A stretch of 64,000 nucleotides of DNA, taken from contig JARFIW010001109.1 in NCBI GenBank assembly GCA_036346225.1, positions 496,001 through 560,000 on the forward strand, written 5' to 3'. Below, piece by piece: positions 1 to 64,000 of this stretch (the first letter of the stretch is position 1; each line of letters starts with the position of its first letter). The notes beneath the pieces were generated by a model. The model saw nothing but the letters and a program-made list of their open reading frames with translations, did not search any database and was not told the DNA's origin. The position numbers and the translations under genes were made by a program. This DNA comes from Platerodrilus igneus (taxonomy: Eukaryota > Arthropoda > Insecta > Coleoptera > Lycidae).

Positions 1-745
1 TTACTGGTTTAAATTCTAATCTAACCATGAGTACTCTTTCGTTCTTTTGTAAGTAATTTTCTACACAGTATCCTATCTTTTTTCGCATAACTATCCCCAC
101 ACCCGAATATCCTTCCTCTGCTCCTGTATGAATTACCCAAAAATCCCCCGCTTCTGGCCACCGAACTTTGCGGATCCCTACTATGTCTAACGCTATCTAA
201 CCTATTTATTTCCATTATTTAGTTCTCTAGCTTACCTACTTGCTTCATACTTCTAACATTCCACGCTTCGACTCGCAAGACGTTCCCGACTCTTATTCTG
301 CACTTTCCGATCTCATCCTCCGAAGTAGTCCCCTCCCGGAGATCCGAATGGGGAACTATTTTAACTCCGGAATCTTTTACCCCAGAGAATGCCATCATGT
401 TTGTTAGAATTTAAGTACGCTGTGTACTTGGGAGATAATGTGGTGGTTTACCGTTGCCTTCCACATCGCGGTAGTGTGTCTTAGACTGCTATACCGACCC
501 CTACGGTCTCTGCCAATCTAAGTACCCAAAGAGCCGATGCCCTCTTTCGAGGACCTGTCTTAGTCTGGTTCCTCACTAGCGATATAATTTTTTGTTTGAA
601 TTCCAAGTGACAAAATCTGTTATGTAACCCAATCACAATAACACAACTGTGAACTAACTGATATGCAGTGTCACTATTGTTGCTTGTAGAGTCGCGTATT
701 TTCAATTTAGAAAGTTCTAGATGTATCAGCTTTGGGAACATTTTG
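1..745 (-). mobile_element. RTE-clade LINE fragment: 5' region and start of endonuclease
   Basis: Read on the minus strand, about 290 down to 1 encodes the start of an RTE-type (CFDP2-like) ORF. A WNVRSMKQVGKLEN stretch is followed by MEINRLD, then VRWPEAGDFWVIHTGAEEG, then GYSGVGIVMRKKIGYCVENY. These are the N-terminal motifs of the APE-type endonuclease that precedes the reverse transcriptase in RTE elements. The frame is broken: there is an in-frame TAA just before MEINRLD and a frameshift before VGIRKVRW, so this copy is dead. About 300-745 looks like the element's GC-richer 5' leader, with the usual stretch that reads GGCAACGGTAAACCACC on the minus strand. The rest of the element lies beyond the left edge. 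The endonuclease call is strong; the 745 boundary is a guess from base composition. Confidence 0.8.
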
Positions 746-995
746 GTATTACAATAGATCAGGTGATAATACAGTAGGACTGTACCACATTTGCGGCATA
801 ATTAATATTGCCAAATTGAGCTATTAATTTTATATGTTAAACGAATTTCTTTTATTGAGTGTATTTTTCTACAAACTTGGAAATCCTTTGAAAATATTTA
901 TTTTTAGCTTTTTATTTAAATTGAATTCCAAAATTTTTTTACAGATTTAAACAAACTAAACCAAAGTAGTTGATAGAAGTATTTTGTATTTAATA
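746..995 (+). promoter_or_regulatory. HisRS upstream region with a possible 5' UTR splice acceptor
   Basis: This 250-bp AT-rich gap separates the RTE fragment from the HisRS start codon. A good acceptor-like tract (a run of T then ACAG, ending at 944) lies 51 bp before the ATG, so the first coding exon may be spliced to an upstream non-coding exon. No TATA box or Inr stands out. I searched the plus strand here for an exon that could encode the missing first half of the WHEP domain and found none. Confidence 0.3.
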
Positions 996-1073
996 ATGTT
1001 ACGTAATATTGTTCGTTTGTCACGACCTGTGGCTAATTTCAAGTTTTCTCAGTCCATTACAACAAAACCACAG
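996..1073 (+). CDS. HisRS: HisRS coding exon 1: mitochondrial leader
   Basis: Twenty-six codons from ATG at 996 to CAG|GTCAGT. The leader is rich in Arg, Ser and Thr and has no Asp or Glu, as expected for mitochondrial import. The donor has C at +3, which is uncommon and may be weak. The intron that follows (1074-1123) is only 50 bp and ends TTTATTTTGCAG. If this intron is retained, translation stops within it. Confidence 0.85.
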
Positions 1074-4000
1074 GTCAGTGACCTTTTATTTTATAACATT
1101 TTGTCTAACTGTTTATTTTGCAGATAGATAATGAGGTAACCAAATTGTTGGAACTTAAGGCTCAATTGAGTTGTGAAAATGGAGAAGCAAAATTCACTCT
1201 TAAAACACCCAAAGGAACCAGGGATTTTTCACCTCAACAAATGGCAATACGCGAATCAGTGTTTGCACAAATTATATCTGTATTTAAAAGACATGGAGCT
1301 GAAACTATAGATACACCAATATTTGAATTAAAAGTAAGTAACTTTTTCATTGGCGGCGTTTATTTTGTGAATATGATTCAGATATGCTGTTGTTAGCCTA
1401 AACCTTGAATTGTGTGAAGTGCTATCTTTGGAATTACAAAATAGCTTTTTTAATGTCTGCTTATCACTAACATAGCAATCTTCATAATTGACGCTTTAAT
1501 TTTTATGAGTGATAAGGATGAACAGTTTTAGTAAATGTTTTTACTATTATTTATTGTAACTAAAAAATTCAATATTACAACATTTGTAATGTTCGTCTTT
1601 GCACGCGGTTAAAAGCAGACACTTTGAAACGTTTGGTTCGCGGACGAGGTATTTTTAAATCGCAACTCACGATGTTTGATAAATGCTTACAGTCATTATA
1701 GGGCTACATGAACTTTCTAACGTGGAAGTAAGTCTAGAATCTGCAACAGCAACTTTATAAAATAGAGATCATTTATGAGCTATTCAACGATGTTCACTCG
1801 GATATTGAATTATTTGACAAGGATATAGATAAAAATTTACAAGAGTTTCCAAAACCATTACTTTGAATTAATAAATCGAACACAAAATATTTTGTGTAAG
1901 TATCAAATCAATGAAACAAGGTCTCAAGCATCAGTATCTTCACAATTAACCGGCATAGGCGTCTCCCAGACATCACGAAATGCAGGGAGCCCCAACATTG
2001 TGTTAAATTGCCAAAATTAGATCTACCTACCAATCTTCGATTCTTCATTCACAATGTGGAAATAATTTTCAAATGGCTTTTATAGTAATGGTTGATACCA
2101 ATTCCGATTTGTCAGATTGTCAAAAGCTGCTCTGTTTGATGATCTTTCTAAAGTGGTCATTAAATATTATATCGGCTCTATTGCGTAAAATGTTGCAGAC
2201 ATAATCCTGTAACATAAACTTCCATAATGGGTGAATTACATAAATTACGATTAACAGCAATGCCTCCCTTTCATATGGTAGGGACAGATTATGTAGGTTT
2301 GCTGTTAATAAAGGATAAACATGGAAGAGGTAGCGAAACAACAAAATCCTATATGTGTTTTTATTTGTTTCTCAACAAAAGCGATACTAAACTAATCACT
2401 CCATTAACCACAGATGCATTTATTGCAGCATTTAGACGATTTACTTCTAGGCGAGGTAAACCATTGCATGTGTTTAGCGATAATGATACAACCTTTCAAG
2501 GTGCAAATTCTGAAAAAAAAAATGAACACATTTCTAAAAGAAAATAATAATGACTATACCAGGAATATTGTTTTCAGGGCATCGGTCAGCATTTTATTTC
2601 GACTGTAAACAGTATGCAACATCATCTTACCAGAGTATTATTGAAGGCAACTTAACTTTGAGGATTTATACACGATCTTGACACAGATTCAATTGATCTT
2701 AAATTTGCGGCCTTTAACTTCTCTTTCTATGGATCCTAATGATCTTCAAGCATTGACACCAGCTCATTCTTAATTGGACGTACACTCGCAGCCATTTCTT
2801 ATTCAAACGTAACAGATATACAGTTGAATCGATTAGAAAGATTTCAGCACCTTTGGAAATGTTGGTGTATAGAATATATTTCTCAACTTCAACGGCGTTA
2901 CAAATGGCACAATCGTACAAATTCTTTAAAGTTTGGAACTTTCATTGTTAAGGAAAGTAACTTACCTCCTTCTAATTGGAAATTGAGAAGAATCATGCAA
3001 CTCCATCCAGGAAATGACGCTATTGTACGCATAGTGACCGTTAAATGCACGATTGGCGTAAGTGACCTGTGCACAAAATTTGTGTTCTTCTCATAGAACC
3101 TGAAGAAAAAACATTTAAATAATAAAATTAAGGTTCACATACTACATATTTACATTATTTTATTTGTCTATGTATAAATATCGTTATGTACGAATTTTTT
3201 TGTTTAAATGTGATGCTTTGAAGGTTTAAGTTAGTTCACTTATTTTATTGTATACTCAATACTTACTACATTTTGTTGTTTAAGTATTTCAAGGCGTGCG
3301 GTATGTTAAGCCCCTTTTGATATATATCACTAATGCAATGCCTGCAGACTCCGTTACCTAAGTTACCATATATTAATTAGCAGTGTTAATCAGAATGTCA
3401 TCAGGAATTGTCAAGTTTAGTACATGTTATTTATATTTAATACAAAAAAAGATAATTTACCGAGCTTTTAAATGTTAAATTCGATGTTCTATAACCTCAG
3501 AAGAGTTGTTACAGGCGGCAAAGCTACTAAGTATATTATTTTCATTAAAATTATAAAATGGGGGCGGCCTGTAAAACAAAAATTAAAGGAGGGTCACCGG
3601 CACTAGCTAGCGGAAGGACGTGGATCATATAGAGGGTTAAAATTTTGCCGAAAGGGCTAAATTAACATATAATATACAACAAAAGAAATTTGGCACTTAC
3701 CTTTCATAAATATTGTGGCTTAATGACAATTACCAAGGGCGCCAGACAAGTCGAGAATGTCCAAATGTTCGAGCAAAACATTGAGAGACTTGTCATCCCA
3801 AGGAGGACAATTGTTTCTTTTAATCAATTTGTATCTTTTTGACTACTTATGCAACTTTTATTATGAAAAAATAAAAAAACTATTAACTTAATCAACGGCA
3901 AACAAAACTAATTAACAGAGCAATAAACGTGAACCTCTTACATTCGGAAATTCATTAATTTTAATCTAGAAATTTAGATTAAATAGTTGATATGGAATTC

Positions 4001-7000
4001 TGATAATTTTATGTACATGAGTAATTCCCAAATACTTTATATAGAAGAAACTTATCTTATAAATTTTACACTAAATTAATCATACGGTTTATGGCCAAAA
4101 CGTCCTAACAAATAAATTAACTAAACTTCGTCATACTAAGTAGCTTAACTAACAAAACTTACTTACTAAAAATTATCAATTGTTTGATGGCTTGCCTTCC
4201 AATGCAGAACGGCTCTTAAATTGGGGGAGATAGTCTCGCTTGTTGCTCTTGTACTTAGCAATTATTAAATAATTCAATGGCACACGAACCCGGCAGGATC
4301 TTGTTGATAGCTAACTTAACTTGTGCATCACGCGCATACAAGCTTTTTATTGTATACTTTATATCACTTATAAATCCGCGAACACACGGGCGTAACCCTC
4401 GCGAACTGGAAGAGTTAATTACTCCTTTCCAATTTCACTATCGTGATACTAAGTGCAATATCATATCTGTGATGTCGGAGAACGCTACCAGCAAACTTCT
4501 GTGGCTACGTTTCTTTCTACCTTTTGACAACGGACAACCCCATTGAAAAACTCTATCTTTTCGCTAAAGCCTTAAGTTATATATTAATCCTACTATAAAC
4601 CATTATTTTACGTCATATTTCTGTTATCCAATGACTGTTAACAGAACCTCCCAAAAACCAGATTTTAGAAACCCAAATCCAACCCCTTTCAAAATGAGGG
4701 TCACGGATAGCAATTATTTTTCTAATGGTTTAAATATGTTGTATCTTCTTGGAATTTTAATTACTGAAATTTGTTGACCATATCTATTGGCGACAATTGT
4801 CTGCCATTGACAAAAGACCGGATAGCCGAAATGGATTTTAATACAATGGATGTCTCCAGACTACTTAAAATTACTTGCAATCTATGAATAAATCAAATTG
4901 GAAAATAGTTTGGCTATTTATAACGTTTCATTTTTTATAACCCTTGTCAATCATCGAAATATTAAGAAAACTAAGTTTTACAACTGAAAATTGCTTTTCT
5001 TTGTTTACGTTAAAAGGTACTATTCCATTTAAATTTATCAGACTCGTCAATCTATAACCGACATAAGTTTTAAAAGGGTTATTGTATTTGGTTTGCAAGG
5101 TTGGAGCTTTAAATTATGATGACAGCCGTTGGAATTTATAATATTTAAGGGTAAAGCTATTTCTAAACCTGGTCTTTATTATAAGGGATGCTTATTAAAA
5201 TACAAGGGTAATTTATTATGGAATTCTGCCTATAAGTTATACAAGTTATTAAAATTAAATTAATTATTTAATCTGATAAAACGTTAACATTTCAAAATAA
5301 TGTTACAGAGTATACAAATTACCAATACTGTAGTTTTTGAAATGTGATGCTAGTAAAATGTTGATAATTAACTGGGAGGGCAAGATATCCATTAAAGAGG
5401 TACCGCAAAGAATTGGTATCACTGAGAATGTAAGGAAAGATAGATGGTAAAATTTGCATACGTAGACGGCTCGAAGATCTTCACAACTTATTAACGATAT
5501 AGGTATTGCCAGGTGTATTGACATGAAGCTGCTGCTACTGAATGAGACTTGGAAAGTTGGATCACACTAGCCAACTGGCTAATGACAAAAAAAAATTTTG
5601 TAGGTTATCTCGTGTCTAAATTAAATAGTTCAAACAAAGGACTTAATAATTTTATATGGTGCTACATACACTCTTTGATAAATGCTATGAACTTTAAAGT
5701 TACTTTTTGCTTGTGTTAGAATTTGCATAGAGTAACCAATTGTGAAAATCTACTTTTAGTATTACAAGACTGACTACTATTTCTGTAAGAATTGTTCCAT
5801 TATAAATGTATTGCTGACATGTTTTAAGTATGAAGTAAGTAGTACTAGCAATTACTTTTCGTTAGCTTTCATTACATTTTAATATATTGCAACATTTATA
5901 TTATAATAAACTGATCTGCTTTAAAACTCCATTGTAATGAATAATTGTTAACAAGCAAACGTCTAGGTATTTTGTTATATAATTTTATTGGATTTATATT
6001 TGTTTTTGATATTTATTGGCTTCATTTATAAATTGATTCAATTAAGGTTACTTTATTAACATTCCAAAACATTTTATCTGGGAACCTAATATGGCTGTTC
6101 TGAATTACTGTAAAATGTAGAAAGCATTTTTCTAATACAGACAGATACATATGTTAAATTTATGAGCATGAAAGTTTTAAGTATTTTGGTATTAAGCTAT
6201 GTAAACGAATTGTGCAAGATACTGACTTGAATTTATTAAGGCATATGAATGGTATTTACTTATAGAAATTCCATTGATTTTTTGCATGACACACCTTCTG
6301 TTTTCCTTAAGTATGAATATTTAAAATTTTTAATGTTGTAGTTCATTAACATTGGAACAGGGCTGATATTTTTCTATTTTCAGATGTCTTACAGCACCAC
6401 CCCCCTCCAGCGTAATTTTTAATTATTAGGCGACATTTTTGTAAGGAACTGAATAGTTTAAACTTCTCTTTTTTAAAAGGCACTAGGTAGTTTGCTTTTT
6501 TAAATGTATAATAGCTTACTTTTTAACATTAAATTTTTCAGAGATCAAACTTAGTTTAACGGGTTTTCTCGTACATCATAGCAATTTAGTCTTAACCCGT
6601 AAATTATTTGTGAATGAATTATTTACCAATAGGTTTTAAACACATGTGTGATACTTTATCAAACCAGTTTTGCTTGGAGGTGGAGGGAAGTGGGGGTCTT
6701 ACAGTTTTCTATCTATTTTTTGTATGTAAATGTTAAAAAGCAATGATATTCTTTTTAATGTATTGATATCTTAAAAGTAATGGTATTGTGAAAGCAAGCA
6801 ATTATAGTTTAGAGATGCAGTACCAACTCCATTTGCAATTAAAATTGTTAAATAAAAAAATGTTATGTGAATATATGTTGATTAATAGTACATATTCTTA
6901 ATAGACTCGCATAACCAGAGAAAATTTTATTTATCATGCATAAGAAAAAAACACCATTTCAAAAACCACAAAATAAAATGCAGAGCGTATCCTGCTTAGA

Positions 7001-10000
7001 ATAAAATTGTTCTTGAGAATATTTAATTCCCCAATGTGTTGTCTATCACCAGGAATTACTGCTTGGAACATCTAATGCAGAGTTTGTTCAAACCTATGAA
7101 CATTTCTTCTTGTGATATATTATCCCATTCTTTGATTAGAGCATTTGTTAGGTATTGGAGTATGTTATAGTCAAAACCAGTTAAGCTGCATCAATGCAAT
7201 CAGAACGCATTTCTAGCATTCGGATTAGTTCAGTTGTTTATACAAAATGGCGCATGAAGTTTATATTGTGACAAATGAGCTGAGATGTCCCAAGGCTTTT
7301 ATAAATTATCTTTTAATTTTTACGAATTATAAGAAATGTTTGTTGGATGTGCAGTTGACAATGGCTTTAACATAAATATAAAATACATTTTTTTTATAAA
7401 AATTAAACCAAAAAATTTAAGGTAAATTGGAAGTTTGGAACAGAAATAGACCAATATTTTATTTAGATGAATTGTGTTTAAATGAAGATATTAATAATAT
7501 AATATGGAAATTCAGGAATGTAGATAAAATCCTGGTATAGAAATGTACAACAGAACTGGATATTTTGGTTCGGAGCATGGTGGTGTCGCAAATATTGTTG
7601 GTTTTTGAAAACAAAGTGAATTTTCAAGATATTATATTGACATTAAGTATAAAGACGCTTGTGTTCTAACTGATTCGATAATATCTGAAGACTAATGATT
7701 ACTGTTGGAATTGAGACTGTTATTCACACGATTATCAGGGAAATTGTAGTTTCGGGATTTTATATTATTCCTGTTTTAAATGGTTAACAAGTATGGTTGT
7801 ACATATAAAAGTGTATTTGTAAATATTTAATTTGTATTTAATCAAATTTAGTATTAAACAAACAAAACGGTATTGTATTATTTTATTGTACTATTGCTCT
7901 ACTACATTAAGGTAGGTAAAAGTCTTCTTAAGCTAGGTAATTTAAAATCATATATGCCGGCAGTAGCAAGCCCTTTTTGGAGTGTTTTGCAGTTACATGC
8001 AATCCTAAAAATATAAAAATCAGTTACTATTTACGATGAATTTTGTATTACTTTTCGAGTGCATCTCATAAATTTTACGTTTAATTGCATCTGTATTTAC
8101 CTTTACAATGTGTAAGAAATCCTTTTAGTTTTGAAAACTTATATATTTGCAATTTGAGCTAAATGTAAAACGTAAATACAACAAAAAAGCAAAAACTACG
8201 TGAAAAGACAACAAAAAGTGACAGGAAACTAAAATTATTTATAGGTTATAATAATACATAAATATTAGTTATAACAGACATACGTTTTTAAAGGACGTAC
8301 TTCTTTCCTATCCATCCTTTTTTAGCGCAGAGTAGTTACATATACTGACAAAGACAATGCAGTTTTCATTATCATTTCTAATAATGTACCGCGGTGAGTC
8401 ATAGGTCAGCTTAAATGGTTTTGACTATACATTCATTTCTCGCCGGCCATCTGTTTCTGCACCTTTACAATAAATATCAAGTTTACATTGATTTCACGTT
8501 TACCTTTTGTCTAATTGACACCATTTATGAAACATCACAGTGGTATTCAATAAGTTAAGTTATGTAGATAACCGTATAAATTACATTTCCAATCATACTG
8601 CCATTCTGGTTTTGTTACAGAGCATATGTTTCTATTCTAATTTTGAAAGAATTCCACTTAATGTTATCAGAATAGATTATAGGTTGCTCGTTGAACGAGA
8701 TTACTTGCTCTTAGTGGTCTTTGCAACCATAACTTTTATTACAAGATTACTTTTATATTTTAAGCGAGCAGTTACATGTTATCCTTTTTTAAAATTTACT
8801 TTATACGTTTCTACTGTTGTGTTACTACTTGCTTTGGGCACATGTCTGATTTTGAAGATCCTGTTGCATTTTTATATTTTTTACTATATTATGCTATCCT
8901 GGATGTTGCTCATACTTTCATTAGTGATACATGCGATTGTAGGCTCAACTCTGGAACTAGTAAAATAACTAGAAATTATACTACTCCAAAGCTTTATTTA
9001 ATTGATTGTAAATCTAAAACTGATAAGTACCTCTTATATTCTTGCACATTTAGAAAGAGAATAATTGGCTAAATTTTACATTATACTTTCTTTCAGTATG
9101 ATGGTAAATAGGAAAATTTCTTATTGTTTGACCAATTAGTACAAATATTTTACTTATCTTCAGTATTCTAAATTTTATTCCCTTTGTCTTACTAAATTGA
9201 AAATATATTTTTAGACATATTTAAACCACAATGGTTTCATTTGTGGAAGAAAGTGAATGATATTGTAAAATTTGTTTACTAATTTTGGCCACGTGTAAAG
9301 TGTTTTATACGCATTATACGCTAGTTGTCTTGTAGTAACCATTGGTAAATTTGGTACGTCCGTCCTATATAGTATTCTGCCTATAAAATACTCTACTACT
9401 GATTAAGTTATAATTAGACTGTGATATCCCAGGTTCGCTAAGATTAGTTGTAGTTTAGTGGTAAATATTTTGTGTGTGGGCAGTGTCTGTTGTGTTTCAT
9501 TAATGTTGTACAATAGCAGCCAGTGTTACAGACACTCGTAGATGCTCATTAAACCATTAGACGTCCTTATTGGCTATACCATACAAAAATTATTTATAAA
9601 TGTTTGTCATTGAAATTGCTACGACTTTCTAAATAAAAGGAAATCTTTAGTAGCATTTAGTATTCTTTTATTTCTATATCTAGGTTTTATGGACAGGCTA
9701 ACATTCTGTCATTGACTATTTATATATACACTAATACTGGTTTATTTCAGCGGAGCGAATTGTTTTCTGGCAAACAATTTTCTTTACGAATTCATTTCTT
9801 GGGCTTTCTTTACTTCCTATCTCCAGTCTGCGATTGCAGTTAACTAAGGCATTCGTATTGTGCCGTGTTGCATTACTGTAACAAGTCTTCGTTGGATTTT
9901 GTTGCCTGAACGCATCAAGATTCAGTGGAGGCCAATCCATGAATTCAATCTTATGATGTTCAAAGGATGGCCATAGTAGAGGATCCGTGTTATTTTTCAT

Positions 10001-13000
10001 AAACAAAATTTGGGGTTTTACTATAGGTGACTGTTCTAACAATAATCCAGAATGAAATCAATCTATCAGCGAACTGTCTTCTGGAGATATCACAAGATCT
10101 GTTCTTTCATGGTAACTAATTCCAACTCAAACCAGTACAGATCCCTTCTCTCCCTTATAATCACAATGCCAAGCCCCTTTCTCTCCCTCATAATCACAAT
10201 GCCAAGGTTAGTTGATACAGCTCCACTGTTTCATTCTGGACTATTTTTCTGTGCTTTGTAACTATTTTTATTTACATCTTTATTAAACCATTACAGCTAA
10301 TAATTATTTTTGTGTTATTATTTTGTAAATGTTTATTTTCTTTAGTTAATGTTAAAGTAGTTGTATAAGAAATTGCATTTTTTTTTGGAAGAAAAAACAA
10401 AAACATGTCAATATTATATCGTATCAGTGTGCTTAAGGTACTTTGTAATTCTTCCATTAGAACAAGTACGATAAATTTATAACAACTTTGCCAATACGCT
10501 AGACTGTTACAAAATTAATTATATACAAAATAGAAATCATGATTTATTTCTTAGAACTTCCAACTTGTTGTGATATTCCATGCAGACAAGAAAGAATGCA
10601 GCACAGTAAGTAATAGAAAATCGCCTACATCGAAAACCGCAACAAAACACAGACAGAATCGAGCTCCAAAAGAATGAGAGTTCGGGCTAGCTCAAAAATT
10701 CCGTAGAGTGGGGCAGATGACATAGGAAGAAAAGAATTGAAAACCTTAGTAATAACAAACTATATTACAATTTGTAGGAATCATAGTCCTAAAAGAATAT
10801 TTACAAACGTCAAAAACACATTTCCATAATTGTTCGTTGGAACGTGATGTACATAAAGCGTCAATTTGCATATAGCACAGTATAAGCCTGCACATTTAAA
10901 AATGTCACGAATAAAATCTTACTATCTAAATACAAGCATACTTACAATATGTTCCAACTTTAAATATGTACAAAAAATATCGAAATAATAATATAGTAAA
11001 TAAAAATTTGCTGTAGGAATCGCATCTCGTAACCTTAAAATTTTAAATAGTTAGTTGTTGATGTTCACATTAATTTATACAGCAAAAAGCAAACAGTAGA
11101 AAAGAGCTTTAAACGCAGGAAAATTTTAAATATCAAGTTATAAAAATAAATACATAACGGTTCATGTTGTGAGCATGCATGAACATTGATCTGCAGTTTA
11201 TTGTGGAATCATTCAACGGAATGTCTATCTTCCAAAACAGCAACACAAAATAAAGCAAACAGAAAAATGCATTGTACCTGGAGCGAAAACCATTCGCAGA
11301 ATGCAAGCTATTAAGGAAACAAAATACGATAATTAATTCCCTAGAATTTCATTGCTTGCATGGGAAAGCAAAATACATTTTAAAGCATTCCTGTGAGTCA
11401 TACCACCAGAAATACTGTCAAGCAAATAATGTTGCCCGACTTTTTAAAAAAAAGGATAGAGGTTTGTATGATTATCGATCCCGGATACCAATATACCCAG
11501 AATAACTTAATTAGGAATATGATTTTTATTGCCCATAAAATATGAGCGACCGTGCACTAAAGTCGTTTAAGAAGCAAACATTTCAATGGATTATAAGTGT
11601 TTAATAGAGACAAATGCTTGTTTGTTTTTAACGAATTGATAAATGGTTATAGGATATATTCCACCTATTGAGGAACGTTTTTATGCAGGACGGTTTTAAT
11701 ATTTGAATATTTGTTAAGTTTGGATTATTTGGGAGAATAACATAAGAAGGGGTTTAGATTAGCATTTTCAATTAAGGTTGTTGCAATTTAATGTAGAATC
11801 TCTCTACTTCAGAAAGTTAGCGTAATAAACTATAAAATGCAATAAAACATAAATACAAATAAGGTTGTAAGTAATAAGAAAAATTACTTACTATAAGTAC
11901 AACATCTTAGGATAACTTTTGAAATAAGGCGCACGTAATTTAACTTCATATTTTAAACTCATTGTTTTGCCAAAACACTTGCAGGCTGTTCCAACACAAC
12001 GTCGCCTATTGCATGGAGCAACGTAATGATACATACTGTCATAGCGTCATAGTATCAATGTTAAAAATTAATATTTAGATATAATTTAACTCGGTATTTA
12101 AATCCTGTAATATAACTTACATTATAATATATATACATTATTGGTAAACAGTTTAAAAATAATCCGGTTAAATAAAGTAGGACACTTGGCAATGTGTTAG
12201 CCAGGAGGGCTAGGAGTAGACGCTCTTTTTCTTTATATTGTTAATATTTTGTAATTGAGGTTTCCCGTCAATAAATAAATATTTAAAAAGTTATTGAGAT
12301 GTACCTTTCCATATAGGATAGTGCTTTTAAATGATTTTGTTAAATATATAACTGCAAATAAAAAATGTTTAATTGAAATAGGTGTGAGCATTAAATTGTT
12401 TAATGTGCATACATCACTTACGTAAATATGTGTTGTTAATGTTTTTATTAAAAAATGAAAACATTCAATATTTCAGTATGAAGAAAAAGCATGTAAAAAA
12501 GACTAATGAAAATATGTTGTTCTTGTATTCGCAAAATAGAAAAATGCATTTATGATTATTAGTAGTACTTTTGATTCAATTAACCTTACATAATTAAATA
12601 TTTCATATATTTTTATTTAAAAATAGGATCTGATCTACATGTTTGTTTGATAAACTGCTAGCTAGCTTGTTCAGTAACCTTCCAGGCAAAGGTACGCTTA
12701 AATAATCCTCAAATTTTTTATTTAAATTTTGCAATAAAGTTTGAAATATATACCACTAATTGATTGGGTTAAAACAACTTTGTATTGGATATTTTTGTGT
12801 CTGTTTGTATTCATTTTATGTTCGAAAGGCTGTGTAACGAAATCTAAGATTTTGCTGCTTGAAGGTATTTTTAGATTATGCACGATTTATAGAAATTGTT
12901 TTCTGTATCATTCAGTTCACCTTCACCTACTTATATCAATCAATAGCAGCTGACAATATGCATGTTTCCTTGAAACCATTTCTCTTCAACATTCTTTCGG

Positions 13001-16000
13001 TATTTATTTAATATTCTCAAATTATTGAACCAAATTTTATGACATTGGCAATGAATTTGCCTGGTTTGGTTAGTACTGTTATCATCAAAATGACTTTTCT
13101 CGATGAAATTTGAGGAAATTTAGTTTTAAAATAGTGATTTGATTGACACTCGATATCTGGGGTTGATTATCCATATTGTGTCTGAGCTCCCCAAGTCTAC
13201 AACAACCAAATAAGAACTTAAAATTCTAGAATGGGTAGTTATTTGATATTTGTATGGAAATAACAAAGATTTTAAGACTTAAATACTATGGTAAATCTAA
13301 AATAACAATTTTGAAGCATCTTTGACTTACCTAGTTGCTGTAGAGGGTACTAAAATGGACAAACAACCTGTTTTCTGATTTTTATTAAAAATTATTACAT
13401 AGGATCTCTCACATTTTGGTTTTGTATAGAAATATTTGTTTATTAGATTTGTGTTGTTGGTATTAGTAATTGTATGAAAATAATTTTCTGATAAATTTAC
13501 TGGTAGAAAATCAATGTGCTATCATATTGACTACTCTGTTGTTACTCGATTTTAGTTTATTGTTAAATAACAGTTTACTTTTTATCTTTAGACACTAATT
13601 CGCAAGTACAGTTGAATGCTGTAAATGCTCTATGCTTTTAGATTGTTGACAAATGCTTTAGAGAGAAATATAATTTAAATTTAAGAAACTGTAGTTATTT
13701 TTATTAGATTCATCTCAGCACTTACTATTTCGATAGTTCATTTTTATATTGAGTATAAAATTTCTGTAATAAAATGTCCACATCGGTTGAATCTTTTCCA
13801 CCAACTTGATTTAAAAGGATCGTAGAACTTTTGTATTAAAAGCACAAACTTCTGTTCGCCTAACTTTTTCAAAATTATGCAGTCACATGTATAAGAAATG
13901 CCCTTATTTTTAAACTCTGATCATAAGAACCTATATAGTGATTAAAAATAGTTTTGTAGTAAATGCTCTTTATCTGCAGATCAGACTTTTATACATTGCT
14001 CGGTATCCTACTTAGTATGTAGGAAATTAGTTTACAACAGTCCAGAACACTTCTTTTTTATCTTCGAATTTATGGGTTGAATCACATTTTCTTGTTACTG
14101 TTTAGTATGGAAAGTATTCGGATATAAAAATATTTGTGATATTTATTTAATGAAGTGAATCAGACAGGACACAATTTAAAAGAATTTAATTAATTCAAGA
14201 AACTCGTATTTGATGATAGAAAAAATAAAGAATTATAATTATGATTGTATAACATAACAAAATGTTACAATAATTTGCAGAGAGTAAAAATGGAATATTA
14301 CTCAACAACATGCCGTTTCACCTCTTTAAAGTTCAACATCAACAATGGCCTTGACTTTATGTATTGTTAATACTTGATGGTAATTTTTACCTTTTATATG
14401 GGAGAAGTATTGCAATCACTTTAGAATTTAAAATCAAAATTTAATGTTTTTGTTAGATTTGTTATGAAATGAATTTGTAATATGTGGCTAGTGATAGGTA
14501 ATTTAGTTGTTTTACATTTATTAGAGAACAATGTATTTTTTATTATATACACCAGTCCATCATAAAATAACACCAGGACTTTTAATGGGCTATAAATATT
14601 GCGTGCATTTTCTTTAAATAACTAAGGCTTCTAGCTCAATATTTTTATAGTAATTAAAGAAACTTCAAAGTCAAGAAAATCTATATAAAACTGATAATCA
14701 CATCAATAGTAAGTAGCTTAATGTGTAAGTCTATATATAATTATACTGTAAATTACTACTTTCAGCTCATGAATAAGGATTTAAATAATCCGAAATGTTG
14801 AGCTTGATCAAATGATTAACCTTTAAGTTGGTTTATTTCCGGACGAAATCATCCCAAAATTGAAGATCAAGAAATTTATCTACATTCACGTTCACGTCCG
14901 TTAATTAGATTATATATGTAATACATTCTAAAATATTATAAAACCTAATGTAATTAAATATTTTTTATTAATTGTAACATAATCATTGTTAGGTTTGTGA
15001 AACACAATGTTTTTTAAATATTGAACTAGAATATTGTAATTAATAACCGTATTTATTAATTTTACACCTTTCTGTTTCTACTGGTATGATTAATCGCCAA
15101 TACCAGGAGGCAAAAACTATCACATCTGAAGATTCCGATTTCATCATCCTTTTCTGTTCGAAGTAAGGTAAGAAATATTTAATGTGCATGGTTGTAGTCA
15201 CATATAAGGTTTATGGTTTAACTTCTTATTTGAAAATGAGCATATTATTATATGGAAAACCTGCTAATCTTGCATTTTTTGATTAAGGAAATCATCCTGG
15301 AAATCAAACCTGAGACCAACCGTTGTACCAAAATTTCTTTTTCTAAAAATTTTATTAATATAATTTTATACTTAAACAAATAGAAATACCAACGTAACAT
15401 GATTAGCAAATACATGTTCATAAACTTCTTCTATAATCACATCAAGCATTACAATGTTGATCATTCTTTTTACTGAAGGACTTTGTTTTCCCAGATGTTC
15501 CATTCGAATGTGCTTGAGATACATTCGAGCATGCCACAGCATAATCAAAAATTTATAATCATGTTGTTATCTAGATAGATGCTGTATATTTGAAAAAATG
15601 TGACTATATTCATGATAATAGCAAATGTATTTGTATTCAATGGTATCTCATGGAAGAAATTTTGGGACCACTGTTTGTATATTTGGATTTGTAATTGTGA
15701 ATTTGTGGATCTGTAATGAATTAGCTGGTATAATCGAACACATGAAATTGCCTTCGATGCGTAGTCTGCTGCACGTGTATTTATTGAAATGTAAACTTTT
15801 AGGACCAACTTAATAAGAAATTGGAAACTTGCTTCTTGCTAAGATTTGAAAATATAAAGAATAATTCAAAGCAGGATACATTTATTATGACTGAATATAA
15901 CTTAAAATTATACGTTATTCAAAGACTTGAGTTATGTACAAAAGAAAAATAGGGAAGAGCTGTCACAAGCTAATCCTCTGGGACATCTTAAACGTGAATG

Positions 16001-19000
16001 AATATAAAAATGTAGCACGCAACAAAGCACCAGTACCGTGTGCAACAAAAGCAGTTCCTGACACAACCACGAAGTAACTTCACATTGTAGTAGTTCTATT
16101 AAATCCCCAACAGCCACAACTTTTCAAATTATATGTCAACTCAACATTATGAAAATTACTTCATTTCTTGTATCGAAAACAAATTAAACTTTCCTAACCA
16201 TACAAATCTTCAATTAAGTACAAGGTATTGCTTATAAAACTATTAGAAAGTATACAAAAAATTCTCTATGTGTATGTGCTCATGTACGAATGCAGTTTTG
16301 AATTATGCACATCCAAAATTTTTGTATCAGTATTAATTGTCAGAAATTATTTATAACTTATTGTACAAAAACTGTCAGCAGAACAATTGATTAGTTAAAT
16401 ATTTGCTTAGAGAGTTAATTAACTTTGTTCATCTGCTGCGGGGTGCAGATAAATAAGTATTGAGAAGAAATGCAGCAATGCATAGAGGAATGGTGTTACG
16501 CTTCAAATTGCTTCACAGTTTATTTCAGTAATAATTCATTTTACAAGAGTTTTTGAATAATTAATCTACGGGTATTATGCCTTGCAATTTATTTGGAAGA
16601 TGGGATATTTAGAAATAGTTTTATTGTTATGTATTGTTGTGGTCTCTGAATTTCATGACAGTGCTTGGAGGAAGTAATTTTTATTAGTATGTATTTTGTG
16701 GAAAGGAATGTCAAATATGATTTCTCATGTTTTGAAAGAGAGATATGCGTCTTGTTTCAACCAATCAGAATGCGATATCTTCAAGCGAATGGTTTACAAG
16801 TTGGAAACAATGAGCATCCCTCATTCATTCAAAATGTTACTACCGTACCTTAAAGAACTGTGGCAGTTGTGCTTTAGTGTGTTGAGTTTTTCTGTTAATT
16901 CCATTCCTATCCCGCTGTCGCATCTGTTATCTGTGTTCCTTTTAATGTTATAGGTAATATCAAGGAACTCCGTCAGTAAATCTGTTATACAGGGCGGCAT
17001 TAGTTTTATGTCATTAATTTAAAGAGGGTGCAGAGATAGATAAGACAAATAAAAATTGTAAATCAACCTGTAGTCTAAAGCAAATGGTTAAACTACAAAC
17101 GGAAACAAAAAAGTATCAAAAATGTTTAAAACCCACTGTAGTGTTAGCCAGGTCATGAATCAAACACACAATAGCATCATCCTTTAAAGTCAACCAACCA
17201 AGTTATGACATTCTGTAAATATAAATTAGTGAACTATGGAAATATGACTACCATATCTACAAGTTCGTTGTTGGTATAATTCTCAGCCATCGCATTTTTA
17301 AACGATTCAATAAGATACTACGCGACAATATATCACTAATTACCTACAACCACTTACAATAAAGTCCCAACACTGTGTTTAAGTGTATTACCTAAGTAGG
17401 TAGTGGAACAAAAGCAACAAAATCAAACAGGTGCAACACATCTAACCCCAGTTATGAACTATTTCAATGAAAACGTACAAGCAACTTAAATTAGGTTATC
17501 GCATGCTGCATAAATGCTGAATTGCAACAAACTCAAGAGTACAGGTTAGAAACCGAATACAGTCAACCACATCAGCATCATGGAATATTATTTTTGTTGT
17601 GATTACCAACATTCAAATGTTACAACAAATTTTAAACTTATTTTAGTAGAATGTAAAGTGCATTGAGTTATTTCGTTCGGCAGTAAATGCAATCTAGTTC
17701 ACTAATTTATATTTACAGAATGTCGTAACTTGGTTGGTTGACTTTAAATGATGATGTTATCGTGTGTTTGATTCGTGACCTGGGTAACATTGCAGTGGAT
17801 TTAAAACATTTTTGATACTTTAGTGCTTATTCTGTTTTAAAATTAATTTGGTTAAACAATTAATTATTATTTTAGTACATTTGAATATTACATTATTAAT
17901 AAGGTTAGCTGTTTGCTTCTACTTTAAACTTCCTTTCCAAGATGGAGTGCCCCAATTGTTTTAATTAAACAGCCATAATTTATAATTTTCACCAATAAAA
18001 ATGACCTGTGATTGATTTAATTACCTTTTTTAGAATTATTTACAATTTACTGTAATAAGTTATTAATATATTTCTTTTTGTATGAAGTTATCTGAAAGTG
18101 TATCGTTTTAGCAACTTAAGTTTGGAGTATTATTTTATTTATAACAATTGGTAAGCATTTGCATGTTTTTTACTCTAATTTTTTATGACTAATATTATCA
18201 TGACTTATACATTGATTTTCAACGCACAATTTAATAAAAATTCATCAGGAATTACAACATAACAACCCATTTTTTATGTGGATTTTCTAAACTATTTTAA
18301 CTTGAAGAAGCTTTATGTGATTAATTTTTAATAGCTTATGTTTTTAATAAATTTGTAAAATAACTTATTTCTAAATGTGTTTGTTGTGCTTTTTATGTTG
18401 AAACGTTTTGTACCTTCATATTTTAAAGCAGTAAAGTTTTCATGTAATAAATTTCGAGTTCTGTTTCCTTTTATAAAAATACACCTAATTATTTATTCTT
18501 TAACAGGTATTTGAACCTTGTTTTGTATGAAATAATGCTTTAATTTCATTTTAAACAGCAAATAAATTAATTTAGGTTTCTTTATTAACTACTAAGTGTA
18601 CATTTTTGTACCTGTATATTAATTAACATGAATTACCTATGAGCTTATGTAAATAAATCATCTCTTATTTAATATAACTCAGAAGTTTTTTCCAAAAATA
18701 TTTTCCCAATTAATTGTATGCAATGTATATGGTAAAGTTTCTGCATTAATTTATAAATTATAAGATTTTGATGACAAATTTCAAGGATGATGGCATATAA
18801 ATACCTAAAACCTATTTTTTATTCCTGATGCTTAGTAGTTACTGATACATCTTACTCTTAAGCTCGGAATTACTTTAAACGTTCTCGTTTCTTAGATAAT
18901 CCATTCATATCAAAAATACAAAGTTTCCTGGTTCCTAGTTTTTAAAAATTTGTTTGTTACTTTACTTAAATAATTTAATTTTTTCTTAAATTTTTATCTT

Positions 19001-22000
19001 TTATTCTGCTATTATTTTTATCACACAACGCACCGCATTTGTTTGTTGTGGTTGACATATCTTTCGTTTGAACGACTCGGCGAATCTTATCACTTGTACT
19101 AGCTGATGTTGGGTTAGTGCTTTACTCTGGATACCCATATAACTAATAATAGATGACAACTTAAATGCTTTCTGTGCAACTGTTTACATTAAGAGTGCCA
19201 TGTGGTGTCTCCTAACTAGCGCTAAATTCAAATACAAGGAAAAGGAATACATGGTGCCAAATTAAAATTTTAATAAATCCAATTCTGTTGCTACTCGATA
19301 TTCTTATGTGTGCATTATGTTTAACAAATTTTCATGGGTGTGAACAATTTTTAAACTTTTCACTTTAAATGAATTAAATAATGTGAAAACTTGTTACAAA
19401 TAATGCACACATTAGAATATCAAAAATACAATGGAATTGGGTTTATTAAGGTTTAAAACAGCACATGTATTTGCAAACTAATTAAATCAAATACAGTGGT
19501 CGACTTCATAGAATATCCCTCCTGCAAAATCCAACTTGGACCCAGTTAACAACTTTGTTTTCATTCCACTTTTCTACACAGAGAATGCCATTACTAACAT
19601 AGGAATTTGTTACATTAAATTTTTGAAATGCATTGATTTCTGCAAACTACAAATAAATTTTAATTTCCTAACTACTTTGTTTCACTTCGTATTAAGAACT
19701 GACTCCTAAAAATTCTAATCTAAACGACTTTACATTTTTATACTATTTCAAATCATACGGACTGTCATTTAACAAGTTCAATTGAAATGAATACTTAATT
19801 AAACCATCCTTACGTGTTTATTACGACGATAAATACGTGGAATCTATTCTATAGTTTACTTTCCTTTACAAAGGTTAAGAAGCTTTGCTTTATTCATTGA
19901 AAGAAGCAGACATTTGCTTATCAGTAAACCACTGTTAATAATCTCTTCTTTCAAATACGTTCTAAACTATCTGCGAATAAGAGCTTTATTGGTAATAAGA
20001 TATCCTATTTCGTTATCATTGCAGCTGTGCGGCTCGCCTAAGTTAACGAACAATAAACCGTCTTCTAATTAATTCCATTTGTAGGTCGATATAATACATC
20101 GTTATCGTTGCTATAACAGTTAGGCAACATTATACATTTCATTCCATAATACAGTAAGGAGGGTTGCAAACTTACCTGATCATGTAAATCTTCATCAACA
20201 TTAGATAAACGAGCAGAATCAGGTAGAACTTCATCAAAAGGAGCAGAATCAGGTAGAATTTCATCAACATTAAATAAAGGAATAGAATCAGGTCGAATTT
20301 CATCAGCATTGGATAAAGAAGCAAAATCAGGTAGAACTTCAGTCAGGATAGGAATTGCTTTGTCGACAACAGCAGATATAGGAACAGGATCAGGTGACAC
20401 TTTGACAACAACAACAGGCATTATAGATATAAGTTCACTAACTTCAACAGGACCTTCTCCGTTAGTATGATAAGTTATTGTCACTTCAACATCTATTATT
20501 GCAAATGCAACAGGAATTTCTTTGGTAGAATCATTTAAGTCGGTAGGAACACACTCTTGAGTTGCTACTTGTAAGTCAGTAATTTGAAGTACAGACTCCA
20601 ATCATGGAGGAGACACAGTCTGAGGAGGAAGTAAATAAGTATGACCTGTCTGATCATCATTCCATCAGCTAAGGACAGAAGAAATTTGGCCTTTCTCTTT
20701 GAAAATATCTTCGAGAATTTATCTCATCTATTTGTTGTTCCAACCTTTGGTATTTACGATCAAAGATAGGATTTATTGTGTAAATGAAAAGAACCTAACC
20801 TGCTTTTTAGATTTGTTAATTTATTTTACCTTAGAACTTAAACGTTTAGATGATCAAACGTATGCAGAATGATATGTAATTTGAATGTTGTAAAATGAAT
20901 TTATATTTTTGCAAAGCCTCTCTGGTATATCCAAATGAAAATTCTATGCTGGTATCTTGGGATACAAACTTTGGGTGGGTATTGCATTGATAGTTGAAAA
21001 AGTTGATTACCACAACTCATGTTATCAATTTTGTCTCACTCTTGTGTCAGTCTCGATATTTAAGTGCATAATCAATGTGTGTTTGCTTTGTTATTTCATA
21101 TTTACCATTGTGTTTCATCTTTTTTGCTGATTTTGAAATTAAATTAGATCATTGCTGAAAGTTCCATTGCAGTGCTTATTACAAAACAAAATGAAGCAAA
21201 CGAATTTACAAGACTAACTTTTGCTAAAAAGTAAGGCTATTGGTCATTAGAGAGTATTGCTGTTAGAGTAATAAAAAAGTTAACCTTCAGTGTTTTCGAG
21301 CAGACGATTAATGCAGAATTTTATAATAAATTGCATCAATGTGTAGCAATTTTATTAGAGTTTTTATGGGTATAGAAAGAATGATAGGAATTTTAGATAT
21401 TTATGAGTGTATGTGAAAGTAACTAGTTTTTTATATTATACTGCAGTTCTTTTTTAAAGTTCCAGTTATGAAAATCGGTACAAAAAATATTATTGTAACA
21501 AACTTATTGATAATTAGAATCGGAATCACTATCTAGATTCAATTTAATTACATATAATTGAACTACAAAACTTCAGCTTGTCAACTTGACCTTGTTTCCA
21601 TTTATTAGCGTATTACATTATTCAAAAGCATGAGAAAGGATTTTATAATATCCTATTGAAAGTTCAATCAAACGTGGCAGGAATAATTTGTTTCTTTTGA
21701 ATAATAAAACATTTACAGTTATTTTAATAAAATGCTGCAAATTATTTTGGTTATAGTTACTTCCTATCAATTGAATAACTTTCCATAGATAATTATATGT
21801 ATTTCTGCAATAATTTCTTATATTAAGAAATTCAAGGATACTTAGTTAGGATACGTGCATTATTAGAGAGATATAAAGCTATTTAGTATTCCAAACTTGG
21901 TAGTTTCTTAAGTTGGTATTGTTTTTTATTATTTTCTATTTTTACATGAATGTAATACATAGTATATAATTACACACTAAAGTGGAAAGTAATTTATTAA

Positions 22001-25000
22001 ACCTGAGGTTAATGGTAGAACAAGGTTGCAAACCTTTTACAAATTTATGTATCACATTATATATGCAGTTACTTTGCGAATGATATTTGACTTATTAATT
22101 TTGAATTTTTGTTCTTTAGCAGTTGCTTAGTACTCAGAAATTGATGTTTGGAATTCTATGGCATTACATAAATATATAAATAAAATTATTTCAACAAACT
22201 ACTTCAATTGGATTTAAATTTTTTGATAAGAGGAAAATTAATGAAATGTCAACGAAAAATATACATGCCGTTAAAGATGTAGTCTAAATTAAAAAGTTAT
22301 CACAGTAGCAAGTTCTGATGTATTCATGCTACGATTTTATGAATTCAATTTAGTAATGTTATATTTTATACTCCCTTAATGAATGTGTTTTATTTTGGTA
22401 GGAACTAACTTTGGGGTTTAGTTAAAACAATGTATTAACGCACTTGGAATAACAAATTATACAGATTGTCAGCTAAATTAATAATACACAACAAAACTGC
22501 AGATTCCTTGTATAAAAAATATTGAGATTTGGCCAAACTTATCTCGGTCCAAAACTTCATAATAACCAAGATACAGGGTGTCAAAGGTTTTAATTTGCAT
22601 TTCGTTTTTACTTAATAATCAACAGGACAACAACGCCACGGTATTAGGCATTTGGGAATTTTCCTAGGCGAGAAATTCGAATTCGTTCTTATTTTGGATG
22701 CCACTTGTGGAGGGCATCACTTACTGTACATTAAATCTCTTTAAAATGACAATAACTTTTTGTCATGGTGCGTTAGCCTAAATGTTAAAGATTTGTATTT
22801 TCTATCTTTTTATGCGAAAGAGGTATGCATTGTAAATGTCTTTCCGAGTGATTGTTTTCCAGATATCTCTATACCAATTATTCAGTACACCTTTTTAAAT
22901 TCCCGAAAGTATTTTTTTTAAATAGGCTGTGACTGAATTGGATGCAATACACATTTAGTTAATCTGAAACTTTGTTGGTGTTTGTTGACATTTTGCGTAT
23001 TCTACTTGGTTTTTGAAGGATTTTTCATAAGTACGAAATGTCCGGGCATAATGTTTTCTTTCACGGCCTATCCAGCGATGAGGAAATTCAATATTTAGGT
23101 AGTTTCTGACAGTTCTAGAAAAGTGTGCCTGGGGGCATGCATGAATAGCATGCTTTGTCTTAGTTCTAAAGACAAGTTCTCAAAATATTCGGATATCTGA
23201 GTTTGTAGAAAATTAAAGTATATTATTTTGCCGTTTAAATTAAGAGGTAATTTGAAAGATCCCAATAGATGATTATCAATAATGCCACACCAAATGTTAA
23301 TTTTGAATTCTTGACGTTGTTAATATTTATTCTTCCAGTGTAACGTTCCGTTTATTTCATTATAATTAATTCATATAGTAGGTATGTTTCCCTAAGTCAG
23401 TCCCTGTACATTTTTAATAATTTAATAAGCATGCAAATTTCACTGTTTGCTGAACGCCCCATAATATTTAAGTTTAGGTAATAAATATCTATAACGTCCT
23501 TGATGTGCAGCGCGTTCCCATCTCTTGTTCATTAGACTTTTGAAGAAATTTGTAGGAGTACGTGGGCCTTTTTTGTGATGTAGCTCTTGGAATCAAGTTG
23601 TGTTCATACCGTTCTTCTGTTATTGCCAATTTAGCTGATTTGTATTGAGTTATATCGATTTATACAGTTTATAAACTTTAAATTATTCCAGAGATTTTAC
23701 TCAATGTATTAGGTAAAATGCAATTCCTAGTTACGCTTTTAAGAAATCAATATACATATGGCGAATCAGTAAGTTTATTTTACCGGACCGTGAATCTGCC
23801 ATCCCATGTATCTGAAAGTATTTTTGCAGGATGTTCCACCTGTGCTTAATTAATTGGTTTGTTGTACGTTATTAGACCCTCTATCCCTTGTTTACGTATG
23901 TCACTGTTGATGTCAATTGTCTTTGGAATTTATGCAGGTTGGGGCACAAGAAAAACTTAAAAGTAGGTTTGCTGTTAGCATGTACTAATCCATTAATTGG
24001 GAATAGAAACCACAATAGTCACACACGTGCATAAAGGCAGTTTAATTAAGTTCAACACCCCTTGGTTTGTGTAATGGTAGGACCTATTTCGAAAGGTAAG
24101 AATTTGTAAAGTAGAATTTACTGTGACACCAACGCCGTCTAAAGTGCGGGCACTGTGTGCTAAAATTTTATTGGTCATTATAATCTGAAGGTATTAACAT
24201 TGGATTTAATCATAGTACATTTTAAGTGTTTTGCATATGAATTTTAATGTTACAGTTGTTTACTAAATACAATATTTTTCGCACCTGTAATAGGACTGTA
24301 GTGATTCAATTAAAATTGCATTCACTGCACAATTTGTTGTCATAACGGTTGGCATGCACGAGGCATTTCATGCGTATGGCATTGCGTCTCTATTTGTAAA
24401 ATTCTTGATCAACCCGTGAGTGCCCTGTTCACTTGTCCTTTGTGATTAAATACAAACGTAAGTTCGTTTATCTGATACTAGATCTGGCCAGCCAAAATTA
24501 TCATAGTAAGTTAGCAAACCTGATTAATTAATAATATTTAAATTTTATGAACCTAACTTTATCTTATATTTTCTTTTATGCTATATGAATGTTTGTCTTG
24601 CATACTAAAGAATCTCATGAATTTGTTTTACTAAAATATGTATTTCTTTCAGGAAAAGTTTGTGAATAGAGTTAAGTTAAACTATTGATGTGTATTATTT
24701 GTGAGAGAATTTAAAGTGTTAGGGTGGGTCCAGTCCCACTACACTGCAAGATTCTTACTTTTTATTTCGAGCTTTGAGAGTATTTCGACGAGTGATATGA
24801 TTCTTTCGTTACATCTAGCATATCGATATTACTGGTGATGCCCACTCGATTTTGCCGTTATTCTCGATTTTAAGTTGTATTTCAGGGCTGCTGGCAACCC
24901 CAAACTATGACTTTCTACCCTACCTATCCCCCACCAGTTCGAACTAGGTCTGCTAAGGATTTTTATCCTTACCGTGGTGTCGTAGTGCCGAACAGGCATG

Positions 25001-28000
25001 GATCGGCATTGTACTGGATATAACAAAAAGGAACGAATGCCAGTTTAGCTGGCGAATCGACTGGCAGTAGGTGCTGTACTGGCATGAAGTGAAATGGATT
25101 CAGTCCCTCTTCATGAAGAATTTTGCAAACGATGGACTTGCCTACACCAATTCTCATAGCAAGGTGTGTTGTGCTTAATTCAGCATTTTCAGCACACAGA
25201 TCAGAATTTTTCTTCTTCATCAATAGTTATACTTTTAAAGCATCCTACTGAATCTCGTTTGGAACAAAAGAGCACGTTTTTCCCAGTTGGTCAAGTAATT
25301 CCTGAAAAATTTAAAGTCTGACTGTCTCCGTTTCCAAATATCTCCATCCCTTTAATTTTTCCTGTCCCTATACACATAATATATCCCGCATCTCTTTGTT
25401 AGAAGACCGATTATGCCTGGGACTTATTACTCACATTCAAATTCCCTGCAAAAAACCTCTTATGTAATGGCGGATTGCGTTCAAGGTTATAGAATTTTGC
25501 TCTACAAACTTCAAACGATCCGACACAGTCTTCGCATCTGTAAGTGGTGGATAATCTGTGATATTAATTACTTGTTTATGTATTACCTGCTAAGAAAATA
25601 CTTTTGGGCCAGTCTGTCTTTTGCTAAGCTATGTTTATAATATCGGGTGTGTCGGCAAAGATACTAAGAAAGTTGTTGCTTACAAAATTTTGTACATCAG
25701 CCCTCCAAATTCGAATTGATGAGATTGTTGTTATGTTTAAATTGTTTTCCCACGACTATTCAGTAATGCATTTCTTGCACATTTAAGAATAGGTTAATAA
25801 TAGTACTCATTATTCTGTATAGGTGTATATGAATTCATAATCCAACACCTTTAACCAATCAGGAACATCCAGGTCGTGGATTATGTCCATAATCCAATAC
25901 CTCTGACCAATCAGAACAAACCATCATTTCTCACAATCTGAAGGTATAATTTCCGTATCATGCGAAGTAGGCTGTTATACTTTGACAAATAAATTTTTGC
26001 TTGTCAGCATTTGCGATATTAGTTAAAACATTTAGAAAATATCTGATAATGAAGATTTGTGTAGTCTTGGGAAAATTATAGTATTCTACACACGAGTTAT
26101 GGCCATTACTCATTCGGATTACTAAATATGACAAATATCATGGTAAATCATAATATCAGTATATTATTCAACGAGCGAGTTATGATAGCCATTACTCATT
26201 CGGAAGGTTTACGCCACCAGCCCTTGTCATTTTTTAGTAATTTATTGTCATTGATGAACCAATTTATATAATTTGACAACAGTTATTATGCCTAATGTAA
26301 AATTAAATATTTTACACAAATGTGTACCGTTAATATAATAATAAGGTATGAAATTATTCCCAAAGTAACATTTACTATCTCAAAATAAAATATGAAGTTA
26401 ATGCTGCAATTTTCATAGGGTTTCAAAATTTGATCTTGGTATGGCTAGAAGACTGCCTTATTTAAATATGCACCGAAGCAACTTTAGGAAATTGCCTAAA
26501 TCTTCATATTACAAATTTCTGTATTACTTAATAAATAAAGTGAGAGATTGAAAATTTGTTTTAAAACAACCAAGCAACATTTTCGTTCAAGAAATTTTTA
26601 TAGTAATTTCATTAATGAACCCACAGACTAGAATGATAAACATGTTTTTAAATTAATTGTCAACAATACTGATAAGAACACAGATAATGAAGGTGAAGAT
26701 ACATCCAAAGTCATTATTTTTAACCAGGATGATAAATTCATTGAATCATGAAGTTACGCTAGTATGTTCTAATATAATTTTCATGAAGTAGAATTGTTGC
26801 TTTCAAGAGCAACATCCATAATAGCACAAAATTGATTTTCAGAATTAGGAAAGAGTTAATTATTAGAACAGAAAATGTAAAAAATAACTTAATGGTTTTA
26901 TACTCATTTTACACAAAATAAGATGCTTTAAATTGGTTTTTGCGAGGAAAAACACTTATTTGTAAAGGATTGCTTCTCTGAACATCACCTTTAAAGAACT
27001 GAAATCTTAACACCCTAAAAACTGTAGTTCCATTTTAACCGAGTTCATGTCAACTATTATGCGTCTTAGAACATTCTGAGATTATATTATCGACTTCTTT
27101 CCAGTGTCTGCAAATATTACTTTTCTCGGCAATACTGAAGTAGTAACAATTTTGGGTATTGCTTTAAACTAATTTAATAGTGAAGATTTATTATTCCATA
27201 AATTAGCTCAATTGCCGCAACTAAAAGTATATTTTCCCTTTGAGTCTTAGGGTCAATGTCATTTGGTTCTTTGTCTTTCCACATTCGTATAAATTAGTAT
27301 TTAAAAGTGTTGTAAAAACATTGGGATTCTTCAATAGATATATTTAAAATGTACAGATTTGAATATATTATGTGAACCTATAGATATTGGTTTCTGTCTT
27401 GCTTGTGTATCACTTTGTTGCTTTTCACAACTATCTTTTTACAAAACATCTCTTTTGTTTGCTTCTATTTGTTTTTATTTAAATTTTTATTATCGCTTTT
27501 TATTAGTGTTTTCACCAACATTTTTATTTGCTGTCTTATGTTATCTTTTGATCAATATTTATATTAAGCATGCTTACAGAATTTGATATTAATACATTTG
27601 TGATATACTGTTCATTATACTGTTTACCTTTTTCTTAAGCAGTATTCTATTTTGTTCACAAGAATTCTAATCATTACTGTATTTGTTTAAAAGCAATTAT
27701 ATGTCAATACTAAATATTTTGCTAATAATCATGTTCTCGTTAAAAGAATATATAAAAGAAAGAATTGATCCTGCTTCTTAAATTTAACAAAAATTCCTGT
27801 ACTAGACAGATACGATTATATTACAATACCTATGAATCACCACCTCTTATCTCTAAACGGATATGAAACTGCTTTAGTAAAAACATAATAATCATACTTT
27901 CTAGAATGTTCTATATACTTCTTAATTACTGTTACACCACCCCTTTCTTAAAACAATTCTGTCCCAGAATATTTCTCGGGCTGGTAGCTGGATGTCCTTG

Positions 28001-31000
28001 TTACGATAGGAACAACCGGAAGCATTCTTATATTCCCCATATTGATGGAAGTAGCCCTGCACAGGTCTTGGTAACTAGGTTTACCAGAAGACAATTGGTT
28101 TGTCGCTAGGTAATAAATGCGACAACATCCAACTCTAAGGTGAATGGATTTATCCACCCGTGGCTGTAGATGGCAGAGCTCATCTAGACCAACAAATTTG
28201 CTTTTGAACACCATACCAATCCCTCAAGTCATATTGAAATCCTCTGCTGTGCAATGTGCAAGAAAGTATTTCGACAGCACATCAAATAAATCCCTATTGG
28301 ACTCTTCGGTAATCCCAAATCTTGCCATGCCGGTACCGCTGTACACGGACACGAACCATTTCATAATTTGGCCCAGGCCTTGGTTTGTCTTCATGAACTC
28401 TACATGCCCTACTTTATTATGCCATCTGGCATTGTTGTAGTCATCACTTTCGTAGAGTTCCAGTCTGTTAATGTACACTACTATTGTTCTCCCTTTTGGA
28501 AGCTTTTGAATCCTATGTACTAAATCGTTGATTTGTTTCAGTACTTCTTAAGGACCCTCCCAATTTCTTTGTAATTTTGTCGATAATCTGTGCACCCATC
28601 TGGGATTGTACAACCATACACGGTCTCTCATTTGAGAACCAGACATTTGCGCTTTGATATCATACCTGGTCTTCATCCGGTCACTCCCAATCTGAATATT
28701 ATTTCTTACATTTCCATTTTCTTTTATGAACCTCTTTAAGTTGTCGAATGGCTTTTGCATTTTCATGTAATTTTGTTTCTGTACTTGTTCGTGTACACCT
28801 TATTTAAAGTCCTTCAAAAACTAAAGAATTTCGCTGTCCATTTTCTGTTGTTGGTTACAAGTAATATGCATGCAAAACAAAATCATTCAAATGTCCTTTT
28901 CACTACAACCACACACACTTATCACCAATGTAATGATTTTTTGTACTTGTCCTTTGGTCTTTATTTTCAATATATGTCTAATAATTATTCCTCGCAATCC
29001 AAGTATTTACAGAGTCTTGTTTACAATTAACATTAGCTTAATCACTATTTGTAGTCACTAATTTAATCTTCTAAGTACGACGAATTAAACACTCTTATAG
29101 CATTAATCTTACTGGTAATTTATTGATCTAACACATTTATATCACATAAGCGAATTTATATTTACACTAATTTATGTACATCAAACTTATTAGGATAATT
29201 CAAACTAATACTAAAAGAACACTGCCCTATCACAGTGGGGTTCGTTCTTATATACAATAATCTTCTGTTCAAGAAAAATACAGAAAAATCTAGAATGTGC
29301 ATCACCAAACTTTTGAGTACAACCCTATTGTATTACAATATTAATCACCATTCTTATCGCTAGACAGATATGATTATATTAGGATACTTATTAATCTTCT
29401 TTTTATCTCAGACATGCCTTTTAATCTCCAAACATGAGAAAATTGGAGGTATAAATTCTGTCATTTGGTTTGAAGTGTCTATGTGAAGTTCTACCCTATC
29501 ATTCTACTGTCGTATATAAACATAAATATGTGATAAATAGTTACTGATTATTTAAATAATAACAACAAAAGTTATTGGAACAAATTCGTTTTAATTTTTT
29601 TTTTGATTCTGTTATGTTGTATTGTGCTGTATATTTGTAGTGTATTTAAGGAAGCCGTATTTTTAAACATTTTCAAATTTAAAAACAGTATATCAGAATC
29701 ATTTTGCATTGCGTGGACGTTATTTATATCATTATAGTATTTAAAGCTATTTTAGTTACACATTCTGATCCAATTTTCTCATTAGTTTTTTTTTACAGGA
29801 AGTATTAACAGGAAAATATGGTGAAGACTCAAAGCTTATTTATGACCTGGCTGATCAAGGTGGTGAAATTTTGTCTTTGAGATATGATCTCACTGTACCA
29901 TTTGCCAGATATCTGGCTATGAATAAGATTAGCAGCATTAAGCGATATCACATAGCCAAAGTTTATCGACGAGATAACCCTTCAATCACTCGTGGTCGTT
30001 ATAGAGAATTTTATCAATGTGTAAGTATATTTGCAATGTGCAGATGCAGAGATTTATGGTTATTTTTAACTCACTTAATGCTCATTAGCAGAGGCGAGCT
30101 TCACCTTTAAAATTTTAAGTAGGAAAAGATATCAAGGAGAATTTTATTTTAAATGGTATCAAATTCCCTTTTTAACACATGTTAGTTTTCAAAATTTACC
30201 AGTTAGTTTTTGAAATAATGCCAGCTAAAAACGATTACTTGTAAAATAACAAATGTTTTTCTTTCATTGATTAAAAAACTGATTCAAACTTTCATTTTAC
30301 TAAATATTCAAGATATTGATGATCTCCCGATTTTATATGGTAATACAGGTTTTGCTGAAAATGGTTTAGGATATTTTCCATCATTTCACTCACCCTGAAT
30401 AGTAAGTTGTAGACTGCCACCTCGTAAAGTACTCAGCTATGGTACAGAATTTAACCAAACATCAGACCATAGACTTCATCGATTTCAGGTCATGTTCGTA
30501 TAATAGAACAAAGTACCTCAGATTAATATTACAGAAAGGAAAAGCTGCATTAACTTCCTTAATTTTTTTGTGCTGAAAGAACACAGACTAAAGCACTGTT
30601 TTCTTACTTCCCAAACCAATTTTTACCATCAATGACTCTATTACTAACTTCTCTTAAGATGGAATGGAAGTGATCAAATTATTAAGACTGTTCTTAAGAA
30701 CGACTTGACTTTGAAAACCTTATCTACTTGAAACTTATGCCAATTAGGACATATGTTTAACAACTAGGACGGGCAACGAGCTGTACTTATGAAACAACTT
30801 GGAAACCTTGACATATTTGTGAACAATAATTTATTTACTTACAATCCCAGATAATAAAAAGATATTTTAAACAATTACCTCGACATTCATAACAAGGTTT
30901 CAAACACTAGAAGTATTTAATTTTGTTATTTCAACCAAGTAAGGAATTTAACCATGTAATAGAATTAGTAAGAAATAACGGATTGTTTATTGTTTTCCAT

Positions 31001-32305
31001 ATGGGAGTAAAAATTTATTATGAATTTGAGACCTTGTGTAGAATTGCAAATAAGTAATTTTTAGCTAATTTTTAATTTTTTTTCTGTTATACAAAATTAT
31101 TATACTCTAAAAAAATTGTTACAAAATACATTTTAATTTGATTATCTTTTAAACTTTCTGTTCCATATTGTTGTACTTTTTTGTTTTAATGAAATTTGAA
31201 AATACATTTATTTTTCACCTATTGTCATTGTCATCTGTTTTAGGATTTTGATATTGCTGGCTCCTATGATCCAATGATACCTGATGCAGAATGTATTAGA
31301 GTGGTCCATGAAATTTTGGATTCCCTTCAACTGGGTCCATATGTTATTAAATTGAACCATCGTTTACTTTTAGATGGCATGTTCGAAGCTTGTGGTGTGC
31401 CTGTTGAAAAGTTTAGATCAATTTGCTCGGCCGTTGACAAGTTAGATAAGGTAATCATTCACTTATGGTTCAGTGATGATATTTAGCTTCACATTTTGCA
31501 GTCTCCATGGGAAGAAGTTCGAAAAGAAATGGTTGATGAAAAAGGGCTTTCTGCAGAAGTAGCAGACAAAATTGGACATTATGTGGTATTGAATGGCAAA
31601 AAAGAACTCGTTGAAAAGTTATTAACAGACAGTGATCTAATTAAAGCACGAAGTGCGGTGGCTGGCTTAGAGGCAATGAAATTGCTACTTCACTATTCTG
31701 ACTTATTTGGTGTTAGCAATAACATTCTTTTTGATCTCAGCCTTGCTCGAGGCTTAGATTATTATACGGGTGTTATTTATGAGGCTGTTTTACTTGGCGA
31801 TACCACAGTTGACGGTGAACCTATTTCAGTAGGTTCAATTGCTGGAGGTGGACGTTATGATAATCTTGTGGGTATGTTTGATACAAAACATAAACAAGTT
31901 CCTTGTGTTGGTGTTTCTATTGGAATTGAACGAATTTTTGCTGTACTCGAAGCAAAACTTTTGACTAAGCAAAGTAAAGTTAGAACAACTGCTGTGGAAG
32001 TTTATGTAGCATCGGCTCAAAAAAATTTATTGGATCATAGAATGCGACTCTGTAAAGAGTTATGGGATGAAGGTTTTAAAGTTGAGCAGTCTTACAAAAG
32101 CAATCCAAAGCTTCTAGCACAACTACAACACTGTGAAGAATATAGAATTCCATTGGCTGTTATTATAGGTGAATCAGAAATAGCCAAAGGAGTTGTAAAA
32201 ATAAGAAATGTGGTAACGAGAGCAGAAGTTGAAGTTCCCAGGGCAAAGTTGTTTGAAGAGATAAGAAAACAACTACAACCACTATATTCTAATGGTTGCA
32301 GTTAG
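996..32305 (+). CDS. HisRS: Histidyl-tRNA synthetase, mitochondrial-type N-terminus, five coding exons
   Basis: Class II aminoacyl-tRNA synthetase that charges tRNA-His. Coding exons are 996-1073, 1124-1333, 29799-30020, 31244-31450 and 31502-32305; all junctions are GT-AG, in phase 0, and give 506 residues, close to the usual animal length of about 505-510. Residues 1-26 ([15 protein letters not shown]...) are basic, lack acidic residues and look like a mitochondrial targeting peptide. Residues 27-41 ([15 protein letters not shown]) are the second half of a WHEP helix. [13 protein letters not shown] opens the catalytic core; motif 2 is at about 146-170 ([15 protein letters not shown]), the HisRS-specific [10 protein letters not shown] at 320-329, GGGRYD at 355-360 and motif 3 GIERIF at 380-385. 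The anticodon-binding domain fills about 400-500. No inactivating change is visible. In many animals one HisRS gene makes cytosolic and mitochondrial forms through alternative first exons; only the mitochondrial type is visible here. Confidence 0.97.
1124..1333 (+). CDS. HisRS: HisRS coding exon 2: WHEP half and start of catalytic core
   Basis: Seventy codons, phase 0 at both ends, donor AAA|GTAAGT. It starts inside the WHEP helix ([15 protein letters not shown]) and continues into [29 protein letters not shown] domain cut at this point is expected if an alternative upstream exon supplies the first half of WHEP for the cytosolic isoform. Confidence 0.95.
1600..3112 (+). pseudogene. BEL/Pao LTR retrotransposon remnant, gag and integrase joined by a deletion
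   Basis: Three blocks of BEL/Pao coding sequence run in order on the plus strand. About 1620-1870 matches the N-terminal coiled region of gag (LVRGRG then [13 protein letters not shown]). About 2000-2130 contains the DUF1759 signature PKLDLPT followed by [12 protein letters not shown]. From 2227 an integrase reads [24 protein letters not shown], and 2700-3100 carries [13 protein letters not shown] and the C-terminal [20 protein letters not shown] segment. The protease, reverse transcriptase and RNase H are absent between gag and integrase, and there are frameshifts and stops throughout. The element is dead. It has the same orientation as HisRS. Confidence 0.85.
3556..3571 (+). promoter_or_regulatory. 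Possible BEL polypurine tract and start of 3' LTR
   Basis: AAATGGGGGCGGCC lies 440 bp beyond the integrase end and is followed directly by TGTAAAAC. A G-rich tract with GGGGGCGGC next to TG is the usual layout of the second-strand primer site and LTR start in BEL elements. No second LTR copy was found on the left, so this rests on the motif and position alone. Confidence 0.35.
3572..7035. other. Intronic sequence, possibly part of a BEL LTR at the left end
   Basis: About 3590-4700 is less AT-rich than its surroundings (for example around 4270-4560) and may be the BEL 3' LTR or another repeat; its 89-codon open frame at 4277 has no domain I recognise. From 4700 to 7035 the sequence is AT-rich with frequent stops on both strands, and I see nothing that I can name. 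Confidence 0.4.
7040..7165 (-). pseudogene. Tc1-like transposase C-terminal scrap
   Basis: On the minus strand the sequence reads [17 protein letters not shown] followed by a short stretch ending in LCIRCSK. This follows the pattern of the extreme C-terminus of Tc1-family transposases (a WxxIPQE motif followed by a RRC-containing helix). It is only about 40 codons long with no recognisable DDE core attached. The assignment is tentative. Confidence 0.35.
7170..9725. other. Intronic AT-rich sequence with one unexplained open frame
   Basis: I see no transposon or RNA gene here. The only unusual item is the 142-codon open frame at 8540-8968, listed separately. The interval 9430-9600 is somewhat less AT-rich but shows no motif I can assign. 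Confidence 0.4.
8540..8968 (+). CDS. Unrecognised hydrophobic open frame, 142 codons
   Basis: I do not recognise this frame. It has no conventional ATG start (it opens at GTG) and encodes a very hydrophobic protein with about four possible membrane segments, including [19 protein letters not shown] and [22 protein letters not shown]-rich stretch read in the right frame will often look like a membrane protein, so hydrophobicity is weak evidence. About 140 stop-free codons at this base composition is uncommon but could occur once in 64 kb by chance. A splice-acceptor-like TTTTGTTACAG lies inside the frame near 8620. It could be an exon of a nested gene or chance. Confidence 0.15.
   Translation: MVFNKLSYVDNRINYISNHTAILVLLQSICFYSNFERIPLNVIRIDYRLLVERDYLLLVVFATITFITRLLLYFKRAVTCYPFLKFTLYVSTVVLLLALGTCLILKILLHFYIFYYIMLSWMLLILSLVIHAIVGSTLELVK
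9731..10042 (-). pseudogene. Degenerate Tc1-like transposase fragment
   Basis: The frame contains [19 protein letters not shown], which follows the Tc1 layout of a helix, then (M/L)xWPxxSPDLNPIE containing the third catalytic residue. Upstream, FMKNNTDP resembles the xQQDNDPKH segment that carries the second catalytic Asp, but most of its residues are changed. The final NPIE is not preserved. It is probably an old copy beyond function. Other explanations for a 103-codon frame are possible. Confidence 0.35.
10050..17109. other. Intronic AT-rich sequence without assignable features
   Basis: I examined this 7-kb interval on both strands. Open frames of 60-90 codons (10052, 11272, 12741, 15625, 16665 on plus; 10272, 15545, 15932 on minus) show no family motif, and several overlap in different frames as chance ORFs do. 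No inverted repeats with long arms, RNA genes or LTRs were noticed. It appears to be ordinary intron, perhaps with transposons too old to read. Confidence 0.45.
17110..17821. mobile_element. Foldback MITE with 127-bp terminal inverted repeats
   Basis: The arm at 17110-17236 (starting AAAGTATCAAAAATGTTTAA) is the reverse complement of 17695-17821 (ending TAAAACATTTTTGATACTTT) with only about a dozen differences across 127 bp. The 458-bp centre has no coding frame. This is the layout of a non-autonomous DNA transposon. I could not pick out a clear target-site duplication at the arm ends, so the superfamily is open. The divergence between arms suggests it is not recent. Confidence 0.85.
17822..19045. 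other. Intronic AT-rich sequence, nothing assignable
   Basis: Very AT-rich with frequent stops in all frames. No repeat arms or motifs recognised. Confidence 0.4.
19048..19142 (+). repeat. Dispersed repeat module A, copy 1
   Basis: GACATATCTTTCGTTTGAAC and the following CTTGTACTAGCTGATGTTG, ending TACCCATA, recur at 52160-52260 with roughly 80% identity. The second copy lies just after a Gypsy pol end, so the module probably belongs to an LTR or the 3' untranslated part of that Gypsy family. Module B (20690-20835) pairs with 56212-56330 in the same order and at a similar distance. Confidence 0.7.
19265..19456. repeat. Imperfect 190-bp inverted repeat (possible MITE)
   Basis: The arm at about 19265-19335 contains AATAAATCCAATTCTG and TCTTATGTGTGCATTATG. 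Its reverse complement is at about 19382-19456 (CATAATGCACACATTAGAAT-like, then ATTGGGTTTATT). Arms are about 70 bp with roughly 80% match and a 45-bp loop. It lies between dispersed modules A and B and may be part of that larger repeat. Confidence 0.7.
20065..20601 (-). CDS. Unrecognised acidic repeat ORF, possible exon of a nested gene or transposon
   Basis: A 178-codon open frame with no family I recognise. The middle carries four degenerate copies of a unit of about 13-17 residues, as in [36 protein letters not shown] and [13 protein letters not shown]; the DNA repeats accordingly. On the minus strand a perfect donor CAG|GTAAG ends the repeat block at 20176, and a strong acceptor (TTCCTCCTCAG) ends at 20620, so 20176-20619 looks like an internal exon. 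The frame has no ATG at its start and a TGA sits between that acceptor and the open stretch, which argues against simple coding. It lies between repeat modules A and B, so a mobile-element origin is quite possible. The plus strand is also open across the repeats (about 80 codons). Confidence 0.3.
   Translation of the reverse strand: MESVLQITDLQVATQECVPTDLNDSTKEIPVAFAIIDVEVTITYHTNGEGPVEVSELISIMPVVVVKVSPDPVPISAVVDKAIPILTEVLPDFASLSNADEIRPDSIPLFNVDEILPDSAPFDEVLPDSARLSNVDEDLHDQVSLQPSLLYYGMKCIMLPNCYSNDNDVLYRPTNGIN
20690..20835 (+). repeat. Dispersed repeat module B, copy 1
   Basis: TTCTCTTTGAAAATATCTTC, then TTTGGTATTTACGATCAAAG and AACCTAACCTG, matches 56212-56330 (TTTGAAAAATATCTTCAAGA, TTTGGTATTTATGACCAAG, AGCTAACCTG). 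The motif TTGAAAATATCTTCGAGA also occurs near 53615 and 56155, so module B contains a short sub-repeat. Confidence 0.7.
20836..22571. other. Intronic AT-rich sequence, nothing assignable
   Basis: No open frame above 60 codons, no repeat arms and no RNA motifs were noticed in this 1.7-kb stretch. Confidence 0.4.
22572..22905 (+). mobile_element. Mariner-family MITE or end fragment (TACAGGGTGTC terminus)
   Basis: Starts with TACAGGGTGTCAAAGG, the TA plus CAGGGTG terminus used by insect IS630/Tc1/mariner elements; the complete element at 38987 has the same type of end. The following AGGCATTTGGGAATTTTCC, CTTTAAAATGACAATAACTT and TTTCTATCTTTTTATGCGAAA blocks give the look of a conserved non-coding terminal region. 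A possible inner or far end near 22885-22893 (TACACC) is incomplete, so I treat it as one end or a short non-autonomous copy. Confidence 0.5.
22906..24970. other. Intronic AT-rich sequence, nothing assignable
   Basis: Contains only short overlapping frames, such as 61 codons at 23993 on the minus strand. The last 150 bp (24820-24970) may be non-coding sequence belonging to the transposase fragment that follows. Confidence 0.4.
24975..25223 (-). pseudogene. Mariner-family transposase fragment, N-terminal helix-turn-helix
   Basis: The minus-strand frame reads [36 protein letters not shown] and [12 protein letters not shown]. This is the second helix-turn-helix and linker of the insect transposase family whose other copy here (39647-40706) reads STRQIAREVVVSQWKVVDVL, HKNNIRPFHFTPVQAL. 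The catalytic D-D-D/E core is missing, so it is a truncated copy. Confidence 0.75.
25224..25835. other. Intronic sequence, nothing assignable
   Basis: A 75-codon plus-strand frame at 25413 has no recognisable domain. No repeat structure seen. Confidence 0.35.
25836..26204 (+). repeat. Two short direct-repeat pairs
   Basis: CATAATCCAACACCTTTAAC at 25836-25866 recurs at 25888-25917 (52-bp spacing) with ACCAATCAG conserved in both. CGAGTTATGGCCATTACTC at 26093-26118 recurs at 26176-26204 as CGAGTTATGATAGCCATTAC, ending CATTCGGA in both. Between the first pair is the palindrome GGATTATG...CATAATCC. This is probably the remains of a repetitive non-autonomous element. Confidence 0.6.
26205..27729. 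other. Intronic AT-rich sequence, nothing assignable
   Basis: A T-rich hydrophobic frame at 27359-27586 is probably a chance product of composition. The right end may include more of the Gypsy LTR that starts at 27936 on the minus strand. Confidence 0.35.
27730..27936 (-). repeat. Gypsy 3' LTR (start part), minus orientation
   Basis: On the minus strand TGTAACAGTAATTAAGAAG begins at 27936, directly after the G-rich tract AAAGGGGTGG that follows the pol/macro frame. This is the expected polypurine tract-LTR junction. A second related stretch lies at 29280-29440: both contain CTAGAATGT and TAATATAATCATATCTGTCT-like sequence. The far end of the LTR is not determined. Confidence 0.55.
27948..28770 (-). 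pseudogene. Gypsy pol C-terminus (integrase) continuing into a macro domain
   Basis: One minus-strand frame, interrupted by two in-frame stops (28548-28550 and 28224-28226), runs from 28766 to 27948. The upstream part is the integrase C-terminal region of mdg1/412-type Gypsy elements: [72 protein letters not shown]. After about 60 linker residues the same frame gives [23 protein letters not shown] and [19 protein letters not shown]. These correspond to the ADP-ribose-binding loop and central strands of OARD1-type macro domains, which remove ADP-ribose from proteins or from O-acetyl-ADP-ribose. The end of the macro fold appears shifted or lost. Neighbours are LTR-like sequence on both sides. 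The copy is not functional. Confidence 0.8.
28800..29470 (-). repeat. Probable Gypsy 5' LTR with core promoter, minus orientation
   Basis: Upstream, in transcription sense, of the pol fragment. About 29361-29385 shares CTAGACAGAT(A)TGATTATATTA with 27803-27830 of the 3' LTR. At 29240-29260 the minus strand reads TATATAAGAACGAACCCC, then CACTGTGATAGGGCAGTG, a TATA box followed by a possible initiator. If correct, almost all of gag-pol has been deleted between this LTR and the integrase tail. Boundaries are uncertain. Confidence 0.45.
29799..30020 (+). CDS. HisRS: HisRS coding exon 3: motif 2 region
   Basis: Seventy-four codons from [17 protein letters not shown] through [17 protein letters not shown] to REFYQC, donor TGT|GTAAGT. 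Carries the ATP/histidine-contacting motif 2 arginine in RGRYREF. Confidence 0.97.
30021..31243 (+). other. HisRS intron 3 (1.2 kb)
   Basis: GTAAGT to TCTGTTTTAG. AT-rich; no transposon or other feature recognised inside. Confidence 0.9.
31244..31450 (+). CDS. HisRS: HisRS coding exon 4
   Basis: Sixty-nine codons from [16 protein letters not shown] to SAVDKLDK, donor AAG|GTAATC. The junction QC|DFDIAG is exactly conserved in animal HisRS. Followed by a 51-bp intron (31451-31501). Confidence 0.97.
31502..32305 (+). CDS. HisRS: HisRS coding exon 5: catalytic core end and anticodon-binding domain
   Basis: Codes for [10 protein letters not shown] to YSNGCS and the TAG at 32303-32305. Contains [16 protein letters not shown], motif 3 and the anticodon-binding alpha/beta domain ([40 protein letters not shown]). 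Confidence 0.98.
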   Translation, partial: SPWEEVRKEMVDEKGLSAEVADKIGHYVVLNGKKELVEKLLTDSDLIKARSAVAGLEAMKLLLHYSDLFGVSNNILFDLSLARGLDYYTGVIYEAVLLGDTTVDGEPISVGSIAGGGRYDNLVGMFDTKHKQVPCVGVSIGIERIFAVLEAKLLTKQSKVRTTAVEVYVASAQKNLLDHRMRLCKELWDEGFKVEQSYKSNPKLLAQLQHCEEYRIPLAVIIGESEIAKGVVKIRNVVTRAEVEVPRAKLFEEIRKQLQPLYSNGCS

Positions 32306-33634
32306 CTTGATTAATATTTATGTATCTTCCTGTATTTATTGTTTGCACTTAGAATTTTGCAGTATTAAGAAATTCCTTGTTTTTGTTAATTGCATTAAGT
32401 TAAAGTAATGTGAACTGTTATGCATGTACGGTCTCAGAGCCATCTCAACGTGTTTATTTTCTCCATAAGCAGATACCATTATCTGCATGTAACAGAATTA
32501 GAAATTGCTGATTATTCAATGGTCAAAATGTTTGGTATCAAGCTTCATGGTAATATAGAATGGATCAATCATGTAAGTGATTTCTGGGAATTTTATGTTA
32601 TCTGCAATTGTTACATCTCAGGGTGACTTTATTAAATTGTTTTTGGGATTTATGCTTTCTGTTCAAAATAAAAATGAACCTACATTTTGTATTTTATTTA
32701 TTAATGCGCATGCTATTTCAGTGCTACACTTTGTTATTTCTGAAAATCGGAATGTGGGGAGAAACGAAACGAATTTGAATGTAAAATAGGGTTGTGTTCA
32801 TGTAAGAAGCTCCCATTCAAAATAGAATGCAATGGGAATTCTTTATTTGTAAATAAACCTGATAAATAGTACTAGCTGTGTGGTGCAACAGCAGACCTTC
32901 TTCAAAATTCTAATGAAACATTGTGTTGCACATAAAAACAAAATAATGAGAGCCAACTGAACTTCACATAAACATGGTTGAATATGAAGGCACTGACTGT
33001 CTCTGAATATGACACGTTTGCTGAATACGAAATGGTTGTGGCTAAGTTGAAGGTGAAGTGTTAACTGGTAAACCTACGATGAAACTTTTCAATAGATATA
33101 TGGAGTGATCCTGAAAAATTTTGAAGTCTGAATTTATAATTTTATAATTAAAATTCCTGGAAAGTACTGAAAATACACCTAGAAGTTGTGGAATATAGTA
33201 GAAATTCTGGAATGTTCACTATTAACATTAAATTCTGCATTGTAGTATACACATTTATATATACGTTGTGCAAAAAGAAATTTATGCATTGTTGGATGCT
33301 GCCGCAATTAATTTCGTGAAAATGTCGATTGCGGATAATAAAATGAAAATAATTTTTTTAATGTTTAAGCCTTACCATAACATATAATTTAATAAACGTC
33401 ACTATGACATAACTCACAAGTAGGTAGCGGTCTAGCATGTTGGCAGTGATTCGTTGCTTAAGCCTTACCATAACATATAATTTAACACTTTTCCTTTTTT
33501 GAAGCGGATAACCAGGTTATATTTCATTTCCTTATAAATGGTAATCATGTAAACATGTTAGAGTTCTTTAACAACCATCAGGTTGCTAATATCTACGTAG
33601 AGCCAGGTGGATAGGAAAAAGATAGAAGGATATA
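32306..33634 (+). other. HisRS 3' UTR and downstream spacer
   Basis: AATAAA near 32668 and again near 32852 are candidate poly(A) signals 360-550 bp after the stop. Small frames at 32420 and 32577 look like chance. A 28-bp direct repeat (TTAAGCCTTACCATAACATA) is at 33365-33392 and 33458-33485, with 65 bp between the copies. Confidence 0.55.
33365..33485 (+). repeat. 28-bp direct repeat pair
   Basis: TTAAGCCTTACCATAACATA plus TAATTTAA occurs identically at 33365 and 33458. Such a pair could be target-site or replication-slippage derived; the region between it contains nothing recognisable. Confidence 0.7.
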
Positions 33635-33780
33635 GGAAGACCTAAACCAAACTATATTAGTCAAATTATTAGAAATTTAGGTTGTGAAGGGTATGTAGAG
33701 CTTTTTAGATTAGCACAGAATAGAAAAGAAGTTAGAGCTGCATCAAACCGACCTTAAGTAAGGTCGAAAACAAAATGATG
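33635..33780 (+). pseudogene. RTE-clade LINE 3' end
   Basis: The plus strand reads GRPKPNYISQIIRNLGCEGY, VELFRLAQNRKEVRAASNRP and stop (TAA about 33757). This is the conserved C-terminal tail of RTE/CFDP2-like reverse transcriptases. It is followed by AAAATGATGAATGAA, a typical RTE tail of short TGATGAA-type units. Only the last 45 codons are present, as expected for a 5'-truncated insertion. Confidence 0.8.
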
Positions 33781-33929
33781 AATGAACTGTTAGATTCTAG
33801 TTGTACAGCTGTTGTGGAATCATGTTTTCATTTTTGGGTATGGTAGTATAATAACGGAAATCGCATGAAGTTAAATTGAATTGAATTATTAATTTATTGT
33901 TGAAATATGTATTATTTTACATTTTAACA

Positions 33930-34500
33930 ATGGCTTATGAAGATAACATGAAAAATGCATTATAATTTGAAAAACTTCGAGGAGCTTTAAATCATTACGA
34001 GTGATGTATCGATGTAGAAATGCTTTTGAGGGTACATGGTTTGTATGGATTTGTTACAGCATTGAAAGTCATAAAGAAATTGTACCTGTTGAAAGTGCTA
34101 CAGTAAAAGAAAAACCGATTATGTTGGAAGGCATTGTCCTCAATTTATCTGTCATTAAGCACACAGGTAAAACCAATTGTTAATGGGTTGACTGACTCAA
34201 GAAGTGTTTGAACTACCCTTGAATCCAATTTTGAACCACGCCATAGTTGGAAGATTGCTGACTGAGTTTTTTCTATTAGTTATGCCAGAAAATTCTGTAC
34301 ATAATTTAACTAATCATTCAGCGACATTTGCCAGGGGTGCTACAAATAGTAATAATAAAAAGTGTAAACAAAAGCCTAACGTTAGGTGTTTTAATTGTAA
34401 TGAACTAGGTCATGTGATGAAAAATTGTGTGAAAGTAAACAAATCTGATGATAGAACACAATACAAGCGGCACAGTAATGTAAAATATAGATGAGAAAAT
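33930..34500 (+). pseudogene. Copia-like gag with CCHC zinc knuckle
   Basis: From ATG at 33930 fragments resemble Copia gag: FEKLRGALNHYE then CIDVEMLLRVHGLYGFVT, split by stops and frameshifts. At 34390 the frame reads CFNCNELGHVMKNC, a complete CX2CX4HX4C zinc knuckle preceded by a basic and Asn-rich stretch. A short protease-like region may follow to 34600. No reverse transcriptase is attached. The knuckle is certain; the Copia assignment rests on the order and the N-terminal motif. Confidence 0.65.
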
Positions 34501-34839
34501 AATAACAATCGTACGGGTGCTTATGTGTCTTCTGATTTACAGGAACATTCGAACATAGGCGTAGCGGTGTGCTCATTTAAATCTCGAAAACATGTACATA
34601 GCAATTACACATGAAATCGTCTTGAGTGTTAACAATATTAATAAAGAAGACCCGCCACAGTATATACAATGTATTTATTTGTCGAAGTGTACATGCCATG
34701 TTTGTTAGATTCCGATGTCTGTTTGTGGTTTTTATAATGTCATCATCCTTTATTATCTAAATTATTTTTATAGAAACCCAAATTTGAATTATGATGTTTA
34801 ATTAAGAATAATTATTTATGAAGTCTTTTATACAATAAT

Positions 34840-34970
34840 TAACAATATAGTTTCTTATTGTCAAATTATATTAAAATCAAACTAATTCAATAAATATAGC
34901 TCATTTGAATTAGTTTAATGGATTATAAGTTTTTAATATAACTTGACAGTAAGTAACTATATCGTTAACT
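34840..34970. repeat. 130-bp imperfect palindrome
   Basis: ATATAGTTTCTTATTGTCAA then ATTATATTAAAA and CAAACTAATTCAA on the left pairs with TTGAATTAGTTTAA, TTTTTAATATAACTTGAC and AGTAAGTAACTATAT on the right, around a short centre (TAAATATAGCTCAT). It could form a long hairpin and may be a small MITE. Confidence 0.7.
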
Positions 34971-35006
34971 TTTTATCTGTATAACTTTCACATACTTAGT
35001 TGTAGT

Positions 35007-35037
35007 AGCACCGAAGATGGCTAATGCCGAAAGCGCT
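35007..35037 (+). other. Small hairpin motif of a retroelement tail
   Basis: AGCACCGAAGATGGCTAATG followed by CCGAAAGCGCT. GGC and GCC flank a four-base loop, with GAAGA before and GAAA after, closed by AGC/GCT. Sequences of the form CTGAAGATGG...CCGAAA recur at the ends of several animal retroelements. A hammerhead-like core would need T where C is found at the second core position, so ribozyme activity is unlikely in this copy. Confidence 0.3.
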
Positions 35038-35514
35038 GTACTGTAATTTTTATATTTTTAACTATTATATGATTTATACGCGAGAATACTCTGTTTTTTT
35101 GGATTTTATTGAAAAAAGTTTGTGTACACAGCCAAGAAGTCTTCATATTTTATACAAAACGCATCCATATACTTGGTCCCTTCAAAATTAAATTTTCTTT
35201 CTTTCACGTCTAATTTATTGTTAACGTAACTCAACACGTTACACGGCCTGCAAATGTCCTACATGCCTATAAAATACATCCAAAAAGAATATAGTTATTA
35301 AAAACAGTAATGGGAAGCTGGTGCTCATAAATTGGTTTAAGAATAAATGACCAAACATTAAAATCAAAAGTAATGCCCATATAATTCAGTATATTCCAAA
35401 GTAATACATTGAGTCTTGGTGGTTCTGTTTAGTTCCTAACCCACTAATCAAATATACTAAACAACAGCAAAAGCGTATATAAGTTACATAATAAGTGAAA
35501 AACAATTTACGCCA

Positions 35515-36420
35515 TGTATTTTCTGTGGTACATCGATGACCTAAAATTATATGCCAATAATAAGGAAAATCTCATACCTGTGCAAAATATTATTACTGAG
35601 TTTAGCAGAGACGTAAATGAAATACAAACACTATAAAAGTGCCCACATCAATGTTAAATGTGGAAAATTATAAAACTTACAATTTAAATTTATTGCAGTA
35701 AAGCTAGGAAAAGGCTTAGTTCAACGATGCCTTGGAAATAACCCAAATTCAATCTCAAAAATAATTGTCAACAGCACCTACATAAAATATTAAATACAGA
35801 ATGAATATCAATATATAAAATCAAAGCTATCAATGCATGGTGTATTTCACTATTAACATACACATTTGGCATTATGAACTAGTCCCAACCGGATTCAGAT
35901 GCCAACAGATTTGTTCAAACAACATTAATCAAATTTAGAATGCATCAACGAAAATCCACACTAGAAAGACTACATTTACCATAGAAAGAAAGAGGCAGAG
36001 GACTATTAGAAATTAAAACAAGTGTTAAATAAGCTACATTAATAAAAAATTTCTTTCATACAAAATTGCTATCCTCTGCTTTACACCATGGAATAGTAAA
36101 ATGTAACGCAGGTTACGGATGACTTTTCTACCACTAAAGATTTCAGTTCAAGAAAGGGTCAGAATATGGGAATCAAAAGTACTACATGAAAAATTTCCTC
36201 ACAGCATAGAAAATTGAGACCGAAGACAGTGCAGCAGTCGTCTTTTTAGAGGAATGCAAGAATCTATTTATGCAATCCAGTTCCAAGATATTAAAATCAA
36301 TAACTATACAAAACATATTAAAAAGTGTACAGTTGAAGATAAATGTAGAAGGTGTCACCAAGCACAAGAGATCATTGATCACCTTATATCTTCTCACTAA
36401 TACCAAATACGAGACATTTT
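35515..36420 (+). pseudogene. R4/Dong-like LINE fragment
   Basis: Begins with reverse transcriptase motif FLWYIDDLKLYANNKENL (the YxDD box is YIDD). Later blocks in shifting frames give FGIMNWSQPDSDANRF, KFRMHQRKSTLERLHLP and KERGRGLLEI, the thumb-side region of R4/Dong-type elements. Near 36350 KCTVEDKCRRCHQAQEIIDH gives the C-terminal CX2C...H zinc motif. Many stops and frameshifts; no 5' half. The clade is named from memory of these motifs. Confidence 0.7.
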
Positions 36421-36639
36421 TTAAATACAGTTTTTAAATATGACTATAGCAGCACTGCTGTCACCATTTCACACATACACGCTGAGTACCTATATCTGTT
36501 AATTAGCAATCGACGTCAGTATGGAAGCATTAGTCTGTGTTTACATTTGTTTATGCATATTTAAATTGTTTCTAACAATTGAAAATCTCACTGGTTCGTT
36601 TTCTGCACGCAAAAGGAATGAAAAGTTCCAAAATTTATC

Positions 36640-37035
36640 AGTAGATTAGTGAAGTGTATACAGAAAACCCTATCCAATGGAATGGTAAGAAAATAGGTTA
36701 CAGCAATTAAACATGGCCGTACTAATGTTCAAGCATGGCATGCTCAGTAGGTAACTTGAATGATAATGTCCATCCATACGTGGCATATCGAAACCCAGAT
36801 CTCATCGCCTCATATAACTAGGAACACTTTAATCACCATCTGTATAGCTGATATGATGCCAGTGACTACTTATTCCATTGTTTAAAAAAGTATCCAGACC
36901 ACGACGATGATGTCAAAACTGCCATGCTGCAATGGTTCGGACATCAGATGGGAGATTTCTACAAGGATAGAATTTAGAACCTGGTTGTACGATGATGTAC
37001 CTTAATATTGGTGGTAATTATGTTGAAAAGTAGAT
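36640..37035 (+). pseudogene. Mariner transposase remnant, ends only
   Basis: An N-terminal piece (SNGMVRK, then IKHGRTNVQ) is followed within 60 bp by the C-terminal third: NDNVHPYVAYRNPDLIASYN, then SDYLFHCLKKYPDHDDDVKT and AMLQWFGHQMGDFYKDRI. These are typical of mariner (SETMAR-type) transposases; D in NDNVHP is the second catalytic Asp, and SDY is the third catalytic position. The middle of the gene, with the first catalytic Asp, is deleted and several stops are present. It abuts the R4-like LINE. Confidence 0.8.
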
Positions 37036-37714
37036 CAGGGTATAGATTTTCTTATTAAAATAAAATAGTACAAAAAACTGCACTTGTTTTTTTATATATT
37101 AAAAAGGTACTTACTTAAAACGTCTGTCTTTCTAGGCATAATAAAACTGCAAATATTATTCATAAAGCAATGCTGTCAGTCATACTTGCAGAGAAAAGGG
37201 AAATGCCATACTATGATTAAAATCCTAAATCAGAAATACTGATTACATTATGACAATATAATTTGATAAAATTGTGGTGGCAAATAAACCGCATTTGTTG
37301 CTAGGTAAACTTAAGTACCAAACTGCTTTTGTTATAGATACTTCGCCCAAACGAGCATATCAACAAGATAAAAACAAAAAGAAATACCAAAAATACTTCA
37401 CTAACCGATTATTAAACATTAATCTTTATTGTTCAACGGCAGGAGGCAATTATGGAACAAACATATTAATTATGCATTTTAAGTCATAAAAATATAACTA
37501 CTACTAGACCTATTATATAAACAACACATAACTGTTATCAGCAAATTTGTCCTGGAACTTACATAGAAAGTATGATTTACGCTACTACTGCTTCGTGGTA
37601 CATAAAAATTAATGATAGATAATATATCTGTACAATCAATTTGGTAGTGCAATAACTTATAGAGAAACGTTACAACAATTCATAAATGCCTGGCCCTTAT
37701 CGAGATCATGTTGA
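37036..37714. other. Spacer, nothing assignable
   Basis: A 71-codon plus-strand frame at 37274 shows no motif. The right end is probably the 3' untranslated tail of the minus-strand LINE. Confidence 0.35.
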
Positions 37715-38986
37715 ATTCATTTAGCAGGATTTGATTGAGAAATCTTTTACTAGATATAAATTATACCTTTTAAACCATAAGTATTTTGAAAATTTCCGCT
37801 GGATGTTCTCCAATAGTAATTTGTAACGTTCGTAGTATGGAAAGCATACCATAATGCAATATTCTAGTCGTGATCTCACCCATGTAAAATATAGTGTTTT
37901 GAGTGTATGTGTGTTTGGAAACTGTATACAATTTCGCAGTATATAAGCAATCATTTTATTAGCCAAAGCCATTATATGCAGAAAATGCATGTTGAACAAT
38001 AATTCAATATCAAACATGACGCACACACAGATCAGTTGAACACTATAGGCACTATTTTTCTTAAATATGTTACAACTTTACATTTAGAAATATTTAAGCT
38101 AAGTTTGTTATGAATACATCATTCATTCACAAGATTTAAGTTATTTTGCAGCTTATTGCAATCGGCTAACGTTTTCACAGATAGAAATATTTTAACATCA
38201 TCTGCAAAAATACTTCACAGGTTAAAGTTGATATTAGGTCATTTATAAATAGTAAGAAAAACAGGGGTCCAAGATTAGACCCTTGTGGCACTCCTAATTT
38301 AGCTATATATGGAATTGAAGAGAAACCACCATGTTCAACAATGTGAGTCTGATTACAAAAATATGATCTAAACCACTATAGTAATGAGTACGAAAAGTTG
38401 TAGTTGTTTAATTGATTAAGTAGTAGTTCATAATTAATGTGTTCCAATGCCTTAGATATATCCATATGTACCACATCAACTTGGCCTTGACGAACTAGGA
38501 CTCCTACCACAAACGAGGCGAAAGTGCTTAAGTTTGTGACTGTGGAACGTTTTTCAACAAACCCATGTTGCTTTGGAGAAATTGTACTTTAATGCTGTTG
38601 TATATGTTGGTGTAAACAGTTAACTCAAAGATTTTCGAAAAGTTAGCTAATATAGTCATAGGTCTCTAGTTGCATATATCAGACACCATTGCATTTGTAT
38701 ACTGAACAGACATGGGAAGTCTTCCACTTGCTTGGAAATGTTTCCATTTGCAATAATAAATTAAAGATGGTCAAAACTGGTGGTATAAACACATTCTCGC
38801 TATCCTTAATTAAAAAACATGGCACCTGGTCAAGCCCATATTGAGTTTTCTGATTGCACATCTAATGTCAGTTTTATATACAGACTGAATTTCCACGTCA
38901 AAATTACAGTACAGAATAAGTATGTTACCTCTAGCTGTAGATAAACAGCTAGGTCCTTAAAAATCAACAGGAAAATGTTCTGCAAA
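37715..38986 (-). pseudogene. Jockey-like LINE, reverse transcriptase half (downstream part)
   Basis: Read on the minus strand from 38986: NMGLTRCHVF and LDQVPCFLIKDSENVF (start of the RT), ETFPSKWKTSHVCSVYK, QHGFVEKRSTVTNLSTFASF, VDVVHMDISKALEHINYELL (RT motif with the first catalytic Asp), LGVPQGSNLGPLFFLLFIND, and the C-terminal HIMALANKMIAYILRN, LYFTWVRSRLEYC. The order and spacing are those of Jockey-superfamily RT. Frameshifts and stops are frequent, and the catalytic xxDD box region is damaged. The 5' half of the same LINE continues on the other side of the mariner-family insertion at 38987-41265. Confidence 0.85.
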
Positions 38987-39431
38987 TACAGAGTGAATGG
39001 TATCGTTCGTGCAAAAATGAACTGGGAGATACTACACTTGATTTGCAAACAAAAATTGTTAATATGACCCCAGCCCTATCTCGATTGGTTTAGGAGATAT
39101 GGTTTTTTTAGTATGTTTCTTAATAACGCGACTTCTTGCAGTAAAAGTTAAATTTCTCGTCTTCTGCTGCAAATAACTAGATAAACAATCCGATTTTCAT
39201 AAACTACATTAAATTTCCTATAAAAAACAACTATTTCGATTTTTTTAATTTTAAAAGAAACCTTTATTATAAAGCATTAAAAGGTAAAAAATTACAAAGA
39301 AAATTTTTTTAACAAAGTTTAAAGTAATGTTACAGCAAAATTACTTTATCTACAAATGAGCAAATGTCACAAAAACAACCTCACTTCATAAGGTTTCCAG
39401 CAGTGCGAAACACTTTCTATTTGATTTTTAA
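38987..39431 (+). repeat. Left terminal inverted repeat of the mariner-family element
   Basis: Runs from TACAGAGTG to CACTTTCTATTTGATTT. Reverse-complement match to the right arm is continuous through AAAATGAACTGGG, CTCGATTGGTTTAGGAGATA, CGATTTTCATAAACTACATT and GTGACATTTGCTCATTTG-type blocks. Confidence 0.9.
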
Positions 39432-39515
39432 TTTATTCAATTATTGCCTTCGTAATGCCAGAAAAACCTTGTTCGATTATAAGATAATCAAGGCAGTGCG
39501 AATTGAAAACAAAAA
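39426..39515 (+). repeat. Internal direct repeat, left copy
   Basis: TTTTAATTTATTCAATTATT, then GCCTTCGTAATGCC, AGATAATCAAGGCAGTGCGA. Matches 40708-40809 in the same orientation. Confidence 0.85.
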
Positions 39516-39646
39516 TGTACAGTAATTTTAAGAGCACAGATATGTTCATAGCATGTAGTTGTCACATTGACAGTGTAAAGTCATTGTCACTGATTAGACA
39601 GTTGTATTCGTATAAATTTTTGATGCGTACTAAATTACTATCTAAG

Positions 39647-40706
39647 ATGCCTGCTCGTTATAGCAATAGAGAATATGCAGATATGCATTTCATTTATGGT
39701 TTTTGTAATGGTAATGCTACAAGAGCACGGGAGGAATATCAACGTCGGTTCCCAAATCGTCCGATCCCCAGTCGCAACGTGTTTGCAAGAACGCACTAAT
39801 GGCTCCTTGATGGAGGAGCATTTCAAGTACCTAACGAAAGGGGGCAAGATCTGGACGTAGAAATTGACGAGTTTGTCTTGGATCGAGTGGAACAAGACCC
39901 TACAACTTCTACACGTCAAATTGCAAGAGAGGTTGTAGTTTCGCAATGGAAAGTAGTAGATGTTCTGCACAAGAATAATATTCGTCCTTTTCACTTTACA
40001 CCTGTTCAAGCTCTGGAAGGCGGATGCGAAGATTTCCAACGAAGGTTGATGTTCTGCCGTTGGTTATTAGCACAAGATATTGAGGAGCGTAATTTCTTTC
40101 GAAAAATACTGTGGTCTGATGAGTCCCTCTTTATGCACGTTGGCGTTCTAAATCCCCACAATTACCACTATTATGCCAATAAAAACCCTCATGCAATAAG
40201 ACAGAAATCGTTCCAACACAAGCCTAAATGTGTGGGCGGCTGTGATAGGAAACATCCTTATTGACCCCTATATTTTCGAAAAAAACCTCAATGGAGAAGT
40301 GTATTTCGACTTTCTTCAAAATCAACTACCCCTATTGTTGGAAGATGTCCCTTTAGAAGTTCATAGAGATATCATTTTTCAACATGACGGGGCTCCTCAT
40401 TACACACGTGGTGTCCGCCAGTTTTTAAACGAACAGTACGCAAGGTGGAGTGGTAGAGGAGGACCGATTCCGTGGCCAGCAAGATCGTCTGACTGGAATC
40501 CCATGGATTACTTTGTATGGGGCTTTTTAAAAGAATACGTATACAGCACGGAGGTAGTCAGTTTGGAAAATTTGAGACAAAGGCTCGAAAATGGATGTCA
40601 GCTCTTAAGAGAGAAGCTATCTATGAGCGTGACCGTGGTAGGTATGTGGAAAAGAGCAAGAACCTGTATCAGGTGCGGTGGTCAGCATTTTGAACAATAC
40701 AAATAA
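39647..40706 (+). pseudogene. Mariner-family (IS630/Tc1) transposase with DUF4817-like N-terminus
   Basis: The protein begins [19 protein letters not shown], a DUF4817-type N-terminal domain with [15 protein letters not shown] second helix-turn-helix follows (QDPTTSTRQIAREVVVSQWK, IRPFHFTPVQAL). The catalytic core shows WSDESLF (first Asp), FQHDGAPHYTRGVRQFL (second Asp) and WPARSSDWNPMDYFVWGFL (third acidic position, Asp in DWNPMD). In-frame TAA lies at about 39797, and a frameshift lies at about 40225 where CDRKHPY should read on as WAAVIG. About 350 codons in full, normal for the family. A shorter relative is at 24975-25223. Confidence 0.88.
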
Positions 40707-40707
40707 A

Positions 40708-40809
40708 ATTTAATTTATCAAATTATTGCCTACGTAATACCGGAAAAACGTTGTGGGATCATTAGATAATCATGGCAGTGGGCGAATTTTAATGCGAATT
40801 GGAAACAAA
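40708..40809 (+). repeat. Internal direct repeat, right copy
   Basis: Starts immediately after the transposase frame: TTTAATTTATCAAATTATT, GCCTACGTAATACCGG, AGATAATCATGGCAGTG. It has a 13-bp insertion relative to the left copy. Confidence 0.85.
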
Positions 40810-40832
40810 TATTTGTTCTCATATTTCCATAC

Positions 40833-41265
40833 TTAATAAATCAAATAGAAAGTGTTTTGCACTGCTGGAAACCTTATGAAGTGAGGTTGTTTTTGTGACA
40901 TTTGCTCATTTGTAGATAAAATAATTTCGCTGTAATATTACTTTAAACTTTGTTAAAAAAAGTCCTTAGTAATTTTATACCTTTTAATGCTTTATAATAA
41001 ATGTTTCTTTTACAATTAAAACAATCGAAATAGTTGTTTTTTATAGGAAATTTAATGTAGTTTATGAAAATCGGATTGTTTATCTAGTTATTTGCGAGAA
41101 ATTTAACTTTTACTGCAAGAAGTCACGTTATTAAGAAACAGACTAAAAAACCATATCTCCTAAACCAATCGAGATAGGACAGGGGTCATAACAACAATTT
41201 TTGGTGCAAATTAAGTGTACTATCGCCCAGTTCATTTTTGCACAAACGATATCATTCACCCTGTA
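40833..41265 (+). repeat. Right terminal inverted repeat of the mariner-family element
   Basis: Runs from AATAAATCAAATAGAAAGTG to TTCACCCTGTA. Mirrors the left arm with a modest number of substitutions and small indels. Confidence 0.9.
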
Positions 41266-42131
41266 TATTTACAATGTCTTGCGGATTGTTGTAAAATACG
41301 TCATTTTTGTCCATTCTCCCAGGTATTCTAGAAATACCTTTTTAAAATCTCCTGAAAGACTGTCTTTGTTAATAGAAATTTCAATTTTATCTAAGTAATC
41401 GGAATAGGCTATCAATCTGATTTTTAATTAAAGAGTGTATTTGTTTAAATTCTGATAAATAACATTGGCAGTTTTTTTTCTTGTAAATTTGAAAAACTTC
41501 TATTTCAACTTAATATTTTGTATGATCTCTCTATCAAACCAAGGTGGGTATTTCATATTATTAGTGTTATTTTTATAGTGGGGTAGTATTGTTCAAAGAC
41601 CATGCAAAAATTTTTGTTGTATTGATGTAAATTTAGAAAAGTTGAAAAATTAGTAATTGACATGCCATTGGTATTCCTACTATTAAAATTGGGGACATTA
41701 AAATCTCCTAGGAGCACTAGTTTATCTATGTTTAGATAATGTTTTATAAAATAACCAAATAACCATTAAGATTAGTTGTCGTTGGTGTATGTGGAATGTA
41801 CATAACAAACACATGCACACAGCATCCAGACAATGTGCGTTTGCAACCACCTACATTGAACACTGGTAATGTGTTTAAGATTTCAGATAAGTCTAACTGT
41901 TCAGTTATTATGGACGTCTTGGTTACTAAAAGAACTCCTCCGTGCTTGGTATTTGTATTTGCAAAATTACGATCACATTTAAACACACTGTAGTTACTAA
42001 AAGATCAAAACTAACTGCTTGATATTTTTAACCAGATAACCGTATTTCACTTAAAGCAACAAGATAGTAATCGCAACTACTTATATTTTCTACAAATTCA
42101 TCAACTGTACCCCTTATACTACGAACATTCT
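41266..42131 (-). pseudogene. Jockey-like LINE, endonuclease part (upstream of the insertion)
   Basis: On the minus strand: FKCDRNFANTNTKHGGVLLV, VGGCKRTLSGCCVHVFVMYI, PHTPTTTNLNGYLVIL, which is the APE-type endonuclease that opens ORF2 of Jockey elements. About 41560-41270 then gives YPPWFDREIIQNIKL and later KIEISINKDSLSG, the linker between endonuclease and RT. The RT proper follows after the mariner-family insertion, at 38986 and below. Confidence 0.8.
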
Positions 42132-42145
42132 GATAGAAACAGGCA
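42132..42145. repeat. SINE target-site duplication, left copy
   Basis: GATAGAAACAGGCA; identical at 42445-42458. Confidence 0.9.
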
Positions 42146-42444
42146 TTACATTTGATTTTTTTCCAATGCTCCACCCGAAGGTACTACATTGGCCAGGAAG
42201 CGAGTTTTTTTTACCTGGAAAATTTGGAATTTTGCCGAACCCTTGCTGTTCCAAGCAAGGTAGGGATCTTTAACGTGCGTGACAACACTCATACACGGGA
42301 CCTCCATTTTACCTCTCATCCGAACGAGGGTGTATTTTTGTGAAAAATGCTCGCCTAACATTTTTCAAGTGGATCGTGCCGGGATTCGAACCCAGGACCT
42401 TGGGCGTAGTAGTCACACACATACCACTACGCCACGAAGCCGCC
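42146..42444 (-). mobile_element. tRNA-derived SINE, 299 bp
   Basis: On the minus strand the 5' end at 42444 starts GGCGGCTTCGTGGCGTAGTGG, containing an A-box (TGGCGTAGTGG). Next comes a B-box in CTGGGTTCGAATCCCGG. The body contains a conserved GTCACGCACGTTAAAGATCC block like those of other arthropod SINEs, and the 3' end is GGAAAAAAATCAAATGTAA. The element is flanked by a perfect 14-bp duplication, proving insertion by target-primed reverse transcription. It is inserted in the Jockey-like LINE and would have been transcribed by RNA polymerase III. The parental tRNA was not identified. Confidence 0.9.
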
Positions 42445-42458
42445 GATAGAAACAGGCA
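42445..42458. repeat. SINE target-site duplication, right copy
   Basis: GATAGAAACAGGCA; pairs with 42132-42145. Confidence 0.9.
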
Positions 42459-43545
42459 ACCTTTGCTATTTAAATTTTTTAGACCATTTTGTGTATCACA
42501 TTCCAGTTGTGTTACAACTGTATTTGTAGATTTTTCATTTTGTGAGCAGTTCTTGTTTGAACAGATGAAATAGAAAACGATTTAAACACACTCCTTTTGG
42601 CAATAGTCTAGGCTTTTGTAAAGTTTCAGCGTGGACCTCAAGAACATATATTTTAAATGATGCATACCATGTTGGATATTTTGCATTTATTTTTACCATG
42701 TCAACAGTATTAATATCTTTTGAATTTAGATAGTTTGTAACTGCGTCAGCTGTTGTTTCAGGTGCAAACCTATATCAATGAAAATGATTCAGCTTTTCTA
42801 CACCTTTTATTCTATTTATCACAGAGATACCCTCATTTTTGCTGGTCTTGTGGCCTTTTCTATTTTTTACAGTTTTCCACTCATCAATAGTTTGTTCTGC
42901 ATGTCGTACTTTTTAAATCTGAATTTTTGTTTTGGTCTACCTTTGAACCCAATTGTTTTGAACAGTGATATGTTGGCATTTAAATCTAAAGGCGATGCAG
43001 GGCGACTATTTATTATATAATTCTGATTGGAAGCTCCGTTAAACAATTGTACATTAGAGTTACCAAATGAGCGTTCCTCTCTAATACAATTGTTTTAGTG
43101 CTTGTTTATATTTGCCATACTGACTATAGGTTTTATAAAAGATTCTACAGGTTGTTTTGTAAGTAATCTTATCAGCTCAATGTTGCTTTCCTTTAGATTT
43201 ACAATTTCAATTTTTAAGTCATTGATATCCTAAGCTTACTTGTTTCATGGCAAATTAATTCTTTTGAACAAGCTGTAAACTCATCACTTCTAAAAAAAAT
43301 TTCATATACTGATAGATGATCATCATTGTTAGAAGTATCTGGTATAGCAGAACATATTTTACAGATAAATATTCTATTACCATTAATTTGTTGTTGGTAA
43401 GCACCTGTTATTTCACTACATGATACATGGAACTTAATATCACACTTAATGCACATAATACATTTATTCAGTACCTTTTTCTTACAATAAATGCAAAATA
43501 ATTGCTGCTCTGTATGCTTAACAACTTCACTGTCAGTCACGTTAT
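42459..43545 (-). pseudogene. Jockey-like LINE ORF1 with PHD-type zinc finger
   Basis: The ORF opens at 43540 and its first 100 codons are intact. A PHD-like C4HC3 pattern is visible: CIYCKKKVLNKCIMCIKC, then KFHVSCSE and FICKICSA. Further on (about 42900-42600) EWKTVKNRKG and then RFAPETTADAVTNYLNSKD, NAKYPTWYASFKIYV, LLPKGVCLNRF correspond to the C-terminal domain common to such ORF1 proteins (HVxxLxPxTTxxxL...YSSFKV). Zinc-finger ORF1 proteins bind the element RNA. A stop after the first 108 codons and later breaks show it is dead. Confidence 0.75.
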
Positions 43546-46500
43546 AAAGAATGTATAAACTTAAATCAAACTAAATACAAACAACCACACAGGTAGCACA
43601 AAAATCAGTTGTCTTTGAAATATGCCAGATATTGATAAGAAGTTATATTTGCCTACGACCTCATAATTTTGTAACATCAGCTGAGAAATTATTGAGAATA
43701 CAAAAAGGTAATAACACTAAGAACCATTAAAATTGATCAGCAGTGACAATAAAGTAGGGACAGCGAGTTTATGACGAAATGAACTATATGGCAAGTTATG
43801 GTTTGCATAATATATAATTTTATTTAAACGGTAAAGAACATTTGTTCTTAGAATCGTTGTTTTGCAAATATGAAAGCATCCATAATATTTCATATTAATT
43901 AATGAAATTAATGAACTAGTTTTAGTATTATCACAGCCTATGCTATTATTTCAGTTTAAATGTTTTTGTTGCAATGTTGTCTGCTAAATGATTAATTTGA
44001 AGTAGCCATCAACTGTTTTTTTACATGACTAACTACCAATACAGCATATCTACATAAATAAATATACGGCACAAGATTATACGTACTAGAAATGAGATTA
44101 TTAATTTTAGTTAGTTGTATGAGCTTTTAGCACAAGTTGAGATACTTTGGAAGTTTACAATCAATGACGTTGCTATTTCAATACGATATTAAATTAAAAT
44201 TAAATATTAAAGCACCTAGTACGGTATAGACGAACAGTAATAAAGATCGAAACTTTACACCCCTACACATTAAATTCAGAAAAAATCAGATATACTCGGG
44301 GAAAGAACCGACACATTAAAGTTATTTGTACAAATTCGCACTAGTTCATGAACCATAACCATGGAAACATTCACCCCAAAAACTACAAATTCGCAATAAT
44401 CATAAAAAAAATGCGTTGACACAGACAACAATATTGACCTCGAAAATCGAGTGTAATAACGAAATTTTGAAGAAAAGAGAATGTTATATAACGACTAAGT
44501 TCAAAAAGTTGGTTAGTTAGAAAAAAATAATGGGTAAATGATTGTGGATGTGTAGTCCCCAGGGTGTGAGCGGCACGTGACAAAATGTTTTGAACTTTGC
44601 TGAGTAAGTAGTCCAGAAAGTTTAAGCACGTGTGCATCACGGAATTTATATTCGCGTCGATCGGGCATCAAACAAATTATTCAATAAAAGGGTAATAAAT
44701 TGTTATGGGTAAAATGTGCATCGAGTTAATTAATTTTGATATGCCCTGAAGATGCGGGGGACCCTATAACAATATATGGGTGCATTTCTAACTGCAGTGG
44801 TGCAGGATTGGGTTCATATAGAAAAATTGTAAAAATAGCTGAAATCTAACAACTTTTCTATTGCCATATCACCTTTGATATTATTTCTACATTGAAGATG
44901 ATTATTGCGCATAGGTCACCTCTGCTTCAATTTACTAAACTTTTGCTAAAATAAATATCTTAAAACACTTATTCAATCTTGATCAAATTAAATAAAATGC
45001 TTTTCAAATATGATTCCATCACTGGGAGCTGGATATCTTTTACAAATGTGTCCAATGACTTAGTTAAATCCAACCTAAACTTAAGCTATATTAACATTAA
45101 ATAATCTCAATATACATACAAATATCCTTTCCTTAAAGGAAAAACCTAAATTCTTTAACCTCACTCTGACCAGATATTGCTAAAAAAATCCTAAAACGAC
45201 TTAAATTTAATCCATCATCACACCAAATATTTCATTTTTCATGTTAAATTACCTAACATTTATAAATCCCAATCTCTGAAAATGTCATTAATAACAAACA
45301 GAAATTAGTTAAATACCAGTTTTCTTTTTATACTTTCATAGTCCGTTCAAATTAATTTAAAGTCTATACATATATATTTCTTAATATTATAAACTGATAA
45401 CATTGCGTTTGAATTTAATCAATACTCGTTGCCTCGGTAAGCCATTGATCAATAAAATAATAACATACATTTTTAAAAAGCTACATAAAAGCTCATAATA
45501 TTACTCACTGTTTAATTTTGGAATTTTCAACAACCATCAACATTTTTCATTTGCTAATCATATAAACAATATCTCCCTTGCCCCAAACCACACAAAATTC
45601 CAAATTAATGAAGGAATGAACTATCCAAATCCTAACTGCTTTAATCAGTCATAACGACGATAATTCCACAACCACATGTATTGAAAATACCTTGCCTGTG
45701 CAAGCATAAGTTAAAAAATTTGTCGCATGCTACGTTTATGATACCTGTAACATCTATATTAATTTTTTTTCTTGAAGCTGTTTCATTAAACGTTATTTTT
45801 AGTTAGACCTCGTATCAACCTCCAACCCCATGGTCACTTCCGCCTTGTCACTACTCACTCGTATGTCTACATTTTCAATGTTTTCTTATTACCGACTCGC
45901 GAATAATTAATTTTAATTGTGACGGCTGTAATTATTGTAATTTAACTCCACTCTTGTTTATGTTCAATACAGAAATTTTAGTCATAGTACAGTCTTCCTA
46001 TTGAGTTTATGGAATGAATCCGGAAAAGCTCTTGTGATATCATATGATTTACTTAGGTTACTTCCTGTTCAGCAATATCACTGAATACATTGTATTTTAT
46101 TAAAATGATTAAGCATCTGTAATCTGATATTCGCGGATTTCCCCTACTCAAAGTCTGGGTGTTTTTTAGATTGTATTGCAACTATGTAACACTGATTCTA
46201 CTTTATTTAACTAAAATTTCTAAGAAAGTTCTATATTTGTACTGCATATTAATGAATTCACTGTTTTCTACTTCATCATTCTAAAGCTTACTTAAAATGA
46301 GCATTTTTAAAGTAAGTTAGAGAAAAGTAAAATATGAGATGGTTAATTTTAGAAAAACAAAAGCAAGGAGAACGATCTTGAATAATCCTCTTCCGAGCAG
46401 CATAAATATTAAAGGGATTGTTGGAACAAGATGGTTTGGCATCCCTTACTTATGACAACCAGTAAAGCCTTTCAAGGTAAGTGGTTCCTTGTTTTGTATT

Positions 46501-47109
46501 TCGGCGACCATTTTACAAGTTTTTTTTTGTTTATCATTTTTTCCATAGGAAATCACTCCTGCATCACTGCAGTTAACTGATGCACTCTAAACATTGTTGC
46601 GAATTCCCGCTCTTTTTGTGTAAATCGAAATTTGTAATATAACGTCATTTTAACCCGTAAAAGTTTGCAAATCTGAAAAGTAATACAGCCAAATTTAATT
46701 TGGCGTTCGTCTTTTGCATTTCAATATTTAAAGCATGTGGAATTATTCATAGTACATTCAACAGCCATAAAACTAAAAAAAAAGTTATTAAGCAACAAAT
46801 ATTGAATTTCCAAGCATAAATGAACATATGGAAATTAGTTTTACATTAAGATGAAGGGAAAAGAACAGGGGTTTGCCTATTAGGGCATTAAAGATTTTTG
46901 GAATTATTATAAACTGGTGGTTAAAATATACGACATAAAAACTTTAATAAAAAATAATTAAAGCTTACAATAATATATAATATATACACTATCAATATAG
47001 TAACACTACTAGTTAACAGCCTATAAAACTTGAGGCACATATGGTAGATTAACAAATTTTTTCTTAATGGGTACGTGAAGGAACAAGAAATGGTGTAACA
47101 AATTGTATT
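43546..47109. other. Intergenic spacer before arrow
   Basis: The first several hundred bases may be the LINE 5' untranslated region. The 85-codon minus frame at 44383 has no recognisable domain. The remainder is AT-rich without visible repeats. Arrow's 3' UTR and poly(A) site should lie just below 47110; no canonical AATAAA was found on the minus strand within the first 200 bp, though an ATTAAA-type variant is present near 46943. Confidence 0.4.
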
Positions 47110-48451
47110 TTAATGAGTAGGTGAAGGAACGGGAGATGGCGGAGGGGGTAACGGACTAAAATAAGTTGACGATCTAGAACTAGGTGATGGAGGACAACTT
47201 TCGCTATGGCAATGAGATCTTGGAGTTGGTGGTGGTGGTATTGGGCCTCCATCATAACGATTACGGGAGGGATAGTTGTAATCACTTTCATCACAAACAT
47301 CAGTGGAACAGGGAGTAGGAGGTGGAGGTTGATTTATAGAACGGTAATGTCTATAAGGGCGGTAACGAGATGTTGGACTGCTGCCCCTCGAAGCAGCAGT
47401 TGTTGCAGGACTGGGTGGTGGATTTAAAGGTTCACGTGGATAACCTACAAGACTTGAACCATTTGTGCTACTGGAAGCTCCTGTAATGTGATTTCTGTCA
47501 TAACTAGAACTTTGACTTCCACCGAGCATCGACATATGAACTACATCAGGTATTCCTTTACGAATTTTATTCTGTGCTTTAATTTGTGTTCTTTGTTGCA
47601 TAGGATTCAATGGATCTTCTGACTGATCACGAAGAGGTATATCGTTTAAATTTAGCTTCTTCCTAATTAAGAAAAACAATACAGAAAATCCAATAATGGC
47701 AATAATTACAGATAGTATTATAATAATTAATGTATTGGTGCCATTTTTGCCAACTGATGTATAGCGATTAGCATCAACACAAACAGATTTATGTTCGTCA
47801 GCACCATCTGCACAATTGTCCATTCCATCGCATAATAAAGAAACAGGGATGCAAACATCGGTTAATGGACACCTGTATTCATCTGGGCTCTTACAGCAAT
47901 GTGCTTCATCATGACTATCAGGACAATGTGAAATGCCATCACACACATAAGCTTGATCAATGCACTGCCCACTTTGACATTTAAACTGGTCACTTCTGCA
48001 TGATGGACAACCTGCCTCATCAGAACCATCAGGACAATCAGTTTGACCATCACATCTCCATGCAACAGGTATACAATCCTTAGTACTTGGTATTGGTACA
48101 GAACAAGTAAAATGATCATTGCCACAATCTGGTAATGCCGAACAAGTTCTTTTATCGTCTTGAAGTGCTAACCCATGAGGACAAGAGCACACTGCACTAG
48201 TTCCATTTACAATGCATAAATGTGAACATCGTTTAGGATGTGGTTGTGCACAAGAATGATTTCGATCAGGCTGTTTAACAGAAACAAGATCCAAAACTAA
48301 AGATGCATGTGTAAGAATAACTGAACGAGAACCACCAGTTTTCAATTCAAGCCTTTGGAGCTGTTGAATTTCTCGATCTAACCAATATAACCAACCAGAA
48401 TGAATCGCTAATTGAGTTACATGCGAGTTGCTTTCGTTCAAAACCACATGG
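47110..48451 (-). CDS. arr: arrow last exon: EGF, LDLa x3, TM, cytoplasmic tail
   Basis: Counting from its first full codon: EGF-like 67-103, LDLa 109-148, 151-185 and 186-224, TM 238-262, and PPPSP-type motifs at 344, 376, 406, 420 and 436. The acceptor is TGTTTTTCAG. All Cys pairs of the LDLa repeats are present. Stop TAA at 47110-47112. Confidence 0.97.
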
Positions 48452-51400
48452 CTGAAAAACAATACAATTAGTAACTGCGATAGACTCAGTACATAAAAAT
48501 TTGTTAAAATTGTTTTAGGCCATTGTATTAAACTTATTTTAATACTACTGCAATTTTTAATTCGGGGAGGTAAATTATAAGAATGCATTATGTTCTAGAA
48601 AATGAACACCAATAAATAGTTTTAGAAAAAAATTGAAACTAAAGTTATCAAAATTGTTTAGATTTGTAGTGTAGCTAATCAGATATCAACAGAAGTATTA
48701 GCTGCGATAAGGCGATCTGGCATTATAAAAATACACATCATGTCTGGAATCCATACTCTTTGCCTGTAATTAGAGTACAGCATACGCAACTTATCAACAC
48801 AATCATCTTTTTGAATCTAAGATCTGTGGTAATGTGGCACACATTTTTCATGTCAATGTGGATATCCCATCGAATTGAAAAAATAGTGCACATTCCTTCA
48901 TTATATAAATTTTTGGCAGGTAAGTAATTTGACACTGATGACGAACATTAGCAACACAAGACACAAGTCACTTCAGCGGGATCTTCACAGCATCCGAATA
49001 AATAATAACTGTCGTGATACAATAAATGTTTTTCGTCAAATAAGCGGTTCTCTTAAAAAATAAGACTAAACTATACCCAAATTAAAGATAAAAATAATTG
49101 AAAGCAAATTTTACTGCTATAATTATACACTATTAGAATTTGGACTATGGACATGCTTCATACTTTTGTTGTTATGTATTATATTGGTTAATAGAAACCA
49201 GTTAATCCCAATTTGTAAAACTATAACTCAATAATTTAAAAAGAATGTACAAATGCTTAAGATCCCCATGGTCTATATTATTTAGTCTGGTAATTTCATA
49301 AGAACCCAGAAAATAAATAATATATTTTACGAAAAAGCATGTGGTCTTTAAAAGGAAATAGATTCAGTTGTCAATTTGTAATAGTATATTACAAGCAAGT
49401 TGGAAAATGCTTCGTTGTTGCCAACAACAACATAGCTGACCAAACACAAAGCATAAAGATCGGGAAAAGCCTGAAGCAGCAATATAATTTCGAAAGAGCT
49501 GTATGAGATTTTATTCATAATCATTATTTTTGTATTTTAGTTACGAATTTTTGGGGTTTCAAATGTCGGGTAAAAATATTATATATTGATTGAATTATAT
49601 ACATTGCAATTGTTTGGAGAGGTGCCAATCTTGATGTAAATTTGTAAGCCTTCTCATCCTCGGTTTACATTTATCTACCAATAAATTTGAATCATAGTTT
49701 CTGCAGTTTCCTTGAATTCAGGAGTACTAAACTCAAATTTGCTATCGAACAAACTAGGTATTAAATTTATCTTCCACAACTTTACTGTTTGAGTAAGGAA
49801 CCGTCAGTTTGATACTGACAACTAAACAACTTTGGTCGTGGGCTGTGTTTCTGATCTGCAACTTTCCGACTCAAGATTAAGTCATGAGACAAAGGAATTG
49901 TTGATTTGTCGAGCATCCACATGTTAATAATGTGCTCATTGCCATTATGAGTGTGAATAACATATTATTACAGAATATCAAGCACCATGTAATTTGAAAA
50001 ATATGCATTCTTCTGTAATTTTTGAAAACAATTCTCTATTTCACTGAGTCTTTTTCAGTTTTTCACATTTTACCTTTACAGAATGTTTTAACAGCATTTG
50101 GTATTTAAAATTACTAAGATGCTCATCCAATGTTCTTTTGATGTATTGTGATGTTAGTGCAGTAGGTTGTTCAAAACTCTGTGTGGATCAATTTCAAATA
50201 TGAAAAATCAAAATCTATTCATGGGGACTTACGCCTCTTTGGCTGCACAGAGTTTTGTATTAAGATTAGGTATAGGGATGTTCTATAATCAAAATGGAAA
50301 GCTTTTTCCCCGAGCATCTGCCATGTAGGATGCGAAAAATTGGCTTGGTCATGTTGACTGAGCCGGTGTGGAGAGCAATAAATTTTCTGTCATATAGACC
50401 TCGTCAGCTTGGAGCAAGTTATTTTCACAGCCATATTGACCGAGGCGGCAGTCAACATGTTAATAAAGTTTAATTAAAATTGTCGTTTTCGTGAATATTT
50501 AACAGAATTTACGTCTACTAGAAGGCATGTTTTATTATCTTTAATTTGCCATGGCCGAATAAGAATTTTTCTTTTTACATTAAGGTATCGTGCATGTAAG
50601 TTTCCTTAGGGCACTTACTCGTCATTTGTATTAACTTTTAAAATATTCACCTTGTAGTGATCTTCATTTATTTATTTATTTATTTAATATTTTGATGTGC
50701 AATATATTTTTTCCCGTTTGAATGCTAAAAATTTTTTTTATTCGAATAAACTTGTGAAAAAAATTTCTTTGTCGAATATTTTGCTTACGTATTTATTAAA
50801 TTAATCAAGCTTTTGATAATTTTTATTCATATAATCGCAAATAAAAACCCGTATATTGATTTTTTTCCAAAAATTAAATTTAAACTTTTAAAATGAATTA
50901 TTTACACTTAAAAACGATGTAGGTCTGCTTTGAGCCTATTTCACACAATATATTACATGTAAAAACACAAATGAGCATAGATTGCAACTCCAGACGATTC
51001 TCAATCAGCATAAAGAAATGTAACTAATACCTATTGGTTGTAATGAATTTTCATAATTTTTTTTCGTTCATCCTTTAGCAAAGACTATATCATCTTTAAT
51101 AATGAAACTTTTAAACCGAGTATTTCTTATTTTTTGGTGTTCTTTAGATTATTCTTTATGTCAATGACACAGTTCATTTCAAAATTTCGTATAAAGTTAT
51201 ACAGTTAAGAAAATTCATTTTAATACCAGATATCATCCACAAGTAAAGCCAACAGAATGTGTTAATTGTGTAATTGTTGCCGCTATCTCTTCCCTTATTG
51301 AATCTGACTATACTAAACAGGACAAAAATATCTTTAACATTGCACAAGCACTACATACCTCCATGCATGTCACTCAATTTTCACCTTCATCTTTAGTTTT

Positions 51401-54400
51401 TAGACATTATACTCCAATTGATGGTAGTTGTTATGGTTCTGTTCCTGAAGATACTTATGTAATTGAATTTGATGAAAGAATACGTAGAACCAAACACCAA
51501 TAGTCACTACCTCCCATCTTTATCGATGTTAGAAAAAATTAATCCAAGGCTTATGAAAAAATTAAGTCACTACAATCTTCATAAAAAAACATTTCCTTTG
51601 CGCTGGCTGAACAATTACGGAAGAAAAATCAAGCTCCATCTGATACAACTAAAAAGTTTTTTGCTAAACTAGCTCCATTAATTATGAACTACAACATTCA
51701 AATGACAAACCTCAAGAACGTTGGCATGTTAAGATTTTAAAACCATTTTCGTCTGTCCCAAATGAGTAGTACTTACTTATCCTTATGTTTATACCTTCAT
51801 TTAAATATACTTTCTCTTTTCTACCTTTATTTCAACCAATTTTTTTCTTTCAAGGTTACAGTATCACTATCAATATATCTTAACATCGAACCTTCATTTC
51901 TTTAACGTCTACCTAGATCTAATGTATACCTTTTACACTTGTCCTATTGGTTATAAATATACATTGTCTCTGAACCTCAAATCTTTTCAAACCTTTTTAT
52001 TTCATAAATAGCTCGTTCATTTCTAAATGATAGCTTCCTCATTCCTAGTTTAAACAATTTTTTTTCTATTGTCATTACACTCAAATAATTCTGTTTCTTT
52101 TAAATTTTCACCTTTTAGCTCGCCATCATTTCTATTGTTACATAACCTACATTCTTTTATCGTAGTTAACATATCTTTCGTTTGAACAAATCAGCAAATC
52201 TTTAGGACTTGTACTAACTGATGTTGCATTACTGCTTTATTCCTTATTTACCCATAGGATTGCGACCTACGCCTTTGTAGTAAACACCGATTTTCACAGT
52301 TGCGACTACAAAAAATATCTATTCAATGCACTTTCATTCGCATATGTTTCAATCATTTGTTACGCATTCCATTATCAATTGTTTTATATCATAGGACGTT
52401 GATACATTTTTTCTGTTTTTCTGAAACGTGTTGGTGAGGGATTGCCGCCTTTGTCATTTTCAACTATTATTCCTTATTATTTTATGGAATTCAAAATTTG
52501 TGTACTTCTATATTTGATTAGTTGTCTATCGCACAATTATTTTAGTTTGTCTATGGTACGTTTAGTTTTCGAAATTATCTTGTGGGTATATTAAGTTGGT
52601 CGTGTTACCCTTGGTACGTTTAGTTTTCGAAATTATTTTGTGGGTATATTAAGTTGGTAGTGTTACCCTATTTAATTTTCTTATTGCAATAGACATATTC
52701 AGTAGGAAGATGATTTGTCTAGGTTTCACATGGAGCCTAGTATCGACATATTAGAATAGGAGTTATTTTGTTATTAAAGTGCAGGTGGTCCTTCAGACTG
52801 ATCTGTTTTAATAGGGACATTCTCTACTTTTACTTTTTCTCAAGGATGCTTATCCGGCAAACTCTACTTTTCCTTATCCCCTTATCGCCGTTTCCAACCT
52901 TTTTTTTTCATTCGTTAGACTTGTCTAAGTCCCAAGATAACCATATATCACATAAGAGTAGTGACTCCCCACTCGAAATATTCCATCACCATCTTTTATC
53001 TTTTCTATATTCTATTTTTTTACTTTCTAAGTCGCTGCATAGATAGAGGTTTGTTACCTCACAACATTGGGTCGTGGGAGTGGGGGACCTCCATCTAGCT
53101 GTGTAACGCCACAGTCTACTGCTGATTTATGTAAGCATGCTGATTTCTTCCTAATCGATGCAGGAGCGGAGGGACTGCATTCCCATTTCTACCTGGTCTT
53201 TCATGCTGTTCATATAAACGAGTACCGCTTCGCGGAACTTCTCCTTTTGGAGGGCAGGAATAAAAATCCCCTTTTAAGATCCTACAGGATTACTCTACTC
53301 GCTTGAGAGAGTCTCTTTCTGTTATTATATTTATAGGAGTCGTGTGCCCTTACAAGTGTATGATCTCCAAACCAAAATAGATTGTTACATTATCTTTTCT
53401 TAGAACTTTTGTCTTAAGATCTTATCTTATTATTAGAGTACATCATAAATGTTTTATGTTTATTCTTCTCTTTGCAGTTATCTTGGAGATCTTAAGTTGT
53501 ATAATTAATATATGACCATCAAGGGTTGGATAGTTATCTTTTCCTAAAAATATCTCAGTACTTTACCTGGTAAATGTTTCAAACGAGTAAATGGTTTGTT
53601 GTCTATATTTCTCCTTGAAAATGTCTTCGAGATTTTACCTTATCTAAACAATGATCTAAACCAGGGATGGGCAAACTTTTTTAGGATGCGGTCTACTTCT
53701 AATTTTTTTACAATGTGTCGGTCCACCAGATATTTATTAAAATAATTATAATAAACAATGTGGTATAAATGTACATAGGTAACTAAAAAAATGAAAATAG
53801 AAAGGAACTTAGGTATATATTTTCAAACAAAATTTAAAGATTATAAAAGTATAAAAATATTAAGTTCATAAAAAATATTCCGATTCGAATTATTATTTAA
53901 GAGAAAGTCATGTGAAATTGTCCGCATTAGAAGATTTACACTGCATATCCTCTGCTAATTTAGTAAATCTTGGTATATAATTACTAACTACCAGTCTTGT
54001 ACTGCATTCGAGGTGATTGTCTGTAAGACGGAGCGATATTTTGATTTAATTATATTCATCGAGAAAATGCAGATTCACATAGGTAGGTAGAGCCAAAGAA
54101 CGATGTTAAATTTAATGCGAGATTTTTAAATTAGGATACTTAACTTCGTCTATTAAATTCCAAAAAATATTTGTAGGATCTGAACTATGTGCTTTTAAAA
54201 TTATGTCATTTTGAAGAAGAAGAACTTCATCTTTCTCAATAGTTATAGAAAACAATTCGTTTATATTTTTGGTTATTTCTTCCACATCAACGTTCCCAAA
54301 TGGGTAAGACATAAATGCAACTATTGGTTCTAGTTTTGTAAATTCTTGAAAACGATTCTCAAATTCAGAGCTAAGATTACTTAGTTCCCCATAAAATTTT

Positions 54401-57400
54401 TCCTTATTTAAAATACCTCCGTTTTTGCAAAACTCGTCAGAAATGTTTTTGAAGTTTTTCAGTTCATTCTTTATTAACTGGGAGGAAAGTAGCTTTAGCT
54501 TACTTTTGAAAGTATTAACATATCCGATCAATTCTGCTATTGATCGATTTTGTCCTTGTAATTGCAGGTTTAATTCATTAAGATGATTTGTTATATCCAC
54601 AACAAAAGCTAAATCCATTAACCAAACGTCGTCACTAAGTTCAGCATACTCTTCATCCTTTAATTTTAAAAATCTTTGATCTCTGGAAGTAGCTCCTGAA
54701 CCTTTGTAAAAATATATTCCGACTTAACCAACGAACATCAGCATGATATAACAATTCCCGGCATCAGATTCATTTTCTTCTAACTGTGCCCTAAACATTC
54801 TTCTTTGAAGACTTTTTCCTCGAATCGAGTTGACAATTTTCATACAGATTCCCATTATATGAGACATATTTAATACTTTGCAACACAAGGCTTGTTGATG
54901 AATTATACAATGATAGCTCAAGAAATTTGGTATATCATCATCGCGTTTGCAAATAGCCAAAAATCCTTTGATTTTTCCTGTCATTGCAGGGGCCCCATCG
55001 GTCGTCATTGATGCTATTTTATAAATTGGAATTTTATTTTCAACTATATACTTTTTAAATGCATCGTAAACATCTTCACCTCGGGTTTTCTTTTTTAAAG
55101 GCAATATGGTTAACAATTCTTCCTTCACGCTCATGTCCTTGAAAACCATTCTTATAAAAATGCATAACTGAGAAGTATCTACTAAATCTGTAGATTCATG
55201 AAACTGTAAAGAAAAGCAAATACATTTTTCTACATCTTCTCTCAGTTGATTAGATATATCAGAATTCATCATTTCTATACGCCGCGTAACAGTTCGACGC
55301 GAAGTTGGATGTCTTTAATTGCCGAAATGATTTCTTTTTGTTCTTAAAAGTGTCAAATAATGAATCGGCTTCCAGAAAGGCTTTTTACCAAATCTCCATC
55401 TGCGAAAGGTTTTTGTGTTTTGCTAACACTTGACACACACGAAAAGATGCAACAGTTGCAGCTTTAGTAATGGTAATTGATTTAGTAAAATATGATTGTT
55501 GACCGATTAATTGTGATTTAAGTTCTTTAACTTTCGCTTATGCGCAATTCGCTGTTTAACGGATAATCCTTATCAAAACTACCGTGCATGGTTTTGAAGT
55601 GTCTTTCAACGTTTCCTTTTTTGGGAGTGCTACACTTGCACTGCATATAAAACATACACAGTTTTCTTTCACCATTGTAAAGAAAACTGTTCTTCCCATT
55701 CTGAATTAAAGTTGTATGTTTTCCTTTTCTTGGCACTTGTGCTTGAAGATTCCATATTTAAAAATTTAATAATTATTTATATATGTTAACAATAAAAATA
55801 CTCGGTATAAAAATCTTTTAGCTGAGTACTTGGTTAAGAATCGAACGTCGATGAGAGAATGTAGTTCGAGCCGTAGAAAGCTTAACGCTATCTAGATACG
55901 TGCATACTAGAAAGAATATAAATACGACCTCTGCTTTGCGTGCGTTAAGAGCTACATCGTCCCGCATCGATGTTCAGTTCTTTAACCCCGAGTAATGGAA
56001 TTTTTTATATTCTAAGGAGTAGTTTAAGTAAAAAAGACAAATATTAAAGGCGATCACTCTAAAATGACTCGGCGGTCCACCAGTCGATCGCGATCGACTT
56101 AATGCCCACCTCTGATCTAAACCATAAATGGTTATATTTCTTCTTTCTCTCTGAAATTATCTTCGAGATGTTATTTTATTTTACCGTTGTTGCAAAGCAA
56201 ATAAACTACCTCTATTTTTCGCTTTGAAAAATATCTTCAAGAGCTTATCTATTTGATGTTCCAAACCTTTGGTATTTATGACCAAGCTAGAATTTATCAT
56301 AAAAAGAAAAGAGCTAACCTGTTTTTTAATTAAGTATTTGCTAGGATAAGATTGGAAAATTATGTATTCTTAATGCAGTAGTAATGATTAATTTGTTTAC
56401 TTTGTTTTTATTGCTGCAATGTATTTTGTCTTTATCATTTTGCTAAAAGCCACTACGTAATTTGTTTAATTTAAGAGAATTTCTTAAAGGTATTCATGAA
56501 ATGTTGTATGCATTAATATGCAATGAAAAAATGAATTTTGTATTTAGTTTTATAGTGAATTTAAGTGTTAATTTTAAGTGTTTGAGTCTCATACTCTCAA
56601 CTAATTTTGTGCGGTCGGTGTGGCGGCAAACAAAACCCTTGCATGCTCAGATGATGTAGCTTGAAGTTGGGTGGCTACTTATTTTCGTTTCTTGGAATTG
56701 CAAGAATTGCCATAGTTTAAAAACCAGGTAGTGCTTACAGACATTATTAAATTTAAGCTTTCTGTGCATGTGAGTTCTTATACAAAGAGCCTTTTCCTTT
56801 TTTCTTTTTTTCTTTTTGAAGCTATGATGTGATTTTACGTCTCTTCGGTTGTACAAAATTTCGTTCTAACATTTGATATACGGATGGTTCCATCATCCAA
56901 AAAAAAAAGAAAGTTTTTCCCATCACTAATTTAATTAGGTTACTATCTGTAAAGTTTGTAGTTTCTGGGTTCACGCAAACTAAGGTCAAGAACCCATAAT
57001 TTATCGATGTATTCTTCCAAACTCACACTTTCACAGACTTTGAAGAATGCGTGATTATCCCTTAATCAATGAAAACGTTTTTACAGTGGATGGTAACAAC
57101 CAAGTTCGTGTAAACATGAGTTTTGGCGGGGATATGATGTTAGACTATCGTACCACATCGATGTATTAAACGCAAGACGTGTTAATTGCAAGGAGAGTAC
57201 CTGCTGAATTCATTATCTATCCCATATCTAATCACCACAAATATCTGTCCCGAAACTGTGTAGGTAAAACACACTTCACACGGGGGCATGTTTTCACTAT
57301 GACTATTGACCAAAGGTAAGTTCTTTGCCAAATTTTTAATTGTTTTTCTTTGTATGAAATTCGTGTAAACTTTATTCCACCCATATACCACGTTCCGTGC

Positions 57401-58213
57401 TAAAGTATGTAAATCTGTAACCGTTTGACAGCAATAATTTGCTACCACATTTGAGGCATAATAAAATTCGCCTGTAGGTTAATCGTAATATGGGTCACGT
57501 GCACTCAATGCATAATACGCATTTCGACATCATTATAAAAAATTTAGAACTATTAATTTAATTTATTAAGATTCACTATTTTTGCTGTATTTCTCTAAAC
57601 TTTATATATGAATCATTGGCAATCATTTCAAAACTCAGGTATAGTTTCTAAATCAGTTTAACAAAATTAGTTATGCAATTTTTAACTGTATACTATAATA
57701 AAGTTATAGTTAGGATGTATACTTACTGGTTTTCTCCATCAATATTGCACATATAAATGCTATGACCCTGAGTCCAAACAATTAAATCGTTCTCAGCATC
57801 AACAGCAATAGCTGCAATGTCACTACTTTTTGTTATCACAATTCTTTGAGTGCCATCCATCCTAGTTCTAACGAGTTGTGGTGATGTTCCAACATCAGTA
57901 AAAAATAGTAAACTACAAATAACCAGTTTGAACATTAAAACATCACACGCAACACCTACCGTTTCGTAGGGTGAATGGCTAATAATCGAGGTTTTTGACC
58001 TTCCTTTTGCACTACAATTCCAACAGTTGAAGTATTATCCAATTTAGTAATGTTTATTACATCCTGGGAAGCACATGACCAGAACAATAGGCGACCCAAT
58101 GCATCTACAGCAAGGTCGAAAGGATGATGACCCTGGTTTCCTGGAATTATCACAGACATATGTAAACCAGTGTCAGAAGCACGCTTAATAGATGAATGCA
58201 CTTTTCCTTCAAC
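47110..58213 (-). CDS. arr: Arrow / LRP5/6 Wnt co-receptor, C-terminal 593 residues (three exons)
   Basis: Single-pass receptor that binds Wnt with Frizzled and, once phosphorylated on PPP(S/T)P motifs, recruits Axin. Exons on the minus strand are 58213-57960, 57912-57727 and 48451-47110; all junctions are GT-AG and restore one frame (CG|T and CA|C codons). The first two exons and the start of the third give part of the last beta-propeller (PFDLAVDALGRLLFW, AIHPTKRLLFFTD, LVRTRMDG, WLYWLDREI). Then follow an EGF-like module (CAQPHPKRCSHLC), three LDLa repeats with CDGQTDCPDGSDE-type calcium sites, and a transmembrane helix (LIIIILSVIIAIIGFSVLFF). The tail has SYDRNHITGASSS and five motifs: NPPPSP, QPPPPTPCSTDVCDE, IPPPPTPR, SCPPSP and LPPPPSP. 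It ends VPSPTH. Length and order match vertebrate LRP5/6 closely. The remaining N-terminal propellers lie beyond the right edge. Confidence 0.97.
48500..51195. other. Intronic AT-rich stretch, nothing assignable
   Basis: Apart from a short (TTTA)n run near 50655 there is no recognisable feature. The right end may contain older Gypsy coding sequence too decayed to read. Confidence 0.35.
51200..51769 (+). pseudogene. Gypsy pol 3' end (integrase C-terminal half)
   Basis: Starts at YHPQVKPTECVNCVIVAAIS (the integrase region HPQxNPxERxNR), continues SLIESDYTKQDKNIFNIAQA and LHTSMHVTQFSPSSLVFRH, and ends in WHVKILKPFSSVPNE followed by TAG at 51767. Several frameshifts. Only the end of pol is present; what follows (52.1-56.3 kb) is probably its 3' untranslated region and LTR. 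Confidence 0.8.
52160..52260 (+). repeat. Dispersed repeat module A, copy 2
   Basis: TTAACATATCTTTCGTTTGA then ACTTGTACTAACTGATGTTG and TTTACCCATAGG; matches 19048-19142. Confidence 0.7.
52555..52670 (+). repeat. 58-bp tandem duplication
   Basis: Unit GGTACGTTTAGTTTTCGAAA...AAGTTGGTCGTGTTACCCTT at 52555-52612 and again at 52613-52670 with two substitutions. A recent slippage or unequal-exchange event, possibly an LTR enhancer-type repeat. Confidence 0.95.
53654..53661. repeat. hAT target-site duplication, left copy
   Basis: ATCTAAAC, identical to 56115-56122. Confidence 0.92.
53900..55745 (-). pseudogene. hAT transposase (broken)
   Basis: Reading from 55736: a BED-type finger region (CMFYMQCKCSTPKKGNVERH, FKTMHGSFDKDYP), then a damaged linker (QQSYFTKSI). 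The catalytic RNase H-like fold follows at 55272-54724 with LQFHESTDLVDTSQLCIFIR (first catalytic Asp region), TTDGAPAMTGKIKGF and HCIIHQQALCCK. Next comes DLAFVVDITNHLNELNLQLQ at 54618 and, in another frame near 54110, the C-terminal dimerisation region (LTDNHLECSTRL). At least two frameshifts (near 54690 and 54110) and stops in the linker break it. The family is that domesticated in GTF2IRD2 and ZBED-like genes. Confidence 0.85.
56083..56098. repeat. 16-bp perfect palindrome in hAT subterminal region
   Basis: GTCGATCGCGATCGAC is its own reverse complement and CpG-rich in an AT-rich setting, 16 bp from the element end. It could be a transposase-binding site. Confidence 0.8.
56115..56122. repeat. 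hAT target-site duplication, right copy
   Basis: ATCTAAAC, pairs with 53654-53661. Confidence 0.92.
56123..56330 (+). repeat. Dispersed repeat module B, copy 2
   Basis: Continues the sequence interrupted by the hAT element. 56212-56330 matches 20690-20835. Two sub-repeats of the TTGAAATTATCTTCGAGA type are visible here. Confidence 0.7.
56331..57720. other. Intronic stretch, nothing assignable
   Basis: 56880-57480 is less AT-rich and has an 88-codon minus frame at 57182 that contains no recognised domain; it may be an old transposon. The rest is plain AT-rich intron. Confidence 0.35.
57727..57912 (-). CDS. arr: arrow exon, beta-propeller part 2
   Basis: Acceptor TTATTTGTAG, donor CA|GTAAGT. 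Encodes LLFFTDVGTSPQLVRTRMDG to IYMCNIDGEN, one and a half YWTD-type blades. Confidence 0.93.
57960..58213 (-). CDS. arr: arrow exon, beta-propeller part 1
   Basis: Acceptor CCACTTTTAG, donor CG|GTAGGT, followed by a 47-bp intron (57913-57959). Encodes VEGKVHSSIKRASDTGLHMS to RLLAIHPTK. The acceptor at 58215-58214 shows that more coding exons lie to the right, outside the window. Confidence 0.93.
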
Positions 58214-58401
58214 CTAAAAGTGGAAAAAAATATATTATTACTAATTTGTATTTTGATATATGATATGATGATATATGAAAATAATGCAGTAAAGAAAATG
58301 TTAAGAATTATATTAGTAGGGGAGCCAGCGATATTTTTGGTGTGTTATTTATGCATGGCTAAATAACAAATTTTTCGTTTATTCTTACCTAATAGTATAT
58401 T

Positions 58402-58920
58402 GAAATAATTTGCTGCAAACAAATGGGTGGTGGAGAGCCCGACGACGGTGTTTTAAACATGGCATTTCTGAAAGTGCTAATGTGAAAAAAGCGCAAGCTT
58501 GAAACGTTCAGATATCCTTATTTGCATCAAAAGTTAACAGAAAACAATTTGCTGCAACCTTGGTAGCGGTGAAAAACCTTGCTGCAGTGACCTTCAAGTT
58601 TGGATAATGACATTGCTGTATGTTGTATTTCCGCAAGGCTCAAATTTTTTTCTATGTTAGAATGGTATATGTTATTGACAGAAAACGTTTGCTGCAATCG
58701 ATGTGCTGGTGGAAAGCTCTTGCAGCAAAGCGAGAAGGTGCTACGTGCCGAATTTTAAAAAGTTCAAAAACGTGTATGTTACACATCAATTTTTCCCAAA
58801 CATTATTATTAATGCAAGCCTCAAAAATTGTACACACACAATATACATTATTACTTATTAGAATGTAGAAAACCATTTGCTGCAAATTATTTGCTGGTGG
58901 AAAGTCCTGGTGGCAAAGAC
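58402..58920 (-). repeat. Four diverged copies of a 140-190-bp repeat with a TTTGCTGCAA core
   Basis: Core units at 58402-58440, 58540-58588, 58681-58730 and 58868-58920 share GAAAAC-N-TTTGCTGCAA, then a variable spacer, GCTGGTGGAAAG and GCAGCAAAG or an equivalent. Spacing is about 138, 141 and 187 bp. The array lies just beyond the 3' end of the PIN-like pseudogene and outside its coding region, as subterminal repeats of a DNA transposon would. Confidence 0.8.
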
Positions 58921-59215
58921 TTAAGTTGTTGGATTAAAGGCAGTATGTAGCTAAAATCTACTTTTATTTAAGTTGTGTAATTTATAAAAAGTTTTAAATG
59001 TATTTGTAGAATACACGTAACTTGGTTCTTAAACAGCAATACTTTGTATTGTGTGTTTTCTCTTTCAAATTATAAACTTTATTGTTGAAAATAATTGTAT
59101 TGTACAAATTAACTTATAGCAGGGAATCGTCTTCCAAATGGAAACTTGATTCTTCATCACTTTCATCAGCCTCATCACCGGCAGAAATGTCATCATCTCT
59201 TAATTCCTCATCTAG
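58921..59215 (-). other. 3' flank of the PIN-like gene with an acidic open tail
   Basis: On the minus strand 59250-59110 one frame reads LLLLDEELRDDDISAGDEAD and ESDEESSFHLEDDSLL then stop. Acidic tails are common in this protein family, but this frame is one base out of register with the predicted splice to the upstream exon. It may be real coding sequence after a frameshift. Confidence 0.4.
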
Positions 59216-61602
59216 TAGTAGTAGATCGATCTGTGGGCGCGTCTTGATCAGCACCTGCAAAAGATTTCATTTATATTTTTGAAAATTTGTTAGTTCGTAT
59301 AAAAAATTTCTTTGTTTTAATAAAAAATTATATTTCATAAATTAGTATAAATTTATTAGTTACCATCGTCATGCGGTTCTTCAGTCTCTGTATTCAGTAT
59401 TTCTTCAACTGAAAATGGCAATTGTACCCCTTCGAACCATTTTGCACAATATTTTTCATCAATCACATCCCAACCATATGCCGTGAGAACTTCTTCAGAT
59501 GGAGATTGTTGATGTGCATTTGACCATATCTTGGCTACATAAGCTGATCGAAAAATTTGAGAAAGGAGTTCGGTTTTACAAGGAGGCAAGTTTGATCCAT
59601 CACACTTAGATGCATTATTTTCAAAGTTTTCTTCAATATTAAAACATTTGTAAGCTCTTATGAAAGCAGATAATCGTACTTGATTAATGTCTTCAACTTT
59701 GTTATGATAATACATTCTACAAGTAAAATTTTCAACAGCTGTTATAATGTCTTCTTGGAGTGGACGATTCGCTAATTTCATGAAAGCTTGTACATAATCA
59801 TGGGAATTGCATAATATCTCAAAAGGGCGCTTCTTTCCTTTTCGATAAAAAGCTGGGATGTAATCACACCCAGTGAACGCATGAAACCCTGATAAAGCTT
59901 TGCAAAGATCTGCTCCTAAATTTCGTATAATATACTTAAGTTAACCGTTTTAACATTATATCCTGTTCCAAGTCTTATCCACACTTTTACATTACTACTA
60001 AGAAGCCCCATATTGGCAAGCATTATAATCACAACATCCGTATCTGAACATCGCAATAATACATTCATATCATTTTCAACATTGCATGCATGAAAAACCA
60101 TTTTTGTATCTGACCGTGCAGTGGGCATGATAAATGAGTTACCTCGCTCCTTACTACAATGCCATCAACAACTTCATACTTGTGGCATGTTTTAAAATTA
60201 ATAAAAAAAATTTTATGCCTATAAATGAAATCATTTCAGGTTTTGACCAATCATCTATGAGAAACTCTATAAGACCTTCCTTGAAAGAGATGTTTTTTAA
60301 TTCCTTATGAAAGTCTGCAGGACGAGACTGTTGGGGACCTTGCATAGTATAAGGATTTTTTTTCGAATCCTCGTAGTGAATGTTCGAAATTTTTTATAGA
60401 GAGACTGAAATATTGATCGAATGAAATTATAATTATTCGAGCTTTAGTACGCAGAGGCATTTGCAAAAATTGTTTGGAGATATTGCCAAAAGTAGATGGT
60501 ACCTCTCTCATCAAGTATAACCTAAAAGAAACATTATAAATTATACAGTCCATATTCTCCTACTCTTCTATAATGGTTTTGCTTTCAATGAGTTTAAGTA
60601 AGGCTGACCTGTCAGTTTTGCAAAATGCCCCATCACTATGACATAAAGAAAGTGGAATCGGGGTGAGGATATGTCAGCGTTTTCTCTAAATTGATCTAAT
60701 TGCTCAACGATATTCCTAACAATCTGCCAAACAAATCTCGGTGCATTCTAAGCGCAATTACTTTTCCACTACCTTTAACTTTTTTATCGAGCATTTGAGT
60801 AAATGTTTGACTCTGAATTTTCTTTATAGGTTTTACATACCTTGTTTTATCAATGGTGTATTCAGATATGAAAGTGTTTCGAAGTTCTTTTCCTTTAACT
60901 TCAAAATTTAACAAAAATTCTGCTATAGAATTGTTTGCAGCTTTTCCACTAGAAATATCAAACAAACTTTATCTAGATAAGGCGAAAAAGGATTTATATT
61001 TTCTTTGATATTATTAATTAATGTATTAAGCTGAGAATTACATAATTTTATATAACTAGACTCGAGATTTGATGTTATATCTTCTCGCCGTTTTAGTCCA
61101 CTTTTATGTAATGTATTTATGTATGTAATGTAATGTAATGTAATGTAATGTAATGTAATGTAATGTAATGTAATGTAATTATAGTAGTTCTTAAACTATG
61201 GTTTTTACACCATCTCCGACTAGCTGCAATATTGTTGGAACTATTAACTATGTCAGTTGATTTATTAGCTGCATCAGCATTAATAGTTTGTTCGAGTACT
61301 AGATCGATGGGTTGACGAGAAAATGGTTTACTCGTTCCTTTAATACCAAAGGAACATCTTAAAAATAGTTTTAATCCTGGGTGAGTCTGATCGACATTCA
61401 GCAAATTTTCATGGTATTTTACTAAATATCTGAAGTAATTTTGTTGATTAGAAGCGAAAAAAATACTTGTGATTTTGGAAAGAATATATACAAACAAGTA
61501 ATAATCTGTCGTTCTAATACTTCTTTGCAGTAATAGATAATACTGAATTAAATTTATGTAAATAATATAAAATTGAGGTGTTTTCCCATGTCTACCAGCC
61601 AA
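59216..61602 (-). pseudogene. Degenerate gene with FEN1/XPG-like PIN nuclease motifs, probably from an unfamiliar mobile element
   Basis: Collinear blocks of one protein appear on the minus strand. They are AGRHGKTPQFYIIYINLIQY (61602), SRQPIDLVLEQTINADAANK (61300), LFDISSGKAANNSIAEFLLN (60965) and KGSGKVIALRMHRDLFGRLL. These are followed by MREVPSTFGNISKQFLQM, FDQYFSLSIKNFEHSLRG (60500), DTKMVFHACNVENDMNVLLR with CSDTDVVIIMLANMG (60100), GFHAFTGCDYIPAFYRKGKK (59880), and CDGSNLPPCKTELL (59600). FDxYxxxSIKxxE, the EADT-like DTKM, SDTDVV and GCDYxxxFxxKGK follow the order of the N, I and helix-hairpin-helix parts of FEN1-type nucleases. A GT-AG intron seems to lie at 59261-59364. Frameshifts, stops and a pentanucleotide expansion show decay. 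The frame is cut off at 61602 by a Gypsy LTR. The function is inferred from motifs only. Confidence 0.65.
61124..61180. repeat. (TAATG)n pentanucleotide microsatellite
   Basis: About 11 uninterrupted TAATG units. It lies inside the decayed PIN-like frame, where its minus strand reads as repeated HYITL. Confidence 0.97.
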
Positions 61603-61610
61603 AGTTGTTG

Positions 61611-61775
61611 TGTTATTACCTTGTAACTATTTATATTAAAGAAAGCACCAGTGTATATATGGTATAGCAGACCTTTTATTACAATAAAAAAAACTTGACC
61701 CCCGTTGTCACAGCCCACTCTTCCCATATCTGTAGGTTAGGTATCAACCATCATAGTGTCTCTACTTACAGAACA
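61611..61775 (-). repeat. Gypsy 3' LTR, 165 bp
   Basis: On the minus strand the LTR starts TGTTCTGTAAGTAGAGACAC and ends GTTACAAGGTAATAACA (TG...CA). It contains TATATAC and an AATAAA-type poly(A) signal (GTAATAAAAGGTC). It lies directly after a polypurine tract, minus-strand AAAAAGGGAGGA at 61776-61787. The coding sequence of the PIN-like gene resumes within 10 bp of its other end, so the insertion point is exact. Confidence 0.85.
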
Positions 61776-64000
61776 TCCTCCCTTTTTAGACAATACTTAA
61801 CAATGCTAACTACAAAATTCTTGAACGCCTACAAAACAAAGTCTATGGTTATGCCTAATCTTTATAAAGCATAATCAGACATCCAGGTAGGTTTTCTAAA
61901 ATTCTTTTTGGTTTCACCGATACAATGGCCTTAGCCTCCTGATCATTAATGACTGGCTGTATGTCAGATTTGATAGTTTCATTTAGCCATTTCTTTTTGG
62001 GAGAATTATCCGGCACTATACTACACTCCGGATCATTTTCATCAACACTTTTTTTCGTCTGTGCATGGTCCGCACTCACTGTATTTTGTAAATCTAATTT
62101 ATACTGGCTATATATTTTAATCTGTTCCTGAAACGGAGCTTCAATAAGCATCCATCTGTTACGCCTGTATAAACCTTTCTGCGTTTTAACTATATACGAT
62201 CGTGGTTCTGCACATTTCTGTTCTATACACCCATACTCCCTAAGATCGGTTACCCATACAGGAGTACCTATCACTAATTCACACATGTCTTTGGTTCTAT
62301 GCCTGGCACTATAATTTTCTCTCATCACCTTTTTTCTTTTAGATTCCGCTTTTAAATAAACCTGTTTAAAATCGAAAATTTCCTCCAACTTTTCTGGTAA
62401 TATAGGTAATAACGTTTTTATTTTCCTATTCATAAGGAGTTCAGCGGGGCTAAACCCACACTCCAATGGAGTGGCCCGGTAAGCCATTAAGGCAAAATTA
62501 AGGTCCTCATTCTTTTTTATTAAGTTCTTTGCTACTTTAACAGCTGCTTCTACCGTGCCATTGGATTGTGAAAAGTAAGGGCTGCTTGCTACATGAAGAA
62601 ATTTATAATTATTAGCAAAGTTTTTAAAACCTTTTAGAAACTGTGGACCGTTGTCTGTGCGATAAATATCTGGAATTCCAAATCGAGCAAGAATAGTTTT
62701 CATACAAATAATAACTTCATCTTCAGTTAATTTTGTTAAAGGAAGTATTTCTATAAATCGCGAATAATAATCGGTTACTATTAGAAACCAGCTTTTACAT
62801 TTGAACAAGTCTACAGCAATAACTTGCTATGGTCTGGTAGGAGAATATTCTCTTAAAAATAATTCCTTAATATTAACCCTTTCTTGGACACACTTGGGGC
62901 ATGCTCTAATCAGATTTTCAATTTGCGTGGATAGTCCAATCCACCATACCAAACTTTTGGCCCGCTCCCTGCATTTTACTATACCCTGATGCCCTGTGTG
63001 TATGTAATTCAGAACCTCCAATTGTAAACTCGCTGGAATAACAATTCGGCTACCTTTTAGCAAAATATCCTCAGCTATGCTTATCTCATTACAATACTGA
63101 AAATAAGCAATTAATTCAAGAGGTATCATTTGTTTCTCCTGCCAACCAGAAGTTAAATACAGTTTTTATTTAATTAAATCAGCAGACTGTGTTGAGATAA
63201 TTTTCTCTAAAAAATAATCTTTAATTGGTAGTGATTTTACTACCAATTTAACATGAGCCTCTATCTCTGAAGACAACTCTGCACTTTGCGGTGTATTCTT
63301 TAAAGGACTCCTTGATAGTGCATCTGCCACTACCAACTGTTTTCCAGGTGTATACATGACATGAAAATCGTAGCGCATAAGGCGAATTCGAAATCTCTGA
63401 AGTCTGGGAGTGAGTTCGTCTAGATTTTTTGACTGTAGTATTTGCAAAAAAAGGTTTATGATCAGTTTCCAAAACAATAGGAATACCTATAACATATTCT
63501 TGAAAATGTTCACATGCCCAGGCCAACGCTAACGCTTCTTTCTCGATCTGTGCATAACGCATTACCGTAGGTGTCAAGGTTCTTGACCCGTAAGCCACTA
63601 ACTTACGTTCTCCTTTTTCTTCTTGCATTAGCACACATCCAATTCCGTAGGAAGAGGAATCTGCACTAACTATAATTTTTTATTATAATCAAAAAATGAA
63701 AGACATGAAGCCTTTATTAAGAGATTTTTTATTTCTTGAAATGCAATTTTTTGTGCAACCTCCCATTGAAAAACTACATCATTTTTTAAAACACTAGTAA
63801 TGGGTTTTAAGATTTGGGATTTATTTGGAATAAATCGAGATGCAAAATTAACCATCCCCATAAATTGCTGCATTTCTTTTCTATTAGTGGGTGCTGGAAA
63901 TTGAGTGATTGCTTCTATTCTAGAAGGCACCACTTTCGCCCCCGCTGCCGATATAACATGTCCTAAAAATTGAATTTTATCAACTCCTATAAGACATTTT
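61776..64000 (-). pseudogene. Ty3/Gypsy pol: RT thumb, RNase H, H2C2 finger, integrase
   Basis: Reading right to left from the edge: reverse transcriptase tail (IEAITQFPAPTNRKEMQQFM, GMVNFASRFIPN); RNase H (VAYGSRTLTPTVMRYAQIEK, LETDHKPFF, YTPGKQLVVADALSR); H2C2 zinc finger (HTGHQGIVKCRERAKSLVWW, CPKCVQER); integrase core (FLIVTDYYSRFIEILPL with the first Asp, YRTDNGPQFLKGF with the second, HVASSPYFSQSNGTVEAAVK with the Glu); and C-terminal domain (RHRTKDM, GTPVWVTDLREYG). One TAG replaces a Trp just before the integrase core (about 62828), and a frameshift lies in RNase H near 63400, so this copy is inactive although well preserved. The family resembles the K02A2.6-like Gypsy elements. gag, protease and most of RT are beyond the right edge. 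Confidence 0.93.

What the first reader, a model, noticed from the sequence alone, without database searches (positions are those of the whole stretch)
58402..61602. FEN1/XPG-like PIN nuclease gene that looks like a mobile element of unknown class
A multi-block gene with PIN/FEN1-like motif order (FDxYxxxSIK, DTKM, SDTDVV, GCDYxxxFxxKGK) lies decayed inside an arrow intron with a tandem repeat array beyond its 3' end. It has no RT, integrase or known transposase domain. The setting and decay suggest a multicopy mobile element that uses, or carries, a structure-specific nuclease. I recognise the protein as one found in many copies in other animals but know no established transposon class for it.
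Basis: partly seen in the sequence, partly recalled or inferred. Interest (0 to 1): 0.75.

Follow-up and report, generated by a model that had tools for sequence, protein, structure and literature searches.

The report
Dead Academ-like DNA transposon in intron
The nuclease gene is the wreck of what looks like a known kind of jumping gene, whose protein joins a cut-and-paste transposase to a flap-cutting nuclease, and this copy can no longer move.

Summary
The motifs are real. They lie on the minus strand in one broken gene, 61612 to 59114, next to an arrow/LRP6-like exon and so in its intron. The gene is split by about seven frame switches, several stops and an (ATGTA)n tract, and a probable Ty3/gypsy insertion cuts off its 5' part. 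Homologues are widespread in arthropods (96 proteins at E<=1e-3; full-length ones about 1370-1670 aa). AlphaFold models of two of them give the architecture: conserved Cys/His N-terminus, RNase H-like DDE transposase with a helical insertion (matches P element, Hermes, Transib), then an XPG/FEN1/Exo1-fold nuclease. So 'no transposase domain' is wrong: the DUF6589-like first block is the end of a DDE transposase. The architecture, the divergent copies within species and near-identical copies across insect orders fit the Academ DNA transposon superfamily, lineage AcademX. The class is therefore most likely known. The window copy is dead: one nuclease aspartate reads asparagine, and the transposase aspartates lie outside the window, if they survive. 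Terminal repeats and target-site duplications could not be tested (the host-genome search did not complete), and no Academ reference sequence was held. Filed as a new, decayed member of a known kind.

The parts
61174..61612 (-). C-terminal part of the RNase H-like DDE transposase domain (DUF6589-like), with the block holding the conserved Glu (DLVLEQTINADA)
   Evidence: tblastn to P0104 residues 815-959 and to others; Pfam PF20231 E 7e-4, below cut-off, for ORF 61117-61626
61106..61179 (.). (ATGTA)n microsatellite inside the gene, between two conserved coding blocks
   Evidence: TRF, period 5, 15.4 copies
60614..61117 (-). stretch between transposase and nuclease, in pieces in several frames
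   Evidence: tblastn to P0010 634-785 and on
59487..60613 (-). remnant of the XPG/FEN1-fold nuclease domain (approximate limits, projected from P0013 758-1143); at P0013 D785 the window reads N; D824, D929, D953, D955 and D1014 are kept; the E927 position lies at a frame break and does not read E
59255..59363 (-). putative GT-AG intron near the 3' end of the gene
   Evidence: read from the sequence printed: GTAACT...TTTTGCAG; not tested by RNA
59114..59254 (-). acidic C-terminal tail and stop codon; not in the frame that the splice would give
   Evidence: acidic tails also end P0001 and P0005 and P0104
58381..58920 (.). four degenerate repeat units (TTTGCTGCAA core, starting at about 58403, 58542, 58682, 58870) between stop codon and the host exon; possible subterminal repeats of the element, unproven
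   Evidence: self-BLAST 70-78% identity between units, best E 3e-7 (two of the pairs also at E<=0.01 against the whole window)
61622..61775 (-). probable 3' LTR (TG...CA, 154 bp) of a Ty3/gypsy element inserted into the transposase coding sequence
   Evidence: read from the sequence, next to a purine tract at 61776-61787; no second LTR in the window, so the LTR is inferred
61855..64000 (-). gypsy pol (integrase and H2C2 zinc finger; the rest runs off the window), nested in the element
   Evidence: Pfam rve E 6.5e-12, Integrase_H2C2 E 6.5e-13
57956..58213 (-). exon of the host gene (arrow/LRP6-like; ORF limits), not part of the element

Best explanation
A decayed copy of an Academ-type (AcademX-like) DNA transposon, inserted in an intron of an arrow/LRP6-like gene and later split by a gypsy retrotransposon. 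In relatives one predicted protein of about 1370-1670 aa carries a conserved Cys/His N-terminus (probable zinc site), a winged-helix-like stretch (weak matches), an RNase H-like DDE transposase with a helical insertion, and a C-terminal XPG/FEN1-fold nuclease. Shown by computation: the nuclease fold, the conserved acids of both domains, the multicopy and cross-species pattern, and the decay of this copy. Well supported but not proven: the transposase fold. Inferred: the DDE domain cuts the element's ends and joins them to new DNA, and the nuclease trims or opens the branched, hairpin or 5'-flapped DNA made on the way. This copy can do neither.
Confidence: 0.85

Rival explanations
1. A DDE transposon with a fused XPG nuclease that is not Academ but a separate, unnamed superfamily.
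For: No Pfam transposase family matched any of 50 members at E<=0.1; Pfam calls the core a family of unknown function; no paper in the library contains DUF6589, and none holds both Academ and XPG as whole words.
Against: A DDE transposase with a nuclease is already described for AcademX, and Academ is already reported from the same wasp species and from moths.
Confidence: 0.1
2. A host nuclease gene or a gene domesticated from a transposon, here as a pseudogene copy.
For: Acids of both domains are strongly conserved in relatives; the gene appears to have an intron.
Against: Divergent copies within one species (17 of 18 same-species pairs at 35-60% identity) and near-identical copies between orders. 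Synteny was not tested.
Confidence: 0.04
3. The nuclease belongs to the neighbouring gypsy element, or is a passenger captured by an unrelated element.
For: Gypsy pol adjoins on the same strand.
Against: Relatives join transposase and nuclease in one predicted protein, with no integrase or RT Pfam match among 50 members or 6 full-length ones; the probable LTR interrupts the coding sequence.
Confidence: 0.01

Closest known systems
Academ superfamily, AcademX lineage (Kapitonov and Jurka 2010 and Kojima 2020, both seen only as citations)
   Same: DDE transposase and a nuclease (PMC10045372 passage); animal hosts; Academ reported in moths and in the wasp Microplitis demolitor (PMC5704228 passage)
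   Different: This copy is a truncated, frameshifted remnant; TIR, TSD and direct sequence identity not tested
AcademH lineage of Academ
   Same: Same superfamily, so related transposase (PMC10045372 passage)
   Different: AcademH encodes a helicase and makes 9-10 bp TSDs; among the 96 hits listed and the 120 of 358 listed no helicase accession (PF00270, PF00271; recalled numbers) is shown
FEN1/Exo1/XPG/GEN1 5' nucleases
   Same: Fold, and seven conserved acidic positions in the order expected of the family (mapping to FEN1 residues recalled)
   Different: Joined to a transposase; 11-18% identity in the rows
P element, hAT (Hermes) and Transib/RAG transposases
   Same: RNase H-like DDE core with a helical insertion before the last acid (insertion in those families recalled)
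   Different: About 8-10% identity, no Pfam hAT or P element match among 50 members, no nuclease domain there (recalled)

Membership tests
Academ / AcademX DNA transposons | DDD/E transposase | tested here: met
Academ / AcademX DNA transposons | Nuclease encoded with the transposase (AcademX) rather than helicase (AcademH) | tested here: met
   XPG/FEN1-fold domain at the C-terminus of the same protein; no helicase Pfam match among 50 members of A1.
Academ / AcademX DNA transposons | 3-4 bp target-site duplications | not testable with these tools
   5' end lies beyond the nested gypsy element and the window; the genome search 'own' did not answer in 12 tries.
Academ / AcademX DNA transposons | Terminal inverted repeats | not testable with these tools
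   Only one side of the element is in the window; its 3' terminus is not defined.
Academ / AcademX DNA transposons | Sequence similarity to Repbase Academ transposases | not tested
   No Repbase sequence held; Kojima 2020 not held.
Academ / AcademX DNA transposons | Presence in moths and Microplitis demolitor as published | tested here: inconclusive
   P0017 is from M. demolitor and P0056 from a moth, 97.8% identical over 411 aa, but identity with the published element was not checked.
XPG/FEN1 (PIN-like) 5' nuclease superfamily | Fold | tested here: met
XPG/FEN1 (PIN-like) 5' nuclease superfamily | Set of metal-binding acidic residues | tested here: met
   Met in the family (mapping to known metal ligands recalled). 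In the window copy the position of P0013 D785 reads N.
hAT / P element superfamilies | Family-level sequence match | tested here: not met
   None of 50 members matched a hAT or P element Pfam family at E<=0.1. It may work like one; it is not filed as a member.

The most novel reading that the evidence does not exclude
The family is a DDE + flap-endonuclease transposon superfamily distinct from published Academ, in which the XPG domain is an obligate step of transposition (opening hairpins or removing 5' flaps at the element ends), so that the element carries its own end-processing enzyme instead of borrowing the host's.
Probability: 0.08. Interest if true: 0.6.

Novelty: new member of a known kind. 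Interest (0 to 1): 0.22.

Why it matters
It explains a 'mystery nuclease' common in arthropod gene sets as the back half of a transposase, and suggests that Pfam DUF6589, of unknown function, covers part of an RNase H-like DDE transposase. That would let gene annotations be cleaned. Near-identical copies in a parasitoid wasp and a moth, and 84% identical ones in a spider and a beetle, make the family a candidate for horizontal transfer studies, although transfer of Academ between moths and wasps is already in print. The particular copy is an ordinary fossil.

Tried and rejected
Host gene, gypsy passenger and unknown class were considered and ranked low (see rivals). Pfam on nine window pieces gave DUF6589 below cut-off and otherwise only matches at E 0.09 or worse; on A1, DUF6589 in 18 of 50 members at E<=0.1 and no XPG family; of six full-length proteins scanned, two matched DUF6589 (E 0.051 and 9.8e-6). 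The A1 profile against PDB sequences found only two chains, both with designed helical repeats, at E 1.2 and 1.9, so the nuclease is visible by fold only. Foldseek for the transposase-only model gave nothing convincing (Transib rank 7, E 1.3, prob 0.12); VIA did. No relative was confirmed in IMG/VR (no pattern match; 2 pattern matches, 0 confirmed) or in GTDB genomes (35 pattern matches, 0 confirmed), at the sensitivity of those pattern scans. No Rfam family at gathering threshold in the window. Whole-word search for Academ with XPG found no paper, and XPG with DNA transposons, transposase and Repbase found one unrelated paper in the listing. Papers were seen as search listings, plus passages found by term in PMC10045372, PMC10799480, PMC9587614, PMC3627910, PMC5704228, PMC9004415, PMC4455052 and PMC6562904; none was read whole.

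The tree used 48 of the fetched proteins, those for which the listings give a species, plus the window; the two filed under bacterial MAGs (P0024, P0121) and three further Neodiprion entries (P0124, P0125, P0127) were left out before the count, and P0079 was dropped by the script for low overlap. Support for the window's neighbour (Eretmocerus, 0.718) is weak.

Full report
What is in the window. Twelve of twelve homologues used as tblastn queries hit this stretch and nothing else in the window at E<=1e-3, between 61611 and 59359. The hits of homologue P0010 lie in frames -2, -1, -3, -1 (with a -2 piece inside its span), -3 and -2, about seven frame switches, with further stops. A pentanucleotide array (61106-61179) sits inside the gene. 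A GT-AG intron of 109 bp (59363-59255) and an acidic tail ending at a stop at 59114 can be read at the 3' end, although the tail is not in the frame that the splice would give.

The surroundings. Between stop codon and exon there are four degenerate units with a TTTGCTGCAA core; they may be subterminal repeats of the element, but nothing proves it. Upstream, at 61622-61775, is a likely gypsy LTR (TG...CA, next to a purine tract; read), followed by integrase and zinc-finger domains. The LTR edge falls at about residue 810 of homologue P0104, so the first half of the gene is missing from the window.

What the protein is. A search with the stitched reading of the window gene found 96 proteins at E<=1e-3 among 6727 candidates; the best-scoring is 47% identical over the whole query (Pieris). 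A profile search found 358 at E<=1e-10 among the 7989 candidates scored, of which 120 are listed. The two listings hold proteins from beetles, moths and butterflies, ants, wasps, sawflies, an aphid, a scale insect, spiders and a limpet; full-length members have about 1370-1670 aa. Two entries named as bacterial MAGs (P0024, P0121) are most likely eukaryotic contamination (inference).

Does it move? Of 18 same-species pairs among 48 named proteins, 17 are 35-60% identical over their best local alignment (151-1626 aa) and one is 98%. In a tree of 48 sequences (47 named proteins and the window), none of the 9 species with two or more copies is monophyletic. Against that divergence stand a Microplitis demolitor (wasp) and a Scirpophaga (moth) copy with 97.8% identity over 411 aa, a firefly and a corn rootworm copy at 85% over 725 aa, and a spider and a beetle copy at 84% over 549 aa. 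This is the pattern of a transposon that is passed between species; contamination was checked only through contig lengths, and no host-gene control was computed.

Name. A DDE transposase with a nuclease is what is described for AcademX, with 3-4 bp TSDs, while AcademH has a helicase and 9-10 bp TSDs (PMC10045372, passage). Academ has been a Repbase superfamily since 2010 (PMC4455052, passages), and its presence in moths and parasitoid wasps including M. demolitor was published in 2016 in a paper on its horizontal transfer (cited in PMC5704228; original not seen). That the AcademX nuclease is of XPG type is recalled from Kojima 2020, which is not held. Direct alignment to Academ, TIRs and TSDs remain untested.

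Mechanism. Computed here: fold and conserved acids of both domains. Inferred: the DDE core makes the cuts and joins; the nuclease processes flaps, hairpins or the donor gap. I give about 0.5 to the nuclease being needed for normal transposition rather than accessory. This copy is inactive by several independent defects: the 5' half missing from it in the window, frame switches, stops, and N at the position of the nuclease aspartate D785.

Noticed in passing
P0017 (Microplitis demolitor) and P0056 (Scirpophaga incertulas): Wasp and moth copies 97.8% identical over 411 aa; suggests recent horizontal transfer between a parasitoid wasp lineage and Lepidoptera.
   Followed up: partly
P0024, P0121: Proteins of this family are filed under bacterial MAGs (Desulfocapsa sp., Candidatus Thiodiazotropha endolucinida), probably animal contamination of the bins.
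   Followed up: no
P0084 (1184 aa): A distant relative ends in a Cys-rich tail; one of 50 members matches the Tesmin/TSO1-like CXC domain, probably this one.
   Followed up: no
window 39800-40706, + strand: Two overlapping frames that look like a frameshifted Tc1/mariner-type transposase; the second matches DDE_3 at E 3.4e-4, below the cut-off.
   Followed up: no
window 54112-55314, - strand: Two frames resembling a ZBED/hAT-derived transposase by eye (recalled resemblance); no Pfam match at E<=0.001.
   Followed up: no
window 31487-32305, + strand: Histidyl-tRNA synthetase, C-terminal part.
   Followed up: no
window 52554-52669: 58-bp unit repeated twice, 96% matches; origin not examined.
   Followed up: no
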